This document shows positions 1-64,000 of a DNA stretch of 64,000 nt, piece after piece. The notes beneath the pieces were generated by a model. It made no database searches. It worked only from the letters and a program-made list of their open reading frames with translations, and was not told the origin of the DNA. The translations under genes were made by a program, and so were the position numbers. The number at the start of each line of letters is the position of its first letter. Position 1 is the first letter of the stretch. The stretch comes from Brachyspira aalborgi (GTDB lineage: Bacteria > Spirochaetota > Brachyspiria > Brachyspirales > Brachyspiraceae). The stretch covers positions 2,066,423-2,130,422 of the forward strand of contig NZ_SAXU01000001.1 in assembly GCF_008016455.1 (NCBI RefSeq), given 5' to 3'.

Positions 1-32
1 AAATTTAAGGTTTATAATAAAAGGAGGTTTTT

Positions 33-857
33 ATGGGGTATAAAATAGTTGAAAGAGAACAATGGTCTGAAAAAGTTTTTATGATGAAAGTTGTAGCTCC
101 CGATATAGCAAAGCATCGTAAAGCTGGAAATTTTATTATTTTCAGATTAAACGAAATCGGCGAGAGAATTCCTCTCACTATAGCGGACGCGGATATTAAA
201 GAGGGAACTATTACTATAGTGACTCAAAATATCGGATATTCTACGGCTAAACTTATGGAACTTCAAGTCGGCGATGAAATAATGGATATTATCGGTCCTT
301 TAGGGCAACCTACTCATATTGAAAAACATGACGGAATAGTTTTATGTGTTGGCGGCGGAGTTGGAATCGCTCCTTTGCATCCAATCGCTCAAGCTCATCA
401 TAACAATGGGAATAGAGTTATTTCAATTTTGGGAGCGAGAGATAAATCATTAATAATTATGGAAGATATGATGAAAAAAATCTCCGAAGAAACTTTAATT
501 TGCACTGACAATGGAAGCTATGGAGAGAAAGGACTTGTAACAGATATGATTAAAAGAGTTTACGATAAGGGCGAGAAAATATCCGAAGTAATTGCAATTG
601 GTCCTGCAATAATGATGAAATTCGTAGCTAAACTTACAAAAGAATATAATCTTCCTACAACCGTTAGTTTAAATCCTATTATGATTGACGGAACGGGAAT
701 GTGTGGCTGCTGTAGAGTTTTGGTTGGAACTGAAACTAAATTTGCATGCGTTGAAGGACCGGAATTTGACGGGCATTTGGTAGATTTCGATTTATTAATG
801 AAAAGGCAGGCAATGTATAAAAGAGAAGAACATGAATGTAATTTAAAATTAAGTTGA
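33..857 (+). CDS. NfnA/GltS-like FAD/NAD(P)-binding oxidoreductase subunit
   Basis: Flavoprotein of the sulfide/dihydroorotate dehydrogenase-like family, the small FAD-NAD(P)H subunit that passes electrons to a partner (NfnB or the large glutamate synthase subunit). An FAD-binding beta-barrel fills about residues 1-100 with RIPLTI at 45-50. A Rossmann nucleotide site GGGVGIAPL lies at 107-115. The C-terminal cluster loop DGTGMCGCCRV has Cys224, 226 and 227, with Cys239 downstream, as expected for a [2Fe-2S] centre. AGGAGG at 22-27 fixes the start, and 274 aa is the usual length. No partner subunit lies downstream, so it must be upstream of the window or elsewhere. The family is clear; the exact partner is inferred. 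Confidence 0.88.
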   Translation: MGYKIVEREQWSEKVFMMKVVAPDIAKHRKAGNFIIFRLNEIGERIPLTIADADIKEGTITIVTQNIGYSTAKLMELQVGDEIMDIIGPLGQPTHIEKHDGIVLCVGGGVGIAPLHPIAQAHHNNGNRVISILGARDKSLIIMEDMMKKISEETLICTDNGSYGEKGLVTDMIKRVYDKGEKISEVIAIGPAIMMKFVAKLTKEYNLPTTVSLNPIMIDGTGMCGCCRVLVGTETKFACVEGPEFDGHLVDFDLLMKRQAMYKREEHECNLKLS

Positions 858-1300
858 TGTTTTTTAAGCCAAATATAAGTTTGCATAAAATTTGTTTTAA
901 AGGTTTTGTCAAAGAAGGAATAAAATTAAAAATTTGTCTTTCTATACAAAATAATTTTATTTGCGCTTTAACTTTAAATAGTTTATTTGGCGATTTGTAT
1001 ATAATAAATAGAAAAATTAAAATTGGTTATAATGAAAAAATCGGAGAGCTTTTTTGTTACGATTTTGTAAAATTAGAATATAAGAAATTAAATTTTATAG
1101 AATTAAATTTAATTATTTATTGGAGAGAATTTTTTTTAATTATTCTTCCAAATATATTTTTTAATTTAGAATGTAAAGCAAATATAAATATTTTAATTAA
1201 AGTTTTATTTAAAACATTTAATAAATATATTAATGAAAAATACGAAATAAATATATTTAAAGAGTTTTTAAAATTGATAAAAAATAAATTTAGGTTGTAG
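857..1300 (+). CDS. hypothetical protein, translationally coupled to the flavoprotein
   Basis: Unrecognised protein of about 147 aa, basic and rich in Ile, Phe, Lys and Asn, with a hydrophobic stretch in the middle (IIYWREFFLIILPNIFF) but no lipobox or clear domain. Its ATG overlaps the preceding stop as TGATG, an arrangement that supports coupled translation; a TTG directly before it (854) would add one residue. It ends 5 bases before the next lipoprotein gene, so the three genes probably form one transcript. Low-complexity composition makes the call less certain, but the tight packing argues that it is real. Confidence 0.55.
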   Translation: MFFKPNISLHKICFKGFVKEGIKLKICLSIQNNFICALTLNSLFGDLYIINRKIKIGYNEKIGELFCYDFVKLEYKKLNFIELNLIIYWREFFLIILPNIFFNLECKANINILIKVLFKTFNKYINEKYEINIFKEFLKLIKNKFRL

Positions 1301-1305
1301 AGTTT

Positions 1306-1782
1306 ATGAAGAAAATAATTATTTTATTAATGTCGATTTTTATTTTATCATGCGAAACATTGCAAAATTCAGCAAGAGAACTTTCAAGAAGTTTTATAGA
1401 AGAAAATAAACCCGACATAACTGTTAAAAGCGCAAAATTAAAAAGCATAACTTTAAACGATATAACTTTAGAATGCGTTTTAGATATAAAAAATAATCTT
1501 TCCGTTGAGCTTCCTATAGAAAAAATAGAAATAGAATTAATAAATACAAGCGATAAAGTATTTTCAAAGGCTTATTCTGTTGAATCTCTAAAAATTCCTG
1601 CAAATGAAACTATGGCTAAAACTATAATTTTTAATGCAAAATATTTTGAAGTTTATTCCACCGTTCTTACTTCGTTAAAAAATAGAAATTTGAAATGCGT
1701 TGCTAAAACTTATATAACTTTCACTATGGCGAGAATGAAATTTAGATTTCCTTATACAAAAGAAGTTGTATTTATAGAATGA
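1306..1782 (+). CDS. LEA14-like (water stress) lipoprotein
   Basis: Lipoprotein of 158 aa. A signal peptide ends in ILSC with the lipidated Cys at residue 16. The rest, about residues 37-155, alternates hydrophobic beta strands (KLKSITLNDITLECVLDIKN and later segments) in the pattern of the LEA type 2/WHy domain, a small immunoglobulin-like fold found in bacterial envelope lipoproteins. It follows the upstream hypothetical gene by 5 bases, so it is likely co-transcribed. The substrate or partner is unknown. The domain call rests on the strand pattern and length, so it is moderately sure. Confidence 0.65.
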   Translation: MKKIIILLMSIFILSCETLQNSARELSRSFIEENKPDITVKSAKLKSITLNDITLECVLDIKNNLSVELPIEKIEIELINTSDKVFSKAYSVESLKIPANETMAKTIIFNAKYFEVYSTVLTSLKNRNLKCVAKTYITFTMARMKFRFPYTKEVVFIE

Positions 1783-1802
1783 AATTTTATTTGATTTAAA
1801 GA

Positions 1803-1831
1803 TTGACAAAAATATAAAAATGTAATATAAT
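1803..1831 (+). promoter_or_regulatory. sigma-70-type promoter for the 1862 lipoprotein
   Basis: TTGACA at 1803-1808 and TATAAT at 1826-1831 are separated by 17 bases, a perfect consensus. AGGAG at 1851-1855 and the ATG at 1862 follow. Confidence 0.85.
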
Positions 1832-1861
1832 ATTATCAATTAAAAATATTAGGAGTTTTTT

Positions 1862-2326
1862 ATGAAAAAAATTATTATTTTATTAATTATTATATCGGTT
1901 TTAATTATTCAATGTTCAAATGAAACTTCTGGCGAGAGTGAAAAATCCGAAACAGAATTTATTGAAGATGACGCGGATAATTTTGTTTATGAGGAAGCAG
2001 AAACAAACATTATAAAAACTAATGAAACTAAAACTATATCTAAAGAAAAGAAAATAAGTGAAATAAAAACAAACGAAATTAAAACGACTAACGAAAGCGA
2101 AGAAAATAAAGCAAATGAAAATTCAGAAATTAAAAATGCCAATGAAACTGTAAGCGAAAATAAAATTAATGACACTGAAAAAATTGTTTATATAGCAAAA
2201 ACGGGTAAAAAATATCATATTGAAAATTGCCGAACTTTGCGAGGCGAGAAGGAAGCCGTAGATTTGAACGAAGCAATAAAAAATGGGTATGAAGCTTGTA
2301 AGATTTGTAAGCCTGATGGTATTTAA
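1862..2326 (+). CDS. lipoprotein with Asn/Glu/Lys-rich spacer and C-terminal Cys-motif domain
   Basis: 154-aa predicted lipoprotein with signal peptide ending IIQC (Cys18). Residues about 45-110 are a degenerate low-complexity spacer of repeated Asn-Glu-Thr/Lys units. The last 45 residues carry the compact motif YHIENC (Cys123) followed by ACKIC (Cys146, Cys149), with TGKKYH just before it. This resembles the small Ada-like metal-binding tail found at the end of many secreted nucleases and lipoproteins. It has its own consensus promoter and AGGAG ribosome site. The picture is a surface-tethered metal-binding domain on a flexible linker; ligand and role are unknown. Confidence 0.75.
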   Translation: MKKIIILLIIISVLIIQCSNETSGESEKSETEFIEDDADNFVYEEAETNIIKTNETKTISKEKKISEIKTNEIKTTNESEENKANENSEIKNANETVSENKINDTEKIVYIAKTGKKYHIENCRTLRGEKEAVDLNEAIKNGYEACKICKPDGI

Positions 2327-2391
2327 GATATTAGTTTATATTTAAAAGTTATATTTTTTAATATTAACTATATATAAAATATTCTATTCTA

Positions 2392-2535
2392 TTATTTTGA
2401 ATTTATTTTAAGCCTATCTCTCAACTTTTTAATGGATATCCACCAAGCTATTTTGTCAATTAGATTATTTGGATTTTGATTAATTATAATAAAAATGTTA
2501 ATATCTAATTTAAATAATATTAATATCGGCAGTTT
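2392..2535 (-). pseudogene. C-terminal remnant of a surface-glycan biosynthesis protein
   Basis: Reading the minus strand, an open stretch of 47 codons without a start ends in TAA at 2392-2394 and contains NLIDKIAWWISIKKLRDRL. The pattern IDKIxWWIPxKKxRD is, from memory, a recurrent tail in spirochaete and Campylobacter glycosyltransferases and glycan methyltransferases. An in-frame TAA at 2536-2538 cuts it off from sequence that still looks coding. This is best read as the 3' end of a lost LPS/glycan gene in a decaying locus. Confidence 0.5.
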
Positions 2536-2578
2536 TTAAAATCGTTTTGTATTAAATATTATATTAAATTAAAAAATC

Positions 2579-3242
2579 TTATAACACTTTATCAAATTCT
2601 TTATGCATCTCTTATATTTTTTGATAAATTTCATTAATACATACTTCATTTATTTTTTCATCATCACTATTATTAATTTTAGAATACATATATTTTTTTA
2701 TTATTATATAAAAATTATTTATATTTTTATAATAATTTAATAATAGTTTATATTCATTATTAGATAAGGATTTATCTTCTATTTTTTATCATAAACTTTA
2801 TTTAGATAATATTTTATTTTTTTAATTCTTTATAAAAAAATTAAAGAAGCAATGCCATTTTATTAAAGAAGTTTAATATACTATTGACACAATCTATATT
2901 TGAATGTATATACCTTATACGACTTTCATTAAGGCTTTTATAATTTTTATATAAAAATAGATTAACTTCTATATCGTAGCATATATTAGCAATTGTATTA
3001 ATACTACTTTCCAAATCTGACTGTATAAGATAAATAATATTATTAACTTTCTTTTGATTATCTATTTCTTTTTCTTGCTGTTCATTTATTTCGTTTAATT
3101 TACGGTTAATCGAAATACTATATATTGATTCTATAATAGGAACTATGCATAATATTATAGATGTTATTAGTGTTATAAAATCAAATAAGGATGGTTTAAG
3201 CAAATTTGAAATTGTATAATTATTTAAGCCTATATTTGTTAT
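2579..3242 (-). pseudogene. decayed membrane-anchored protein gene
   Basis: The longest open piece (2841-3203) reads from a TTG with no ribosome site. It encodes one hydrophobic segment (FITLITSIILCIVPIIESIY) followed by a charged coiled-coil-like part. Open reading continues upstream to 3242 without ATG. Downstream, after the stop at 2841, plausible protein resumes in other frames (for example SLSNNEYKLLLNYYKNINNF and later INEVCINEIYQKI), each broken by stops. Multiple frameshifts and the missing start indicate a dead gene. I do not recognise the family. Confidence 0.45.
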
Positions 3243-3325
3243 TTAAGTATAATTAGTAATATAGCTATTTACAAAATTATATGCATATTATAGTCTATTT
3301 TTAAAATAAATATACCCGCAACTAA

Positions 3326-3961
3326 TTACAATTCGCTAATCTCCCACATTCCCATATACTTATCTGGAGCTGTATATTGATAATCCTCTTTAATCATTAA
3401 AATAGGTTTTGGAAAATTAAAAGGCGGTTTTTCTAAATTCAAATATCTACAATCGCCTAAGTTTATATCATTTGTTAAATTATCTTCTATATATGGCATA
3501 GAACTTGCTATTAAATATTTACTACCGCTGTTTTTTATATTATTTATAGCCTTTATAACATAATCAAGCGGTAAATGTTGCCAACAATCTCTCGTAAATA
3601 TTAAATCGACTTTATCTAATTTATCGCTACATATATTTAAAACTTTAAATTTTATATTTTCATTGGAATATTTATTATTATTTGCATCGACAATTTCGGA
3701 TACAATATCGCATCCCGTATATGATTCAAAATTATTAACTATTTCTTTCATCCAATTAAAATCTCCGCAAGGTATATCCAATATGCTTTTCATATTATAA
3801 TTTTTTACTATATCTATCAATCTATTTCTTAAAGTTTTCGTGCTTTTTAATTCCGAACCTTGCCCTGAAAAACTTTCTTTTGAACCCCAATAATTAGTTT
3901 TATATATTTTGGTAAAAACAATTTTATTTTCCAGATTTAATATTCCATTAATTACTTTCAT
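3326..3961 (-). CDS. class I SAM-dependent methyltransferase (N-terminally frameshifted)
   Basis: A 211-aa methyltransferase. The SAM-binding motif I is SILDIPCGDFNW, followed by an acidic end of strand 2 (YTGCDIV) and motif IV-like DLIFTRDCWQHL. The fold and the Trp/His after motif IV resemble glycan or small-molecule methyltransferases. The annotated ATG at 3961 has a poor ribosome site. Coding sequence continues upstream in the same frame (KPTINDICVINERLNEIEYN) and then in another frame to an ATG at 4097, so the true gene probably started there and is broken at an A7 tract. The catalytic domain is intact, so the short form may still be made. Neighbours are other broken glycan genes. Confidence 0.75.
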   Translation of the reverse strand: MKVINGILNLENKIVFTKIYKTNYWGSKESFSGQGSELKSTKTLRNRLIDIVKNYNMKSILDIPCGDFNWMKEIVNNFESYTGCDIVSEIVDANNNKYSNENIKFKVLNICSDKLDKVDLIFTRDCWQHLPLDYVIKAINNIKNSGSKYLIASSMPYIEDNLTNDINLGDCRYLNLEKPPFNFPKPILMIKEDYQYTAPDKYMGMWEISEL

Positions 3962-4097
3962 ATTATATTCTATCTCATTTAATCTTTCATTAATGACGCA
4001 TATATCATTAATTGTAGGTTTCTTTTTTTATATTAATCTTCAATCCCAAAAGACTAATTTTTTTATATTTTTCCGTGTTTTCAATATTAAATAGCAT
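3962..4097 (-). pseudogene. displaced N-terminus of the 3326 methyltransferase
   Basis: On the minus strand AGGAG and an ATG at 4097 open a frame reading MLFNIENTEKYKKISLLGL. It runs into an A7 tract (complement of 4023-4029) and then stops shortly after. Removing one A would join it to the frame KPTINDICVINERLNEIEYN, which leads straight into the methyltransferase. This is either a disabling frameshift or a slippage-prone on/off tract. Confidence 0.6.
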
Positions 4098-4099
4098 AA

Positions 4100-4281
4100 T
4101 TAACTCCTGCATTTTAAAATACTTTTATAATAATCTATAAATTTATCAGCCATAATTTTGGCTGTAAATTTTTCTTCGTATATTCGTCTTCCGTTTTTCC
4201 CCATACTTCCCTAATATCTTTATTCTCAAGCATAGTCCCTTGAACTACAACCGTTATATCTTCAAAATTTATATTATTCAT
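4100..4281 (-). pseudogene. chimeric remnant: WavE-like start fused to a GT4 glycosyltransferase tail
   Basis: AGGAG and an ATG at 4281 start MNNINFEDITVVVQGT, typical of the N-terminus of WavE-type glycan synthesis proteins. It runs directly into MLENKDIREV, which after a one-base frame change continues as MGKNGRRIYEEKFTAKIMAD and FIDYYKSIL. That second part is a standard C-terminus of family 4 (group 1) glycosyltransferases. The bodies of both genes are missing. The stop at 4100-4102 sits just before the ATG of the next remnant, as in an operon. This is a deletion-fusion scar. Confidence 0.6.
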
Positions 4282-4339
4282 TTATTAACTCCTATTCTGT
4301 TTTCAAAATATATTCTTAAAATAGCGAAAAATATTATTT

Positions 4340-4756
4340 TTAATTTATTTTATAATGACTTTCAACATATTCGTTTATAGCTAAACTTATAAATTCGCTT
4401 CTATTTGCCGTTATGTCGTCAACAATTTTAATTAAATTTTCATCAAGAGTAATGTCTATTCTTTTTTTATTTTCTTTTCTTATTTTCGCTTCTATAAGAA
4501 CTCTTAAATCGGCTTTATAATAACCTTTATTTTTTCTATCTTCTATTATTTCTTCAAGCGTTGAAGGTTTAGGAATTTTTTCTTTATCTTCAATCATAGC
4601 GTTTATATGCATTTGTAAAGCCGCATGAGAATTTTTAATAGTTTGCTCCAAAGTTTTTCCCGAGCTTATGCAACCTGGAAAATCGTAAAATATCGCATTA
4701 TATCCGCCGTTCGTTTTGTATATATCGGCAATGTATCTCTCTATATTTTTTTTCAT
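4340..4756 (-). CDS. hicB: HicB-family antitoxin
   Basis: 138-aa antitoxin. Residues about 5-55 form the HicB partial RNase-H-like domain (YNAIFYDFPGCISSGKTLEQ, then NSHAALQMHINAM). A C-terminal ribbon-helix-helix DNA-binding part (KRIDITLDENLIKIVDDI, then RSEFISLAINEYVE) would bind its own operator. AGGAGG precedes the ATG. The hicA gene lies directly upstream on the same strand and its reading frame overlaps the hicB start as TTATGA. hicA is frameshifted, so this antitoxin is now an orphan or keeps a purely regulatory role. Confidence 0.88.
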   Translation of the reverse strand: MKKNIERYIADIYKTNGGYNAIFYDFPGCISSGKTLEQTIKNSHAALQMHINAMIEDKEKIPKPSTLEEIIEDRKNKGYYKADLRVLIEAKIRKENKKRIDITLDENLIKIVDDITANRSEFISLAINEYVESHYKIN

Positions 4757-4988
4757 AACTCCTCCTTGTTTATTTTATTTTTCTTTTTATTTAGTTTTTT
4801 TAAAATTTTTAAATTCGTATGCTCTTCAATACTTTTAATTACATTGATATTTAAATCTTGTTTGCTATGATAGGGAACGGTTATTTTATTTTTATTAACC
4901 TTTGTTTAAATTGCATGTGGCTTCCTTTCTGATTAAAAAAATAATATCCGTTTTTCTTCAATATTTTTATAATTTCTTTGGCTTTCAT
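4753..4988 (-). pseudogene. hicA: hicA toxin gene broken by a frameshift
   Basis: From an ATG at 4988 the minus strand reads MKAKEIIKILKKNGYYFFNQ and KGSHMQFK, the N-terminus of HicA mRNA interferases with the catalytic His of the GSH motif. Just after HMQFK the frame runs to a stop. A one-base shift restores NKNKITVPYHSKQDLNINV and then IKSIEEHTNL, the conserved HicA C-terminal half, which ends at TGA overlapping the hicB ATG. Summed length (about 78 codons) fits HicA. A single indel near 4900-4910 has inactivated the toxin. Confidence 0.75.
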
Positions 4989-5141
4989 ACAAATTCAAAT
5001 CTCTACTATACGCAATAATACACATAATACTTAATTTGTCAAGTAAAATATATTAATTATTATAAAATATATTTTTAAAAAATATTTAATTAAATTGTAA
5101 TAATTCATATTTTTAATTTATTTATTTATATATTGATAATT

Positions 5142-5157
5142 GTATCAAAAATGATAC
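5142..5157 (+). promoter_or_regulatory. palindromic operator of the XRE antitoxin
   Basis: GTATCA-AAAA-TGATAC is a perfect 6-bp inverted repeat with a 4-base spacer. It lies 4 bases upstream of a TATAAT at 5161-5166 and 17 bases before the ATG at 5174, where a Xre-type antitoxin would repress itself. Confidence 0.6.
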
Positions 5158-5160
5158 TAT

Positions 5161-5166
5161 TATAAT
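5161..5166 (+). promoter_or_regulatory. -10 element close to the antitoxin start codon
   Basis: TATAAT at 5161-5166 ends 7 bases before the ATG at 5174. Transcription from it would start at or next to the start codon, giving a leaderless or nearly leaderless mRNA; no Shine-Dalgarno sequence is present. The -35 is weak (TTGTAT at 5140-5145, spacing 15). Confidence 0.45.
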
Positions 5167-5173
5167 ATATAAA

Positions 5174-5485
5174 ATGAAAAGCGTAAATAAATTAAATGAA
5201 AATAAAAAAACAAATCCTATAGGTTCTAATTTTATAGAATATTTGGCTGAAGAAGGAATTTTAGAAGAATGCTTGGCTTTATCTTCAAAAGAGTTAATAG
5301 TTTATCAATTAAGAAATATAATGAAAGAAGAAGCGATAACAAAACAAGAACTAGCAAATAGAATGCATACGAGCCGAGCTGCAATTAACAGATTATTAGA
5401 CGAAAATAATCAATCGGTGACTTTGGATACTTTGGAAAAAGCGGCTAAATTTTTAAATAAGAAGTTGATTATTAAATTTGTATAA
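5174..5485 (+). CDS. XRE-family (HigA-like) antitoxin/transcription regulator
   Basis: 103-aa DNA-binding protein. Residues about 45-100 form a helix-turn-helix of the HigA/XRE type: LRNIMKEEAITKQELANRM, then HTSRAAINRLLDENN and LDTLEKAAKFLNKKL. The N-terminal part (FIEYLAEEGILEECL) is typical of antitoxins paired with RelE/HigB-type toxins. No toxin-like ORF is adjacent on either side, so it is an orphan here. The palindrome at 5142-5157 is the likely operator for autoregulation. No ribosome-binding site is visible before the ATG. Confidence 0.78.
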   Translation: MKSVNKLNENKKTNPIGSNFIEYLAEEGILEECLALSSKELIVYQLRNIMKEEAITKQELANRMHTSRAAINRLLDENNQSVTLDTLEKAAKFLNKKLIIKFV

Positions 5486-5564
5486 ATATAAACGACTTTA
5501 AAAAATTTATAATTTATTTTTTGATTAAAAAGCATTAAAAAAATAAAAAATAAAACCTAATCTT

Positions 5565-5999
5565 TTAATAAACAACCTTCAACCTTTCTTTAAATCCCGC
5601 ATCCAAATTTAAAAAATCTTCCAATTCTATATCTCCGTAAGCGTCTATAAAAATATATTCGTTTTGAGTTTTTATTAAATATTTTAAAATCTCTTTATTG
5701 AAACTTATCAAATAAAAAGAATCTTCGCATTTATAGAGTTTTCCGTCAAAAATATTTTCAATTTTCTTATCGAGCGTCTTTCCGCTAATAAGAAACATAT
5801 TAACAACCTTATCGATAACGCTTAAATTTCTACGATTAATTAATTTTAAATTTTTATCTTTATCTATTATAATTTCGGGCTTATCTTCTAAAGTAAAAAC
5901 TTTAAAGCCTAAATTTAAATCTTTATCTTTTGACGATTGAATTATTTTTTGAGCGGCTCTTTTTACTCTCTCTATTGTAATATCGCTAATTACAGGATT
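5565..5999 (-). pseudogene. mod: severed C-terminal part of the Type III methyltransferase Mod
   Basis: In the same frame as the mod gene, directly after its TAA at 6000-6002, translation continues for 144 codons: NPVISDITIERVKRAAQKII, then GFKVFTLEDKPEI, up to FKERLKVVY and a stop at 5565. Sequence of this kind (ITIERVKRA, GFKVFxL) is the normal C-terminus of Type III Mod proteins. An ATG at 5798 would allow a 77-aa piece, but it has no good ribosome site. The simplest history is one substitution, AAA to TAA, in an otherwise intact 631-residue gene. Confidence 0.8.
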
Positions 6000-7457
6000 T
6001 TAGCTTTTTAATTCTTTCTTACAAAAATCATAAGCGCTCTTGCTTTTATCTTCTTTTATCTCTTCGTCAATTTGAACTAAAATAAACTCTCTATTGCCTT
6101 TATCTTCTGCGTTTAATTCCATAACCGCTTGGGCAGTCGTTCCGCTTCCTGCAAAAAAGTCTAAAATAATATCGTTTGAATTTCCTTGCATTGTAACGCT
6201 TTGTATAAGTTGTTTAAGTAAATTTATAGGTTTCGGGTCGTTAAATACAAGTTGTCCAAACAATTCTTCATTTTCAGTATTGCCATCAGAAGTCCAGACG
6301 CCAGATATAATAGAATACATTAAGGCTTGATTATTTTCGTTATTACGACAAACTAAATGAAATTTATCATTGTAAGGTTTTAAGAAATAAATGCCATTAG
6401 TCAAATTTTGCTTGATTTCATCATATTTTTCTTGTGTGATTAGTTTTTCTTGTAAAAATATATCCATTTCTTCAAACATTAAATTTCTATGCTCTATAAG
6501 TTGATTTGGATATTTTTCATAAACATTTTTTAGTTTTAAATTATTTGTATATTTGCCGTGTATTTTTCTCAAAAAATCTGTTTCAATTTTACCTTTTTCT
6601 TTAATTTTAAATAAACCTTGTAATAAATCTTTATTTTTGCAATAAATCAAAATATACTCGTGTCCTTCGTAAAAATACTTTGCTTGTCCTCCGCCCGATT
6701 TTTTCTGCCATACAAAACAACTTACAAAATTATCTTCCCCTAAAATTTCATCGCATAAAAGTTTTAAATTTGCCTGTTCATTATCGTCAATGCTAATAAA
6801 AATGACGCCGTCCTCTTTAAGCAAATCGCGCGCAAGTTTAAGACGCGGAAGCATAAAAGAAAGCCAACCGCTATGCGTTCTACTTCCTTGAATGTTTTTA
6901 AAAAATTTCAAATCCTCGCTTTCAACTTCTTCTCCGTTTTCGTCAATTTCAATTAAGCCAACTTCCTCTAAAATCTTTTTGTAATCTTGCCTAAAATTAT
7001 CGGGATAAATAAAATTTTCATTTGTCGTATTGTAAGGCGGGTCGATATAAATCATTTTTATTTTTTCGCTGTAAGCCGATTTTAGAATTTTCAAAACATC
7101 CAAATTATCGCCGCGTATTATTATATTTTTAGGATTGTTTGAATCTTTCATTTCAATATTTGACGAATTTAAATTTTTGCAATCCGCATTAGAAAAAATT
7201 TCTTCTAATTTCAATTCTTTATTACAAGGCGAACTATAAAGAGCGTTTGAAAGTCCCTTTCCCGTCCAAGTAAGCTCATAGCCCGAAATATCCGATTTTT
7301 TATCCAAGCCCAAAAGTAAAGATATAGCTTTTAAATCCGCTTTGCCTTCTATAATCGTTTGCGGAAAATTTGTTTTTAAATTTTCAAACAACTCGTTTTT
7401 AATAGAATTGTCTACAACTTTGATATTATTTTTTATAGCTTCATTTTTATTTATCAT
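6000..7457 (-). CDS. mod: Type III DNA methyltransferase Mod, truncated by an in-frame stop
   Basis: Modification and recognition subunit of a Type III restriction-modification system (N6-adenine, beta class). Motif IV DPPYN lies near residue 138 (MIYIDPPYNTTNENF) and motif I near 433 (ILDFFAGSGTTAQAVMELN). The variable target-recognition region lies between them, about 250-400. GGAG 7 bases before the ATG supports the start. The frame ends at residue 485 at a TAA, but the conserved C-terminus continues in the same frame to 5565. The catalytic motifs are complete; loss of the last 145 residues may still impair folding or contact with Res. It lies 9 bases downstream of res. Confidence 0.88.
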   Translation of the reverse strand: MINKNEAIKNNIKVVDNSIKNELFENLKTNFPQTIIEGKADLKAISLLLGLDKKSDISGYELTWTGKGLSNALYSSPCNKELKLEEIFSNADCKNLNSSNIEMKDSNNPKNIIIRGDNLDVLKILKSAYSEKIKMIYIDPPYNTTNENFIYPDNFRQDYKKILEEVGLIEIDENGEEVESEDLKFFKNIQGSRTHSGWLSFMLPRLKLARDLLKEDGVIFISIDDNEQANLKLLCDEILGEDNFVSCFVWQKKSGGGQAKYFYEGHEYILIYCKNKDLLQGLFKIKEKGKIETDFLRKIHGKYTNNLKLKNVYEKYPNQLIEHRNLMFEEMDIFLQEKLITQEKYDEIKQNLTNGIYFLKPYNDKFHLVCRNNENNQALMYSIISGVWTSDGNTENEELFGQLVFNDPKPINLLKQLIQSVTMQGNSNDIILDFFAGSGTTAQAVMELNAEDKGNREFILVQIDEEIKEDKSKSAYDFCKKELKS

Positions 7458-7466
7458 TTTAATCTC

Positions 7467-10346
7467 CTATATTGCCATAGCTTTTTGAATTACTTCAATT
7501 AAATTTTCTTTATTTATTCTCGTTCTATAAATTACTTTTATATCTTCTCTTTTAAGATTATTATTAAGGCATTCAAAAAACTTTTTAGCGTAATTAATTT
7601 TTTGCATCTCATCTTCTGGAATATCGCTTTCTTTATCATAGCCTTTAGTTTCGCATACGAAAAATATTTTTTGATTATTTTTATTTTTTAATAAATATGC
7701 AAAATCTGGCTCATAATCTTTATAAGGCGTTGGAATTTTAAACTTTGGAAGTTTAGCGAAAACTTCTAAAGTTTTATCGTCAATTAATCTGTTTTCTTCT
7801 AAAATAACCTCTTCCTCAATTTTAGAATCCCAAATGGCTTTTTCATAAAGATAATTTTCGCTCGGTTTTTTATCTTTAGTAATATATCTTCCCAATTTAA
7901 ATTTTTCTATATCTTCTTTTGGCGTTCCGTCCTTATTATATAAAATATCATATCCGTTTATAAAAGAAGAATTTGAAAAAGAATTTTCGCAAAAATCATA
8001 GCTTACGGACAAAAGCAGATTTTTATGCAATTCTTCTTTAATAATATATTTAAGAGTTTCAAAAGCTTTTTTTGGAGAGTTAATAAAATTTTCTTTATTA
8101 AGATTATTATAAATTTCGATTAAAAATTTTATAGGAATTCCTTCGTCATTTGAAAAATCTAAAATTAAATCTTCTATCTTTAATATTTTAGAATAATCTT
8201 TTATAGCGAAAGATTTTACTTCTTCGGTAATTATTTTATTATGTTTCGTATCGTAAACTTTTTTCTCGTAAATTATTTTTTCTTTTTCAATTTTTTCATT
8301 ATTAAATCTTTTTGTAATCTCTTTTAAAAGAATATCTTTATTTATATTATTATAAGTTAAAATCGCTCTCTTATTTATAGTTTGCCATAATTCTTTAAAC
8401 TCTTTAGCCAAATTCTTTTTTATTTTTATTTTTTCTTCTTTTTTATTTGAATTTATAATTTGCGAATGTTTATTTGTAGGCTCTTTAAATGCTTCTAATA
8501 TTCTATAGAATTTATCTTTAAGTAAATTTTTAATTTTGTCGTCATTTATAATGCCTTCGTAAATCGGAGATATTATTTTAAAAGTGTCGCTCTCTTCGTC
8601 AAATTCCGCCAAACCTAAATCTTCCAAAGCTATTGTAAATCTGTCTACTTCTCTTTGATTTAATCCTAATTTTATTAAACTATCTCTATCTAAAATATCG
8701 CCTCCTAAAGTAAAACTCGCTTCAATAATTTCTCTTTGCAATCCTTCTATAAATCCTCGCTCTTCTCCGCTTATAAGCATATCTAAATAATTTATATCAA
8801 AAAATTCATTGTCATTATAATTTAAATATTTATGATTTATTCTTTTTCCTTCGTTATTAACGCAAATTCTTAATCCTCTTCCAACTTGCTGATGTCTGCT
8901 CGTGTCGGAACTTGAGCTTGCAATTTTTGTAAGAGTAAAAATATTAGGATTATCCCAACCTTCTTGCAATGCCCATACGCTAAATATAAATCTTAAAGGA
9001 TAATCGAAAGAAAGCAATTTTTCTTTTTCCTCCAAAATCATTTTAACTCCATCCGCTTCCCTATCTTCTTTATTTTTAATATCTCCGCTAAAATAACCTT
9101 CATGCACTTTTAAGTTAAAATCTTTATCAAAATCTTTTTCTAAATAATCTCTATATTCTTTACTTAAATCTTGCTTTAAAATTTTCGCTCTCTTTTGTTT
9201 ATATAATCTTTCAAATTCTTCTTTTATAAAAGGTTTCTCTCCTCTAAAATCTTCAATATTAGGAATAAAAAATAAACTTAAAGCTTTAATATTATCTTTA
9301 AAAAGTTTTTCTTCTTTTTCAAAATGCAAATCAATAGCCTTGTTTAATAAATTTGTAATTTCGTTATTTTCTAATTTATAAGTTTTTTGTTTTTCTATAA
9401 TCTCTCCATTGCTTAAATAAACTTTATCTTGAGATATTTTATTTAATGAAATTCCTTTAAATCTTAAATCTAATTTTCCCAAATCTTCGCCTATATAAAT
9501 TTTAGTTTGTTTTTCTATTCCAAAATTAAAATAAGAAAATATAGCCTGTTTTATTTTTGTATTTGTAGATAATAAAAAAGGACTCTGATTATCTCGTCCT
9601 ATAGTATGCACTCTTATTTGCTTAACTAAATAATTTCTAAAAGCGGATATAGAATCTAAACAATAAGCGACATTTGAAAGCGAAAAATCGCTATCTTTTG
9701 GAAAAGTCGCCCCGAAACGAAAATAAAGAGTTTTAATTTTATTAAAATATTTACTGAAAGCCTCGCCTTTAAGTAAATGCGGTTCGTCTATAATTGAAAT
9801 CGGTTTTAACTCGGCTATATTTTCAAAAATACTTTGAGTATTAAATAAACTCTCGCTATTTCTATTAAGTATATTTGCAGATTTATCAATAGAGCTATTT
9901 GTAAGAATAAGAACGCTTAATTCTTCTTTATTTTTAATATAATGATTAACTATAGCGCTTAAACTTTTAATATCGCTATATACATAAGTTTTAAGATGCT
10001 TTTTATATTGATTGTAAAAATAATCTTTAGTAAGTTTAATATTTTGTTTAACGGATTCTAAAATTGCCTTTCTCGGAACGAATATTATAAATTTATTTTG
10101 TTTATATATTTTATTAATTTCAAATATAAGATTTAAATAAGTAAAAGTTTTTCCCGTTCCCGTCTCCATTAAAATATCTATATTTAATTTATCGCTTAAT
10201 CCAAACGCCGATACTTTATCTTTTAAAAAATTATTAAAAACTTCTTTAAGATTATTTGCATCATGTTTCTTAAAATCAAAATCTTTTAAAAGATTAATTA
10301 TATTGTTTATGCAATCTTGTTGGTAATCTTGTTTCTCAAAAATCAT
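7467..10346 (-). CDS. res: Type III restriction endonuclease Res subunit
   Basis: 959-aa ATP-dependent restriction subunit. The SF2 helicase core has Walker A METGTGKT (about residue 60), a DEAD-like box IIDEPHLL, and motif VI HQQVGRGLRIC near 490. The C-terminal nuclease domain shows the PD-(D/E)xK pattern in PDFAYLLKN followed by FFVCETKGYD near residue 905. Length is normal for Res and no frameshift is seen. It precedes mod in the same transcript, the reverse of the more usual mod-res order. If Mod is inactive, an active Res would need Mod for specificity, so the pair is probably silent for restriction. Confidence 0.92.
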   Translation of the reverse strand: MIFEKQDYQQDCINNIINLLKDFDFKKHDANNLKEVFNNFLKDKVSAFGLSDKLNIDILMETGTGKTFTYLNLIFEINKIYKQNKFIIFVPRKAILESVKQNIKLTKDYFYNQYKKHLKTYVYSDIKSLSAIVNHYIKNKEELSVLILTNSSIDKSANILNRNSESLFNTQSIFENIAELKPISIIDEPHLLKGEAFSKYFNKIKTLYFRFGATFPKDSDFSLSNVAYCLDSISAFRNYLVKQIRVHTIGRDNQSPFLLSTNTKIKQAIFSYFNFGIEKQTKIYIGEDLGKLDLRFKGISLNKISQDKVYLSNGEIIEKQKTYKLENNEITNLLNKAIDLHFEKEEKLFKDNIKALSLFFIPNIEDFRGEKPFIKEEFERLYKQKRAKILKQDLSKEYRDYLEKDFDKDFNLKVHEGYFSGDIKNKEDREADGVKMILEEKEKLLSFDYPLRFIFSVWALQEGWDNPNIFTLTKIASSSSDTSRHQQVGRGLRICVNNEGKRINHKYLNYNDNEFFDINYLDMLISGEERGFIEGLQREIIEASFTLGGDILDRDSLIKLGLNQREVDRFTIALEDLGLAEFDEESDTFKIISPIYEGIINDDKIKNLLKDKFYRILEAFKEPTNKHSQIINSNKKEEKIKIKKNLAKEFKELWQTINKRAILTYNNINKDILLKEITKRFNNEKIEKEKIIYEKKVYDTKHNKIITEEVKSFAIKDYSKILKIEDLILDFSNDEGIPIKFLIEIYNNLNKENFINSPKKAFETLKYIIKEELHKNLLLSVSYDFCENSFSNSSFINGYDILYNKDGTPKEDIEKFKLGRYITKDKKPSENYLYEKAIWDSKIEEEVILEENRLIDDKTLEVFAKLPKFKIPTPYKDYEPDFAYLLKNKNNQKIFFVCETKGYDKESDIPEDEMQKINYAKKFFECLNNNLKREDIKVIYRTRINKENLIEVIQKAMAI

Positions 10347-10374
10347 TTATCTGCCTTTATAAGAATATAGCGCC

Positions 10375-10403
10375 ATTTTAATTTACACTATGAAATAAAT
10401 CAA
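10375..10403 (-). promoter_or_regulatory. probable promoter of res-mod
   Basis: On the minus strand TTGATT (10403-10398) and TAAAAT (10380-10375) are 17 bases apart, ahead of AAGG and the res ATG at 10346. Confidence 0.55.
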
Positions 10404-10430
10404 TACTAATATTAGCGTAATTAATGTTTA

Positions 10431-10493
10431 TTAAAGTTTAATACGCTTTAAAGCTTCGTAAGAAATTATAGCTGCAGAATTAGAAAAATTTAA
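10431..10493 (-). pseudogene. C-terminal scrap of a TrmL/SpoU-type RNA 2'-O-methyltransferase
   Basis: The minus strand reads LNFSNSAAIISYEALKRIKL and then TAA at 10431-10433. LNxSNSAAIxxYEALR is the conserved last helix of SPOUT methyltransferases of the TrmL (tRNA Cm34) and TrmH type. Nothing else of the gene is present: the sequence above it is the end of pyk. It marks a deletion or rearrangement breakpoint between pyk and the restriction locus. Confidence 0.55.
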
Positions 10494-10514
10494 AAAATAG
10501 ATAATAAAAATTAA

Positions 10515-11945
10515 TTAATGAATAACCACTATACGAACGCTATTTTCTTGCCATCTTCCTTGCCATTTGCTTCCGCTCACTACAATCGCGGTGTCGCCAT
10601 GATTTGCTAAATTATGTTTTATTAAAGTATCTTCAAGAATATCAATCTGTCCGCCATGACTTATTCCCGCGCTAAAATTCAAATCTTCAGGCATTAATAT
10701 TGTATAAACATTATGACATATAGAAATTCTATTGCATAAATCTTTATCCGCCGACATAAAAACTATTGGAGTTTTAGGACGCTTTTTAGATAAATTTTTA
10801 ACCGTCCATCCCGACCTTGAAAGAGCTATAATAATTTTATTAGGAAGACAATAAGACAAATACGAAGCGCTATCTGTTAATGCGTCATTTAAATTTATAT
10901 CCGAAGAATTATTAATTTCTTTTTTTACGATTATAGATTTTTCCACAGCTTCAACTATAGAAACCATAGCTTTAACCGATTCTATAGGATAATCTCCCGA
11001 TGCCGTTTCAGCGGACATCATAACTACATCCGTTCCGTCCAAAACGGCGTTTGCAACATCGCTCGCTTCGGCTCTCGAAGGCACGGGACTTTTTGTCATA
11101 CTTTCAAGCATTTGAGTCGCTATAATCGTTATCTTTCCCATATCGTTTGCTATTTTCAAAATCTTTTTCTGCCAAATTGGAACTTCGCCAAAAGGAATTT
11201 CAACTCCCAAATCTCCTCTTGCAACCATAACTCCGTCAGAATGTTTAATAATATCTTCCAAATTTTCTAAAGATTCCGTATTTTCTATTTTTGAGACTAT
11301 TCCGACATCTTGAAAATTATTATCGTCTAAAATTTTTCTAAGTCTTATAACATCGTCCGCTTTTCTAACGAAACTCATTCCCAAATAATTGACTCCGTTT
11401 TTAGCGGAAAATAAAGCGTCCGAAATATCTTTTTCTGTTAAAACTTCGGTTGTTACATGAGCGCCAGGCAAATTGATTCCTTTACCGCTCAATATCGTTC
11501 CGCCCGTTATAACTTTGCATATAACTAATTTTTTATCTTCGTCTTTTGATTCTACAATTAATTGAATAGTTCCATCGGCTATTAAAAGCATAGAACCCGA
11601 TTTAACATCATGAGCTATATTTGAGTGAGTCGTTGGAATAATATCTTCTTCTTTAATTTCTTTATATCCGCTTAATTGGACAATATCGCCTTCTTTAATA
11701 GTTATAGATTCTTTTAATTTTCCTATTCTTATTTTCGGACCTTGCAAATCCGCCAAAATCGAAACGGGCTTTTTTAAATTATTTGAAACTTTTCTTATAA
11801 TATTAATTCTCTCTAAATGTTCTTCATAAGTTCCGAAAGAAAAATTGAGTCTGCAAACATCCGCTCCATTTTCTATAATTTTAGTTATGCTATTTTCATC
11901 GGACCATCTCGGACCTAAAGTCGCTATAATTTTTGTTTTTCTCAT
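10515..11945 (-). CDS. pyk: pyruvate kinase
   Basis: Last step of glycolysis: phosphoenolpyruvate + ADP to pyruvate + ATP, cytosolic. The start is the ATG at 11945 (MRKTKIIATLGP) behind GAGGAAA, rather than an upstream ATG at 11990 that adds 15 residues; the protein is then 476 aa, normal for the family. Visible motifs: catalytic lysine loop VSKIENTES, DGVMVARGDLGVEIP, and the signature KITIIATQMLESM with the following PSRAEASDVANAVLDG. One oddity is RLNFSFGTYEEH, where most pyruvate kinases have NFSHG. The C-terminal allosteric domain is complete. It has its own promoter at 11993-12021. Confidence 0.95.
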   Translation of the reverse strand: MRKTKIIATLGPRWSDENSITKIIENGADVCRLNFSFGTYEEHLERINIIRKVSNNLKKPVSILADLQGPKIRIGKLKESITIKEGDIVQLSGYKEIKEEDIIPTTHSNIAHDVKSGSMLLIADGTIQLIVESKDEDKKLVICKVITGGTILSGKGINLPGAHVTTEVLTEKDISDALFSAKNGVNYLGMSFVRKADDVIRLRKILDDNNFQDVGIVSKIENTESLENLEDIIKHSDGVMVARGDLGVEIPFGEVPIWQKKILKIANDMGKITIIATQMLESMTKSPVPSRAEASDVANAVLDGTDVVMMSAETASGDYPIESVKAMVSIVEAVEKSIIVKKEINNSSDINLNDALTDSASYLSYCLPNKIIIALSRSGWTVKNLSKKRPKTPIVFMSADKDLCNRISICHNVYTILMPEDLNFSAGISHGGQIDILEDTLIKHNLANHGDTAIVVSGSKWQGRWQENSVRIVVIH

Positions 11946-11992
11946 TAATTTGTTTTCCTCTTTAATAATTTTTTTAATCAATAATTGCAAAT

Positions 11993-12021
11993 ATTATAAA
12001 ATATTAACGACTATATTACAA
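11993..12021 (-). promoter_or_regulatory. promoter of pyk
   Basis: On the minus strand TTGTAA (12021-12016) and TATAAT (11998-11993) are 17 bases apart, followed by GAGG and the ATG at 11945. It is divergent from the 12076 lipoprotein. Confidence 0.6.
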
Positions 12022-12063
12022 TTATTTTTATTTATTTTATCTTTAAAAAATTTTAAATTATTA

Positions 12064-12069
12064 TATAAT
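12064..12069 (+). promoter_or_regulatory. -10 element directly before the 12076 lipoprotein
   Basis: TATAAT at 12064-12069 ends 6 bases before the ATG at 12076; no ribosome site separates them. As at 5161 this spacing would give a leaderless transcript. A clear -35 is not seen (TTTAAA-like only). Confidence 0.4.
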
Positions 12070-12075
12070 AAGTAT

Positions 12076-12612
12076 ATGGTTAAAACAATTAAAAATATAT
12101 TAATTTTATTCGCTATTATTATAGTTTTATTTTCATGCGAAAAAAATAATAATAAAACAGTTCATATTGGCAATTTCTCCGTAGTTATGCCCGAAAATTT
12201 TGAAAGAGGATTTTTAGACAGAGCTATAAATATAGACAAGACGGTTATAGATTACGAAACTTACGGACTTGAAACTAAAACTGCAATTTACGGAATAGAA
12301 TATTCAAAATATAAATTTTCAATTAAAATAGAAAATATTAAAAATAATATTATAAATAATTTAAAAAATCATTTTGCCATAAAAGAATATAAAATAGTTT
12401 CGGAAGGTTATGTTGACGGAAAAAATAATTGTTATCAAATTTTAAGCAGTTTTTATTATGGACCAAATTTAACTTATAATAAATCTTTTATAATGATTAA
12501 TGAAGGAAACGAAGTTATAAAAATTACTTGTATGTATAACGCCAACAGCAAAAAAGACGATAAAAGAATCGATAATATTATAGCGTCAGTAAAATTGATT
12601 TATAATGAATAA
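12076..12612 (+). CDS. hypothetical lipoprotein
   Basis: 178-aa predicted lipoprotein starting MVKTIKNILILFAIIIVLFS, with a lipobox LFSC at Cys21. The ORF is open further upstream to 11845, but that part overlaps the 5' end of pyk and its promoter, so the ATG at 12076, just before the signal peptide, is preferred. The mature part (HIGNFSVVMPENFE, then SSFYYGPNLTYNKSFIMI) has an alternating strand pattern like small spirochaete envelope proteins of the PsbP/DUF1795 kind, but I cannot assign a family. It converges on rsmA. Confidence 0.7.
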   Translation: MVKTIKNILILFAIIIVLFSCEKNNNKTVHIGNFSVVMPENFERGFLDRAINIDKTVIDYETYGLETKTAIYGIEYSKYKFSIKIENIKNNIINNLKNHFAIKEYKIVSEGYVDGKNNCYQILSSFYYGPNLTYNKSFIMINEGNEVIKITCMYNANSKKDDKRIDNIIASVKLIYNE

Positions 12613-12619
12613 TAATTAA

Positions 12620-13465
12620 TCAAATATATTCTTTAATTATATTCGATAATTTTTTTACTTCTTCCAAACTCAAAGATTCTCCTCTATCGTTTTTATCAAT
12701 ATTAGCTTTTTCAAGAATTTCGTCAATTTTGTATTTTTCTATATTTATATAAGGCGAGACGATAAAATTATTTTTTATATTTTTTCTTCTATTATGAAAT
12801 AAAGTTTTTGAAACGGATTTAAATATATTAAGAATTTGAAAATCAATATCTTTTGGAACTATGCTTATAATAGAAGATTCTACATTTGGAATCGGATAAA
12901 AAACTTCTTTTGAAACATTATATTCTAATTTAATATCCGACATAAAATTTGCAAATAATGTTAATGAAGAATAATCTTCGGTATTTGGTTTAGCAATTAA
13001 TCTTTTTGCAAAATCGCTTTGAACCATAAAAACCGCATAATTCCATTTTTTATAACAGTCGCAAAAAAGCCATTCCATTATCGGACTTGCTATATTATAA
13101 GGAATATTTCCGTAAATATCGAATTTCTCATTATCTTTAATATCCGAAATATTAACGGTTAAAATATCTTTATGAATTATATTTATATTAGAATATCTTT
13201 CGGTTAAATGTTTGTATAAAGCTTTATCGTATTCTACTATAGTTAAATTTTCTTTATAAATATTTATAAGAATTTCGCTTAAAGAACCGAGTCCGCCGCC
13301 AATTTCTATAGCGTATTTTGAACGATTTTTAATTATGATATTTGCTATATTATTTGCAATATTTCTATCGCATAAAAAATTTTGTCCTCGATTTTTATTT
13401 GGAAATATTGAATTTTCTTTTAAATAATTTTTTACTTCGTTTTTAGAATATAAATTATTCAACAT
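12620..13465 (-). CDS. rsmA: 16S rRNA (adenine1518/1519-N6)-dimethyltransferase
   Basis: RsmA/KsgA dimethylates two adjacent adenines in helix 45 of 16S rRNA during 30S maturation. The N-terminus NRGQNFLCDRNIANNI contains the family's GQNFL signature. SAM motif I is AIEIGGGLGSLSEIL and the catalytic motif IV is NIPYNIASPI. At 281 aa it is full length with the C-terminal helical lobe. Its start overlaps the end of the upstream TPR gene by 11 bases, so it is the last gene of the operon starting at 15928. Confidence 0.95.
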   Translation of the reverse strand: MLNNLYSKNEVKNYLKENSIFPNKNRGQNFLCDRNIANNIANIIIKNRSKYAIEIGGGLGSLSEILINIYKENLTIVEYDKALYKHLTERYSNINIIHKDILTVNISDIKDNEKFDIYGNIPYNIASPIMEWLFCDCYKKWNYAVFMVQSDFAKRLIAKPNTEDYSSLTLFANFMSDIKLEYNVSKEVFYPIPNVESSIISIVPKDIDFQILNIFKSVSKTLFHNRRKNIKNNFIVSPYINIEKYKIDEILEKANIDKNDRGESLSLEEVKKLSNIIKEYI

Positions 13466-15179
13466 TTTTTGGTATTCTTGAAATTTGTAAAAGCATTATT
13501 AATATAATCGCCAAACTTATCGCATATACTACGGCTATATTAATAACCATATTTGAAAATTTTACTAAAATATCGGATATATAACTTATAAATACGCTAT
13601 ATATTAAAGTTATTGTTAGAGTTCCAATTATTCCTATAAATTTAGCGACTAAACTAGCGCCTTCGTAATATACTTCTTCTCTAAACTTAAAAGAATTATA
13701 AGCTATAATTAGAAATAATAATAAATATAAAATCGGAGATATAATTTTTTTGAATATTATTAAATTAATCGGAACGTTTGAATATCCGAATTTAGGAATT
13801 TCATTTTTTAAAGATATAAGTTTAGGCAAATTTATATAATCTAATATCATTTCGGTATAATTTTTAACGCTTTCAACCGCGCTTGAAGATATCGCTATTG
13901 GAATTATTGTAAAATTAGTATCGCCTATAGCGTAATTTTTTTTGCTAGTGTCAAGCGGAGCTTTTAATATAATATTTTTTATATTATTTGTATTTGGATG
14001 AAGAGTTTCTACTAATTTTCCATATTTATAATTTTGTATATTTAATATTTTAGAATTATTATCAAGTTTAATAATAGAAATATCAAACATATATAAATTG
14101 CCTTTAAAATATATGCTGTTTACGGAAGATAGCATAGTATTTTTATCTATCATTAAATTTAATCCGTTATGTTCCGTTATAGAATTATTTTCTAAAGAAT
14201 TAGCGTTATCTATAAAAACATTTTTTACTTCAAAAGCTTCTTCAATAAAGAAATCGTAATTATTTATACTTTCTGTAATAATAGAATAATAATTATTAAC
14301 TTCGCCTATATTTGGAGCTTCCGCATATAAAGATAATATTTCGTCATAAGCTTCCCATAATCTTCCCGCTTCGTATAAATTTATTACTTCCGCTAATTTT
14401 TTATAAGCGTATAATTCTTCTGTAGTATTTCCCAAATATTTAGGTTTATTATTTTGAGCTATGCTTATTCTGTTTAAATAATATAGAGCTAAAGGATTAT
14501 ATCTATCAATATTTAAAATTCTTTCAAAATATTTATTAGCTTCGTTATAATTTGAATACGAATAAGCTCTTGAGCCTAATTGCATTAATTTATTAATATT
14601 TTCTATTTTATCTTTATTTTGTATATCGTATAATTCGTTTTTTTCTTTTTGAATGCTTTTTAAAAGAAGAAGTATATTTCCGTTATCGCCTTCGTAAAAT
14701 AAAGCTCTTCTTGCAAGTTTATAAGAATTATCTAAATTTCCTTTTAATAATTCTTCTCTTGCCATTTCATAATCTTTATTTTTTAATTTCGCTTCATATT
14801 GCATAAAGACTCTATAATCTTTATTAATATTATGTTCTTTTAATTTATATACCAATTCGTCTAATAAATAATAATCGTATAATGCGTAAAATAAAATTAA
14901 AATCAAAACTGTAGCAAGCGGAATAGCTATTGTTTTTGATAAATTAATTCCGCCTTCAATATAAGAACCTTTAAAAAATGCAAAATAAATACTTAAAGCT
15001 ATTATATAAGGAATTATATATTTATATAATATTAAACTTGTAAATATATAAGAGATTAAAGAATGTTCTTTAGCGTATATTTTTGAATATATAACATAGA
15101 AAATTAATATTAAAAATATGCCAATAATCGACATTATTATAAAATTTAATATAAGTCTTTTAACTATGCTTTTATTCAT
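13455..15179 (-). CDS. membrane protein with TPR domain
   Basis: 574 aa. Four hydrophobic segments at the N-terminus (about residues 10-110, with LILNFIIMSIIGIFLILIF at the first) precede a soluble part with TPR-like helices (about 130-300: YEMAREELLKGNLDNSYKLA, then NEANKYFERILNIDRYNPLA). After a beta-rich stretch come further membrane segments (about 470-570). No enzyme motif is seen. It overlaps the upstream lipoprotein gene by 4 bases (ATGA) and rsmA by 11, so all are co-translated. Likely an envelope scaffold; the specific role is unknown. Confidence 0.75.
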   Translation of the reverse strand: MNKSIVKRLILNFIIMSIIGIFLILIFYVIYSKIYAKEHSLISYIFTSLILYKYIIPYIIALSIYFAFFKGSYIEGGINLSKTIAIPLATVLILILFYALYDYYLLDELVYKLKEHNINKDYRVFMQYEAKLKNKDYEMAREELLKGNLDNSYKLARRALFYEGDNGNILLLLKSIQKEKNELYDIQNKDKIENINKLMQLGSRAYSYSNYNEANKYFERILNIDRYNPLALYYLNRISIAQNNKPKYLGNTTEELYAYKKLAEVINLYEAGRLWEAYDEILSLYAEAPNIGEVNNYYSIITESINNYDFFIEEAFEVKNVFIDNANSLENNSITEHNGLNLMIDKNTMLSSVNSIYFKGNLYMFDISIIKLDNNSKILNIQNYKYGKLVETLHPNTNNIKNIILKAPLDTSKKNYAIGDTNFTIIPIAISSSAVESVKNYTEMILDYINLPKLISLKNEIPKFGYSNVPINLIIFKKIISPILYLLLFLIIAYNSFKFREEVYYEGASLVAKFIGIIGTLTITLIYSVFISYISDILVKFSNMVINIAVVYAISLAIILIMLLQISRIPKNVE

Positions 15180-15616
15180 GATTCAATATCTTCAATTTCT
15201 ATTTCTTTAGTTTCCTCTATAATTTCTATAGGTTTTAATTTTGGCTTTTTATCATAAATATCGTTCATAACTTTTTGAGCTAACATTTTAGGAGGCAAAA
15301 CTGCAAAATCATTCATAACGATATTAAAATATTCTAAAGCCTTTTTATATTTTTTCTGATAATAATAACAAAATCCTATTTCATAATAAGCCCAAGCCAT
15401 ATCTTTTGAATAATTTTCTCTATCAAAATTATCAATTATATATTGATAATATTTTATGGCTCTTTTATATTTTTTGTTATTAAATTCCGTATAAGCTTTT
15501 TCTGCAATTATTTTAGGATATCTCGCTTCTTCGGGAGTAATTTTAAGTGCGGTTGCGCATGAAGTTAAATAAAAAATAAACGCTATAAGAAAAATAAAAT
15601 TCTTTTTCACTGACAA
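15176..15616 (-). CDS. TPR lipoprotein (BamD/YbgF-like)
   Basis: 146-aa lipoprotein. The signal peptide ends YLTSC (Cys20). It is followed by two to three TPR motifs: AEKAYTEFNNKKYKRAIKYY, then AWAYYEIGFCYYYQKKYKKA and ALEYFNIVMNDF. The repeats place it with short BamD/YbgF-like periplasmic TPR proteins, but it is too short for a full BamD. An acidic tail (EEIIEETKEIEIEDIES type) ends the protein. It overlaps the next gene by 4 bases. Confidence 0.78.
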   Translation of the reverse strand: MSVKKNFIFLIAFIFYLTSCATALKITPEEARYPKIIAEKAYTEFNNKKYKRAIKYYQYIIDNFDRENYSKDMAWAYYEIGFCYYYQKKYKKALEYFNIVMNDFAVLPPKMLAQKVMNDIYDKKPKLKPIEIIEETKEIEIEDIES

Positions 15617-15622
15617 AACCTA

Positions 15623-15928
15623 CTATTTTTTATAGGAATAAACTTCATCTCGCACAGGCAAACTTTTACGCAAGATTCTTAAAAAATCGCCCAAGTCTCC
15701 CATATCCTTATAACTGTCGCACTTTTCTACCGTTCTTCTAGCTACGGTAAAATACTTATACATCTTCTCTTCGCCAAGTTTTTTACGCCATTGCTCTTGA
15801 GTGCATTTTATTCTTAATAAATATTCTTTTCCCTCTAAACCGCTTGATTTTCTAAACAAAACGCAATAACGGCAATTAGCGCAATATATGCCCTCAAATT
15901 CAATAGGTTGTTCTTTATCTTCAGTCAT
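15623..15928 (-). CDS. small Cys-motif protein, conserved hypothetical
   Basis: 101-aa cytosolic protein. Near the N-terminus IYCANCRYCVLFRK gives a C-x2-C-x2-C cluster, with two more cysteines later (RIKCTQEQW and VEKCDSYKD). This suggests metal or Fe-S binding. There is no signal peptide. It is first in the operon with the TPR genes and rsmA, and starts 35 bases below a clear promoter. I do not recognise a named family. Confidence 0.72.
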   Translation of the reverse strand: MTEDKEQPIEFEGIYCANCRYCVLFRKSSGLEGKEYLLRIKCTQEQWRKKLGEEKMYKYFTVARRTVEKCDSYKDMGDLGDFLRILRKSLPVRDEVYSYKK

Positions 15929-15962
15929 AAATATTAACCATAAATTATGTTATTATATCTAT

Positions 15963-15991
15963 AGTATAGCAAATTTTAAAATTAAAGTCAA
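15963..15991 (-). promoter_or_regulatory. promoter of the 15928-12620 operon
   Basis: On the minus strand TTGACT (15991-15986) and TATACT (15968-15963), spacing 17. The same -35/-10 style is seen at 19078-19106 and 28339-28367. Confidence 0.75.
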
Positions 15992-16087
15992 GTTTATAAT
16001 TTGTATATTTTAGCCTTATTCTTTAAAAAATATTATTGAAAAAAATAAAGTATAATATATAGTAATTAATCGGAGAATTTAAAATTA

Positions 16088-16672
16088 ATGAAAATTTTAT
16101 TTATAAGACATGGACAAACGCAATATAACGCCGAATTTAGATGGTTAGGTTCTACTGACAATCCTTTATGCGAAAACGGAAAAAAAGAACTTTTAGAAAA
16201 AAAACATATTATAGAAAAATATAAACCAATTCAAAAATTATATTGCAGCCCAATGAAAAGATGCGTTGAAACCGCAGAAATATATTTTAATCAAATGAAT
16301 ATTGAAATAATTGACGACTTAAAAGAAAGATGTTTTGGAGATTTTGAAGGAAAAAAATACGAAGAATTAAAAGACAATCATTATTATAAAGAATTTAATA
16401 AAAAACTTTGGAGAAGCAATATACCAAACGGAGAAGATTATAAAGAATTTTTTAAAAGAACTAAAAGAGTATATTTAAATATTTTACAAGACATGAAAAA
16501 AAATAATTTAGATTATGCAGCTATAGTTTCGCATGGCGGAATTATTATGTCTATAATAAGCGAATTCGACAATAAAAAAATGGCTTTCTACGATTATTTG
16601 GTTAAAAACGGTTGCGGATTTCTTACAAAAATTGACGAAAAAAATAATATAGATATTTTGGAAAAATTTTGA
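16088..16672 (+). CDS. histidine phosphatase, CobC-like (alpha-ribazole phosphatase)
   Basis: 194-aa phosphatase of the phosphoglycerate mutase superfamily. The catalytic RHG is at residues 7-9 (LFIRHGQTQYN), followed by the substrate loop LGSTDNPLCENGKKEL and acidic ERCFGDFEGKKYEEL. The second histidine is in VSHGGIIMSI. Length and the LxERxFGxxEG motif fit CobC, which removes the phosphate from alpha-ribazole-5'-phosphate in cobalamin assembly. The next gene, 26 bases downstream, is a CbiB homologue, which supports this reading over a general sugar phosphatase. TATAAT at 16051-16056 and CGGAG lie upstream. Confidence 0.78.
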   Translation: MKILFIRHGQTQYNAEFRWLGSTDNPLCENGKKELLEKKHIIEKYKPIQKLYCSPMKRCVETAEIYFNQMNIEIIDDLKERCFGDFEGKKYEELKDNHYYKEFNKKLWRSNIPNGEDYKEFFKRTKRVYLNILQDMKKNNLDYAAIVSHGGIIMSIISEFDNKKMAFYDYLVKNGCGFLTKIDEKNNIDILEKF

Positions 16673-16698
16673 TTAAAAAATAACGGAATAAATTAAAT

Positions 16699-17664
16699 AT
16701 GGAAACATTATTAATATTGCCAATATCTTTTCTTATGGATATGTTTATTAATAGTTTTAAATTAGACATATTCGCTTATATAAAAAATCTATTTGATAAA
16801 ATTAATAATATATTGCATGAAAAAGTTTATAAAGAAAATAAAATATTAGAGTTTATATTTGGAACTTTAATTTCAATATTTATAATAGTTATAGTTTTTC
16901 TAATTTCTTTTTATTTATTAAAATTATTTTATAAAATACATTTTATAATAGGTTTGATTATAGAATTGATTTTATTTTATAATATTTTAGAAACAAGAAA
17001 GCCTTTAGAATTTGCCTCAATCATATTTGGAACTTTGCAGAATAATAATTTTAATAAAGCAAGAAATATATTAAAAGAAAATTTAAAAATAGATACGGAA
17101 GATATGGACGAAGAGACGATTATAAAAAGAACTATAGAATATGCGACTATAACTTCCGCAGAGAATTCTATTTATTTATTAATACTTTTTATTATCGGCG
17201 GAATTCCAATTTGTTTTTTATACAAGACAATTTACACATTATCTAAAAACGAAGTTGCAATTGACGAAAATAAAAACAAAAAATTATTTGAAATATTTTT
17301 AGTAAAATTATGCTTTATTATAAATATAATACTTTCTCTAATTTCTTTTTTATTTTATGCAATTTCAAGTTTATTTTTGCAATATAGATTTAGAAATTCT
17401 TTCGCCATTTTGAAAAAGGACGCTAAAGATAGCAAATCAATTTTAGAATGCGCGGTAGCAGGTTCTTTAGATATAGAAATTGGCGGAGATTATTTTAAAG
17501 ACGGAGAATTATTTGAAAGAGAAAATGTAGGCGATTATATGGAAGAATTAAATTATAAACTTATAGAAAAAGTTAATAAAATACTTTTGCTTGGAAATTA
17601 TATTTCTTTATCGATTTTAATATTTATAAAACTTATCTTTATGCTTTTATCGGTTATATTTTAA
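16699..17664 (+). CDS. cbiB: CbiB/CobD-family adenosylcobinamide-phosphate synthase (divergent)
   Basis: 321-aa membrane protein. CbiB attaches aminopropanol phosphate to adenosylcobyric acid in the inner membrane. Family landmarks: an N-terminal membrane segment beginning LPISFLMDMFI, RTIEYATITSAENSIYLL (family consensus RAAIEYVAENTxDG), the segment GGIPICFLYKTIYTLS (GGAPLALAYKAINTLD), and near the C-terminus ECAVAGSLDIEIGGDYFKDG (EAAxAGALxVQLGGxxxYxG). Five or so hydrophobic segments are present. The Asp of the TVDG motif is not obvious, so activity is uncertain. Pairing with the CobC-like gene supports a cobalamin nucleotide-loop role. Confidence 0.72.
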   Translation: METLLILPISFLMDMFINSFKLDIFAYIKNLFDKINNILHEKVYKENKILEFIFGTLISIFIIVIVFLISFYLLKLFYKIHFIIGLIIELILFYNILETRKPLEFASIIFGTLQNNNFNKARNILKENLKIDTEDMDEETIIKRTIEYATITSAENSIYLLILFIIGGIPICFLYKTIYTLSKNEVAIDENKNKKLFEIFLVKLCFIINIILSLISFLFYAISSLFLQYRFRNSFAILKKDAKDSKSILECAVAGSLDIEIGGDYFKDGELFERENVGDYMEELNYKLIEKVNKILLLGNYISLSILIFIKLIFMLLSVIF

Positions 17665-18209
17665 TTAATGTTATTTAAAAATTCGTATATATCCTCATAA
17701 CCTTCAAATTCCGCTATATCGATTGGAGTAAGAGAAGAATTATCTTTTATATTAGGATTAGCGTTTAATCTTATAAGCTCTTTTACAGAATCTAATTTAT
17801 TATATTTAGCAGCCAAATGCAAAGCCGTTTGTCCATTATTGTCGGTTTTATCTATTCCGTTTCCATATTTAACTATTTCTTCTATTATGTCTTTATCTCC
17901 GTAAGAAGCGGCAAACATAAGCAAAGTTCTATTATTATTGTCGGTTATATTATAATCGATTTTATTTCTATTTTGAATTAATAAATTCTTTATATCGTTT
18001 TTATCTAATTTATCATTTTCGTTAATAAGAGCATGCATTATTATTGTCATTCCGTTTTCATCTTGAAAATTTATATTAACCGATTTATTTTTATTCGGAA
18101 CAATATAAATTAAAACTATGATTATTAAAAATATTATTATAAAAGATATAAAAATATTATTTATGTTTTTAGATTTTGTCGATATTTTTTTAATATTATT
18201 TTTTTTCAT
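17661..18209 (-). CDS. membrane-anchored ankyrin-repeat protein
   Basis: 182 aa. One N-terminal membrane segment (about residues 20-40, IFISFIIIFLIIIVLIYIV) is followed by four ankyrin repeats: GMTIIMHALINENDKLD, RTLLMFAASYGDKDIIEEIV, GQTALHLAAKYNKLDSVKEL and LTPIDIAEFEGYEDIYEFL. The ankyrin stack would face the periplasm or cytosol depending on topology; partners are unknown. It converges with cbiB, overlapping by 4 bases. A related membrane-anchored ankyrin protein is at 59609-60076. Confidence 0.85.
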   Translation of the reverse strand: MKKNNIKKISTKSKNINNIFISFIIIFLIIIVLIYIVPNKNKSVNINFQDENGMTIIMHALINENDKLDKNDIKNLLIQNRNKIDYNITDNNNRTLLMFAASYGDKDIIEEIVKYGNGIDKTDNNGQTALHLAAKYNKLDSVKELIRLNANPNIKDNSSLTPIDIAEFEGYEDIYEFLNNIN

Positions 18210-18345
18210 TTTAATTTTTCCATTAATTACAAAACGATTTTATTATTATAAATCAATAATTAAAATATAGATATAAATAACTTGATTTTAAATAAAAATT
18301 GTTTAGTATATTTATAATATATAATTTATTAAAAAGGCTTTAATT

Positions 18346-19020
18346 ATGAAATTTATTTTTTCAAGAATAATAATAGGAAGTTTGGTAATAATCATAGGAG
18401 TGTATATACTTCTTCAATATATTTTTCACATTTATATTCCTTTTCTCGCTTCAATTCCCGTATTTACTATAATAGTCGCTTTTCTTATAGTTTCTTGGGG
18501 AGTTGCCATATTATTTGGACGAGGTTTTTATTCTTCTAAAATAATTATAGGTTTATTATTAATTTTGTTCGGCATATATATTCTTATAAGATATTGCTTT
18601 AATGTAAATATGCCTTTCATTTTATACACGCCAATTTTTAGAATGATTTTTAGCATAATAATAGTTTTTTTAGGAATTTATATTTTAATCGGCGTTTATT
18701 ATCTCGGAGATAATATTCCCGATTATAAAAAAAGATATTACAGATTATTTTTTAAAACTTCAAATATCGATTTTAGCAATATAGAAATAGACAGAAATAT
18801 TAACATAACGGTTGATTCCATATTTTCCGACACAATTATATTTATAAATCAAAATATTCAAGTTTATATAAAGGCTTCAAGTTCGTTTGGAAGTATATCT
18901 CTTCCTACGGGCGATAGCGTAAGTTTTGGCGAAGTTAATTTTATTATAGGAGATTCTGATAAAATATTATATTTAAATGTAAATTCCGCATTTGGACAAA
19001 TAAGAATTTTGTATAAATGA
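18346..19020 (+). CDS. LiaF-like 4-TM membrane protein
   Basis: 224 aa. The N-terminal half contains a duplicated pair of hydrophobic hairpins: RIIIGSLVIIIGVYILLQYI and KIIIGLLLILFGIYILIRYC, each followed by another segment, giving four membrane spans. The soluble C-terminal half (SIFSDTIIFINQNIQVYIKA, then SSSFGSISLPTGD and NSAFGQIRI) is the repetitive beta-helix-like domain of LiaF/YvqF, a membrane sensor of envelope stress in Firmicutes. No LiaRS-type two-component genes are nearby, so function here is open. The structural assignment is fairly sure. Confidence 0.75.
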   Translation: MKFIFSRIIIGSLVIIIGVYILLQYIFHIYIPFLASIPVFTIIVAFLIVSWGVAILFGRGFYSSKIIIGLLLILFGIYILIRYCFNVNMPFILYTPIFRMIFSIIIVFLGIYILIGVYYLGDNIPDYKKRYYRLFFKTSNIDFSNIEIDRNINITVDSIFSDTIIFINQNIQVYIKASSSFGSISLPTGDSVSFGEVNFIIGDSDKILYLNVNSAFGQIRILYK

Positions 19021-19077
19021 TATTTTTATATTTTTGTTATCGTTTTTTTTTTTTTGTTAAAAAATATAAAATTAAAC

Positions 19078-19106
19078 TTGACTTTTCAAAAAAGAATTAC
19101 TATACT
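19078..19106 (+). promoter_or_regulatory. promoter of the glp operon
   Basis: TTGACT at 19078-19083 and TATACT at 19101-19106, spacing 17. GGAGG at 19134-19138 precedes the glpF ATG at 19145. Confidence 0.8.
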
Positions 19107-19144
19107 ATTAAGCATAGATAAATATTTATTTTTGGAGGAAAAAT

Positions 19145-19888
19145 ATGTTTAGTAAAAAAAGCGAATTTTTAGCGGAACTCATAGGTTCAATGTTTCTAAT
19201 TCTTTTAGGATGCGGAGTTGTAGCGTCGGTTGTTATTTGTAATAATGGTGCGCCCGTTAATATTCATTTGGCTTGGGGACTTGCCGTTACATTCGGTATT
19301 TATGTATCGGGTAAAATAAGCGGCGCTCATTTAAATCCAGCTGTTACTTTGGCTTTAGCTGTTACAAAAAGGTTTCCATGGAGTAAGGTTTTATATTATA
19401 TCGTAGCTCAAATGATAGGTTGCTTTATTGCAGCGGCTATAGTATTTGCGGTATATTATAAAAAATGGATAGAGGTTGACTCGGAATTTGTAAACACGGC
19501 TGGAGTATTTTGCACTTTTCCAGCTGTTCCAGGTTTCTTATCGGGTTTAGTCGACCAAATTGTAGGAACTTTCATATTAGTATTTTTAATTTTAACGGTT
19601 GGAGATGCAAATAATACGCCCGCTGGTTCTAATTTAGGACCTATAATTGTAGGTTTAATAGTCGTAGCTATAGGATTATCTTTCGGCTATATGCATGGTT
19701 ATGCGATTAATCCTGCAAGAGATTTAGGACCTAGACTATTTGCCGTAGTTGCGGGTTTTAAAAATAACGGACTTACGGATGGAACTAATGTATGGATAGT
19801 GCCTATAATAGGTCCTATAATCGGCGGTATTTTAGCTGGCATAATTTATGATTTAACTTTGGGAAAAATATTATCTTCAAATAAATAA
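19145..19888 (+). CDS. glpF: glycerol uptake facilitator (aquaglyceroporin)
   Basis: 247-aa MIP-family channel that lets glycerol diffuse across the inner membrane. Both NPA boxes are present: GAHLNPAVTLAL in the first half and GYAINPARDLGPR in the second, where the Asp after NPAR is the glyceroporin-type residue. Six membrane segments are visible. It is first in the operon, with glpK 40 bases downstream to trap glycerol by phosphorylation. Confidence 0.95.
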   Translation: MFSKKSEFLAELIGSMFLILLGCGVVASVVICNNGAPVNIHLAWGLAVTFGIYVSGKISGAHLNPAVTLALAVTKRFPWSKVLYYIVAQMIGCFIAAAIVFAVYYKKWIEVDSEFVNTAGVFCTFPAVPGFLSGLVDQIVGTFILVFLILTVGDANNTPAGSNLGPIIVGLIVVAIGLSFGYMHGYAINPARDLGPRLFAVVAGFKNNGLTDGTNVWIVPIIGPIIGGILAGIIYDLTLGKILSSNK

Positions 19889-19928
19889 AAATTAAAATTG
19901 TCGCAAGAATGCGGCGAAGGAGTTTTAA

Positions 19929-21413
<1,485 letters not shown>

Positions 21414-21422
21414 TAAAATTTT

Positions 21423-21459
21423 GTAATCCGTATATTGATTATTTCGATATACGGATTAC
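21423..21459 (+). terminator. intercistronic hairpin between glpK and the G3P oxidation genes
   Basis: GTAATCCGTATAT (21423-21435) pairs perfectly with ATATACGGATTAC (21447-21459), a 13-bp stem with an 11-base loop. The following tract is ATTTTAACTT, weak for a full terminator, so it may act as a partial terminator or an mRNA stabiliser that lowers expression of the downstream genes. Confidence 0.6.
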
Positions 21460-21491
21460 ATTTTAACTTATAACAAAAACAAAGGTATTTT

Positions 21492-22928
21492 ATGTATGAT
21501 ATATTAATAATTGGCGCGGGCGTTTCTGGGACTTCGGCAGCGAGAGAATTATCGAGATATAAGGCAAATACATGCGTTGTCGAAAAATGCGAGGATGTAT
21601 GTTCGGGGACTTCAAAGGCAAATAGCGGAATAGTTCATGCGGGATTTGACGCCGCCAACGGTTCGCTTATGGAAAAGTTGAATGTTTTGGGAAATAAAAT
21701 GATGCCAAAAATAGCAAAAGATTTGAATGTTCCTTTTAAATTAAACGGTTCTTTAGTAGTATGCTCAAATAAAGAAGATATTCCGAATTTACAAAAATTA
21801 TACGAAAGAGGAATTGCAAACGGAGTAGAGAATTTAAAAATATTAAACAAAGAAGAAGTTTTTGAAAGAGAGCCAAATTTAAATGATAATGTTGTAGCCG
21901 CTTTATACGCGCCGACTGCGGGAATAATTTGCCCTTTTATACTCAATGTCGCTTATGCGGAAAATGCATTCGATAACGGAGTAGAATTCAAATTTAATAC
22001 GGAAGTTTTGAATATAAAAAAAGTTAATAATATATTTGAAGTTATAACTAATAACGAAATGATAAAAACAAAATATATTGTAAACGCAGCGGGAATCTAT
22101 GCCGACAAATTTCATAATATGGTAAGCGACAATAAAATAAACATAAAACCAAGAAGAGGCGATTATATTCTGCTTGATAGCGAAGTTAAAAATATAGTTT
22201 CTTCAACAATATTCGCTTTGCCAAGCAAATTTGGAAAAGGCATTTTGGTGACGCCAACGGTTCATGGAAATATAATGATTGGTCCTACGGCAATAGATAT
22301 AGAAGATAAAGAAGGAGTAAATACTACGACAGAAGGATTAAATCAAATAATAGAAAAATCTAAACTCACGGTAAAAAATATTCCTTATAATAAAGTAATC
22401 ACTTCTTTTGCGGGGCTTCGCCCTCATGAAGACGGACATGAATTTATAATTAAAGAAGTAGAAGACGCTGAAAATTTTATTGACTGCGCGGGAATAGAAT
22501 CGCCTGGACTTGCAAGCTCGCCTGCAATTGGAGTTATGGTAGCGGATATTTTAAAAGAAAAAGCAAAATTAGAAACTAAAAAAGATTTTATAGAGAAGAG
22601 AAAAGGCATTACAAAATTTATGAGTTTGTCTAACGAAGAAAAAAATAAACTTATAAAAGAAAATCATTTATACGGGCATATAATTTGCAGATGCGAAAAA
22701 ATTACAGAAGGAGAAATAGTCGATGCAATAAAAAGCCCGATTGGAGCGAAATCTTTAGACGGAATTAAAAGAAGAGTGAGGGCTGGACTTGGAAGATGTC
22801 AAGGCGGATTCTGTTCGCCAAAAATAATGGAAATACTTTCAAGAGAGCTTAATATTAATATACTCGATATTACAAAATCCGAAAAAGGTTCTGAAATAAT
22901 TAAAGGATTTGATAAAGAAAGTTTATAA
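21492..22928 (+). CDS. FAD-dependent glycerol-3-phosphate dehydrogenase (GlpA-like, with BFD-type Fe-S domain)
   Basis: 478-aa DAO-family flavoprotein. The FAD-binding start is IIGAGVSGTSAARELSRY; the substrate domain carries KPRRGDYILLD and SFAGLRPHEDGHEF. The C-terminal 70 residues form a BFD-like [2Fe-2S] domain with CRCEKITEGEI and GRCQGGFC. The layout matches the clostridial/Thermotoga enzyme that oxidises glycerol-3-phosphate to dihydroxyacetone phosphate with the next two genes as partners. It sits 78 bases after glpK behind a hairpin. Annotation pipelines sometimes call the same protein L-2-hydroxyglutarate oxidase-like; the glp context decides it. Confidence 0.85.
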   Translation: MYDILIIGAGVSGTSAARELSRYKANTCVVEKCEDVCSGTSKANSGIVHAGFDAANGSLMEKLNVLGNKMMPKIAKDLNVPFKLNGSLVVCSNKEDIPNLQKLYERGIANGVENLKILNKEEVFEREPNLNDNVVAALYAPTAGIICPFILNVAYAENAFDNGVEFKFNTEVLNIKKVNNIFEVITNNEMIKTKYIVNAAGIYADKFHNMVSDNKINIKPRRGDYILLDSEVKNIVSSTIFALPSKFGKGILVTPTVHGNIMIGPTAIDIEDKEGVNTTTEGLNQIIEKSKLTVKNIPYNKVITSFAGLRPHEDGHEFIIKEVEDAENFIDCAGIESPGLASSPAIGVMVADILKEKAKLETKKDFIEKRKGITKFMSLSNEEKNKLIKENHLYGHIICRCEKITEGEIVDAIKSPIGAKSLDGIKRRVRAGLGRCQGGFCSPKIMEILSRELNINILDITKSEKGSEIIKGFDKESL

Positions 22929-22937
22929 GGAGAGACA

Positions 22938-24203
22938 ATGAAATCTTACGATATTGTTATTATAGGCGGAGGACCTGCGGGACTTGCGGCTGCTATTTCG
23001 GCAAGGGAAAATGGAATTGAAAATTTGCTTATTATAGAAAGAGACGAAGTTTTAGGCGGAATATTAAATCAATGCATTCATAACGGTTTTGGACTTCATA
23101 GATTTGGAGAAGAATTAACGGGACCAGAATACGCTTACAGATTTATAGAAAAAGTTATAGATTTGAAAATAGAATATAAATTAAATACTATGGTTTTGAA
23201 TATCGATGCCGACAAGAATATAACTTATATAAACAAAGAAGAAGGTTTTATTCAAATTAAATCTAAATCTATTATTTTAGCTATGGGATGCAGAGAGCGA
23301 GCGAGAGGCGCGCTTAATATAGCGGGATATAGACCAGCGGGAATATTTTCGGCGGGAGCTGCGCAACATTTAGTAAATATTGAAGGATATATGCCAGGAA
23401 AAGAAGTAGTTATTTTGGGTTCGGGCGATATAGGACTTATTATGGCAAGGAGAATGACTTTTGAAGGAGCGAATGTAAAAGTTGTAGCCGAGATTTTACC
23501 ATTTTCGGGAGGCTTAAAAAGAAATATAGTTCAATGTTTGGACGATTTTAATATTCCTTTGAAATTAAGTCACACGGTTATTGACATTAAAGGAAAAGAC
23601 AGAATCGAAGGAGTTATTATTGCTAAAGTTGACGAGAATATGAAGCCGATTAAAGGAACTGAAGAATATTATTCATGCGACACTTTGCTTTTGTCGGTTG
23701 GATTAATTCCCGAAAATGAACTTTCAAAAGAAATAGGAATTGAAATAAACCCAATCACATCGGGACCTATAGTAAACGAAAGTTTGGAAACTAATATCGA
23801 AGGAATATTTTCATGCGGAAACGCTTTGCATGTTCATGATTTGGTTGATTTTGTTTCAGAAGAAGCGGAAACTGCGGGAAAAAGCGCCGCTATTTATATT
23901 CTAAATAAAAAAACAAAAAAAGAAAAAGAAGAATATATTTATTTAAAAGCTTCAAACGGAATTCGTTATACAGTTCCGTCAATCGTTAATATTGAAAATA
24001 TAGATAAAGAACTTACGGTTAGATTTAGAGTAGGCGGAGTATTTACAAATAAATTTTTGAATGTTTATTTTGACGGAGCGAGGCTCGTTCATAAAAAACA
24101 TTTGATATTTGCGCCTGGCGAAATGGAAACCTTAAAATTAAATAAAGATATGTTATTAAAAGAAGGATTAAAAAATATAGAATTTAAAATCGAAGATAAT
24201 TAA
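22938..24203 (+). CDS. NAD(P)/FAD-dependent oxidoreductase subunit of the G3P-oxidising complex
   Basis: 421-aa pyridine nucleotide-disulphide-type flavoprotein. The FAD motif is VIIGGGPAGLAAAISARENG; GCRERARGALNIAGYRPAGI is characteristic of this subunit class; the NAD site is VVILGSGDIGLIMARRM. It begins 9 bases after the GlpA-like gene behind AAGGAGAG. It likely moves electrons from the GlpA-like subunit to NAD(P)+ or an Fe-S partner, in place of the membrane GlpB/GlpC route. The exact acceptor is inferred. Confidence 0.82.
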   Translation: MKSYDIVIIGGGPAGLAAAISARENGIENLLIIERDEVLGGILNQCIHNGFGLHRFGEELTGPEYAYRFIEKVIDLKIEYKLNTMVLNIDADKNITYINKEEGFIQIKSKSIILAMGCRERARGALNIAGYRPAGIFSAGAAQHLVNIEGYMPGKEVVILGSGDIGLIMARRMTFEGANVKVVAEILPFSGGLKRNIVQCLDDFNIPLKLSHTVIDIKGKDRIEGVIIAKVDENMKPIKGTEEYYSCDTLLLSVGLIPENELSKEIGIEINPITSGPIVNESLETNIEGIFSCGNALHVHDLVDFVSEEAETAGKSAAIYILNKKTKKEKEEYIYLKASNGIRYTVPSIVNIENIDKELTVRFRVGGVFTNKFLNVYFDGARLVHKKHLIFAPGEMETLKLNKDMLLKEGLKNIEFKIEDN

Positions 24204-24218
24204 ATTAAGGATAATAAA

Positions 24219-24581
24219 ATGGAAAATAAAGAATTAACTTGTATATGTTGTCCTATGGGATGCGCTTTAAATATTGAAATGGAAAATAACGAGATTATAA
24301 AAGTTATAGGCAATACTTGTAAAAGAGGCGACACTTATGCGAGAGCCGAAATAGTTCGTCCCGTTAGAATGGTTACTACTATAGTTAAAGTTGAAAACGG
24401 AAAATTAAAAATGCTTCCCGTAAAAACAAAAGAGCCTATAGATAAAGATAAAATAAATATTTGTCTTCATGCATTGAAAGATATAAAAGTTAAAGCGCCC
24501 GTTAATATAGGAGATATTATAGCCAAAGATATTGCTGGAGTCGATATAATCGCCACTAGAAATGTGGAAGCTATCTTATAA
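24219..24581 (+). CDS. DUF1667 Cys-motif protein (third subunit of the G3P-oxidising module)
   Basis: 120-aa protein of the DUF1667 family, nearly always encoded beside the two flavoproteins just upstream. Conserved cysteines are LTCICCPMGCALNIE at the N-terminus and GNTCKRGDTYARAE; the latter segment resembles the Fe-S head of molybdopterin oxidoreductases, so an Fe-S cluster is probable. VRPVRMVTTIVKVENG follows. It is last in the glp operon and converges on nrdA 26 bases away. Confidence 0.85.
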   Translation: MENKELTCICCPMGCALNIEMENNEIIKVIGNTCKRGDTYARAEIVRPVRMVTTIVKVENGKLKMLPVKTKEPIDKDKINICLHALKDIKVKAPVNIGDIIAKDIAGVDIIATRNVEAIL

Positions 24582-24607
24582 TAAAATTAAATATTTTTTA
24601 TTAAATT

Positions 24608-26926
24608 TTAAGTGCAAGATTCGCAAACCTCTTCAAGCTCAAAATTCGATTTAGGAGTTTTCATATAATATAAAGTTTTAAGTCCTAAATCCATAGCGTA
24701 TTGAATATCGTCCCAAAGTTCTTTTGCCGATTCTGGTTTAATATAATAAAGATTTACCGATTGCGATTGGTCTATATATCTTTGTCTCACGGCGGCAAGC
24801 TCTATAATATTTTTTGCAGGAATAGTCCAACATCTTTGATAATAATCTCTATTCTTTTTAAGATTAGGCGCTAAAGAAGGCAAGGTTTGAATTCCTTCTT
24901 CTACAAAAAATAAATCTACTATAGGCTCTATGCTTTCCGTTGCCGAAACGCTTTTTCCCGAAGTCGCTGTCGGAGCTATAGCGCCATGAAAAGAAAATCT
25001 AACGCCATAATTTTTTATATCTTCTGCGAGTTTGTCCCATTTTTCAGAATCGGTTTCAATATTAAGAATATTTTTTTTATTATTTAAAATCGACAAATGA
25101 AAAGGAGTTTTTCCTTCTTTCCATTTTGATTCGTAAAAAGTTTTATAAGGTCCTCTCTCTTTCGCTAAAATATTTGAAGCTTCGTAAATATGATAATATA
25201 AATCGTCAAAAACTTTATTTGTGAACTCTATCGCTTCTTTGTCTGTATATTTTAATTTATTTGACGCTAAAAGATTTGCATAATTTATAACGCCAATTCC
25301 AATTGGACGATTTTTTTTATTTGCAATCTCGCCTTCTTTTACGGGATAAAATTGAGCGTCTATTATATTATCGCATCCTCTTAATAAAGTATAGCAGAAA
25401 GATTTTTTCTTTTCGGGCTTAAAATTAACCCAAGACATTAAATTTACAGAAACCAAATTGCATATTCCAATCTCTCCGCTTTGCTTTCTCTGAATTATTT
25501 CGTAAGTTCCATCTTCGTTTACTACATATTTTTCTTCTAAAAGTTTTGAAGGAAAAGACGGAATTACAATTTCTTGACAGAGATTTGAAGCGCCGACAAA
25601 TTTATTAACCATATTTTGTTCGTTTATATTATCAACGAAAGTTAAATATATATTTCCCGTTTCCTGACGAACTTTCAATATTTGAAATAATAATTCTTTC
25701 GCTTTTATTTTCTTTTTTCTTATTGAAGATTTGCTTTCATAATAAACATAAGCTATATTAAAATTCTCTCCGTATTCTTCGTTAAGTAATGGAGTTTCTT
25801 TAGGGTCGAATAAAGTTATATATTGGTCTTTATTTACTCTCTCTCTAAAAATATTGCTTATTCTTATTGAATATACTAATTTTCTCGCTCTCGTATCTTC
25901 CGTTCCGCCCGCGTCTTTAAGCATTACCAAATCCATAACATCCATATGCCACCAAGGAAAAGTTATAACGCATGCTCCTTTACGAACTCCGCCTTGATTA
26001 AACGATGAAATTGTCTGCTCTACTCTCTTTATAAAAGGAATAGGTCCGTCCGAGCGTCCTCTATTAGTTTGAATGCTTGAGCCTGAAGCCCTTATAAAAG
26101 AAGCGTCATAAGCGATTCCGCCTGAAAATTTTGAATATAAAGCCATATTGCCATCGGTTTGATTTAAACTCCAAGTGTCGTCATCGGGAGTGTTTAATAT
26201 GCAGCTTGCAAGTTGAGCTTTTACCGTCATACTATTTGCAATTCTTGGCGTGGCAAATGTAACTTCATGTTTTGAAAGCATATCGTAAGTTCTTTTTATA
26301 TATTTTAATCTATCGTTTCTACTTTTTTTAAATATTTCTTTTTTATCGCCTTTATAAATATCGTCATAAAAAGAAAACATAGCGGCAACCATATAAGTTA
26401 TTTGAGGAAGTTCCAATTTTTTATTTCCGATTGCTTTGCAGTATTTTCTATTGAATATGGCAAGTCCTTTATAAGTAAAAAGCAAATCTCTATTTGGCTC
26501 TATCATTGAATTTATTTTATCCAATTCTATGTCTGAAAAATGTTTTATAATTTCTTTATCGTATATTTTGTATTTTAATCCTTTTTTTAAGAAAGTTTTT
26601 ATATGAGGATAAGCGCCTATTTTTTTTAATCCCGCCGTTTCTTTATATATTTTCATTAAATAAAGTTTTTCGGCTATAGTGTCGTATATCGGATATAGCG
26701 GACTTATTTTATTTACGGCAGTATTTATAAGCTCGTCATATAAAACTTCAATTTTCATTTTATCGTTTATTTTTATATTAAGTCCTTGAAGTAAAGCGTT
26801 TGTAAAAACTTCTTTTCCTTCGGTAGCCCAATTAATAACTTTTTTTAATTTTTCTTCGTTGAAAGGCTCTTCTCTTCCGTCTCTTTTTATAATAATATGT
26901 TTTTTATCTTTAGTTAATTCAATCAT
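24608..26926 (-). CDS. nrdA: ribonucleoside-diphosphate reductase alpha subunit (class Ia)
   Basis: 772-aa large subunit that reduces NDPs to dNDPs. An N-terminal ATP cone (HIIIKRDGREEPFNEEKL) gives dATP control. Active-site residues: the first redox Cys in QLASCILNTPDDD, NLCQEIV (radical Cys with flanking Asn and Glu), the partner Cys in SGEIGICNLVSVNL, and the tail pair ELEEVCESCT. Tyr residues of the radical path lie in QSQSVNLYYIKP. ATG at 26926 behind GGAG is preferred over a TTG at 26938 that abuts the nrdB stop. Co-transcribed with nrdB upstream. Confidence 0.95.
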   Translation of the reverse strand: MIELTKDKKHIIIKRDGREEPFNEEKLKKVINWATEGKEVFTNALLQGLNIKINDKMKIEVLYDELINTAVNKISPLYPIYDTIAEKLYLMKIYKETAGLKKIGAYPHIKTFLKKGLKYKIYDKEIIKHFSDIELDKINSMIEPNRDLLFTYKGLAIFNRKYCKAIGNKKLELPQITYMVAAMFSFYDDIYKGDKKEIFKKSRNDRLKYIKRTYDMLSKHEVTFATPRIANSMTVKAQLASCILNTPDDDTWSLNQTDGNMALYSKFSGGIAYDASFIRASGSSIQTNRGRSDGPIPFIKRVEQTISSFNQGGVRKGACVITFPWWHMDVMDLVMLKDAGGTEDTRARKLVYSIRISNIFRERVNKDQYITLFDPKETPLLNEEYGENFNIAYVYYESKSSIRKKKIKAKELLFQILKVRQETGNIYLTFVDNINEQNMVNKFVGASNLCQEIVIPSFPSKLLEEKYVVNEDGTYEIIQRKQSGEIGICNLVSVNLMSWVNFKPEKKKSFCYTLLRGCDNIIDAQFYPVKEGEIANKKNRPIGIGVINYANLLASNKLKYTDKEAIEFTNKVFDDLYYHIYEASNILAKERGPYKTFYESKWKEGKTPFHLSILNNKKNILNIETDSEKWDKLAEDIKNYGVRFSFHGAIAPTATSGKSVSATESIEPIVDLFFVEEGIQTLPSLAPNLKKNRDYYQRCWTIPAKNIIELAAVRQRYIDQSQSVNLYYIKPESAKELWDDIQYAMDLGLKTLYYMKTPKSNFELEEVCESCT

Positions 26927-26938
26927 AATCTGCTCCAA

Positions 26939-28012
26939 TTATAAGTCGTTTTTAAGCGTTCCTTTTTGATAAGATATATTTGTAGCTTCCTGTAAAGCTG
27001 CATTTTGTTTATTTATATCTCTATAAGTATTAAACCAATCTATTATATCGGATTTTTTTTCTTTCAAATATTCCGTTTCAATTCCAATATCTCTCAATCT
27101 AACTCCCGCCCAATATTTAATAAAATGTTCGCTTACAGAAGAGTTTATTCCCAAAACATCTCTTTCGTCAAATAAATATTTCGCCCATTTAATCTCTTCT
27201 GCGACAGTATAGTCAGTCATTTCTTTTGCAGTTTTATCAAACCATCCGTTATCGAATAAATGTTTGAATTCTTGATTTCCTTCTTTTCTGAGTATCGATA
27301 AAACATTTTTTCCCGTAGGAACATGAACATTTAATTCGTCATGAGCTATAAGTTTTATTGTTTTTGTAAATCCCGTAATCGCATCGCCGTAGCTATTATT
27401 AATAGTAAAAGTCACCAAAAATGAAAAAGGAAATTTAACGCTTTCAAGCAAATATATTCCCGTTAGCAATTTCAAAACCGCTTGCTTTTTTTCGTCTAAA
27501 GAAACTTTTGAAGCTTCTATATTGCATAAAGTATCAACGCAATCGAAAAGTTCAACTTCTTTCTCCATTCTATGTTTTACAAATTCATCATTATAAACCA
27601 AATCCAAAGTTTCCGTAGCCTGCTGAGCGAAAACCTCCGAAAGTCCATAAGAATAAGACTCCGCATGAATAACTTCTTCAATGGCGATTCTCGAATATAA
27701 AATAGACCAAATAGAACTCGAAACTATTCTATTTAAAATTGATGCAAATCCGCTCGTCACTCCGCTATCCATTAAAGTTTGATAAGCGATATTTAATTTA
27801 AAAGCCCTTTGAGCGTCTTCAGGCAGAGAAGAAAATCTTGTTTTGTCCGATTTATAATCTACCTCTTTTGAAAACCAAGTATTTCCTTCGCTCGCTTCTT
27901 TTAATTTTCTCGCAACCTCATGGCTTATAGAGTCGATTCTTATATAATGCCCGAAATCTCCAAAAAATATTTTTTCATTCTCGGGCTTTTTATCTATATC
28001 AATTACTTTCAT
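26939..28012 (-). CDS. nrdB: ribonucleoside-diphosphate reductase beta subunit
   Basis: 357-aa ferritin-like small subunit that holds the di-iron centre and tyrosyl radical for NrdA. Ligand and radical residues are visible: the first-helix Asp in YQTLMDSG; EEVIHAESYSY, where the spacing E-x2-H-x3-Y matches E. coli Glu115, His118 and Tyr122; a Glu in NIEASKVS; and KLIAHDELNVH near the end. The Tyr shows a class Ia/b-type radical rather than a Tyr-less class Ic enzyme. It is first in the nrdBA operon. Confidence 0.94.
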   Translation of the reverse strand: MKVIDIDKKPENEKIFFGDFGHYIRIDSISHEVARKLKEASEGNTWFSKEVDYKSDKTRFSSLPEDAQRAFKLNIAYQTLMDSGVTSGFASILNRIVSSSIWSILYSRIAIEEVIHAESYSYGLSEVFAQQATETLDLVYNDEFVKHRMEKEVELFDCVDTLCNIEASKVSLDEKKQAVLKLLTGIYLLESVKFPFSFLVTFTINNSYGDAITGFTKTIKLIAHDELNVHVPTGKNVLSILRKEGNQEFKHLFDNGWFDKTAKEMTDYTVAEEIKWAKYLFDERDVLGINSSVSEHFIKYWAGVRLRDIGIETEYLKEKKSDIIDWFNTYRDINKQNAALQEATNISYQKGTLKNDL

Positions 28013-28050
28013 TAAAATTAATACCTCTTCAATAAATTAACATAATATAA

Positions 28051-28079
28051 TATTCTATTTATATTTTTTAATTTGTCAA
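28051..28079 (-). promoter_or_regulatory. promoter of nrdBA
   Basis: On the minus strand TTGACA (28079-28074) and TAGAAT (28057-28052), spacing 16, about 40 bases before the nrdB ATG. No NrdR box pair is obvious. The rest of the gap to rbsD (28080-28338) is AT-rich without an ORF or recognisable structure. Confidence 0.65.
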
Positions 28080-28338
28080 ATTTTTATTCGTTTTTGTAGT
28101 GATATGAAAGATTTGCATATTAAATATAAAATAAATCAAAAAATTTTAATCTATGGTTTTAATTTATTATTATAAAAATATTATAAAAAATATTTATTAG
28201 AATTTAAATTAAGTCGTAATAATTTATATTTTTATCTCAAAAATCATTCAGAATATGTATTTATCTATATATAATATCATATTTTTATATATTTTAAGAA
28301 AATTAATTAAATTTTTTCTAAAAAATTACAGAAAAAAC

Positions 28339-28367
28339 TTGACAAATAAAAAATAGTTTGCTATACT
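28339..28367 (+). promoter_or_regulatory. promoter of the rbs operon
   Basis: TTGACA at 28339-28344 and TATACT at 28362-28367, spacing 17. A second TATAAT follows at 28374-28379. The ATG of rbsD is at 28408. Confidence 0.78.
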
Positions 28368-28407
28368 ATATGGTATAATCTATTTGAATATTTGGATTTA
28401 ATAAACT

Positions 28408-28803
28408 ATGAAGAAAAACGGAATTATAAATAGCGATATTTCTAAAGTATTATCGTATATGAGACATACTGATTTGATATGCATATCGGATTTAGGATTG
28501 CCATGTCCAGAAAATATAAAAACTATAGATTTATCGTTAAAATTAGGCTATCCATCTTTTATGGAGGTATTATCTGAAATAATGAAAGATATAAAAATAG
28601 AACATATAATACTTGCGGAAGAAATAAAAGATAATAATAAAAAAGTTTATAATAAAATTTTAAGTATGTTTAAAGATATATCAAAAGAATATATAAGTCA
28701 TACTGATTTTAAAAATAAAATTTCGTATTGTAAAGCTATTATTAGAACGGGAGAAGCCACTCCTTACGCTAATATAATATTGCAATCCGCATGTATATTT
28801 TAA
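28408..28803 (+). CDS. rbsD: D-ribose pyranase
   Basis: 131-aa RbsD converts beta-pyran to beta-furan ribose so that RbsK can use it. Motifs: MKKNGIINSDISKVLSYMRH with the catalytic His, DLICISDLGLPCP, and near the C-terminus RTGEATPYANIIL. Length fits. First gene of the ribose operon; rbsA starts 11 bases after its stop. Confidence 0.93.
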   Translation: MKKNGIINSDISKVLSYMRHTDLICISDLGLPCPENIKTIDLSLKLGYPSFMEVLSEIMKDIKIEHIILAEEIKDNNKKVYNKILSMFKDISKEYISHTDFKNKISYCKAIIRTGEATPYANIILQSACIF

Positions 28804-28814
28804 TAGGACTGATT

Positions 28815-30302
28815 ATGAATATAGAAATGAAAAATATTATAAAATCTTTTGGCGGTATAAAGGTATTAAATAACGCCGAATTTTTATTATCTAACGGAGA
28901 GATACATGCCCTTATGGGAGAAAATGGAGCAGGAAAATCTACTCTTATGAAAGTATTAACGGGAGTATATACTAAAGATTCTGGACAAATATTTATAGAT
29001 AGTAAAAATATTTCATTTAATCATCCTAAAGAAGCCGAAGAATACGGAATAGTTTTTATATATCAAGAATTAAATAGTCTACTTGATATGACAGTAGAAG
29101 AAAATATATTTATTGGTAAAGAGATATATAATAAATTTGGAATTTTAGATAAAAAATCTATGCAATTAAAAGTTAAAGAAACTCTTTCTAATTTGGGAAT
29201 AAATTTGAATGTAAATCAAAAATTATCCGATTTATCGGTAGGACAAAGGCAAATGGTTGAAATAGCAAAAGCTTTAATATCCGATATAAAGGTTATAATA
29301 ATGGACGAGCCAACCGCCGCATTAACCAATAATGAAACGGAGCATTTATTTAAAATAATTAAATCATTAAAACAAAATGGAGTGTCAATAATTTATATTT
29401 CTCACAGAATGGAAGAAATTTTTGAATTATGCGATAGAATTACCGTAATGAGAGACGGCGAATTCATAGGAACAAAAAATATAAAAGATACTTCTATGAA
29501 TGAAATTATAAATATGATGATAGGTAGAGATATTGGAGATAGATTTCCAAAAACAGAAAATAAAAAACTTGGAGTTGCTTTAGAAGTTAAATCTTTGTCT
29601 TCAAATCACTTTTTTAAGGATGTTTCTTTTAATTTACATTACGGAGAAATTTTAGGCGTATATGGGCTTATGGGAGCTGGCAGAACCGAAATTATGAAAA
29701 GTATATTTGGAGTATTGCCTATAGATAGCGGTAATATAGAAATAGAAGGTAAAAAAGCGTTTATAAAAAGTCCGCAACAAGCTATAAAAAACGGAATAGG
29801 ATTTATTACCGAAGATAGAAAGACGGAAGGTTTAATGTTAAATGAAAATATAAAAAATAATGTTTCTTTAAATAATTTTAATAAAATAGTTAACGGTAAT
29901 TTTTTAATAAATAATAGCAAAGAAAATTTTATAAGTTCTTTTGCAGTTAGAGATTTTAATATTAAATGCAGCGGTATTAATCATATATGCAATAATTTAA
30001 GCGGAGGAAATCAGCAAAAAGTTATATTTGCAAAATGGATAATTAGCAATCCTAAAATACTTATATTGGATGAACCGACAAGAGGAGTAGATATAGCCTC
30101 CAAAAAAGAAATATATTCCATGATGGATAATTTAGCTTCTAAAGGCATAGCAATACTTATGGTTTCTTCAGAATTACCTGAAATAATAGGCATGAGCGAT
30201 AGAGTTATGGTTATACATGAGGGAAAGGTAGCTGGATTTTTAAATAGAAATGATGCAAACGAAGAAAATATTATGGTGCTTGCCACTGGAGGTTTATTAT
30301 GA
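28815..30302 (+). CDS. rbsA: ribose ABC transporter ATP-binding protein
   Basis: 495-aa double ATPase of the sugar (CUT2) ABC family. First cassette: Walker A GENGAGKST, signature LSVGQRQMVEIAKAL, Walker B VIIMDEPTAAL. Second cassette: degenerate P-loop GLMGAGRTEIMKS, as usual in CUT2, signature LSGGNQQKVIFAKW and ILILDEPTRGVD. The ATG at 28815 is chosen because MNIEMKNIIKSFGGIKVL is the normal N-terminus; an upstream ATG at 28791 would overlap rbsD. It overlaps rbsC by 4 bases. Confidence 0.95.
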   Translation: MNIEMKNIIKSFGGIKVLNNAEFLLSNGEIHALMGENGAGKSTLMKVLTGVYTKDSGQIFIDSKNISFNHPKEAEEYGIVFIYQELNSLLDMTVEENIFIGKEIYNKFGILDKKSMQLKVKETLSNLGINLNVNQKLSDLSVGQRQMVEIAKALISDIKVIIMDEPTAALTNNETEHLFKIIKSLKQNGVSIIYISHRMEEIFELCDRITVMRDGEFIGTKNIKDTSMNEIINMMIGRDIGDRFPKTENKKLGVALEVKSLSSNHFFKDVSFNLHYGEILGVYGLMGAGRTEIMKSIFGVLPIDSGNIEIEGKKAFIKSPQQAIKNGIGFITEDRKTEGLMLNENIKNNVSLNNFNKIVNGNFLINNSKENFISSFAVRDFNIKCSGINHICNNLSGGNQQKVIFAKWIISNPKILILDEPTRGVDIASKKEIYSMMDNLASKGIAILMVSSELPEIIGMSDRVMVIHEGKVAGFLNRNDANEENIMVLATGGLL

Positions 30303-31234
30303 AAAATAAAAATATAATACAATACCTGCAGGATTACGGCTCTTTTATAGCTTTAATTTTTTTGGTTATAGTTATTGGCGCAATAAGTCCCGATTTTAGA
30401 ACTGTTAATAATTTCTTATCTTTGCTTCGTCAATCCGCTATTAACGGTTTAATAGCTTTCGGTATGACTTGCGTAATTCTTACTGGCGGAATAGATTTAT
30501 CGGTAGGTTCTGTTCTCGCATTAACTAGTATAATTTGCGCTCATACAATAAAAATTGGACTACCCGCTCCATTATCTATGTTAATAGCTTTAATATTTGG
30601 AATTATATTAGGAACTATAAGCGGATTAATGGTGACGAAATCAAGATTACAACCTTTTATAGCGACTCTTATCACTATGACGGGATACAGAGGATTGACA
30701 ATGATTTTAAGCGGAGGTAAGCCTATTTCAAGATTGGGTAATAATTTACTTTTAAATCAAATAGGTAAAGGTTCTTTTTTAGGCATTCCTATTCCCGTAT
30801 GGATATTAATTATATTTTTTGCCATATTTTTATTTGTATTAAAAAAGACAGTATTAGGCAGACAAATTTACGCTACAGGAAGCAATGCAAAAGCGGCGGA
30901 ATTGGCTGGCATAAATATAAATAATATAAAATTAATAGTTTATGCCGTTTCTGGATTTATGGCTTCGTTGTCTGGTTTAATATTGGTTTCAAGGCTCGGT
31001 TCGGCTCAACCTACACTTGGCAGCGGTTATGAGCTTGACGCTATTGCAGCGGTTGCTTTAGGCGGAACAAGTATGAAGGGTGGAAGAGGAAAAATAACGG
31101 GAACTTTAATAGGAATACTTATTATAGCGGTATTAAATAACGGTTTAAATATTATAGGAGTATCTTCATACTATCAAGATGTAGTTAAAGCTTTAGTGAT
31201 ATTTTTAGCCGTAATTTCTGATAGAAATAGGTAG
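30299..31234 (+). CDS. rbsC: ribose ABC transporter permease
   Basis: 311-aa CUT2 permease with eight to ten hydrophobic segments in the inner membrane. The family loop GGIDLSVGSVLALTSI and the C-terminal AAVALGGTSMKGGRGKITGT (the ATPase contact) are both present. ATGA overlap with rbsA shows coupled translation. Confidence 0.95.
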   Translation: MKNKNIIQYLQDYGSFIALIFLVIVIGAISPDFRTVNNFLSLLRQSAINGLIAFGMTCVILTGGIDLSVGSVLALTSIICAHTIKIGLPAPLSMLIALIFGIILGTISGLMVTKSRLQPFIATLITMTGYRGLTMILSGGKPISRLGNNLLLNQIGKGSFLGIPIPVWILIIFFAIFLFVLKKTVLGRQIYATGSNAKAAELAGININNIKLIVYAVSGFMASLSGLILVSRLGSAQPTLGSGYELDAIAAVALGGTSMKGGRGKITGTLIGILIIAVLNNGLNIIGVSSYYQDVVKALVIFLAVISDRNR

Positions 31235-31278
31235 ATAATAAAAATAAATATAAAAAATTTAACAAAAGGAGAATAAAA

Positions 31279-32160
31279 ATGAAGAAAACTCTAATTATTA
31301 CATTATTATCGATTCTTATTTTATCTTGCAAATCTGGAGAAAGTCAAGATAATAAGATAACGGTTGGGTTATCCGTTTCAACTTTAAATAATCCATTTTT
31401 TGTAAGTCTTTCAGACGGAGCAAAACAAAAAGCGAAAGAACTTAATATTAATTTAAGCGTAGTTAATGCTTCCGATGATACGGCAAAACAAACTAGCGAC
31501 ATAGAGGATTTAATTTCTAAAAATGTTCAAGTCATAATAGTTAATCCTGTAGATTCTGACGCCGTAGCTCCAGCGGTTTTAGACGCTATTAACGCTAATA
31601 TTCCCGTTATAAGCGTAGATAGAGGAGTAAACGGTGTGGAAGTTACAAGTTCGATAGCTTCGGATAATGTCGCAGGAGCTAGATTGGCGGGAGAATATTT
31701 AATTGAGCTGATAGGAGAAAAATCCAAAGTCGCCGAACTTATAGGAATTCCTGGCGCTACCGCTACTATTGATAGAGGGAAAGGTTTTCATCAAGCCGTA
31801 GACGGAAAATTAAATATAGTTGCAAGTCAAACCGCTAATTTCAATAGAGCCGAAGGTTTAACCGTAATGGAAAATATACTTCAAGCTAATCCTGACTTAA
31901 AAGGAGTATTTGCTCATAATGACGAAATGGCATTAGGCGCTTTAGAAGCTATTCAATCGTTAGGAAAAAATATAGTCATTATAGGATTTGACGCTACGGA
32001 CGATGCAGTTTATTCCGTAAAAATGGGAACTATGAAAGCTACAGTCGCTCAACAACCTGAACTTATGGGAGCGATAGCAGTTGAAACCGCTTTAAAAATA
32101 ATAAACGGAGAAACTGTCGAAAAAACTATACCCGTAGATATTACTTTGATAAAAGAATAA
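31279..32160 (+). CDS. rbsB: ribose-binding lipoprotein
   Basis: 293-aa periplasmic-binding-protein family 1 receptor that hands ribose to RbsAC. The signal peptide ends LILSC (Cys17), so it is lipid-anchored, as expected in spirochaetes, rather than freely periplasmic. VGLSVSTLNNPFFVSLSDGA is the family start; ligand-site residues appear in VDRGVNGVEVTSSIASDN and FAHNDEMALGALEA. AAAAGGAG precedes the ATG. Confidence 0.93.
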   Translation: MKKTLIITLLSILILSCKSGESQDNKITVGLSVSTLNNPFFVSLSDGAKQKAKELNINLSVVNASDDTAKQTSDIEDLISKNVQVIIVNPVDSDAVAPAVLDAINANIPVISVDRGVNGVEVTSSIASDNVAGARLAGEYLIELIGEKSKVAELIGIPGATATIDRGKGFHQAVDGKLNIVASQTANFNRAEGLTVMENILQANPDLKGVFAHNDEMALGALEAIQSLGKNIVIIGFDATDDAVYSVKMGTMKATVAQQPELMGAIAVETALKIINGETVEKTIPVDITLIKE

Positions 32161-32182
32161 AGTTAATAAATTAAACTTATCT

Positions 32183-32227
32183 TTATTATGGAGTAATAGT
32201 TAATTAAAAATTATTACTTCATAATAA
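32183..32227 (+). promoter_or_regulatory. intercistronic hairpin between rbsB and rbsK
   Basis: TTATTATGGAGTAATA (32183-32198) pairs with TATTACTTCATAATAA (32212-32227) with one G-U pair, a 16-bp stem and 13-base loop. It lacks a T-run, so it is more likely an mRNA-stability or processing element that keeps rbsB mRNA high relative to rbsK. Confidence 0.55.
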
Positions 32228-32256
32228 TGCCATTAAAAAGAGAGATTTAAATAATA

Positions 32257-33141
32257 ATGAAAAAAATTTTAGTAATAGGCAGTATAAATAAAGATTTGGT
32301 AATAAACGCTCCAAGATTTCCTAAAGAAGGCGAAACAATACTTGGAAAAAGTTTTTATACTAATAATGGAGGCAAAGGCGCTAATCAGTCGGCGGCTATA
32401 GCAAAGTTAGGCGGAGATATAAGCATACTCGGAGCTGTGGGAGATGATAATTTTGGAAAAGATTTATCTTATTCTCTATCGTCAAATAAAGTTAATATAG
32501 ACAATCTTATAATTAAAAAAAATGTTTCTACGGGAATAGCCTTTATTACGGTTATTGAAAGCGGAGCAAATAATATAATAGTATCTCAAGGAGCTAACGC
32601 TTTAATTACTAAAGAAGACATTAAAGAAGAATTAATTAATAAATACGATATTATAGTTATGCAATTAGAAATTCCTTTAGAGATTGCAAAATATTCTGCA
32701 AAGATTTCAAAAAAACTTAATAAAATAGTCGTTCTAAATCCTTCGCCTGCAATAAAATTAGACAAAGAATTTTTAAGTTATATTGATATTCTTATTCCTA
32801 ACGAAACCGAAATAAATATAATTGGAGGAATAGATTATGTTTTTGATTGCGGAGTTAAAAATATTATTTTAACTTTAGGCAAAAAAGGTTGCGAATTGAT
32901 AACTAAAGAAAATAATAAAATTAACAGAAAAACTTTTAACGCTTATAATGTAGAAGTTGTCGACACTACGGCGGCGGGAGATAGTTTTTTAGGCGGAATA
33001 GTTAGAATGTTAGCGGAAGATAAAACTATTGAAGAAGCGATAACTTTTGCAATGAAAGTCGCCAATATAACGGTTACAAGAAAAGGCGCTATAGATTCTA
33101 TTCCGACTTACGAAGAAGTAATTAATAAAAAATGGAATTAA
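32257..33141 (+). CDS. rbsK: ribokinase
   Basis: 294-aa PfkB-family kinase: D-ribose + ATP to ribose-5-phosphate. Signature 1 region FYTNNGGKGANQSAAIAKLG binds the sugar; signature 2 DTTAAGDSFLGGIVRM holds the catalytic Asp and the anion hole. NPSPAIKL and PNETEINIIGG are typical. It ends the ribose operon 97 bases behind rbsB after a hairpin. Confidence 0.93.
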   Translation: MKKILVIGSINKDLVINAPRFPKEGETILGKSFYTNNGGKGANQSAAIAKLGGDISILGAVGDDNFGKDLSYSLSSNKVNIDNLIIKKNVSTGIAFITVIESGANNIIVSQGANALITKEDIKEELINKYDIIVMQLEIPLEIAKYSAKISKKLNKIVVLNPSPAIKLDKEFLSYIDILIPNETEINIIGGIDYVFDCGVKNIILTLGKKGCELITKENNKINRKTFNAYNVEVVDTTAAGDSFLGGIVRMLAEDKTIEEAITFAMKVANITVTRKGAIDSIPTYEEVINKKWN

Positions 33142-33234
33142 AATTTTCTTAAAATAATTTAAATAAAAAATTTTTGCAATTAATAGATTTTCATTATAGA
33201 ATTATTCGATAATTTAAAAGTAATAGGAATTATT

Positions 33235-34110
33235 ATGGAAATATCTGAAAAAACTTTGAAATTCTTACTCAATATGCAGCAAAACGAAATAAACGAATAT
33301 CATGTTTATTTGAATTTGGTAAAATTCGTTAAAAAAGAAGACGACAAAAAAGTCTTAACGGATATAGCGAAAGAGGAGTTGATTCATTCAAAAACTTTGG
33401 AAAAATATACTAATAAAAAATTGAAACCTCAAAAATTAAAAGTTTTTAAATTCTTTATTTTAAGCGTTCTTTTTGGCTACACTTTCGTAATTAAGATAAT
33501 GGAAGGCGGAGAGAAAAACGCCGAATATATTTATTCAAAAATAGAAGAAGAAATTCCAGACGCTAAAAAAATCGCGTTCGAAGAAGACGAACATGAAAAT
33601 AAATTAATAGCGATACTTGACGAAGAGAGATTAAAATATATCGGCTCTATGGTTTTGGGTTTAAGCGATGCTCTCGTTGAAATAAGCGGAACTTTGGCGG
33701 GATTAAGTTTTGCATTGCAGAATAATAAACTTGTAGCTTTATCGGGAATAATAACGGGAATATCGGCGACTTTATCAATGGCTTCTTCAGAATATCTTTC
33801 TGCAAAATCGGACGGAAATAAAAACGCTTTTAAGTCTTCTTTATATACGGGAATAATTTATTTGTTAACCGTAAGTTTTTTAATTACGCCTTATTTAATT
33901 TTTCCAAACGATAAATGCGTTTATGCTTTAATTACTATGATTATTATAGTTATTTGTATAATATTTATTTTTACTTATTATGTTTCGGTTGCAAAAAGTC
34001 TGCCTTTTAGAAATAGATTTTTTGAAATGGTAAGCATAAGTTTAACGGTTGCAGGAATAAGTTTTTTTATAGGAATTTTGGTTAAAAACTTTTTAGGAAT
34101 AGACATTTAA
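33235..34110 (+). CDS. ferritin-like/VIT1 fusion (MbfA-type iron or manganese exporter)
   Basis: 291 aa. Residues about 1-130 form a rubrerythrin-like four-helix di-iron domain with metal ligands in NEINEYHVYLN, AKEELIHSKTLEK and EEDEHENKL. Residues about 135-291 are a CCC1/VIT1 membrane domain of five hydrophobic segments, starting GSMVLGLSDALVEISGTLAG and including MASSEYLSAKSDGNK. This fusion is known as MbfA, which exports iron from the cytosol in other bacteria. The di-iron domain is probably the sensor. Followed by the YcxB-like gene after 2 bases. Confidence 0.85.
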   Translation: MEISEKTLKFLLNMQQNEINEYHVYLNLVKFVKKEDDKKVLTDIAKEELIHSKTLEKYTNKKLKPQKLKVFKFFILSVLFGYTFVIKIMEGGEKNAEYIYSKIEEEIPDAKKIAFEEDEHENKLIAILDEERLKYIGSMVLGLSDALVEISGTLAGLSFALQNNKLVALSGIITGISATLSMASSEYLSAKSDGNKNAFKSSLYTGIIYLLTVSFLITPYLIFPNDKCVYALITMIIIVICIIFIFTYYVSVAKSLPFRNRFFEMVSISLTVAGISFFIGILVKNFLGIDI

Positions 34111-34112
34111 TT

Positions 34113-34634
34113 ATGATTAAAGAATTTAAATACAAAATTGAAATAAACGATTTTATAGATTTTCAACTTCATTACTTAAAAACAAACTCTCAAATTAAAT
34201 CTTCCGCTAAAAAAAGCGTTATAATTTTGATAGCGATTTATATATTAATATTTATAGCGATTATTTTATTTTTCAAAGGCGATAATTATTTTATAATCGT
34301 TCCTGCAATTTTACTTTCCGCTTTATTTTCGTTAATACAAATAAAAACTTATAAAAATCGTTTGAATAAAAAAATAATTAAAAAAATATATCAATATGTA
34401 GATGATAGAAAACTTGACGGAGTTTTTGGCGATAAAATTTTAACTATATGCGAAGATAAAATAATTTTCAAAGAAGACAGAGGCGAGATGACTTTTAATA
34501 AATCGGACATAAAAAATATAGATTTTAGCGAGAAATCAATTTTTATTTATACCGATAATACTTCGGCTATAATTATTCCAAAAAGTTATTTGAGTAAGGA
34601 AGATATTGATTTTTTGATTAATTATAAGAATTAA
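34113..34634 (+). CDS. YcxB-like membrane protein
   Basis: 173 aa. Two adjacent membrane segments (about residues 35-52 and 58-75; VIILIAIYILIFIAIILFF) sit in an N-terminal part with KYKIEINDFIDFQLHYL. The C-terminal domain (ILTICEDKIIFKEDRGEMTF, then YTDNTSAIIIPKSYLSKED) is the YcxB type, a small PH-like domain. It starts 2 bases after the MbfA-like gene and is probably co-transcribed. The role is unknown. Confidence 0.72.
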   Translation: MIKEFKYKIEINDFIDFQLHYLKTNSQIKSSAKKSVIILIAIYILIFIAIILFFKGDNYFIIVPAILLSALFSLIQIKTYKNRLNKKIIKKIYQYVDDRKLDGVFGDKILTICEDKIIFKEDRGEMTFNKSDIKNIDFSEKSIFIYTDNTSAIIIPKSYLSKEDIDFLINYKN

Positions 34635-34670
34635 TTTTTATATTATGTAAAATTAATCGAATTTTTTTAT
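34630..34670 (+). terminator. rho-independent terminator after the YcxB-like gene
   Basis: ATTAATTTT (34630-34638) pairs with AAAATTAAT (34649-34657), followed by CGAATTTTTTTA. It overlaps the stop codon and isolates the repeat-bearing unit that starts with a new promoter at 34681. Confidence 0.65.
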
Positions 34671-34680
34671 TAATAAACTA

Positions 34681-34708
34681 TTGACAATTATTTACAATAT
34701 GTTATTAT
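34681..34708 (+). promoter_or_regulatory. promoter of the (CAACT)12 mini-ORF
   Basis: TTGACA at 34681-34686 and TATTAT at 34703-34708, spacing 16. AGGA at 34725-34728 and an ATG at 34735 follow. Confidence 0.7.
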
Positions 34709-34734
34709 ATAAATATAATTAAGTAGGATTTTTT

Positions 34735-34809
34735 ATGTCTGCATCAACTCAACTCAACTCAACTCAACTCAACTCAACTCAACTCAACTCAACTCAACTC
34801 AACTTGTAG
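34735..34809 (+). CDS. mini-ORF encoded by a CAACT repeat
   Basis: ATG TCT GCA leads straight into twelve CAACT units, so the peptide is MSA followed by turns of STQLN, then Leu and a TAG at 34807-34809: 24 residues in the present phase. It has promoter, AGGA ribosome site and start codon. One extra unit would move the stop to 34856-34858; one fewer would stop at 34812-34814. No recognisable protein continues in any phase, so this is either a switch/leader or the head of a gene whose body is lost. The methyltransferase at 34904 has its own ribosome site. Confidence 0.5.
   Translation: MSASTQLNSTQLNSTQLNSTQLNL
34745..34804 (+). repeat. pentanucleotide tandem repeat (CAACT)12
   Basis: Twelve perfect CAACT units directly after a start codon. 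Unit length 5 means gain or loss of one unit changes the frame. It shares the CAAC core with the minus-strand (CAACG)7 at 39323-39357. Confidence 0.97.
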
Positions 34810-34825
34810 TTTAAATAAATTATTT

Positions 34826-34834
34826 TGGTATAAT
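34826..34834 (+). promoter_or_regulatory. extended -10 promoter for the 34904 methyltransferase
   Basis: TGGTATAAT (extended -10) at 34826-34834, about 70 bases before the ATG at 34904; AGGAG at 34886-34890. Confidence 0.5.
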
Positions 34835-34903
34835 ATATTTAAATCCTCGTATTACTGACTTTTATATTTTTGAAAATAAAAATATAGGAGTTAATAATAC
34901 AAA

Positions 34904-35473
34904 ATGAAAGAAACTATTTTAGATAAATTTTTAAGAAAATATAGAATAAGAATGGTTAAACCGACTATAGAAAAATATAATAATTGTAGATTATTGGATG
35001 TAGGTTGCGGTTGGGAAGCCAAATTATTAAAGTCGATAGAAAATTATATAGATTATGGAGTAGGAATAGATTTTAAACCTCCAAAATTAAAAACTGAAAA
35101 ATTAGAAACTATCAAATCGGTTTTAGAAAAAGAACTTCCTTTTGAAAATGAAAGTTTTGATGTGGTTACAATGTTAGCTGTATTGGAGCATTTAAGTTAT
35201 CCTGAAGATATTTTAAAAGAAATTCGCAGGGTTTTGAAAAAAGATGGAAGATTAATAATAACTGTTCCTTCAAAAATAGCAAAACCTATATTGGAATTTT
35301 TAGCTTATAATATGCATGTTATTGACAGGCTTGAAATAGAAGACCATAAAAAATATTATAATAAAAAAGATATATTTGAAGCTGCTGAAATTTCTAATTT
35401 TATAGTTGAAAAACATAAATATTTTCAATTAAGATGCAATAATTTTGCAATTTTGAAAAAGAATATTAATTAG
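34904..35473 (+). CDS. class I SAM-dependent methyltransferase (type 11)
   Basis: 189-aa methyltransferase. Motif I is RLLDVGCGWEAKLL, the acidic end of strand 2 is YGVGIDFKPPK, and motif IV/post region is FDVVTMLAVLEHLSYPEDIL, followed by EIRRVLKKDGRLIITVPS. These are the marks of the UbiE/type 11 group. Substrate is not visible; in Brachyspira such genes often act on surface glycans or lipids. AGGAG precedes the ATG. It lies just downstream of the CAACT repeat unit. Confidence 0.85.
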   Translation: MKETILDKFLRKYRIRMVKPTIEKYNNCRLLDVGCGWEAKLLKSIENYIDYGVGIDFKPPKLKTEKLETIKSVLEKELPFENESFDVVTMLAVLEHLSYPEDILKEIRRVLKKDGRLIITVPSKIAKPILEFLAYNMHVIDRLEIEDHKKYYNKKDIFEAAEISNFIVEKHKYFQLRCNNFAILKKNIN

Positions 35474-35637
35474 TTTTATATTTTAATATTATTTTTACAT
35501 AATTATCGGTTTATAAAGTTTGTTTTATATGTATAATTAAATAGCTATAACTTTATTTATATAACTTGATTTTATCTTAAATTCATTGTATTATATATTA
35601 AAAAAATAAACGCTAAAATCGATTCGGGGAATAAATT

Positions 35638-36378
35638 TTGGAAAATATGATAGACATAATTAATAAAGCTCAATTAAAGACTATAGATAAAGATACATTT
35701 TTATCTGTAAGTTCTTTATGTTCTTCTATTCCAAAAAGTATTACCGAAAATCCTAAATGGAAAGAATTGCAAGCTACGGCTAAAGAGATTTATAGAACTT
35801 TGGTTTCAAATTACGATTATGAGCTTGGAATAGCGAGAATAACGCATTCTCAAATATTAAACGAAGCTGGAATTGGCGGAAATGCAACTATAGTTAAATC
35901 TATCGATATTTTAGAAGAGAAAGGTTTTATAATAAGAGTGGAATCAAAATCGAAAAGTCATCATTATTTAATGCCTTATCAAGAAAAACTTTATTCCGAA
36001 ACATGCAATTTTGAAGCGAGAGATTTATCGGCTTTTTATACCATAAGCAAAAAGAATAAAAGAGAAGAAAAATCTAAACAGTCGATTGATAAACTTTTTT
36101 ACAAGGTTTGTTATAATTTAAACTGTTTAGGAATAGACGCTCCGCATAAACTGATTGATAAATATTCTTCGGATGGAGGTAAATTAAGAATTATATTATC
36201 TATGTCGGATGCAATTTATATAGCTAAAAAATATAATTTAAAGAAAAATATTGATTTAAATAAATATCTTATAGATTTATTGAAAAAAGGAAATTTAAGA
36301 GATAATATATTTGATAATGAAACAATGAATACTATAAGAAATATAATTATAAAAAATAAACAAAATATTACAGAGTAA
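35638..36378 (+). CDS. winged-helix DNA-binding protein
   Basis: 246 aa. Start is TTG at 35638 behind GGGGA with 7-base spacing; an ATG three codons later is the alternative. Residues about 40-110 look like a winged helix: WKELQATAKEIYRTLVSNYD, then ITHSQILNEAGIGGNATIVK and SIDILEEKGFIIRVES. The rest is helical and basic. No effector or phosphoacceptor domain is seen. It is probably a transcription or replication-linked DNA-binding protein. Four bases separate it from the LysM gene, so the two are likely co-transcribed. Confidence 0.65.
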   Translation: MENMIDIINKAQLKTIDKDTFLSVSSLCSSIPKSITENPKWKELQATAKEIYRTLVSNYDYELGIARITHSQILNEAGIGGNATIVKSIDILEEKGFIIRVESKSKSHHYLMPYQEKLYSETCNFEARDLSAFYTISKKNKREEKSKQSIDKLFYKVCYNLNCLGIDAPHKLIDKYSSDGGKLRIILSMSDAIYIAKKYNLKKNIDLNKYLIDLLKKGNLRDNIFDNETMNTIRNIIIKNKQNITE

Positions 36379-36382
36379 AATT

Positions 36383-37960
36383 ATGGCGACAAAAAAAACA
36401 AATAACGAAGAAAATTCTAAAAGAAATTCCGCTTCAAAAAAATCTGCGGAAATATCTAAAACGAGCAAAAAGCAAACTGCAAGTTTAAAAAAGAAAACGG
36501 ATGGGCAGATAAAAAAAACTACGACTAAAAAAACTGCAACTAAAAAAAGCGTTGAAGTTCCTAAAAAAACCGTTTCTTCAAGCATAAGAAAAATAGAACC
36601 TATAAAAACGGACGATATTGAAAAAAAAGAAGAGAGAGAATCAATAAAATTATTGAGAGAAGCTATAAAAGCAAAATCTAAAAATATCTCAAAACCCGTA
36701 TCTGTAAAAAAACATTTGATAATAAAAGACGAAGAGATAAAAGAAAATGAAACAGCTTCAAATACAACGGAAAGTTCTATTATAAATAAAGAAAACGCTA
36801 AAAATGTAGAAAAAGCCGATTATATTTTTAACGAGTTTAAGAAAAAAGAAGAAACTAAAGAAATAAAAACTGAAAATAAAACATTTAGCAAAAATACTTA
36901 TAGCAAAAGCGATATATTTAAAAAGCCCGTTATAATAAGAAGTCCTATAGAAGCGGAAGAATTAAAAAGAAATATAGAAAACTCTAAATTTAATCAAAGC
37001 GAAATGGACGAAGCTATAGAAAATGCGGCTATGATAGAAGAAGATACGCCGATTGAAGATTATAGCATATATTCGAGTAAAAAATTAGAAGAGTTAAGAA
37101 AAAAAGATATAAAAATAATAGAAACTGAAGACGAAATGAAAGCGAGCGGAATTCCAGAAGTTGAAAGAAAACCAGCTCAACCTTATACCGCTCCAGCTCA
37201 TTCTTCGGCAAAAAAACAAAAAAAATCAAACAAATTGATTGCGATTATAGGAATTATAATAATAATATTAGGTTTGTCTTATTTAGGATTTCAATTTTTT
37301 GGAAATAAAACGGACGCTTTAGAAGACGATTTTTATAGCACTATATCGACAAATGAAAACGAAACTAATAATATAATTTCTTCTACTACTACAAATACAA
37401 ATGAAAATATTTCTCAAACTAATGAAACTGAAAATATTACAAATGAAATTTCTAAAACTAACGATATAGCAAAACAGAATAGCGATAAAGTTATTGAAAC
37501 TAACGATATTAAATCGGTTTCTTCAAATAATACGATTATTCAATCGAATATCGCAACTTCTCCAAAACCAAATTTGCCTAATACTCCAAATATTCCTAAT
37601 CCGCCGATTATACCAAATCCGCCAGCAAAAAATACGAATGCATATTTGGGCGGAAACACATACAGAACAAAATGGACGGATACTTTAACTTCTATAGCTT
37701 CAAGCGAACTTGGAGATGCAAGAAGATGGCCCACAATTTATGTTATGAATGAAAATATTTTTAAGGACCCTGATTCTTTGGTTTTCAATAAAGATATTAA
37801 AATTCCCGAAGGCGCAAAAAAAAAAGTTGATGAGATGAATGCGGAAGAGAGAAGGGCTTTATATAACGACTATATGAGAGTAGCCGAAATATATTTAAGT
37901 ATTGGAAAAACAAATTCTGCAAATACAATGAAGAGCAGAGCGAATTCAATTATAAAATGA
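36383..37960 (+). CDS. single-pass membrane protein with C-terminal LysM domain
   Basis: 525 aa. The N-terminal 60 residues are extremely Lys/Ser/Thr-rich (KKTATKKSVEVPKKT type). A long charged region follows, then one membrane span near 285-305 (LIAIIGIIIIILGLSYLGF). A Thr/Asn-rich linker with a Pro-Asn run precedes a LysM-like fold near 430-475 (YRTKWTDTLTSIASSELGD, then ARRWPTIYVMNENIF), which would bind peptidoglycan outside. A helical tail (EERRALYNDYMRVAEIYL) ends it. The basic cytosolic head could contact DNA or RNA. Overlaps the next gene by 4 bases. Confidence 0.72.
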   Translation: MATKKTNNEENSKRNSASKKSAEISKTSKKQTASLKKKTDGQIKKTTTKKTATKKSVEVPKKTVSSSIRKIEPIKTDDIEKKEERESIKLLREAIKAKSKNISKPVSVKKHLIIKDEEIKENETASNTTESSIINKENAKNVEKADYIFNEFKKKEETKEIKTENKTFSKNTYSKSDIFKKPVIIRSPIEAEELKRNIENSKFNQSEMDEAIENAAMIEEDTPIEDYSIYSSKKLEELRKKDIKIIETEDEMKASGIPEVERKPAQPYTAPAHSSAKKQKKSNKLIAIIGIIIIILGLSYLGFQFFGNKTDALEDDFYSTISTNENETNNIISSTTTNTNENISQTNETENITNEISKTNDIAKQNSDKVIETNDIKSVSSNNTIIQSNIATSPKPNLPNTPNIPNPPIIPNPPAKNTNAYLGGNTYRTKWTDTLTSIASSELGDARRWPTIYVMNENIFKDPDSLVFNKDIKIPEGAKKKVDEMNAEERRALYNDYMRVAEIYLSIGKTNSANTMKSRANSIIK

Positions 37961-38328
37961 AAAATATAAAAAAGAAAAATATTATATTAGGATTCTCATG
38001 TAAAGGCTGCGGAACATGTTGCAAAGAAAAAGGATATATTTTTTTTAATAAAAGCGATATATCGAAAGCCTCAAAATATCTCGGCATAACTCCTTTAATT
38101 TTTATAAGCAAATATTTAGATTATGATGATTCTTTAGGTTATCATATTAAAGTTGATAATGAAAATCGTTGTCATTTTTTAGATAAAAACGATAAATGTT
38201 TAATACATAAAGCGAAACCTACTCAATGCAAAACTTTTCCATATTGGAAAGAATACACAGATAAAAACAGAAATTTAATTTCGGGTAAATTTAATAGACC
38301 TTGCAAAGGCGCGATAGTAAAGAAGTAA
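37957..38328 (+). CDS. YkgJ-family zinc/iron-chelating Cys-cluster protein
   Basis: 123 aa. The YkgJ/CxxCxxCC domain is visible: SCKGCGTCCKEKGYIFFN, then CHFLDKNDKCLIHKAKPTQC and KTFPYW. These cysteines probably bind a metal cluster; the biochemical role of the family is not established. ATGA overlap with the LysM gene. Confidence 0.88.
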   Translation: MKNIKKKNIILGFSCKGCGTCCKEKGYIFFNKSDISKASKYLGITPLIFISKYLDYDDSLGYHIKVDNENRCHFLDKNDKCLIHKAKPTQCKTFPYWKEYTDKNRNLISGKFNRPCKGAIVKK

Positions 38329-38361
38329 TTTTTTGGTTATTTTGCTAACAAAAATAACAAC

Positions 38362-38397
38362 ATAAAAAAAACGGTTTATACAATTAAGTATAAACCG
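38362..38397 (-). terminator. rho-independent terminator of the 39157 outer-membrane protein
   Basis: CGGTTTATAC (38372-38381) and GTATAAACCG (38388-38397) form a perfect 10-bp stem with loop AATTAA. Read on the minus strand it is followed by TTTTTTT (38370 downwards), 50 bases after the OMP stop. Confidence 0.85.
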
Positions 38398-38446
38398 CAA
38401 ATCAAGGTATTAGAATTTATATAAAAAATTTGAAAAAGATTTTGCT

Positions 38447-39157
38447 TTATGCTTTCGGTCCAAATTTCAAACCTAACTCTACGCCTATATCGAATACGCC
38501 TTCAATTTCAGATTTTTCTCCAAGCTCTGGCGTAGCTTTAGTTTTAAGCATATCATATCCTAAATATAAACCAATATTAAAAGCTAATTTATCGGTAAAG
38601 AAAATAGAATAATCAAAAGTTCCTTTAATATAGCCTATAATAGCGGGACTATAGTTATCTCTAAAAACTTTCATGTCTATTTTTTCTTTGCCTTTAATTG
38701 TAGTATCTCCAATTTTAGCTTTAGAAGACAATTGAAAAGCTACGGGAATTTTTACTCCGCCGCCAATACCGATTGCGAAAGCTCCGATATTGATTTTTGG
38801 AAGCAAGCCAATTTGGAAACTATCCATAATATAAGCTGCATAGATTGAAATTTTAGTTCCTAACTCTTCATATTTTTGAGTAAGCGCGCGAGTAGTATGA
38901 GCGTATCCTAACTCTCCCAAAACGCTTATTCCAAAACCGCTTTTAACTTGCAACATATAACCTAATTGAGCGGTAACTCCAGCGTCAAAACCTATTCCGC
39001 TTTTCCATTTAATGTCTTTTTCACTTTTGCTAGGAATGCCGATACCCAATCCGAGTGGCACATTTAATATAAACTCAAATCCGCTTGCTGCAAATGCCGA
39101 TACGCTAAAAATCATCGTCATCGCCATTATTACAATAAATTTTTTAATGTTTTTCAT
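38447..39157 (-). CDS. small outer-membrane beta-barrel protein
   Basis: 236 aa. The signal peptide is MKNIKKFIVIMAMTMIFSVS followed by AFAAS (cleavage after AFA). The mature protein is a chain of amphipathic strands with many Gly and aromatic residues (GIGFDAGVTAQLGYMLQVK, GFGISVLGELGYAHT, FNIGLYLGYDMLK) and ends GVELGLKFGPKA. This is the type of an eight-to-ten-strand barrel of the kind common in Brachyspira. It has a good ribosome site (AAGGAG), is preceded by a repeat-bearing leader ORF, and has a strong terminator. Confidence 0.8.
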   Translation of the reverse strand: MKNIKKFIVIMAMTMIFSVSAFAASGFEFILNVPLGLGIGIPSKSEKDIKWKSGIGFDAGVTAQLGYMLQVKSGFGISVLGELGYAHTTRALTQKYEELGTKISIYAAYIMDSFQIGLLPKINIGAFAIGIGGGVKIPVAFQLSSKAKIGDTTIKGKEKIDMKVFRDNYSPAIIGYIKGTFDYSIFFTDKLAFNIGLYLGYDMLKTKATPELGEKSEIEGVFDIGVELGLKFGPKA

Positions 39158-39316
39158 TTTATTATCTCCTTGTATGAAAAATTTTTATTTATAACAAAAT
39201 CGGGTTTCTTCTCTCCCGATAAGTTGCCAAAGTTAAAGTATCCGAAAGAAACGGATAAAGAATTAAAAAATAATTTATTAAATTTATTATGAGATTGTTT
39301 TTTAAAAAATTTAAAG

Positions 39317-39397
39317 TTATGCCGTTGCGTTGCGTTGCGTTGCGTTGCGTTGCGTTGCAAATGCATATACAGTATTGTTATTTATTGTAATTTTCAT
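39317..39397 (-). CDS. leader mini-ORF containing (CAACG)7 upstream of the OMP gene
   Basis: On the minus strand a consensus promoter (39472-39445), GAGGAAAG and an ATG at 39397 start MKITINNNTVYAFA, which runs into the CAACG repeat (TQRNA turns) and stops at TAA 39317-39319 after 26 residues. With one more repeat unit the frame instead reads through to TGA at 39154-39156, which overlaps the OMP ATG as ATGA. In that phase the peptide would be 82 residues, ending NFSYKEIIK. The arrangement suggests a phase-variable leader controlling the OMP by translational coupling; this is inference. Confidence 0.55.
   Translation of the reverse strand: MKITINNNTVYAFATQRNATQRNATA
39323..39357 (-). repeat. 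pentanucleotide tandem repeat (CAACG)7
   Basis: Seven perfect CAACG units on the minus strand (CGTTG on plus), inside the leader ORF that starts at 39397. Confidence 0.97.
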
Positions 39398-39444
39398 ATT
39401 AAACTTTCCTCACCGATTTCTCGGCAAATAGTTTTACTAATTAA

Positions 39445-39472
39445 ATTATACAATATTAAAAAAATATGTCAA
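39445..39472 (-). promoter_or_regulatory. promoter of the leader ORF-OMP unit
   Basis: On the minus strand TTGACA (39472-39467) and TATAAT (39450-39445), spacing 16. Both hexamers are perfect consensus. Confidence 0.8.
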
Positions 39473-39558
39473 GCGTTTTTAAGAAAAAAAATAATTTCTC
39501 ACATGGATGCAGAAAATTAAAAGAGCAAGAATCTATAATTTCTTAATTATTTAATTTA

Positions 39559-39885
39559 TTATCTTTTACCAAAATGCAAACCTACAGTTATGTCGGCGCC
39601 AATAGAATGATGCTGATTTATATTATAGCCTGCAAATAATCTGTTTCTATCATTTTTATCGAAAAACATATATTCGTAATAAATGTCTAATCCTGCAACC
39701 AAAGCAATTTTTTCTGTAGCGTAAATTCTATCTTCTGCAAATAAACGAACATAAGGCGAATAAGGAATTTTAGTAGGTCTTCTTATTCCTTCTATAAGCG
39801 GAATAAATTTTACGCCTGAAGCTACTCCAAAAGCCAAATCTATTATCGATGCGGGATTTTCATTTATAATAAATTTAATTATTCT
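39559..39885 (-). pseudogene. 5'-truncated outer-membrane beta-barrel gene
   Basis: Open minus-strand reading from 39885 to a stop at 39559 encodes the C-terminal strands of a barrel: LAFGVASGVKFIPLIEGIRR, YSPYVRLFAEDRIYATEKIA, GLDIYYEYMFFDKNDRNRLF and SIGADITVGLHFGKR. The only starts are a TTG at 39837 and none has a signal peptide or ribosome site, and an in-frame TAA lies at 39886-39888. The gene has lost its front half. It differs from the neighbouring OMP at 38447, so it is a second barrel family. Confidence 0.6.
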
Positions 39886-39959
39886 TTATATTTGCTTGTT
39901 TTCTTTTTACAAATGTTAAATATTATAAAAATTTTATTAATAAAATAGCAATAAAACGA

Positions 39960-39988
39960 TTGATAATAATTTTTCAATATTATATAAT
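39960..39988 (+). promoter_or_regulatory. promoter of the CheY-like gene
   Basis: TTGATA at 39960-39965 and TATAAT at 39983-39988, spacing 17; AAGGA at 40036-40040, ATG at 40047. Confidence 0.75.
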
Positions 39989-40046
39989 ATTTATCGTAAA
40001 TATTTAATTAAAGAATATTAATAAAAAAATAATATAAGGAATAATT

Positions 40047-40472
40047 ATGGCTTCATATCCGCTAGGGATAAATCCTAAAACAGAGAAACAATATAAGGTA
40101 ATGATAGTGGACGATTCAAGCACAATTCGTATAGCCGAAAAAAAAATACTTTTATCCGAAAATTTTAATGTTATGCTCGAAGCTGACGGAGCAATGACGG
40201 CGTTAAAGCAATTAAAAGAATCGCCCGACAGACCCGATATACTTATGATTGATTTTGAAATGCCTCAAATGAATGGAATAGATTTATTAAAAAGAATAAG
40301 AGCTTTGAATTATGAAGGCAAAGTTATAGTTGTCACTTCTTATGCAAATAAAGGAATTTTAAGCGAATTTTTAAAACTTAAAATAGACGGATATGTGGTA
40401 AAACCCGTTCAAAGACAAACCATTATTCAGCATTTGGCAAAAGTTTTGGGAAGAGACGATTATATAAAGTAA
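40047..40472 (+). CDS. CheY-like single-domain response regulator
   Basis: 141-aa receiver domain with a short N-terminal extension. Acidic pocket Asp22-Asp23 (MIVDDSSTIR), phosphoacceptor Asp69 (ILMIDFEMPQMNG), the switch Thr in VIVVTSYANKG, and the conserved Lys-Pro in YVVKPVQ are all present. No output domain, so it acts through protein contact: flagellar motor or kinase partner. No histidine kinase is adjacent. Transcribed from its own promoter, 52 bases ahead of mutL. Confidence 0.9.
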   Translation: MASYPLGINPKTEKQYKVMIVDDSSTIRIAEKKILLSENFNVMLEADGAMTALKQLKESPDRPDILMIDFEMPQMNGIDLLKRIRALNYEGKVIVVTSYANKGILSEFLKLKIDGYVVKPVQRQTIIQHLAKVLGRDDYIK

Positions 40473-40524
40473 TTTCAAAATTGTATTATTCCAAAATTTT
40501 AAAAATCTATTAAAATCGTTAATC

Positions 40525-42276
40525 ATGAATAAAAAAATAATGAAATTGCCCGATTCTGTCGCTAATCGTATAGCTGCTGGAGAAGTTATAGAAAGACCCG
40601 CTTCTATGCTTAAAGAACTTTTAGAAAACGCTATTGATTCTAAAGCCGATAATATAGAAGTTTCCACTCAAGAATCTGGAATAAAAAGCATGATTGTAGA
40701 AGATAACGGAGAGGGAATAAAATTTGAAGAACTTCCTCTTGCAATATCTCATCATGCCACGAGTAAAATTCATTCTATTGAAGATTTGGATTCTATTAAT
40801 ACTTTAGGTTTCAGAGGCGAGGCTTTAGCTTCAATATCGGATGTTACGAATTTAGAAATTATTTCAAAAAATGCAAATGAAAATAACGGAGGCAAAATAA
40901 TTGTAGAAGGAGGAAAGATAATAGAGCATAAACCCGCAGCCGCTTCTAAAGGCACAAAAATTATAGCGAAAAATCTATTTTTTAATATACCTGCAAGATA
41001 TAAATTCTTAAAACATACTTCAAGAGAATTTTTTCTTATGAAAGAAGTTTTCGATGCGGAAGCTTTAGTTCAACCTAATATTTCAATGAGATTAACAAAT
41101 AACGGAAGACTTGCAATATCTTACGCGAAAGCTAAAAGCTTAAAAGATAGAATAGAAAATTATTTAAATGATAACGATATATTTTCAAATCTTATAGAAA
41201 TAAACATTGAAAAAGAAAATATTTCTATTTACGGTTTATTTTCAAATTCAAAAATTAGTCAATCAATCAAAAAGAATAATTTTATATTTTTAAATAATCG
41301 TCCGATTGAAAATAGAGCGATTTCTTTTGCAATAAAAAACGCTTATTCAAACACCATACCAAAAGAAAGATATCCGTTTTATTTTTTATATATAAATATT
41401 GATTGCAATAAAGTCGATGTCAATGTTCATCCAAGCAAAAAAGAAGTTAGAATAAAAAACGAAAGAGAAACATCGGCAATGATTTATAACGAAATATTTA
41501 ATAAAATAAACGAAGGCGCTTATTTTTCTTCTGTAAATATTGAAACCGATATTGAATCGACTCCGATTTTTAAAATTCAAAATGCTGAAAATTACGCTAA
41601 TCAGTATAACAATTATAATAATACAAAAGAATATTATAATTCTTATCAAATTAAAGAGTTTAGTAAATTCGCACCCGAAAGAGATTTAAGAGAATTCGGA
41701 GAATATACGAAAGCGGTTGGACAAATATTTTCTTCGTATATAGTCGCTGAAAGAGGAGAGGAAATGTATATTATAGACCAGCATGCCGCCTATGAAAGAT
41801 TAAATTACGAAAGAATATATAAAACCTTAACAAAAGGAAAATTAGAATACGAAAAATTATTAGTTCCTTGCGAAATAGAATACAGAGATTACGAAATAGA
41901 TATTTTAAATAGTCATAAAGAAACTATCGAAGCTATCGGAATAAAATTTGAAACCAATTCAAAAAACAGCATAATAATAGAAGAAGTTCCGATATATATG
42001 CCGAAAAATCAAAAAATAGAAAAAATGATTAAAGATATTTTGGATATTTATATTTCAAAAGGCGAAAATAATTCTTTGGAAAAACTTATAAAACATACAT
42101 GCAGTTCAATCTCTTGCAAATATTCTCCAAAAGCGGGAGATAGACTTTCAAATAGCGATATTCAAATTTTACTTGACTTGCTTGAAAAAGAAAATATTTT
42201 AACCAACTGCCCGCATGGACGCCCGTTTGTTTTAAGATTATCGAAAGATTATTTGGATAGAAAATTTTTCAGATAA
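40525..42276 (+). CDS. mutL: DNA mismatch repair protein MutL (endonuclease type)
   Basis: 583 aa. GHKL ATPase head: AAGEVIERPASMLKELLENA, then VEDNGEGI and TLGFRGEALASISDV. The C-terminal domain carries the endonuclease motif DQHAAYERLNYE (DQHAx2Ex4E), the cysteine motif CSSISCK and CPHGRP. So it is a nicking MutL, used by bacteria that lack MutH, and strand choice depends on other cues. It is complete, so hypermutation from this gene is not expected. No mutS in the window. Confidence 0.96.
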   Translation: MNKKIMKLPDSVANRIAAGEVIERPASMLKELLENAIDSKADNIEVSTQESGIKSMIVEDNGEGIKFEELPLAISHHATSKIHSIEDLDSINTLGFRGEALASISDVTNLEIISKNANENNGGKIIVEGGKIIEHKPAAASKGTKIIAKNLFFNIPARYKFLKHTSREFFLMKEVFDAEALVQPNISMRLTNNGRLAISYAKAKSLKDRIENYLNDNDIFSNLIEINIEKENISIYGLFSNSKISQSIKKNNFIFLNNRPIENRAISFAIKNAYSNTIPKERYPFYFLYINIDCNKVDVNVHPSKKEVRIKNERETSAMIYNEIFNKINEGAYFSSVNIETDIESTPIFKIQNAENYANQYNNYNNTKEYYNSYQIKEFSKFAPERDLREFGEYTKAVGQIFSSYIVAERGEEMYIIDQHAAYERLNYERIYKTLTKGKLEYEKLLVPCEIEYRDYEIDILNSHKETIEAIGIKFETNSKNSIIIEEVPIYMPKNQKIEKMIKDILDIYISKGENNSLEKLIKHTCSSISCKYSPKAGDRLSNSDIQILLDLLEKENILTNCPHGRPFVLRLSKDYLDRKFFR

Positions 42277-42326
42277 TATTTATTTAAATTATATTTTATT
42301 TAGATTATATTTAAATAATAAAAAAA

Positions 42327-42995
42327 TTATTTTGAAGAAGTTTTTATATTTACGAATTTAATTTCAGAATTAACCGCTCCGTCTAAACTTTTATATTTTA
42401 TAATTTCGGGCAAAGTATATTTTTCAATATTCGTATAAAAAATATCGACATCGTAAATTTTAGATTTTTTATTATAATATTCCGCTTTTTCAATTAATAA
42501 ATTTTCTTTGTCTATCGTATAAGTTATGCTATAATCTTTATTATCGCCATTTGCTCTTAAAGAAATTTTATATTTTTCGTTTTCTTCTTTTAAACTTTCA
42601 AATATAAACTTACTTGAAAAAGAATTAAAATTTTGAGAGTTTCCAACGATTGCGTAAAATCCCGTAGTCTCTAAAACGCCTTCAAATATTTCAAACATAT
42701 TTTTGTAAAAACTGTCGACATTTTCTAAAATTATAGTAGGCTTTGTTCCTTGAGTAAAAGCGAATTTCAATTTTATTTTATCTTTTGAAGAAGTATAATT
42801 TTTTGTAGGTATAGTCGATATTTGCCTTTCAATAATTTTGCCTTCTATATAAGCTTCAAAAGTTTTTGGATATATTGAAGAATATTTTTCTTTCATTTTA
42901 GAATATAATTCTTTAAAATCGTTTTTAGGCTCTTCTGAATAAAGACAAATAGGAAATAAAATTATTATAAATATTTTTTTAATTATATTATTCAT
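42327..42995 (-). CDS. secreted LolA-like protein
   Basis: 222 aa. The signal peptide is KKIFIIILFPICLYSEEP (cleavage likely after LYS). The mature part alternates strands and ends with ITYTIDKENLLIEKAEYYNK, typical of the LolA/LppX half-barrel that carries lipoproteins or lipids across the periplasm. No Cys lipobox. The family call rests on fold-like pattern and length only, so it is tentative. Confidence 0.55.
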   Translation of the reverse strand: MNNIIKKIFIIILFPICLYSEEPKNDFKELYSKMKEKYSSIYPKTFEAYIEGKIIERQISTIPTKNYTSSKDKIKLKFAFTQGTKPTIILENVDSFYKNMFEIFEGVLETTGFYAIVGNSQNFNSFSSKFIFESLKEENEKYKISLRANGDNKDYSITYTIDKENLLIEKAEYYNKKSKIYDVDIFYTNIEKYTLPEIIKYKSLDGAVNSEIKFVNIKTSSK

Positions 42996-43052
42996 TTTAT
43001 TTATAATATATCTTTTAATTTAATTATCAATAGCATATTTTACAATTCTTTT

Positions 43053-43946
43053 TTAATCGGATTTTATATTATTTCCAAGCTCGCAAATAAATATTGCCGA
43101 TATTACTAAAATTCCGCCTAATACAAAATTAAAAGTAAGTTTATCGTTCATAAATATAACTCCGCATAAAGCTCCTAAAAAAGCCTCTAAATTTAATAAA
43201 ATGCTTGTTTTATTTACCGAAACATATTTTTGAGAAACGGTTTGGAGCAAATAAGCGAGTCCCGAACCGCCGATAGCCAAATATAAAAAAGATATTATAT
43301 CGCCTCTTGAAAGAATTTCTATATTTAACGAAGTTTTTGTAATAAGAGCGAAAGATAAAGATATTATGCCCGCTATTATTAATTGCCAAATTGCCATTAA
43401 TATTCCGTTTACATATTCTATTATAGCGTCTATCAAAATTAAATGAATTGCAAAAACTACCGCGCATAAAATTGCAAATAAATCTCCAATTTTAACTTCG
43501 TTTAATCCGTTTGCTAAAGTGAGAAAATATAAACCGATTATTGTTATTATCGCGGCTACAAACGAAGATATATGCGGACGCTTTTTATAAATAATCCAAG
43601 CTAAAAAAGGAACGAATATAACATTTGAACCCGTAAAAAAAGCGACTTTTGAAGCGGTTATAAATTGCGCTCCCATAGTTTGAAAAAAGAAACCAAAAAA
43701 TAAAGCTATTCCAACGGGAAGCGAAAGCAATATATCTTTTAATTTCGTCATTTTAAAATATCTAAAAAATATTATAGCTAGGAATAATCCGCCGATTAAA
43801 TTTCTAAAACCGACTAAATAAAAAGGCGGAACTTTTTCAACAACGACTTTTACGGCTACAAAACTATATCCCCAAATTAAAGCCGTTAAAAAAATTCCTA
43901 ATGTCCCTAACTTTTCTAAAGTTTTTTTATTTTTTTTATTAATCAT
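43053..43946 (-). CDS. EamA/DMT-family transporter
   Basis: 297 aa with ten hydrophobic segments in two EamA repeats: the first begins LGIFLTALIWGYSFVAVKVV, the second AILCAVVFAIHLILIDAII. Family marks FLVGFRNLIGG-like (FYLVGFRNLIGGLF) and SILLNLEAFLGALCGVIFM are present. Such proteins export metabolites or amino acids; the substrate cannot be read from sequence. It lies 17 bases downstream of the large ankyrin gene, so the two may be co-transcribed. Confidence 0.88.
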   Translation of the reverse strand: MINKKNKKTLEKLGTLGIFLTALIWGYSFVAVKVVVEKVPPFYLVGFRNLIGGLFLAIIFFRYFKMTKLKDILLSLPVGIALFFGFFFQTMGAQFITASKVAFFTGSNVIFVPFLAWIIYKKRPHISSFVAAIITIIGLYFLTLANGLNEVKIGDLFAILCAVVFAIHLILIDAIIEYVNGILMAIWQLIIAGIISLSFALITKTSLNIEILSRGDIISFLYLAIGGSGLAYLLQTVSQKYVSVNKTSILLNLEAFLGALCGVIFMNDKLTFNFVLGGILVISAIFICELGNNIKSD

Positions 43947-43963
43947 TTGATTTGATTTTTAAT

Positions 43964-45595
43964 CTATTTTGATTTCTTTTGAATCAATTTAAGTATTTCT
44001 TTATCGCCTTTTTCTTTTGCAACTTTATATACTTTTTCACGCCCTTTTTCATCATAATAGTTTAATAATATATCGCAAACTTCTATATGTCCGTATTCCG
44101 AAGCCAAATATAAAGCGCTAAATCCGTTTACGGTTTTGTCTTCTATTTGATTTAAAGCGCCGTTATCGAGCAAATATTGAACTATATTAGCTTTGCCATT
44201 GTCTGCAGCTATAATTAAGGCTGTTTCTTTATTATTGCTTTTTTTATTTATAATATTCGGAGATAATTTTAATATATATTGAACGATATCCAAATAACCT
44301 TTTGCGCATGCAAACATAAAAGCATTCCATCCGTTAACATCTTTTTCATCCAAAACTTTTATATTATCCTGAATCAAATATTTAACCGATTTCAAATTGT
44401 CGTATATAATCGCCCACATTAAAGGAGTTATATTATTTGAACTTTTATTTGTTAAAGAATATCCTCTACTTCTTAATAATTCTATAATATCGATATTTCC
44501 CATTATTATAGCATGAACCATAGCGCTTCTTCCTATGCTATCCACCGCTTTAATATCCGCTTTTTTATCTAAAAGTTTTTCCGCTATTTCAACCTTTCCT
44601 TGAAAAGCCGCATACATTAAAGGCGTTCTATAATCGTCATCCGCTTTATTTATATCGGCTTTATAATTTATTAAAATATCTATTAATTCGTTATTTGAAA
44701 TTTCGATTGCATAAATTAATGGCGTTTTGCCTTCGTCAGAAACTCCGTTAGGCGAGATACCGTTCATTAATAAATATTCTACGATATGTTTATGTCCCGC
44801 AGATGCGGCCATTGCCATCGCTTTTGGAGCTTCTTTTTTTGAATCTGCAAAGAAATATCTTACAATATCTAAAAATCCATTATGAGCTGCAGAAACAAAA
44901 GCGCTTGAAAAAACATTTTCTTTTTTATTTCCCAATCTTTGATGAATATAATGAACTAAAGATAAATTGCCGCTTATAGCCGCTATCGTTAAAGAATATC
45001 TTGGAATTTTCAAATTTCCTTTATTAATTATATATTCCACTATATCGATATTTCCGCTTGCAATTGCATAAGATAAAACGCTCTCTTCATACATATCTTC
45101 ATCGTCAAGATTAGCTCCGTTGTCTATTAAAAATTTTACGGCTTCAAAATCGGATTTCTGACAAGCATACATAAGAGGCGTCATACTTATATCGGTTTTA
45201 ACATTTACATTGGCTTTATTTTCAATAAGCAATTTTATTATATTAAAATAATCTTCCGAACATGCATAATGCAAAGCCGTTTCGCAGTTTACATTGCTTA
45301 TATTTACATCCGCTCCTCTTTCAATCAATAATTTCGCTATATCAAAATGTCCCCTCGCCGAAGCGTTCATTAAAGGAGTTATAAATAATTTGTCTTGTTT
45401 ATTAATATCCGCTCCCGCGTCTAAAAGTATTTTTACTATTTCGATATGCCCTAATTTAGCCGCATGAGTTAAAGGAGTAAGTCCCAATACATTAGGCAAA
45501 TTAATATCTATATTTTTATTTTTTAGTAATATTTTAACTACAGACGCTTTATTATGAGCAGCCGCTTCATGAAGTTCGATTTCTATCTCTCTCAT
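43964..45595 (-). CDS. cytosolic ankyrin-repeat protein
   Basis: 543 aa made almost wholly of about 15 ankyrin repeats, for example GLTPLTHAAKLGHIEIVKIL, FITPLMNASARGHFDIAKLL and CETALHYACSEDYFNIIKLL. There is no signal peptide, membrane span or catalytic domain, so it is a free solenoid. Binding partner unknown; ankyrin proteins are unusually frequent in this window (three). It is upstream of the EamA transporter on the same strand. Confidence 0.9.
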   Translation of the reverse strand: MREIEIELHEAAAHNKASVVKILLKNKNIDINLPNVLGLTPLTHAAKLGHIEIVKILLDAGADINKQDKLFITPLMNASARGHFDIAKLLIERGADVNISNVNCETALHYACSEDYFNIIKLLIENKANVNVKTDISMTPLMYACQKSDFEAVKFLIDNGANLDDEDMYEESVLSYAIASGNIDIVEYIINKGNLKIPRYSLTIAAISGNLSLVHYIHQRLGNKKENVFSSAFVSAAHNGFLDIVRYFFADSKKEAPKAMAMAASAGHKHIVEYLLMNGISPNGVSDEGKTPLIYAIEISNNELIDILINYKADINKADDDYRTPLMYAAFQGKVEIAEKLLDKKADIKAVDSIGRSAMVHAIIMGNIDIIELLRSRGYSLTNKSSNNITPLMWAIIYDNLKSVKYLIQDNIKVLDEKDVNGWNAFMFACAKGYLDIVQYILKLSPNIINKKSNNKETALIIAADNGKANIVQYLLDNGALNQIEDKTVNGFSALYLASEYGHIEVCDILLNYYDEKGREKVYKVAKEKGDKEILKLIQKKSK

Positions 45596-45732
45596 TATTA
45601 TTCCCTTTTATTAGATTGTTAAAATTACATTATATAATTTTTATTATATAGTATTTATTATAAAACTTCAAATTTTTAAGCGTTAAAAATTATGTTAAAT
45701 TTATATTTTTTAAATAAATTCTATATTTAATC

Positions 45733-47073
45733 TTAAAGAAGAAAATATATAGAAGCTATAGAGCAATAAATCGCAGTTCCCGCTATATCGCAAATTGAAG
45801 TTAAAACTGGCGCTCCGCTTATCGCAGGGTCGATTTTAAATTTAGTTAAAATAAAAGGCAGAGTAATTCCTATTATGCTTCCTATAAAAACTATACTAAA
45901 CATTGACATAGCGACTATAGAAGCAATCTCAAGCCCTCCTCTAATTATTCCTAAAATATAACCTCCCAAAGCCATGCTTAATCCTAATATTGACGCGACA
46001 ATCATTTCTTTTGAAAGCATATAAAACCAATCTTTTAATGTTACATCGCCTACCGCTAAAGAACGAATTACTAAAGTCGCGGATTGACTTCCCGCATTTC
46101 CGCCGCTTCCTATTAATAAAGGCAGAAATACTACTAATATTATATGTTTTTGTATAGTCGTTTGAAAAGCGCTAATTATTCCTCCCGAAAATAAATTTAC
46201 AAAAACCAAAGCCATAAGCCATAATATTCTTTTTTTATATATTACGGTTATCGGCGTGATTTTTAAATTGTCGTCAAATTGATTTATTCCCGCCATTTTG
46301 TGAAAATCTTCGCTATATTCTTCTTGAGCGACATCAAATATATCGTCTATAGTTACAATTCCAATCATAGAATGCCTATCGTTTACCACAGCCAAAGAAT
46401 GCAAATTATATTTCTTTATTATATCAACGGCTTCTTCTCTATCTTCGTAAGCGGATATATAAGGACAATTATTCATTATATCGGATATTAAAGTATTTTT
46501 ATCCGTAAAGAATAATTTTCTTATCGCTATCGAACCTATTAAAGTTTTTTTAGAATCTAAAACATATATAGTAGTATAAGTTTCGGATTCTTCAATATTG
46601 CTTCTCACATATTCAAAAGCTTCTTCAACAGTCCAATCGGGTTTTATCGCTATATATTCTGGCGTCATCATTCTTCCAACGCTTCCTTCGGGATAAGCTA
46701 AAAGCCAAGAAGCAATTTCCCTCTCTTCGCTTCCTAATAATTTTAATATTTTTTGAGACATCTCTTCGGGAATAGATTCTAAAAAATATGTTCTATCGTC
46801 TGGACTTATATTTTCAAGCAATGCTGCAATATCGCTTTCGCTCATATTTTCTATTATTTTCTGCTGGTCTATAGCCGTTAATTCTGGAAAAACTTTAGTA
46901 TAATATTCTTTTGGAAGAATGCTAAATATTTTATATTTGTATTCTGACTTTAACGATGTTATTAAATCGGCGGTTTCAACTTCCTGCCATAATATCAATG
47001 TGTCTCTTATATCGCCCCACTGTTCTTCTTCTATCAAATCTTCTATTTCTGGCTTCAAAAGTTCTTTAAGCAT
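45733..47073 (-). CDS. mgtE: MgtE-type magnesium transporter
   Basis: 446-aa Mg2+ channel. An N-terminal helical Mg2+-sensing domain (residues about 1-125; SESDIAALLENISPDDRTYF) is followed by two CBS domains (about 130-250; RMMTPEYIAIKPDWTVEEAF, then LHSLAVVNDRHSMIGIVTID). Five membrane segments follow, with the pore region LLIGSGGNAGSQSATLVIRS and GAPVLTSICDIAGTAIYCS. Full length for the family. Confidence 0.94.
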   Translation of the reverse strand: MLKELLKPEIEDLIEEEQWGDIRDTLILWQEVETADLITSLKSEYKYKIFSILPKEYYTKVFPELTAIDQQKIIENMSESDIAALLENISPDDRTYFLESIPEEMSQKILKLLGSEEREIASWLLAYPEGSVGRMMTPEYIAIKPDWTVEEAFEYVRSNIEESETYTTIYVLDSKKTLIGSIAIRKLFFTDKNTLISDIMNNCPYISAYEDREEAVDIIKKYNLHSLAVVNDRHSMIGIVTIDDIFDVAQEEYSEDFHKMAGINQFDDNLKITPITVIYKKRILWLMALVFVNLFSGGIISAFQTTIQKHIILVVFLPLLIGSGGNAGSQSATLVIRSLAVGDVTLKDWFYMLSKEMIVASILGLSMALGGYILGIIRGGLEIASIVAMSMFSIVFIGSIIGITLPFILTKFKIDPAISGAPVLTSICDIAGTAIYCSIASIYFLL

Positions 47074-47193
47074 ATTTCACCAACCAAACTATTTTTTGAA
47101 GTATATATTAAAGTTTTGTATAAAGCAATATTTATAATTTAAGTTATTATTAAGATTATAGATTAATTAAATAATAATATATGAAAGTATTTA

Positions 47194-47221
47194 TTGATTT
47201 TAATTATTTCTATAGTATAAT
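47194..47221 (+). promoter_or_regulatory. promoter of the receiver-PilZ gene
   Basis: TTGATT at 47194-47199 and TATAAT at 47216-47221, spacing 16. It lies between an in-frame ATG at 47181 and the preferred start at 47256. Confidence 0.6.
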
Positions 47222-47255
47222 ACAAAAATATATAATTCTTTATTTAGGCAAATTT

Positions 47256-47954
47256 ATGAGAATATTAATTTACGAATCGAATACAAAAATAAGAGAAAGC
47301 ATGATGGCAATATTAATTATGGCAGGTTACGATGTAGTAGCGTTAAGAGAAAAAAAACATATATTGAGAACGCTCGGGAAAAGACCTTTTTCTATAGCCG
47401 TTATCGATATTGAAGAAGATGACGGAGAGATGAATAATATAATTGAAGCAATTTATACTGACGACAGATATAAAGGAATTAATATTATCGCTCATATAGA
47501 CGAAACAAGTAAAGAAATTATGACAAATTTGCTTGAAAAAGGCGCAATCGGTTTTTTATTAAAGCCTTTCAATGAAAAAGATTTTTTGTCAAGATTTAAT
47601 ACAATAATAGATAAAGCGAATTTAAAACCTAAAAAATTAAAATATATGACAACAAAAGATTTTGACAATTCCGAGTTGGTTTTTAGAGACGATAAAAATA
47701 ACAGAATTCTCCATGCGACATTAACCGAATTATCGGCAGTCGGATTGAAATTTATTCCTAATGATAGCGGTATAAATTTAAGCGGAGTAATTGACAACGC
47801 TTCAATATATATAGGACCTTATACTTTAAATTTATCTATAAGCATAATCGATAAAAGCGGAGAAGAATACAGCGGAAATTTCACTTATGTATCTTTATTC
47901 AATTTAAAATTAATATGCAAATTGGTTCATGATAAACATTTAGAAAAATTATAA
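47256..47954 (+). CDS. response-regulator-like receiver fused to a PilZ-like domain
   Basis: 232 aa. The receiver half (1-120) has the phosphoacceptor Asp51 (SIAVIDIEEDDGE) and the conserved Lys-Pro in GFLLKPFNEKDF, but the acidic pocket is reduced to Glu7 in LIYESNTKIRES. The C-terminal half (about 135-230) has LHATLTELSAVGLKFIP, like the DxSxxG strand of PilZ c-di-GMP receptors, but the RxxxR box is not clear. The start is the ATG at 47256; an upstream ATG at 47181 would lie ahead of the promoter at 47194-47221. Likely a signalling adaptor. Confidence 0.7.
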   Translation: MRILIYESNTKIRESMMAILIMAGYDVVALREKKHILRTLGKRPFSIAVIDIEEDDGEMNNIIEAIYTDDRYKGINIIAHIDETSKEIMTNLLEKGAIGFLLKPFNEKDFLSRFNTIIDKANLKPKKLKYMTTKDFDNSELVFRDDKNNRILHATLTELSAVGLKFIPNDSGINLSGVIDNASIYIGPYTLNLSISIIDKSGEEYSGNFTYVSLFNLKLICKLVHDKHLEKL

Positions 47955-48043
47955 ATTAAATATTTTTATTCTTAAAATAATATTTATCTTGATATTTATA
48001 AAATAAAATTATTAAAGTTTAATAACGGCAAATACGATAATAT

Positions 48044-48126
48044 ATATAGTTGATTGGACTACCCCCCAATAACTATATTTGTAATAAGCCGCTTTGTTCA
48101 TCCCACAAAAGCGGTTTATTTTTTAT
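48044..48126 (+). ncRNA. candidate small RNA with two C-rich-loop hairpins
   Basis: Hairpin 1: ATATAGTT-g-ATTGG (48044-48057) pairs with CCAAT-AACTATAT (48066-48078), 13 pairs and one bulged G, loop ACTACCCC. Hairpin 2: 48083-48097 pairs with 48105-48120 with a bulged A, loop TCATCCC, followed by TTTTTATT: a strong terminator. C-runs are rare in this AT-rich genome, and both loops expose CCC(C), which could pair with Shine-Dalgarno GGGG or GGAGG in the manner of RsaE-type regulators. It could also be just the 3' UTR of the 47256 gene, 90 bases upstream; no clear promoter was found. Confidence 0.4.
48083..48126 (+). terminator. rho-independent terminator downstream of the receiver-PilZ gene
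   Basis: AATAAGCCGCTTTGT and ACAAAAGCGGTTTATT form a 15-bp stem with one bulged A and one G-U pair, followed by a T-run at 48119-48124. Its loop is TCATCCC. Confidence 0.8.
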
Positions 48127-48478
48127 TCTCTTCGTTTAAGATTTTATTTATTTTATTCAATTTATTTTTATTCATACTTTTTATTTTAATATTTTGTTTT
48201 TTCTCTTCGTTAAAATATTTTTTCAATAATTTATTATTTTCTATAAATAAAGTTTTTATATTTTTAGATTTTGTTTTTATATAATATTCTATTTTCAAAG
48301 CCAAATTAATATTTTCAACTTCCCAAACTGAAATATATTTTAAAGGTTTATGCATTTTAGTATAATTCGCTCCCTTTCTTCTTTTATGTTTATCAAATCT
48401 CTTTATCAAATCGTTTGTGATTCCCGTATAAAAAGAATCGTTTTCGCATAAAATTATATATACAAAATAATTATTCAT
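48116..48478 (-). CDS. GIY-YIG nuclease-fold protein (UPF0213 type)
   Basis: 120 aa. The GIY-YIG fold begins YFVYIILCENDSFYTGITND with Arg in LIKRFDKHKRRKGANYT and a Glu in ALKIEYYIKTKSK; length and order fit the short YhbQ/UPF0213 group of unknown cellular role. The C-terminal tail is very Lys/Asn-rich. Its start overlaps the upstream nucleotidyltransferase gene by 8 bases. The 3' end runs into the terminator at 48083-48126. Confidence 0.85.
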   Translation of the reverse strand: MNNYFVYIILCENDSFYTGITNDLIKRFDKHKRRKGANYTKMHKPLKYISVWEVENINLALKIEYYIKTKSKNIKTLFIENNKLLKKYFNEEKKQNIKIKSMNKNKLNKINKILNEENKK

Positions 48479-49151
48479 TTTCTCTTATATCTTTTATAAT
48501 TGTATCAATATCAATATAAATATCATTATTATATTTTTCAAATAAAGCACAAATATTTTTATAATCTTCAATCGTGTCTACCGTTGTTCTTAATTCTGGC
48601 ATTGCTAACTCTTCGCTTACTTTCGGATTTTCAATTTTAAATTTATCCGAGTTTCTATAATGAAATTGAGTAATATGTTCATGCTCGTGCATATATTTTG
48701 AATTATCGTTTGCATATTTCAAAGCTTGATAATTTATAACTTCGACTCCGCTGCCATAAGGAAGCGCATCATAATAGCTTAAATCGGCATTATTTTTTAT
48801 ATGATAATCGACAATCATATCCAAAGCTTTCACGCTGACAAGAGGATTATCTCCCGTAGCTCTCACTATAATATCCGCCTTGAATTTTTCAGAGGCTTTA
48901 GTATATCTATCTAAAACATCGTTTTCGCTTCCGATAAAATAATCGCATTTTAGTTTTTCAAAAATATTTTTAAATTCATTATAAGATTTTTCTTCAGTTG
49001 CCACGACAATATTATGCGCTTTTTTAGAACTTCTTAATCTCTTTATAATAAGCTCAAGCATGGAATCGCAATTTGCCATAGGTTTCAAAGCCTTTTTTGG
49101 AAGTCTTGTAGAGCCGATTCTTGAAGCAAGGATAATAATAATTTTTTTCAT
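48471..49151 (-). CDS. SpsF/NeuA-family cytidylyltransferase-like protein
   Basis: 226-aa nucleotidyltransferase of the acylneuraminate cytidylyltransferase superfamily. The nucleotide-binding start IIIILASRIGSTRLPKKAL is typical, followed by VVATEEKSYNEF and the metal-site region IVRATGDNPLVSVKALDMIV. TTVDTIEDYKNI marks the SpsF subgroup. It activates a sugar or other glycan building block; which one cannot be told. It sits in an operon with truB upstream and the GIY-YIG gene downstream. Confidence 0.82.
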   Translation of the reverse strand: MKKIIIILASRIGSTRLPKKALKPMANCDSMLELIIKRLRSSKKAHNIVVATEEKSYNEFKNIFEKLKCDYFIGSENDVLDRYTKASEKFKADIIVRATGDNPLVSVKALDMIVDYHIKNNADLSYYDALPYGSGVEVINYQALKYANDNSKYMHEHEHITQFHYRNSDKFKIENPKVSEELAMPELRTTVDTIEDYKNICALFEKYNNDIYIDIDTIIKDIRENE

Positions 49152-49198
49152 TTTAAAAATCCTTTTAAAAATTTTAAAATCAATTATAAAAAATAATT

Positions 49199-50074
49199 TT
49201 ACGAATTAATAAATGCAAATATATTTTTTCCGTTTATATTTTCTTTTTCTATTAACGCGATTAAATTATTATTTTTATCAATCAAAGCTAAATATTTATT
49301 CTTTATATAAGTAAAATCAAAATTCTCAATCATTTTTGTATTTCCGCAAAGAATTTGTTTTATAGTTTTTTCGTTTTCTATAATTTTTTTATCAATATTT
49401 TTAAACATATCAAAAAAAGACAATATATTTTTACTTGAAATATTATTTAAATCGCTTGCTTTATCTAAACTAAAATCTCCGATTGCCATTCTAATTAATT
49501 CTTTTGTATAAGCAAAATTTCCCGTTATCTCGCCAATATCTCTTATAATCGCTCTTATATAAGTTCCCTTGCTAACCGAAGTTTTAATTTTAAAAAAAGG
49601 ATAATTATATTCCAATAATTCTATATCGTTTACGCAAACATTGACGCTTTTAATTTCAAAATCAATATTTTCTCTCGCCATATTGTAGGCTCGCTGTCCG
49701 TTTATTCTTTTTGCGCTGAAAATCGGCGGTTTTTGAATTATATTTCCGTGAAAATTTTTCTTAATAATATTTTCAAGTTCGGCAAAACTTAAAATATTTT
49801 TTTTATCTGCAACTTTTAAAATATTTCCGTTAATATCGTCCGTATCTCTGCTTTCTCCAAAAACTCCAACCGCCATATATTCTTTAGGCATATCGTCAAA
49901 TAAAAAAAATAATTTCGTATATCTTCCAAAAGCCAAAATTAAAACTCCTTTAGCAAAAGGGTCTAAAGTTCCCACATGTCCAATTTTCTTTTCTTTTAAA
50001 ATCGGTTTTAATTTTTTTATTACATCAAAAGAAGTTATGCCCGCGGGTTTATTTGCTATTAAAAATCCTTTCAT
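49199..50074 (-). CDS. truB: tRNA pseudouridine(55) synthase
   Basis: 291 aa. TruB makes pseudouridine 55 in the T-loop of tRNAs. The start KGFLIANKPAGITSFDVIKK is typical; the catalytic Asp38 is in IGHVGTLDPFAKGVLI; RAYNMAREN and GTYIRAIIRDIGE are family motifs. It begins 2 bases after the stop of the upstream lipoprotein gene. Confidence 0.95.
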   Translation of the reverse strand: MKGFLIANKPAGITSFDVIKKLKPILKEKKIGHVGTLDPFAKGVLILAFGRYTKLFFLFDDMPKEYMAVGVFGESRDTDDINGNILKVADKKNILSFAELENIIKKNFHGNIIQKPPIFSAKRINGQRAYNMARENIDFEIKSVNVCVNDIELLEYNYPFFKIKTSVSKGTYIRAIIRDIGEITGNFAYTKELIRMAIGDFSLDKASDLNNISSKNILSFFDMFKNIDKKIIENEKTIKQILCGNTKMIENFDFTYIKNKYLALIDKNNNLIALIEKENINGKNIFAFINS

Positions 50075-50076
50075 TA

Positions 50077-50826
50077 TCAGCCTTTCATTATTTGAATTGT
50101 ATTAAAATATATATTGAGCATATTATTGCATAAGCTAGCTATATTCTTATAAATATTTGAGGCTATATCGTTTCCAATAGATTGTTTTAAATTATTGATA
50201 GCGTTAATATTATGTTTTATAGCTTCTAATCTAGCTTGATTTAATCGCAGTAAAAAAATATTACTTTTATCAAATTCTTCAATAGTAGTTTCGATGGCGG
50301 AATTTAATAAATAATAAACCATTATAAGTTTTTCTTTTTCTTCTAAAGACAAATTAACATTATTTCCAATATACACTTTTGATAATTCTCCGAGTCTATA
50401 ACTTAATTTATAAATAGAGTTTAAATTATCAAAAAACCAATCTATATTATTTCTTTTTCTCAAATCCGACAAAACATATTTAATATCATGAAATATAGAA
50501 TAACCCGCGCTTTTATCTTCTCCGCTTATAATATAATAATGCGAACTTATTAATATGTCTTGCAAAGTGTCGAAATCGGTTTTCCATTGCGGGTCTTCTT
50601 CGTTTATATTATAATATTTTTTCTTAAAACCGCTCCAATTAATCATAAATCTTTCTATGCTTTGTTTTATATTTCTATTGTCTCTAATATCGAGCAAAGT
50701 TTCAATATAAGATTTATCCAAATAAGCCATATCTTCAAGTAAATTATCTTCTTCTTTCTTGCATGAAAATATTAAAAAAGAAATTAAAAACGATAGAAAT
50801 AATATGTCGGATATTTTAATTTTCAA
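50077..50826 (-). CDS. hypothetical lipoprotein, helical
   Basis: 249 aa. The signal peptide ILFLSFLISFLIFSC puts the lipidated Cys at residue 22, followed by KKEEDNLLEDMAYL. The rest is predicted alpha-helical with no repeats that I can name. It precedes truB by 2 bases, so probably shares its transcript; a functional link is not implied. Divergent from the 50881 gene. Confidence 0.75.
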   Translation of the reverse strand: MKIKISDILFLSFLISFLIFSCKKEEDNLLEDMAYLDKSYIETLLDIRDNRNIKQSIERFMINWSGFKKKYYNINEEDPQWKTDFDTLQDILISSHYYIISGEDKSAGYSIFHDIKYVLSDLRKRNNIDWFFDNLNSIYKLSYRLGELSKVYIGNNVNLSLEEKEKLIMVYYLLNSAIETTIEEFDKSNIFLLRLNQARLEAIKHNINAINNLKQSIGNDIASNIYKNIASLCNNMLNIYFNTIQIMKG

Positions 50827-50880
50827 TCATATCTCCGTTTATATTGATTATTTTATAAAACAATGTATTATAAATAAATT

Positions 50881-51513
50881 ATGAAAAAAAACAAGTTGTA
50901 TTTTATTTCTTTTATTTTTATTAAAATTATTCTATTAATTTTATTTTCCTGCAAAAATAATAATTTGCAAAAAGGAATTTTATATTCAAAATCATCAAGC
51001 GATTTAAGTTTTGAAGCGAGCAAAGAAAAAGCGATAAATCAAATATATTTTTATATTGCAAATCAAACGGCAAATTTAATTAACAGAAACGATTATAATA
51101 TAATAGCTTTCGCATTGAAGGACGATAATTTAATCGATTTTGAAAAAAGAGCTATTATAAAAGAATACAAAAAAGACGATAAATTTTTTACCAAAATAAA
51201 AATTAATGACGAAAAATTATATAAAAATGTTGTCGAAAGTTTAGAGAAAATGAAAAAAGAAGGATTTATTGATTCTAAAATTAGGGCGAATGCTTCTATA
51301 GAAATTTCTGAAAATGCAAAATTAAACGCTTATACGAGACAAATGTTAACTCAAAACGCTTTAGGCAGAGCTTATGAATCGTTATACAAAATATTGATTG
51401 AAAGCGGAATTGACGCAAATAAATCTTCGGAATTGACAAATAAAGCTTATATAATCGAAGAAAGTTATAGCTCAAACGATTATAATGTAGTAATTGAAAC
51501 TGAAATAAATTAA
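50881..51513 (+). CDS. LPP20-like lipoprotein
   Basis: 210 aa. A signal peptide ends LILFSC (Cys23). The segment SDLSFEASKEKAINQIYFYI and later ANASIEISENAKLNAYTRQM resemble the LPP20/FlgT N-terminal type domain, a helix-strand module in envelope lipoproteins. Only the general family is suggested. It lies alone between divergent truB-operon and convergent tatD genes. Confidence 0.65.
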   Translation: MKKNKLYFISFIFIKIILLILFSCKNNNLQKGILYSKSSSDLSFEASKEKAINQIYFYIANQTANLINRNDYNIIAFALKDDNLIDFEKRAIIKEYKKDDKFFTKIKINDEKLYKNVVESLEKMKKEGFIDSKIRANASIEISENAKLNAYTRQMLTQNALGRAYESLYKILIESGIDANKSSELTNKAYIIEESYSSNDYNVVIETEIN

Positions 51514-51541
51514 ATCAAATAATAAAATTTAAAAATAAAAA

Positions 51542-52342
51542 TTATAATAAATTTATAGGCAATTCTAAAACTCTAACCGCATTTTCTAAAGCCGCTCTCA
51601 TAATATCTTCTTTATTTTCTTTTCGCGCTTCGGCTAAAACTTCAACAGTATAAGGTATAAAAGAAGGTTCGTTTGCGCGTCCTCTTACTTTTTGCGGCGT
51701 TAAATAAGGAGCGTCCGTTTCTATAGTAAACATATCTTTTGGAACATATTTTGCAGCTTCTCTTATAAAATCGTTTTTAAGATAAGTCACCGCTCCCGAA
51801 AAAGAAAGAGTGTAGCCCAAATCCAATGCGATTTTAGCCTCTTCGACATTTCCGCTGAAACAATGGAATAATCCTCTTTTTGGAATATCGGCTTCTTTTA
51901 AGATTTGAAATGTGTCTTTAAACGCATCTCTGCTATGAATCAAAATTGGCAATTCCACTCTTTTTGCAACTTCGCATAAACTACTAAAAAATTCTCTCTG
52001 CTCTTTTTTATTTTCCGAATTGTGATAATAATCGAGTCCAATCTCTCCGACAGCGTAAACGGATTTTTTCTTTAATTTATTTTTATTCAAAGTTTTTATT
52101 TTTAATTCAAACGCTTTTATAGTATGCTCGTTATTTTCTTTCGCATAATCGGGATAATATCCTATGCTTAAAAAGACTCCTTCCGCTTCTGACAATATAA
52201 ACATTCTCTCGTCTATATCGCTTGGATGAACTCCGATATCGACAAAATATAATATTCCAGATTGATTCGCTCTTTGTATAACTTCTATTAACTCTTTACT
52301 CTTTTTTGATATTAATGTTAGATGGCAATGGCTGTCTATCAT
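51542..52342 (-). CDS. TatD-family metal-dependent hydrolase
   Basis: 266-aa TIM-barrel deoxyribonuclease/hydrolase. Metal-binding HxH is in MIDSHCHLTLIS; the Glu is in AVGEIGLDYYHN; His residues are in LPILIHSRDAF and RGLFHCFSGNVEEA; the final Asp is in TIETDAPYLTPQ. Possible roles are DNA repair, quality control of D-aminoacyl-tRNA and RNA trimming. The HIT gene lies 25 bases upstream on the same strand, so the two form an operon. Confidence 0.93.
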   Translation of the reverse strand: MIDSHCHLTLISKKSKELIEVIQRANQSGILYFVDIGVHPSDIDERMFILSEAEGVFLSIGYYPDYAKENNEHTIKAFELKIKTLNKNKLKKKSVYAVGEIGLDYYHNSENKKEQREFFSSLCEVAKRVELPILIHSRDAFKDTFQILKEADIPKRGLFHCFSGNVEEAKIALDLGYTLSFSGAVTYLKNDFIREAAKYVPKDMFTIETDAPYLTPQKVRGRANEPSFIPYTVEVLAEARKENKEDIMRAALENAVRVLELPINLL

Positions 52343-52367
52343 TTTTACTCCAAATTATTTTTAATTT

Positions 52368-52706
52368 TTATTCTTTTAAATTATCGCCCGAAAGAACATG
52401 AAAATGAACATGAAAAACAGATTGTCCCGCACCCTTTCCGCAATTATTTATTATTCTAAAAGACGATAAATTTTTCTCTTTAGCGACTTTTTTTATAGTT
52501 TCAAAAATTTTATTTATATAAAATTCTTCCGTTTTCATAATATCTTTAAAATGTTTTTTAGGAACAACCAATAAATGAACTTTCGCCTTCGGATGCAAAT
52601 CTGCAAATACAACGCAATATTCATTTTCTTTTATAAATTTTGAAGGAATTTCTCCGTTTATTATTTTACAAAAAATGCAGTCTTTATCGTAATTATTATT
52701 TTGCAT
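52368..52706 (-). CDS. HIT-family nucleotide-binding protein
   Basis: 112-aa histidine-triad hydrolase (HINT group), acting on purine nucleoside phosphoramidates. CIFCKIINGEIPSKFI opens the domain and the catalytic triad is QSVFHVHFHVLSG near the C-terminus. AAGGAAAA precedes the ATG. First gene of the HIT-tatD pair. Confidence 0.93.
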   Translation of the reverse strand: MQNNNYDKDCIFCKIINGEIPSKFIKENEYCVVFADLHPKAKVHLLVVPKKHFKDIMKTEEFYINKIFETIKKVAKEKNLSSFRIINNCGKGAGQSVFHVHFHVLSGDNLKE

Positions 52707-52847
52707 AATATTTTCCTTTAATTAAGAATTTATAATTTTAGTATAGTATAAATTAGAATTAAAAATTAATCTATAGTTTATTTATTTGAATTTAATTGTT
52801 TCGTTATATAAAAATAAATTTCTATAAATACAAATAATACAAATCAT

Positions 52848-52875
52848 TTGACAATTTTTTAATAAAAAATATAAT
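52848..52875 (+). promoter_or_regulatory. promoter of the 52909 zinc-ribbon gene
   Basis: TTGACA at 52848-52853 and TATAAT at 52870-52875, spacing 16; AAGGAG before the ATG at 52909. Confidence 0.75.
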
Positions 52876-52908
52876 TAATTACAATTAATTTAAGGAGATT
52901 TTTTAAAT

Positions 52909-53361
52909 ATGGCGAAAACCATTAAATGTAAATCTTGCAAATCGATAAACGATAAATATGCCAAAAAATGCTCTTTCTGTGGAGCGGTTTTATATCCCGA
53001 AATATCTCGCAAAAACGCCGAATTAATAACTATAATTTTAGATATAATTTTTTCTTTTATTTATTTATTTGCAATATTTCTTTTTATAAAAAATGCAAAT
53101 AATAATCAAACTCCGAAATATATTAATCTTTTGCCCGCTGCAAATAGTCTTCCTTATTTTTTAATAATATTATTATTTTTATGTTTTGCCACGACAAAAA
53201 TACTTTATATATTAAATATATTCGTAATGAAAAATAATCTTTTTTTAACAATAAGAAGAATAAGCATGTTTATAGAAGCGATTACAATGTTTCCTATTCA
53301 AACTATACTCGCTTTATATTTTTACGAACCCGCTACAAAAGAAAATAAAAAAAAAACTTAA
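52909..53361 (+). CDS. zinc-ribbon membrane protein
   Basis: 150 aa. An N-terminal zinc ribbon IKCKSCKSINDKYAKKCSFC has two CxxC pairs. Three hydrophobic segments follow (ITIILDIIFSFIYLFAIFLF, then LPYFLIILLFLCFATTKIL and a third at the end). Ribosome site AAGGAG and a consensus promoter support expression. No enzyme motif; role unknown. Converges with the TPR gene, overlapping by 4 bases. Confidence 0.78.
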   Translation: MAKTIKCKSCKSINDKYAKKCSFCGAVLYPEISRKNAELITIILDIIFSFIYLFAIFLFIKNANNNQTPKYINLLPAANSLPYFLIILLFLCFATTKILYILNIFVMKNNLFLTIRRISMFIEAITMFPIQTILALYFYEPATKENKKKT

Positions 53362-54140
53362 TCCAAATTATTTATATATTCTTTTAATTTAATAGCGTCA
53401 TTATAATCGTTATCGATTGATAAAGCTTTATTGATATTTTCTAAAGCTAATTTTTTATCTCCCAAATCGCCGTATATTGAAGCTATATTATAATATATTA
53501 ATTTGTTATTATCGTCTATTTCTTTTGCTTTTTCTAAATATCTAATCGCCATATTATTGCTATTTTTCTTTCTGTAGCATGAAGCTATATTGCATAAAAC
53601 ATAAACATTATTTTTTTCGTAAATAAAATTTAAATCATGAAATAAAGAAAGCGCTTTATCGTAATCGCCTTTCTTATAATAAATGCATCCGAGCAGATTA
53701 GCGATTGTGTTTATTTGTCTTGCATTATAAATATAATTCGTGTAATTTAAAGATATATCGTATTCTCCCCATTGATAAGACTTAAAAGCTATATAAATAT
53801 ATCTTGAATAATCTTTTCTTACCGTTTTAATATTGTCGTTAATTTCAATAGCTTTATTAAAATATTCCGTTCTGTTCGTTTCGTCCATTATTCCCATATA
53901 TTCGTAAACAAAAGGATTATCATTTTTAATATTTATAAATCTATTAAAATATTCTAAAGAGTCTTCGTATAAATTATTTTTCATGCATAAAAAACCTACG
54001 ATATATAAAGCCTCTAAATTTTCAGGTTCGTTTTCCAATATAGTTTTATAATAATTTTTTGCTTCTTCAAAATTTTTATCTTTAATGCATTTTTCTGCAA
54101 GTTTTGATAAAGATTTTATATCGTTATTATTTTCGCTCAT
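53358..54140 (-). CDS. tetratricopeptide-repeat protein
   Basis: 260-aa soluble TPR protein with six or seven 34-residue repeats, for example FEEAKNYYKTILENEPENLE, YDKALSLFHDLNF and MAIRYLEKAKEIDDNNKLIY. No signal peptide, so it is cytosolic. It follows tgt by 24 bases and may be co-transcribed. A protein-interaction scaffold; partner unknown. Confidence 0.85.
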   Translation of the reverse strand: MSENNNDIKSLSKLAEKCIKDKNFEEAKNYYKTILENEPENLEALYIVGFLCMKNNLYEDSLEYFNRFINIKNDNPFVYEYMGIMDETNRTEYFNKAIEINDNIKTVRKDYSRYIYIAFKSYQWGEYDISLNYTNYIYNARQINTIANLLGCIYYKKGDYDKALSLFHDLNFIYEKNNVYVLCNIASCYRKKNSNNMAIRYLEKAKEIDDNNKLIYYNIASIYGDLGDKKLALENINKALSIDNDYNDAIKLKEYINNLD

Positions 54141-54164
54141 TTTAAACTCTCTTAATTTTTTACT

Positions 54165-55313
<1,149 letters not shown>

Positions 55314-55391
55314 TTAATTTAAAATTAAGATACATTTTATATAAAAATTAATAAATATCAAATCTTTATTTTTTATAATTGTTTATATTAA

Positions 55392-55428
55392 TCAAATAAA
55401 AAAAGCCCAAGTTTAAAACTTGAGCTTT
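55392..55428 (-). terminator. rho-independent terminator of feoAB
   Basis: On the minus strand AAAGCTCAAG and CTTGGGCTTT form a stem with one mismatch, followed by TTTTTTTATTTG. It lies about 35 bases after the FeoB stop at 55461. Confidence 0.75.
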
Positions 55429-55460
55429 AAATATATTTAAATTATTTAACTTATTTTAAT

Positions 55461-57959
55461 TTATATAATCCCTGCTATCCTTCCCGCTATTTGATAGAAT
55501 ACAAAACTTACAATCCAAGCCACAGCGAGAGTATAAACTACAATAAACGGTATCCATTTATTGCCAATCTCCGCTCCCATAACTCCGATTGCCGCAAAGC
55601 AAGGGAAATAAAGCAAAACGAATAACATTAAAGTATATGCTTTTATCCAATGATTAAATACGGGGTCGTTTTGGAGAGATTCCTCTAAAGTTGAAGTGTC
55701 TTCTTCGTCAAACTCTATAGCCTTAATTTGTGCTATAGTTGAAACCAAGACTTCTTTAGCCGCGCCTCCCGCAACCAAAGCTATTCCTATTCTCCAATCG
55801 AATCCTAAAGGTTTCATAACAGGTTCAACGAATTTTCCTATTTGTCCTCCGTAGGTTTTTTCTAAAGTTTCAGCCGATAATAATCTTTCGTATTCCGTAT
55901 TAATAACTTCTTCGTCTTCAATATCTAATCCTTGTTCGGACGCTATAGAAATCGCTTGTTCTCTTAATGAAACTTCTTCCTGTTCGTTTGGCTCATATTG
56001 AGGGAAAGTCATAAGCGCCCATATTATTACTGACGCTGCAAATACATAAGTTCCCGCTTTCTTTATATACATCCAACCTCTATCAAACATATGCCTTAAA
56101 ATAGCTTTCGCTCTTGGCACTCTATAAGGAGGAAGTTCCATAACAAAAGGAGTTTCTTCTCCCTTAAATAAAGCTTTTCTCAATACAAACGCCACTATAA
56201 AGCCGATTATAACGCCGATTATATAGATACTAAACATAACCGTAGGAGCATTATTTGGAAAGAAAGCCGCCGTAAATAAAACGAATACGGGAACTCTTGC
56301 GCCACAACTCATAAATGTAGTTATTAAAACGGTTACTATTCTGTCTTTTTTATTTCTCAAAGTTCTTGCCGCCATTGTCGCGGGAATGCTACAACCGAAA
56401 CCTAAAAATAAAGGAATAAACGATTGCCCATGCAAACCCAATCTATGCATCACTTTATCCATTAAAAAAGCCGCTCTTGCCATATAACCGCAATCTTCTA
56501 AAAATGAAATTCCTACAAACAATATAAGCACTAAAGGGAAGAATGACAAAATCGCTCCAACGCCTCCTATAATTCCGTCAACAACCAAAGACTGAATTAA
56601 ACTTCCTTCTGGCAATAATCCTCCGACTGCATCGGATAATAAACCGAGTCCGCTTTCTATCCATCCTTGAGGATAAGCGCCGAGAGTAAATGTGGCGTAA
56701 AATATTAGCCAAATAACCGCTAAAAATATAGGAATTCCAAGCCATTTATTTAAGAATACCACATCCGCCGCTTCTGTAAAATTAAACGCTCTTATATTGT
56801 CTTTTTTAACCGCCTCTTGCAAAGCTCCTCTTATATAAGAATATCTTTTATCCGCCATAATCGAATCTGATTTTGCATTTTCGGAAGATTCTAATTTTAT
56901 TATTTCTTTATTAACCGTTTCTATTACCTCTCCGCCGTTTGAGCATTCTCTTCTTATCGAATGAATCGCTCTTTCGTCTTTTTCCAAAGTTTTAATAGCA
57001 AGCCATCTTTTATGCAAATCGCTTAAATCTCCTTGCATATTGTCGGTTATCGTTTTAATCGATTTTTCTACCGTCTCGCCGTATTGCATCGCCGCGTCTT
57101 TATCCAATTTATTTCCCGATTTATACATATCTTCTATTTTATCTAAAATTAGTAAAACGCTTTCGTATTTGCTTCCGTAAATTTTTAAAACGGGCAATTT
57201 TAAAAGTTCTGTAAGAGATTTTTCATTTATTTTGATTCCGTCTTTTTCGGCAAACTCATACATATTAAGAACGCATACAATAGGAATTCCTAATTCAATA
57301 AGTTGTAAAGTCAAATAAAGATTTCTTTCTAAATTCGTAGCGTCTATAACATCGATTATAAAATCGGGCTTCTCGTTTAATAAAACATCGCAGGCAACAA
57401 CTTCATCTTGAGAGTAAGCGCTTAAACTATAAACTCCTGGCAAGTCAATCAAATCGTAAGTATAGCCGTTATAAACCATATCTTTTTCTCTTCTTTCGAC
57501 TGTAACGCCTGGATAATTTGCGACTTTATAATTTGCTCCTGTAAGAGCGTTGAATATTGTTGTTTTTCCGCAGTTTGGATTTCCCGCTATAGCCACTTTT
57601 AATTTTGTGTTATTTGAAGGAACTTTAGTTTTTTTGTAAATATCTTCTCTGTTTTCAATTAAATTAGAATCTAATTCTAATTTTTCTTTTTTCGTATCGG
57701 AAGATTTTAAAATTCTATCTTTTTTAATTTCTACCTCCGATTTTGAAACTTCGATTCCTTTAGCTTCGGAATTTCTTAAAGATATTTCATAGTCCATTAT
57801 ATGAACTTCAATCGGGTCTCCGAGTGGCGCTTTTCTGACAATCCATCCTTTAGCTCCTGGCGTAAAACCCATCTCGATAATCCTTTGCCTAATTTCTCCT
57901 TCGGTGGCGACTTTATCTACCACAAAACCTTCTTCTATTTCTAGTTCGGTTAACTTCAT
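55461..57959 (-). CDS. feoB: FeoA-FeoB fusion, ferrous iron transporter
   Basis: 832-aa fused iron(II) uptake protein. Residues about 1-75 are the FeoA SH3-like domain (KLTELEIEEGFVVDKV, then RQRIIEMGFTPGAKGWIV). A charged linker follows, then the FeoB G domain from about 118: GNPNCGKTT at about 126, DLPGVYSLSAYS and VLNMYEFA. The membrane part has the two Gate motifs with LVLILFVGISFLEDCGYMAR and FLGFGCSIPATMAART. ATG at 57959 behind AAGGAG is the real start; an upstream ATG at 58019 overlaps the promoter. No separate feoC is seen. Confidence 0.94.
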   Translation of the reverse strand: MKLTELEIEEGFVVDKVATEGEIRQRIIEMGFTPGAKGWIVRKAPLGDPIEVHIMDYEISLRNSEAKGIEVSKSEVEIKKDRILKSSDTKKEKLELDSNLIENREDIYKKTKVPSNNTKLKVAIAGNPNCGKTTIFNALTGANYKVANYPGVTVERREKDMVYNGYTYDLIDLPGVYSLSAYSQDEVVACDVLLNEKPDFIIDVIDATNLERNLYLTLQLIELGIPIVCVLNMYEFAEKDGIKINEKSLTELLKLPVLKIYGSKYESVLLILDKIEDMYKSGNKLDKDAAMQYGETVEKSIKTITDNMQGDLSDLHKRWLAIKTLEKDERAIHSIRRECSNGGEVIETVNKEIIKLESSENAKSDSIMADKRYSYIRGALQEAVKKDNIRAFNFTEAADVVFLNKWLGIPIFLAVIWLIFYATFTLGAYPQGWIESGLGLLSDAVGGLLPEGSLIQSLVVDGIIGGVGAILSFFPLVLILFVGISFLEDCGYMARAAFLMDKVMHRLGLHGQSFIPLFLGFGCSIPATMAARTLRNKKDRIVTVLITTFMSCGARVPVFVLFTAAFFPNNAPTVMFSIYIIGVIIGFIVAFVLRKALFKGEETPFVMELPPYRVPRAKAILRHMFDRGWMYIKKAGTYVFAASVIIWALMTFPQYEPNEQEEVSLREQAISIASEQGLDIEDEEVINTEYERLLSAETLEKTYGGQIGKFVEPVMKPLGFDWRIGIALVAGGAAKEVLVSTIAQIKAIEFDEEDTSTLEESLQNDPVFNHWIKAYTLMLFVLLYFPCFAAIGVMGAEIGNKWIPFIVVYTLAVAWIVSFVFYQIAGRIAGII

Positions 57960-57990
57960 AATATACTCCTTGTTATTAAATTGTTTGTAT

Positions 57991-58019
57991 ATTCTAACAC
58001 AAAGTAAGATATTTGTCAA
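57991..58019 (-). promoter_or_regulatory. promoter of feoAB
   Basis: On the minus strand TTGACA (58019-58014) and TAGAAT (57996-57991), spacing 17. No clear Fur-type inverted repeat is visible. Confidence 0.75.
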
Positions 58020-58061
58020 TAGTTTAAATTAAAAAAATTAAAATTTTTAAAAGTCGAAATT

Positions 58062-59171
58062 TTATTTATTTGTCTTTATTGGGACAAGATATGTAAAATC
58101 AAATTTTAATTCCTGGTCGTATCTTCCGCCAACTTTATTATCTTCGGTTAAAAATAATCCGTTATTTAAAGCCAAAGTTAGAGATATTCCATTTTCAAAT
58201 ACAAATTCTCTTTTAATATTTAATCCAAAATAAAAAGGAACTCTATAAAAAGGGTCGCCCTCAACACTTATAAATTGATGTTTTCTATTTATATAAAAGA
58301 ATGAAACAAAAGCGATAGGCTCTATTTCAAACCAATTAAGAACGGGAATATTTCCTCTTAAAAATAATCCATGTCCGAATTTCGTTACATTATTATCTCT
58401 GTCGGGTATATTATAAGACATCATATAAAGTATAGATAATTGTTTGCTATTAATTCCTACCGCTCCCGTATAATTTTCAGTAATTGCAGGCGTTCCCGCA
58501 ACAAGAGGATATTCATGTCCTCCATTATGCCAATAATGAAGAGCAATATAAGGCGTCCATAGATTTATAAAATCTAACCAATAAATTACTCCGACATCAA
58601 ATCTTTCTCTATGTTTAGCGTTATGTTGTATTTGCCAATTCATATATAATTCGCCTCTTCCTCCCGCCTTAAACCATTCAAAAGAAGCGCCGTATTCGTA
58701 AAATCCATGAGTAAAAGGCTCGTCATATTTATAGCTTTCTGGTCCTTTAGCTATTAAAGTATTATCGGGAGTCGACCTAACTACGGGCGTCATATCTATT
58801 AAAGGGTCTCTTATTGGCGCAGGTAAATTATGTCCGCCCGTAAGAGTTCCCATTCTGAAAGATACATATTCATTTGAAATTTGCATTGTAACTATAGGAA
58901 AAAATCTTATTCCTTTTGGCAATTCTGAAGTAAAAGGAAAAAATACGGAAACGCCAATTTTCAAATTTATCAAATCGTTAAATTGTATATCAAAATCGCC
59001 CGCCGTAAAATTTTCAAAATATGTTAAAGTTGTTCTCGTATATTCCCAACAAGTATTTTCTCCGTTATATGCGTATGAACTTGTAAATAATCTAAAATCT
59101 ACTGTCGTATCGCAGTATAATTGAATTACTACGCTCATATATGAAATAATTAAAATAATTATGCGTTTCAT
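58062..59171 (-). CDS. outer-membrane beta-barrel protein
   Basis: 369 aa. The signal peptide is MKRIIILIISYMSVVIQLYC followed by DTTVDFR. The mature part is rich in aromatic-Gly strand pairs (FTHGFYEYGASFEWFKAGG, DVGVIYWLDFINLWTPYIAL, FYFGLNIKREFVFENG) and ends in ELKFDFTYLVPIKTNK. This looks like a porin-sized barrel. Unlike its neighbours it has no strong repeats. A specific porin family is not recognised. It lies directly downstream of nothing else on its strand, upstream of feoAB by 40 bases at its 3' end. Confidence 0.78.
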   Translation of the reverse strand: MKRIIILIISYMSVVIQLYCDTTVDFRLFTSSYAYNGENTCWEYTRTTLTYFENFTAGDFDIQFNDLINLKIGVSVFFPFTSELPKGIRFFPIVTMQISNEYVSFRMGTLTGGHNLPAPIRDPLIDMTPVVRSTPDNTLIAKGPESYKYDEPFTHGFYEYGASFEWFKAGGRGELYMNWQIQHNAKHRERFDVGVIYWLDFINLWTPYIALHYWHNGGHEYPLVAGTPAITENYTGAVGINSKQLSILYMMSYNIPDRDNNVTKFGHGLFLRGNIPVLNWFEIEPIAFVSFFYINRKHQFISVEGDPFYRVPFYFGLNIKREFVFENGISLTLALNNGLFLTEDNKVGGRYDQELKFDFTYLVPIKTNK

Positions 59172-59308
59172 AATAAATCCTATTAAATTATTGAAAAATG
59201 TAAAAATTATTATATCATATTTTATAAAAAAATAAATTATAATATTTTATTAATTTCGGTTTATACTGTTATAATATTTATAAAGAGTTAATAATTTTAA
59301 ATTTTTTG

Positions 59309-59336
59309 TTGACTTTTTATAAAAAATTACTAAATT
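59309..59336 (+). promoter_or_regulatory. promoter of the 59373 zinc-motif gene
   Basis: TTGACT at 59309-59314 and TAAATT at 59331-59336, spacing 16; GGAGAG before the ATG at 59373. Confidence 0.55.
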
Positions 59337-59372
59337 ATAAATAGAGAAATTTCAAAGAATTTGGAGAGTATT

Positions 59373-59612
59373 ATGGCGCGTAATATAATAGACGGATACA
59401 GAAAAATTGAAGGCAATTATCCGACTTACAGAGAATATTTAATTCATTTTTATTGTAAAGACTGCTTTAATTTTTGGGCTGTTGACGAAAAAGAAATTAA
59501 TATATCGGAAAATGATGATTTGAGCCAAATTGACGATATTATAGAGGATTCGGTTTCAAATTGTCCTATATGCGGCTCTACAAATATAACAAGAAGTTAT
59601 AATAATAGTTAA
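59373..59612 (+). CDS. small zinc-motif protein
   Basis: 79-aa cytosolic protein with two CxxC pairs, IHFYCKDCFNFWAV and SNCPICGSTNITRS, spaced to form one zinc ribbon; the middle is acidic. The start is ATG 59373 (MARNIIDGYRK) behind GGAGAG; a TTG at 59361 would lengthen it by four residues. Family unnamed. Converges on the ankyrin gene, overlapping by 4 bases. Confidence 0.75.
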   Translation: MARNIIDGYRKIEGNYPTYREYLIHFYCKDCFNFWAVDEKEINISENDDLSQIDDIIEDSVSNCPICGSTNITRSYNNS

Positions 59613-60076
59613 TTAGTTTTTATATTAATTAATTCTATAATCTCTTTAGAGTCAATATCTTTTGCGATAGTTAGGGCGGTTTTATCTTCTTCGTTTATTA
59701 TAGATAAATCCGCTCCTCTTTCTATAAGAAATTTAGCGGCTTTTATATTATTATTTTTCAAAGCTATTATTAAAGAACTGTCTCCTCTAATATCTATGTC
59801 GTTAATATTCGCTCCGTTTTTAAGCAAATAATCTATTATTTCAGTCGCTCCGTCTTCTGCGGCATACATTAAAGGAGTTTTATTGCCAAAATCTTTTGAG
59901 TTGATATTTATTCCCGAGTTTAAAAATTCTCTAATCTTTCTTAAATCGCCGTATAAACAAGCCGTATGTATATTGCTTGAATTGTCTATTCTTATATTCT
60001 TAAACATTTTTTTTAATATGGGCAATGAAATTATTATTACGAATATAATAACTATTATTAAAGTATTTAAGCTCAT
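59609..60076 (-). CDS. membrane-anchored ankyrin-repeat protein
   Basis: 155 aa. An N-terminal span LNTLIIVIIFVIIISLPIL is followed by three or four ankyrin repeats: IHTACLYGDLRKIREFL, KTPLMYAAEDGATEIIDYLL, DSSLIIALKNNNIKAAKFLI-like (GDSSLIIALKNNNIKAAKF) and KTALTIAKDIDSKEIIEL. Architecture mirrors the 17661-18209 protein. Partner unknown. Confidence 0.87.
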   Translation of the reverse strand: MSLNTLIIVIIFVIIISLPILKKMFKNIRIDNSSNIHTACLYGDLRKIREFLNSGININSKDFGNKTPLMYAAEDGATEIIDYLLKNGANINDIDIRGDSSLIIALKNNNIKAAKFLIERGADLSIINEEDKTALTIAKDIDSKEIIELINIKTN

Positions 60077-60127
60077 AATTTTTTAAACTCTCTAAAAAAT
60101 ATTTAATTCTAAAATAAAAACTTTTAT

Positions 60128-60673
60128 TTAAGGATTAAAACTCACTTTTACATTTTTTATTATATCTATATCTTTAGCGCCAGTTTTTGAATATTTAGGT
60201 ATAGCAATTTTAGAATTTGCTTTATCTCCTATATTTATTTCTGCGGTATATAAAACATTATTATCTTGATATATCGTAGCTTCCACTACTATTTTATAAT
60301 TTCCATCTCTTACAAAATTTCCGTTATTATCTTTGCAATCCCAAATTATATTTATATTTCCTTCTTTTGGAGTCGCTTCAGATACAGCGTCTATTTCATC
60401 CTGATTCATATTAATAGCGTTTGCTTTTCTCTGCCAATTCGATAAAGAATATTCTCTTTTTTTCCAACCTTCTCTCCTTCCCGTAAAATCGGTTATATAA
60501 ATCGTTTTAATATAATTTCCTTTCGCATCCTCAACCCAAACGGCTATTTGATTGCTTGCAAATCCGCCTCTTTTTGTATAATCAAAATTAATTTGCACAG
60601 TTTTTCTATTTTGAGCGTATTCAAAAGACGCCGTTATAAATAAAGCAAATATTGTAATAAGAATTTTCTTCAT
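60128..60673 (-). CDS. DUF2271 periplasmic protein
   Basis: 181 aa. Start ATG 60673 (MKKILITIFALFITASFEYA, signal peptide) behind GGAGG; an upstream TTG at 60691 would add six residues. The mature part fits DUF2271: VQINFDYTKRGGFASNQIAV, WVEDAKGNYIKTIYITDF, GRREGWKKREYSLSNWQ and WDCKDNNGNFVRDGNYKIVV. These domains are FlgD-like folds often found with FMN- or heme-linked envelope proteins; no such partner is adjacent. Confidence 0.82.
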   Translation of the reverse strand: MKKILITIFALFITASFEYAQNRKTVQINFDYTKRGGFASNQIAVWVEDAKGNYIKTIYITDFTGRREGWKKREYSLSNWQRKANAINMNQDEIDAVSEATPKEGNINIIWDCKDNNGNFVRDGNYKIVVEATIYQDNNVLYTAEINIGDKANSKIAIPKYSKTGAKDIDIIKNVKVSFNP

Positions 60674-60916
60674 AATATTTATTTCCTCCAATTTTATTTA
60701 ATATGATTATTATATAATTTTTTAAATAAAAAACTATATTATAATAGCGTATTTTTAATATAATTTAAATAATAATTATCAATAAAAAAATTATGATTTT
60801 AATTATTATTAAATATTTATTAAATAAATTTAAAATATTTTATATTATAATTTATATTTATTCGTATAATTATCAAATGTTTTTAATAATTTTTCTTAAT
60901 TTGTATCTTTTTTTAC

Positions 60917-60945
60917 TTGACAAGATTTATTATCTATTGTATTAT
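60917..60945 (+). promoter_or_regulatory. promoter of ahpC
   Basis: TTGACA at 60917-60922 and TATTAT at 60940-60945, spacing 17. The gap 60692-60916 is AT-rich with no ORF or clear structure. Confidence 0.78.
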
Positions 60946-60990
60946 TTATGTTAGAAAAAACGAACAACAAATAAACAAAAGGAGTTATAA

Positions 60991-61557
60991 ATGAGTTCAT
61001 TAATAAATCAAAGACTTATCGATTTTAAAGTTCAAGCTTACCAAAATGGAGAGTTTAAAGAAGTTTCAAAAAGCGATGTATTGGGTAAATGGAGCGTATT
61101 CTTCTTTTATCCTGCAGACTTTACTTTTGTATGTCCTACGGAATTGGGCGATTTAGCGGACACTTATGACGAGTTCAAAAAAATTAACTGCGAAATCTAT
61201 TCCGTTTCAGAAGACACTCATTTCGTTCATAAAGCTTGGGCGGACGCTTCGGACACAATCAAAAAAATTAAATATCCAATGCTTGGCGACCCTACGGGAA
61301 TATTGGCAAGATTTTTTGGAGTATTGGTTGAAGACGCTGGACAGGCTTTAAGAGGAAGCTTTATAGTTAGTCCTCAAGGAGAAATTAAAGCTTACGAAAT
61401 TCACGACATGGGAATAGGAAGAGACGCTAACGAATTATTAAGAAAAGTTCAAGCGGCTCAATATGTTGCCGAACATGGCGGAGAAGTTTGTCCTGCAAAA
61501 TGGAAACCAGGCTCTAAAACTCTAAAACCAGGAATCGATTTGGTTGGAAAAATCTAA
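60991..61557 (+). CDS. ahpC: alkyl hydroperoxide reductase C (2-Cys peroxiredoxin)
   Basis: 188 aa. Reduces H2O2 and organic peroxides in the cytosol. Peroxidatic Cys48 is in DFTFVCPTELGDL, resolving Cys167 in GGEVCPAKWKPG; the conserved Arg region is GSFIVSPQGEIKAYEIHD. AAGGAG precedes the ATG. No ahpF neighbour, so another reductant is used. Ends in a strong terminator. Confidence 0.95.
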   Translation: MSSLINQRLIDFKVQAYQNGEFKEVSKSDVLGKWSVFFFYPADFTFVCPTELGDLADTYDEFKKINCEIYSVSEDTHFVHKAWADASDTIKKIKYPMLGDPTGILARFFGVLVEDAGQALRGSFIVSPQGEIKAYEIHDMGIGRDANELLRKVQAAQYVAEHGGEVCPAKWKPGSKTLKPGIDLVGKI

Positions 61558-61608
61558 TAATCGAGTTTAAATGAATAGTTTGAAACTTTAAGTTTTGATT
61601 AAGTTAAA

Positions 61609-61640
61609 AAAAGAGGGAGATTTTGTTCTCTCTCTTTTTT
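61609..61640 (+). terminator. rho-independent terminator of ahpC
   Basis: AAAAGAGGGAGA (61609-61620) pairs with TCTCTCTCTTTT (61627-61638) with one G-U pair, loop TTTTGT, and is followed by T. It lies just before the convergent fabD stop and may serve both strands. Confidence 0.82.
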
Positions 61641-61661
61641 ATTATGATTTTTAATATTTAA

Positions 61662-62579
61662 TTAATTATTTACCGCAGAGTTTAAAGAATCAATATCGAA
61701 AACTGAAACCGCTTCAATATCGGGAGCGATTTTTTTACTCATTCCCGTTAATACTTTACCAGGTCCGCATTCGTATATTTTAGTTATTCCCAATTTTTGC
61801 ATATTAATCATACTGTCAAACCATTTAACTGTAGAAAACATTTGCTTATATAAATTTTCTTTTATAGAATCAAAAGAATGAATTTCGGCTGTGACATTTG
61901 AAAAAACTTTATTTTTAGAATTATTAAATTTTATATTTTCTAAAAATTCTTTTAAACTGTCGGCTGCAGGTTTCATAAAAGGAGAGTGAAAAGCGCCCGA
62001 TACTTTTAAAGGCATTACTCTTTTTGCTCCCGCCTCTTGAATTTTCGGAGTTATATCTTCGATAGCTTTCGATAAACCAGATATAACAATTTGGTCTTTC
62101 AAATTATAATTAGCGGCTACAACCTCTTTATTTTCAGGCATACATTTAACTACACCCTCGTAATTTAATCCTAAAACGGCAGCCATTCCATAAGGAGCGT
62201 CAGAGCCAGCCTTTGCCATAAGAAGTCCTCTCTCTCTCGCAATTTTTACGGCGTCTTCAAAAGTTATATAATCTGCAGCGCATAACGCTGTAATCTCGCC
62301 TAAACTATGCCCAGCGAAAAAATCGCCTTTTATATTTTTGGACTCTAAAGCCTTATAAACTGCAATTCCAACCGTAACCAAAGCGGGTTGAGTATTTTCC
62401 GTTTTCTTTAAATCTTCTTCCGTTCCTTCAAAACATAAAGCCTTAATATCTATATCGCTTAAAATATTTGCAGCTTTATCGAAAATTTCTTTTGATTCTG
62501 CAATATTATCGTATAAAGATTTTCCCATTCCCGCAGTTTGAGAGCCTTGTCCTGGAAATAAAAAAGCTATATTTGACAT
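61662..62579 (-). CDS. fabD: malonyl-CoA:ACP transacylase
   Basis: 305 aa. Loads malonyl groups on acyl carrier protein for fatty-acid synthesis. FLFPGQGSQTAGMGKSLYDN is the family start; the active-site Ser92 is in FFAGHSLGEITAL; Arg in KIARERGLLMA; the catalytic His in VSGAFHSPFMKPA. Length is normal. No other fab gene is adjacent in the window. Confidence 0.95.
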   Translation of the reverse strand: MSNIAFLFPGQGSQTAGMGKSLYDNIAESKEIFDKAANILSDIDIKALCFEGTEEDLKKTENTQPALVTVGIAVYKALESKNIKGDFFAGHSLGEITALCAADYITFEDAVKIARERGLLMAKAGSDAPYGMAAVLGLNYEGVVKCMPENKEVVAANYNLKDQIVISGLSKAIEDITPKIQEAGAKRVMPLKVSGAFHSPFMKPAADSLKEFLENIKFNNSKNKVFSNVTAEIHSFDSIKENLYKQMFSTVKWFDSMINMQKLGITKIYECGPGKVLTGMSKKIAPDIEAVSVFDIDSLNSAVNN

Positions 62580-62693
62580 GTTATATTCTCCTTAAATATT
62601 ATTAAAATTTATAAATCAATTAAAAATAATCTGTTAATAAAATATAACAATAAAATAAAGTTTTATCAAGGTTTAATTTTGTTATAAAATAGT

Positions 62694-63998
62694 TTATTTA
62701 ATCTTTTCTATTTTTAGAATAATATTTCCGTTCATTTCGTTAATATCGAGAATATTATATTTATTCGACAATATGCTATTTATTTCTTCTTTATAATTGG
62801 AATATTCGTCAGAATAAAAAGGATAGATTAAATAAAATTTATCGTAATTATCGATTTCTAATTTATTTTCAAAACTATTTTGATTATCTATAATAGTATA
62901 GTTTAAATTTTGATTCAAATAATAAAGATTATAAGCGTAAAATATTTCTTTATATAAATAAACATTTAGATTTTCGTCAAAATATTTTTCAGTATTATTA
63001 ACTTCAAAAAAGTCAAATCTTTTTGGATTGGTTATATTATATAAATAAATTATGCATAAAATAGCCAAAATAAATATTCTAATTTTTTTATTTTCAATTA
63101 TCGATAAAAACAACGGAACAAATAAAAATATTAGAATATACGAAACGGCGGAATATCTTGCATAACGAAAAGGAGCAAGCATATTTCCAAAAAAAGCGAA
63201 AAAGCTTCCTAAAATAGATACAAAAAGCAAAATATTGAATTTCTTTTTATCTATTATTATATTCAAATCGTTTCTTTTGAAATATAAATATAATAAAGAT
63301 GATATTATAAAAAATATAAATAAACCATTAAAAGATATTCTATTTATATATCCTATAACATCCGAATTATAATTTAGACTTCGTCCAGCTCTTGAATTGG
63401 CGTTAAACATTGAATTAAAGAAATTTGAGCATAATAATTGAGATATAAATAAAGCTAATAAAAATATTCCCGCGTAATAAAGTATAATTTTATAGTTTTT
63501 TATTTCTAAATTATTTGAACCTATTTTATAAAATAAAATTAAAAATATTAATATGCATAATATTATTGGCAATTCGTATATTTTATTATTTATTTTTAAA
63601 TTATAAGAAACTGAAAAATTATTTAGAGCGTCATTTTTTACTTTTAAATTGACATATCCTAAAGAATGAAAATTATAATCCAATACTTTATCCCCGTTAA
63701 TATTTACATTTTTTATTTGATATAAATCGTTGGCTCTAAATAATTGATTTTTAAAATTAATTCTTGCATAAATATGTTTATAATCTCCAAAATTATTTTC
63801 GTTTATTATATTTAAGTCGGATTTTCTATATTGAATTCCTAAAATAAATAAAATAGATATTGAAACGACAAATATTATTATTAAAGCAAACCATACTTTT
63901 ATTAAAATATTTTTTATTTTATTTGAAATACTGAAATTTAATAAATTATTCAAATGAAATTTTTCTTTATTTGAAATTAAAAAATTATAGAATAACAT
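62694..63998 (-). CDS. multi-pass membrane protein, possible glycan-related enzyme (5' end at window edge)
   Basis: 434 codons are visible from an ATG at 63998, 2 bases from the window edge, so the true start may lie beyond. About ten hydrophobic segments alternate with a periplasmic loop near residues 65-130 (FKNQLFRANDLYQIKNVNIN). This topology recalls GT-C-fold glycosyltransferases and O-antigen-type membrane proteins, but no catalytic motif is clear. The C-terminal hydrophilic part (KFYLIYPFYSDEYSNYKEEI) is like the end of such proteins. Function not assigned. Confidence 0.7.
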   Translation of the reverse strand: MLFYNFLISNKEKFHLNNLLNFSISNKIKNILIKVWFALIIIFVVSISILFILGIQYRKSDLNIINENNFGDYKHIYARINFKNQLFRANDLYQIKNVNINGDKVLDYNFHSLGYVNLKVKNDALNNFSVSYNLKINNKIYELPIILCILIFLILFYKIGSNNLEIKNYKIILYYAGIFLLALFISQLLCSNFFNSMFNANSRAGRSLNYNSDVIGYINRISFNGLFIFFIISSLLYLYFKRNDLNIIIDKKKFNILLFVSILGSFFAFFGNMLAPFRYARYSAVSYILIFLFVPLFLSIIENKKIRIFILAILCIIYLYNITNPKRFDFFEVNNTEKYFDENLNVYLYKEIFYAYNLYYLNQNLNYTIIDNQNSFENKLEIDNYDKFYLIYPFYSDEYSNYKEEINSILSNKYNILDINEMNGNIILKIEKIK

Positions 63999-64000
63999 AG

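Follow-up and report, generated by a model that had tools for sequence, protein, structure and literature searches.

Brachyspira aalborgi carries numerous short leader reading frames built around non-triplet tandem repeats, and the most probable overall reading of our data is that they are phase-variable translated leaders, in which ribosomes in the ON frame would be carried past hairpins in the leader RNA. Switching by reading frame is the firmest part of this reading and is very strongly indicated by the sequence, while a hairpin-centred output mechanism is favoured with lower confidence. The repeat-driven leader loci, mainly preceding genes for surface proteins and sugars, likely constitute a genome-wide set of random on/off switches. 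The window (the whole analysed stretch of 64,000 nucleotides from contig NZ_SAXU01000001.1) contains two such leaders, one preceding the gene of an outer-membrane beta-barrel protein (OMP) and one preceding a methyltransferase gene (Table 1).

The OMP leader consists of tandem repeats within a short ORF that has its own ribosome-binding site and is located 5' of the gene. The promoter, ribosome-binding site, start codon, (CAACG)7 array and stop codon listed in the preliminary description were all present and correctly placed on the minus strand. When the array was replayed in silico, 5 or 8 units extended the leader to 77 or 82 amino acids, and its TGA (39156-39154) then overlapped the OMP ATG (39157-39155), in agreement with the earlier claim that a single extra unit brings the leader stop onto the OMP start. 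This stop/start overlap, the hallmark of translational coupling, was obtained at the window OMP only with 5 or 8 units. With 4, 7 or 10 units, the leader stop was located 162 bases 5' of the OMP ATG (about 160 in the earlier estimate), and with 6 or 9 units, 34 bases 5' of it; neither the latter frame nor the second leader of the window had been mentioned previously. The array lies outside the frame of the OMP itself, which has its own SD and ATG, and the through-frame TGA is in another phase. The 7-unit stop was found approximately 60 bases 5' of hairpin 1 and 97 bases 5' of hairpin 2, and the 8- and 9-unit frames read past both hairpins, the second of which (6 bp, TTTTGTTAT) has only modest terminator character. 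The Pfam search of the leader ORF gave no match, and the Rfam search of window positions 34600-39600 gave no family match up to E = 1. Three further elements were observed in the vicinity. A short hairpin (GCCGA-GAAA-TCGGT, 39409-39428, minus strand) is located just 5' of the leader SD and is common to the CAACG and CAAAG leaders. A short ORF 5' of the leader (39559-39837, minus strand) has an outer-membrane-barrel-like end (ADITVGLHFGKR) and no Pfam match. An intact mutL gene (40525-42276, plus strand) lies approximately 1.1 kb from the array, and mismatch repair status bears on repeat stability.

Table 1. Features of the two leader loci within the window (coordinates refer to the window).
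Feature	Position	Strand	Remarks
Promoter-like TTGACA-16-TATTAT, second leader	34681..34708	+	read directly
Second leader ORF	34735..34808	+	ATG 34735; early stop in present phase
(TCAAC)12 array in second leader	34744-34804	+	
Long hairpin covering methyltransferase SD	34849..34899	+	predicted by folding
Methyltransferase gene, PF08241, 189 aa	34904..35473	+	downstream of second leader
Sigma-70 type promoter TTGACA-16-TATAAT, OMP leader	39445..39472	-	12/12 consensus bases; consensus match, start not mapped
Leader SD GAGGA	39407-39411	-	5' of leader ATG 39397
OMP leader ORF, present 7-unit form, 26 aa	39317..39397	-	ATG 39397, TAA 39319-39317
(CAACG)7 array	39323..39357	-	within OMP leader ORF
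Rest of through-frame (5, 8 or 11 units)	39154..39322	-	in-silico replay; openness kept in paralogs
Leader hairpin 1, TATCCG-7 nt-CGGATA	39239..39257	-	
Leader hairpin 2, ATCGGG-10 nt-CCCGAT then TTTGTTAT	39199..39220	-	terminator-like
OMP's own strong SD AGGAG	39166-39170	-	
Outer-membrane beta-barrel protein (OMP), 236 aa, PF13505	38447..39157	-	Pfam match

At the methyltransferase locus, the hairpin had a predicted energy of -25.9 kcal/mol over 34805-34910 (z from -5.7 to -5.8), and the whole SD of the gene, AGGAG (34886-34890), was predicted to be paired with 34859-34863. The longest leader frame was obtained with 10 or 13 TCAAC units and ended at a TGA (34856-34858) inside the 5' arm of this hairpin. 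The OFF state would here be imposed by the hairpin hiding the ribosome site, and the (TCAAC)12 leader with its buried SD is probably the cleanest test locus within the window. Translational attenuators of the ermC type are controlled by drug-stalled ribosomes. The methyltransferase leader shares with them a stop in the arm of an SD-hiding hairpin and differs in that its control would depend on repeat number and frame.

Pattern searches combined with inspection of the contexts identified approximately 79 pentanucleotide arrays in the genome (2.50 Mb, 8 contigs), built from 17 different units. An array was counted only if its unit contained CA and the copies sufficed, and the total is therefore a lower bound. 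On the CA strand, none of the 79 array units contained a stop. For 73 of the 79, an ATG no more than 60 bases away was open into the array; 38 of these had an SD, and on the opposite strand none had one. The leader starts were called by ATG and SD alone, and the SD rule used for gene starts misplaces at least one of them (L127). At 64 arrays there was a separate downstream gene with its own SD and ATG. The products of the genes behind the arrays included surface and export proteins (OMPs and many lipoproteins, identified by their lipobox), enzymes of sugar transfer and modification (FkbM methyltransferases, glycosyltransferases 8 and 11, PMT_2 and polysaccharide pyruvyl transferase), as well as a PTS transporter, MatE, an ABC transporter and dynamin-like GTPases. 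The number of units differed among copies within the one genome, from 4 to 19 for CAAAG and from 6 to 20 for CACTA. PF05540, the Brachyspira variable-surface-protein family, had six matches in the genome and none in 14 control genomes, and Rho is present. Searches of named genome contigs found neither an OMP relative nor the exact leader pattern. The array pairs at G000:C1:2000698-2000925 and 2004286-2004427 (L174, L175) flank N runs and may represent unresolved repeats.

The reading frames between array and gene were evaluated at 59 loci with gap-free leaders, a frame being counted as reaching if it ended no more than 17 bases short of the gene start or downstream of that point, and dinucleotide shuffles of the leader (500 replicates) served as the null. 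At least one frame from the array reached the gene start at 52 of the 59 loci, compared to 10.2 ± 2.3 (maximum 17) in the shuffled leaders, which rules out a chance origin of the open frames. The exact ATGA overlap was present at 18 of the 59 loci (shuffled 2.9 ± 1.4, maximum 8). Related leaders are not independent, and they were sorted by similarity into 20 groups, each weighted as one; the group-weighted values were 14.9 of 20 versus 4.9 ± 1.3 for reaching frames and 5.9 versus 1.2 ± 0.8 for ATGA. One reaching frame was found at 45 loci and two at 7, and no frame reached the gene start at the other 7 of the 59. The present phase was short at 45 loci versus 11 otherwise. Variable sites in the leaders were distributed over the three codon positions as 196/219/256 in the big group and 55/54/33 in the CACTA group; the OMP coding control gave 676/534/983, with the expected excess at the third position. 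The leader frame had no clear third-position excess, and thus openness, rather than the peptide, appears to be kept. A functional small protein encoded by the leader was rejected, there being neither clear codon-position constraint nor a Pfam match.

The phase in which the 52 reaching frames arrived at the gene was approximately uniform (16 in frame, 20 in the ATGA register and 16 in the other phase). What is kept is therefore reaching the start, not the exact hand-over, and exact ATGA was ruled out as a selected feature. Elsewhere, the through-frames end by fusion with the gene or in an overlap of another phase, or, in other species and at the second array of the window, at a stop in or just before a hairpin. 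These results bear on strict translational coupling, according to which ribosomes ending at AUGA would restart on the OMP start with no role for the hairpins. The enrichment of exact ATGA, the strong SD beside the stop, which suits re-initiation, and a congeneric leader (G022) that likewise has ATGA at an OMP speak for it, and the same overlap links the window OMP and 17 other loci to coupling of the trpE-trpD type. Unlike in that type, the through-frames here have further end-points besides this overlap, and the upstream ORF would be a leader that can switch. The uniform phase, the in-frame fusion in four OMP paralogs and, in two other species (G018, G024), a leader end 39 bases upstream argue against strict coupling; moreover, with a strong SD that is no more hidden than usual, the OMP gene should start unaided. 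We therefore regard strict coupling as an unlikely explanation. The AUGA end-point, which the preliminary description had taken as the key feature, was not supported in that role, given the uniform phase, the fused paralogs and the related leaders of the two congeneric species that stop within the hairpin.

Six further OMP copies in the genome have homologous leaders with other units (ACAGT ×8, ×5 and ×5; CAAAG ×7, ×4 and contracted ×1). The through-frame was in frame with the OMP in four of these paralogs and stopped 4 bases before the ATG in another, and paralog L123 had lost the leader end together with the signal peptide. In comparison to the ACAGT copies, the A-run of the window leader was one base shorter (AATAAAAATTTTTC against AATAAAAAATTTTTC), which accounts for the ATGA arrangement there. 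In paralog L118 (G000:C1:1971079), the array was down to one unit and apparently stuck in the short-leader phase. Read differently, the four in-frame paralogs, open from the leader ATG through the OMP, and the one-base difference in the A-run could mean that the leader simply belongs to the 5' end of a longer OMP gene, an ordinary repeat within a gene, with the window copy off frame by an A-run deletion or a sequencing error. Arrays truly inside genes do occur, at L031, L033, L155 and L178, and in the opa genes of Neisseria the (CTCTT)n array is located within the gene's own signal-peptide codons. The opa system resembles the present one in its pentanucleotide array, frame-shifting by slippage, outer-membrane products and several paralogs; it differs in that here a separate SD and start codon for the gene follow the array. 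An N-terminal extension before a signal peptide should block Sec export, and the leader would add 60-90 amino acids ahead of the signal peptide or lipobox. Furthermore, the internal start of the fused OMP and lipoprotein copies still has an SD, an ATG and a signal peptide or lipobox. Of the 52 reaching loci, 36 are out of frame, and the leader codons lack protein-type constraint. A repeat-in-gene origin of the OMP leader thus appears improbable. Phase variation in a leader ORF rather than in the gene is, as a general idea, strongly supported at the sequence level by the genome-wide recurrence, the open frames and the homologous leaders at the OMP paralogs.

A two-helix hairpin approximately 30 bases 5' of the ATG is common to the OMP/CAAAG/CAGAA leader group. 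Hairpin 2 of the window OMP leader is part of this element, which is distributed genus-wide and carries compensatory changes. Among 17 sequences, 89.8% of cells were paired, compared to 32.6-42.2% when the structure was slid, and the covariation was 0.358 versus 0.231 ± 0.023 after shuffling; in the inner helix, both-side changes were found in four of five pairs. The loop lengths differed by 3 and 6 bases, so that the reading frame is preserved along with the hairpin. A covariance model of the element identified 19 copies in the genome, 16 at known leader loci and 3 where the array was contracted or absent, and also matched 17 of the 29 family genomes. Hairpin 1 is conserved in the ACAGT paralogs, where one pair is G-U, and in a sister-species leader, where the loop has changed. 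At 16 loci (null 0.67 ± 0.89), there was a terminator-like hairpin with a U-tract, and looser criteria raised this number to 22 (null 2.15 ± 1.33). The most striking were CGCCG..CGGCG-ATTTTTTC and AGCCA..TGGCT-GTTTTTTC, directly 3' of CACTA and CAATA arrays, and in this group the OFF stop is located within the terminator-like hairpin. The gene starts behind arrays were as accessible as those of control genes (unpaired 0.458 versus 0.450, P 0.52). SD hiding is therefore not general and was rejected as a rule, the exception being the second locus of the window.

The comparison between species was based on one genome per species. Each of the other genus genomes had approximately 2-30 matches to the array pattern (one array may match twice), and three other family members had no match. 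Matching leader cassettes were present in a sister genome (G006), in which the array has disappeared from the orthologue of the 1849950 lipoprotein locus, leaving it fixed in the through-frame while it retains both hairpins; this array-less leader encodes 69 amino acids and stops 5 bases into the gene. The ATGA-bearing G022 leader contains (GCACACA)11. The leaders of G018 and G024 have 7-base arrays, and their longest frame ends within the hairpin, 39 bases 5' of the ATG. In further species, the ends of leaders with CAACA arrays fell between -28 and +1 relative to the gene, apart from a single one that lay much farther away. The feature shared by the leader ends across species is therefore that the putative ON frame enters or passes the hairpin. 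Arrays of the 7-base units GCACACA, GCATACA and GCATATA were also observed 5' of a matching hairpin element at L213, L219, L220 and L221 of other genus genomes. In G006, the leaders L195, L202, L216 and L217 contain seemingly inserted interspersed repeats (e.g., LARNDIENNF), and the through-frame is still open. The two-helix hairpin also occurs in G020 and G012 with neither leader nor array, and therefore serves some function independent of them. A constitutive 5' UTR element (for stability or as a standby site) accompanied by selfish or neutral arrays, with expression independent of unit number, would fit those two genomes and the near-fixed distance of the hairpin before the SD, but neutral arrays would neither leave a frame open to the gene at 52 of 59 loci nor follow an SD on the sense strand only, and we consider it the least probable of the explanations, at less than one chance in ten.

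According to the hairpin-centred mechanism that we favour, slippage would alter the count of 5-base units in the short leader ORF. In one of the three frames (two at some loci), ribosomes would pass the leader hairpins to or near the gene start; in the other frames, they would leave soon after the array, allowing the hairpins to form, and the gene would be poorly expressed. The OFF state may result from early transcription end, either intrinsic or Rho-dependent, and stop-start coupling may act as a variant or addition at the ATGA loci. We infer slippage, the ON/OFF effect and the exact action of the hairpins. At the window OMP, the present 7 units are predicted to be OFF and 8 (or 5) units to be ON. 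For the 9-unit (or 6-unit) form, the hairpin model, unlike strict AUGA coupling, predicts ON, since the stop falls immediately 3' of hairpin 2.

A related mode of control has been described in Streptococcus gallolyticus, where GCAGA repeats in a leader peptide of pil1 and pil3 control a premature terminator (Danne et al. 2014, PMC3894217). In pil1 mutants, a leader stop at least 28 bases before the hairpin resulted in low expression, and a stop just before, within or after the hairpin in high expression, while removal of the terminator locked expression on (PMC3894217). Both systems have 5-base repeats in a separately started leader ORF and a surface structure as target, and in both the frame sets the leader stop either well before or at and after a hairpin that the ON frame passes. 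The preliminary description regarded the arrangement as a distinct form of phase variation; its placement of the repeat in a separately started leader rather than in the gene was borne out at approximately 60 loci of the genome, but the principle itself is not new in view of pil1/pil3. The stop geometry of pil1 (at least 28 bases before the hairpin versus into or past it) was found at the window OMP and not in the CACTA/CAATA group, whose OFF stops are located where the S. gallolyticus rule predicts ON, a finding against the hairpin model. The modest strength of OMP hairpin 2, the occurrence of the two-helix element where there is no leader or array, the 7 loci lacking a reaching frame and the lack of general SD masking likewise count against this model. 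The two systems also differ in scale, as pil1 and pil3 are two pilus loci of a Firmicute, whereas approximately 60 leader loci with 17 units are found here in a spirochaete. Moreover, the through-frames read here from the sequence mostly continue to the gene start or into the gene itself, and the hairpin types vary by locus, with only part of them resembling intrinsic terminators.

For the genus as a whole, the evidence leans slightly towards a regulatory layer in Brachyspira formed by a mobile or duplicating leader cassette, which would have been placed before dozens of unrelated genes to act as independent random switches with an output step that differs by group. The cassette would comprise a promoter, a start, a 5- or 7-base non-triplet array, an open frame and structured RNA. 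Its targets would be surface, glycosylation and transport genes, with the repeat never touching the controlled protein, and the output steps would include a terminator, a hidden ribosome site and a stop-start hand-over. No account of repeat-driven phase variation in Brachyspira turned up in the literature that we searched. Gene callers and scanners that seek repeats within genes would miss such leaders or label them as junk ORFs. If the reading is true, the genome would contain a large set of repeat-driven switches acting mostly via leader ORFs, a mode for which the precedents known to us are two streptococcal pilus loci, and surface variability in Brachyspira would have a direct explanation open to testing.
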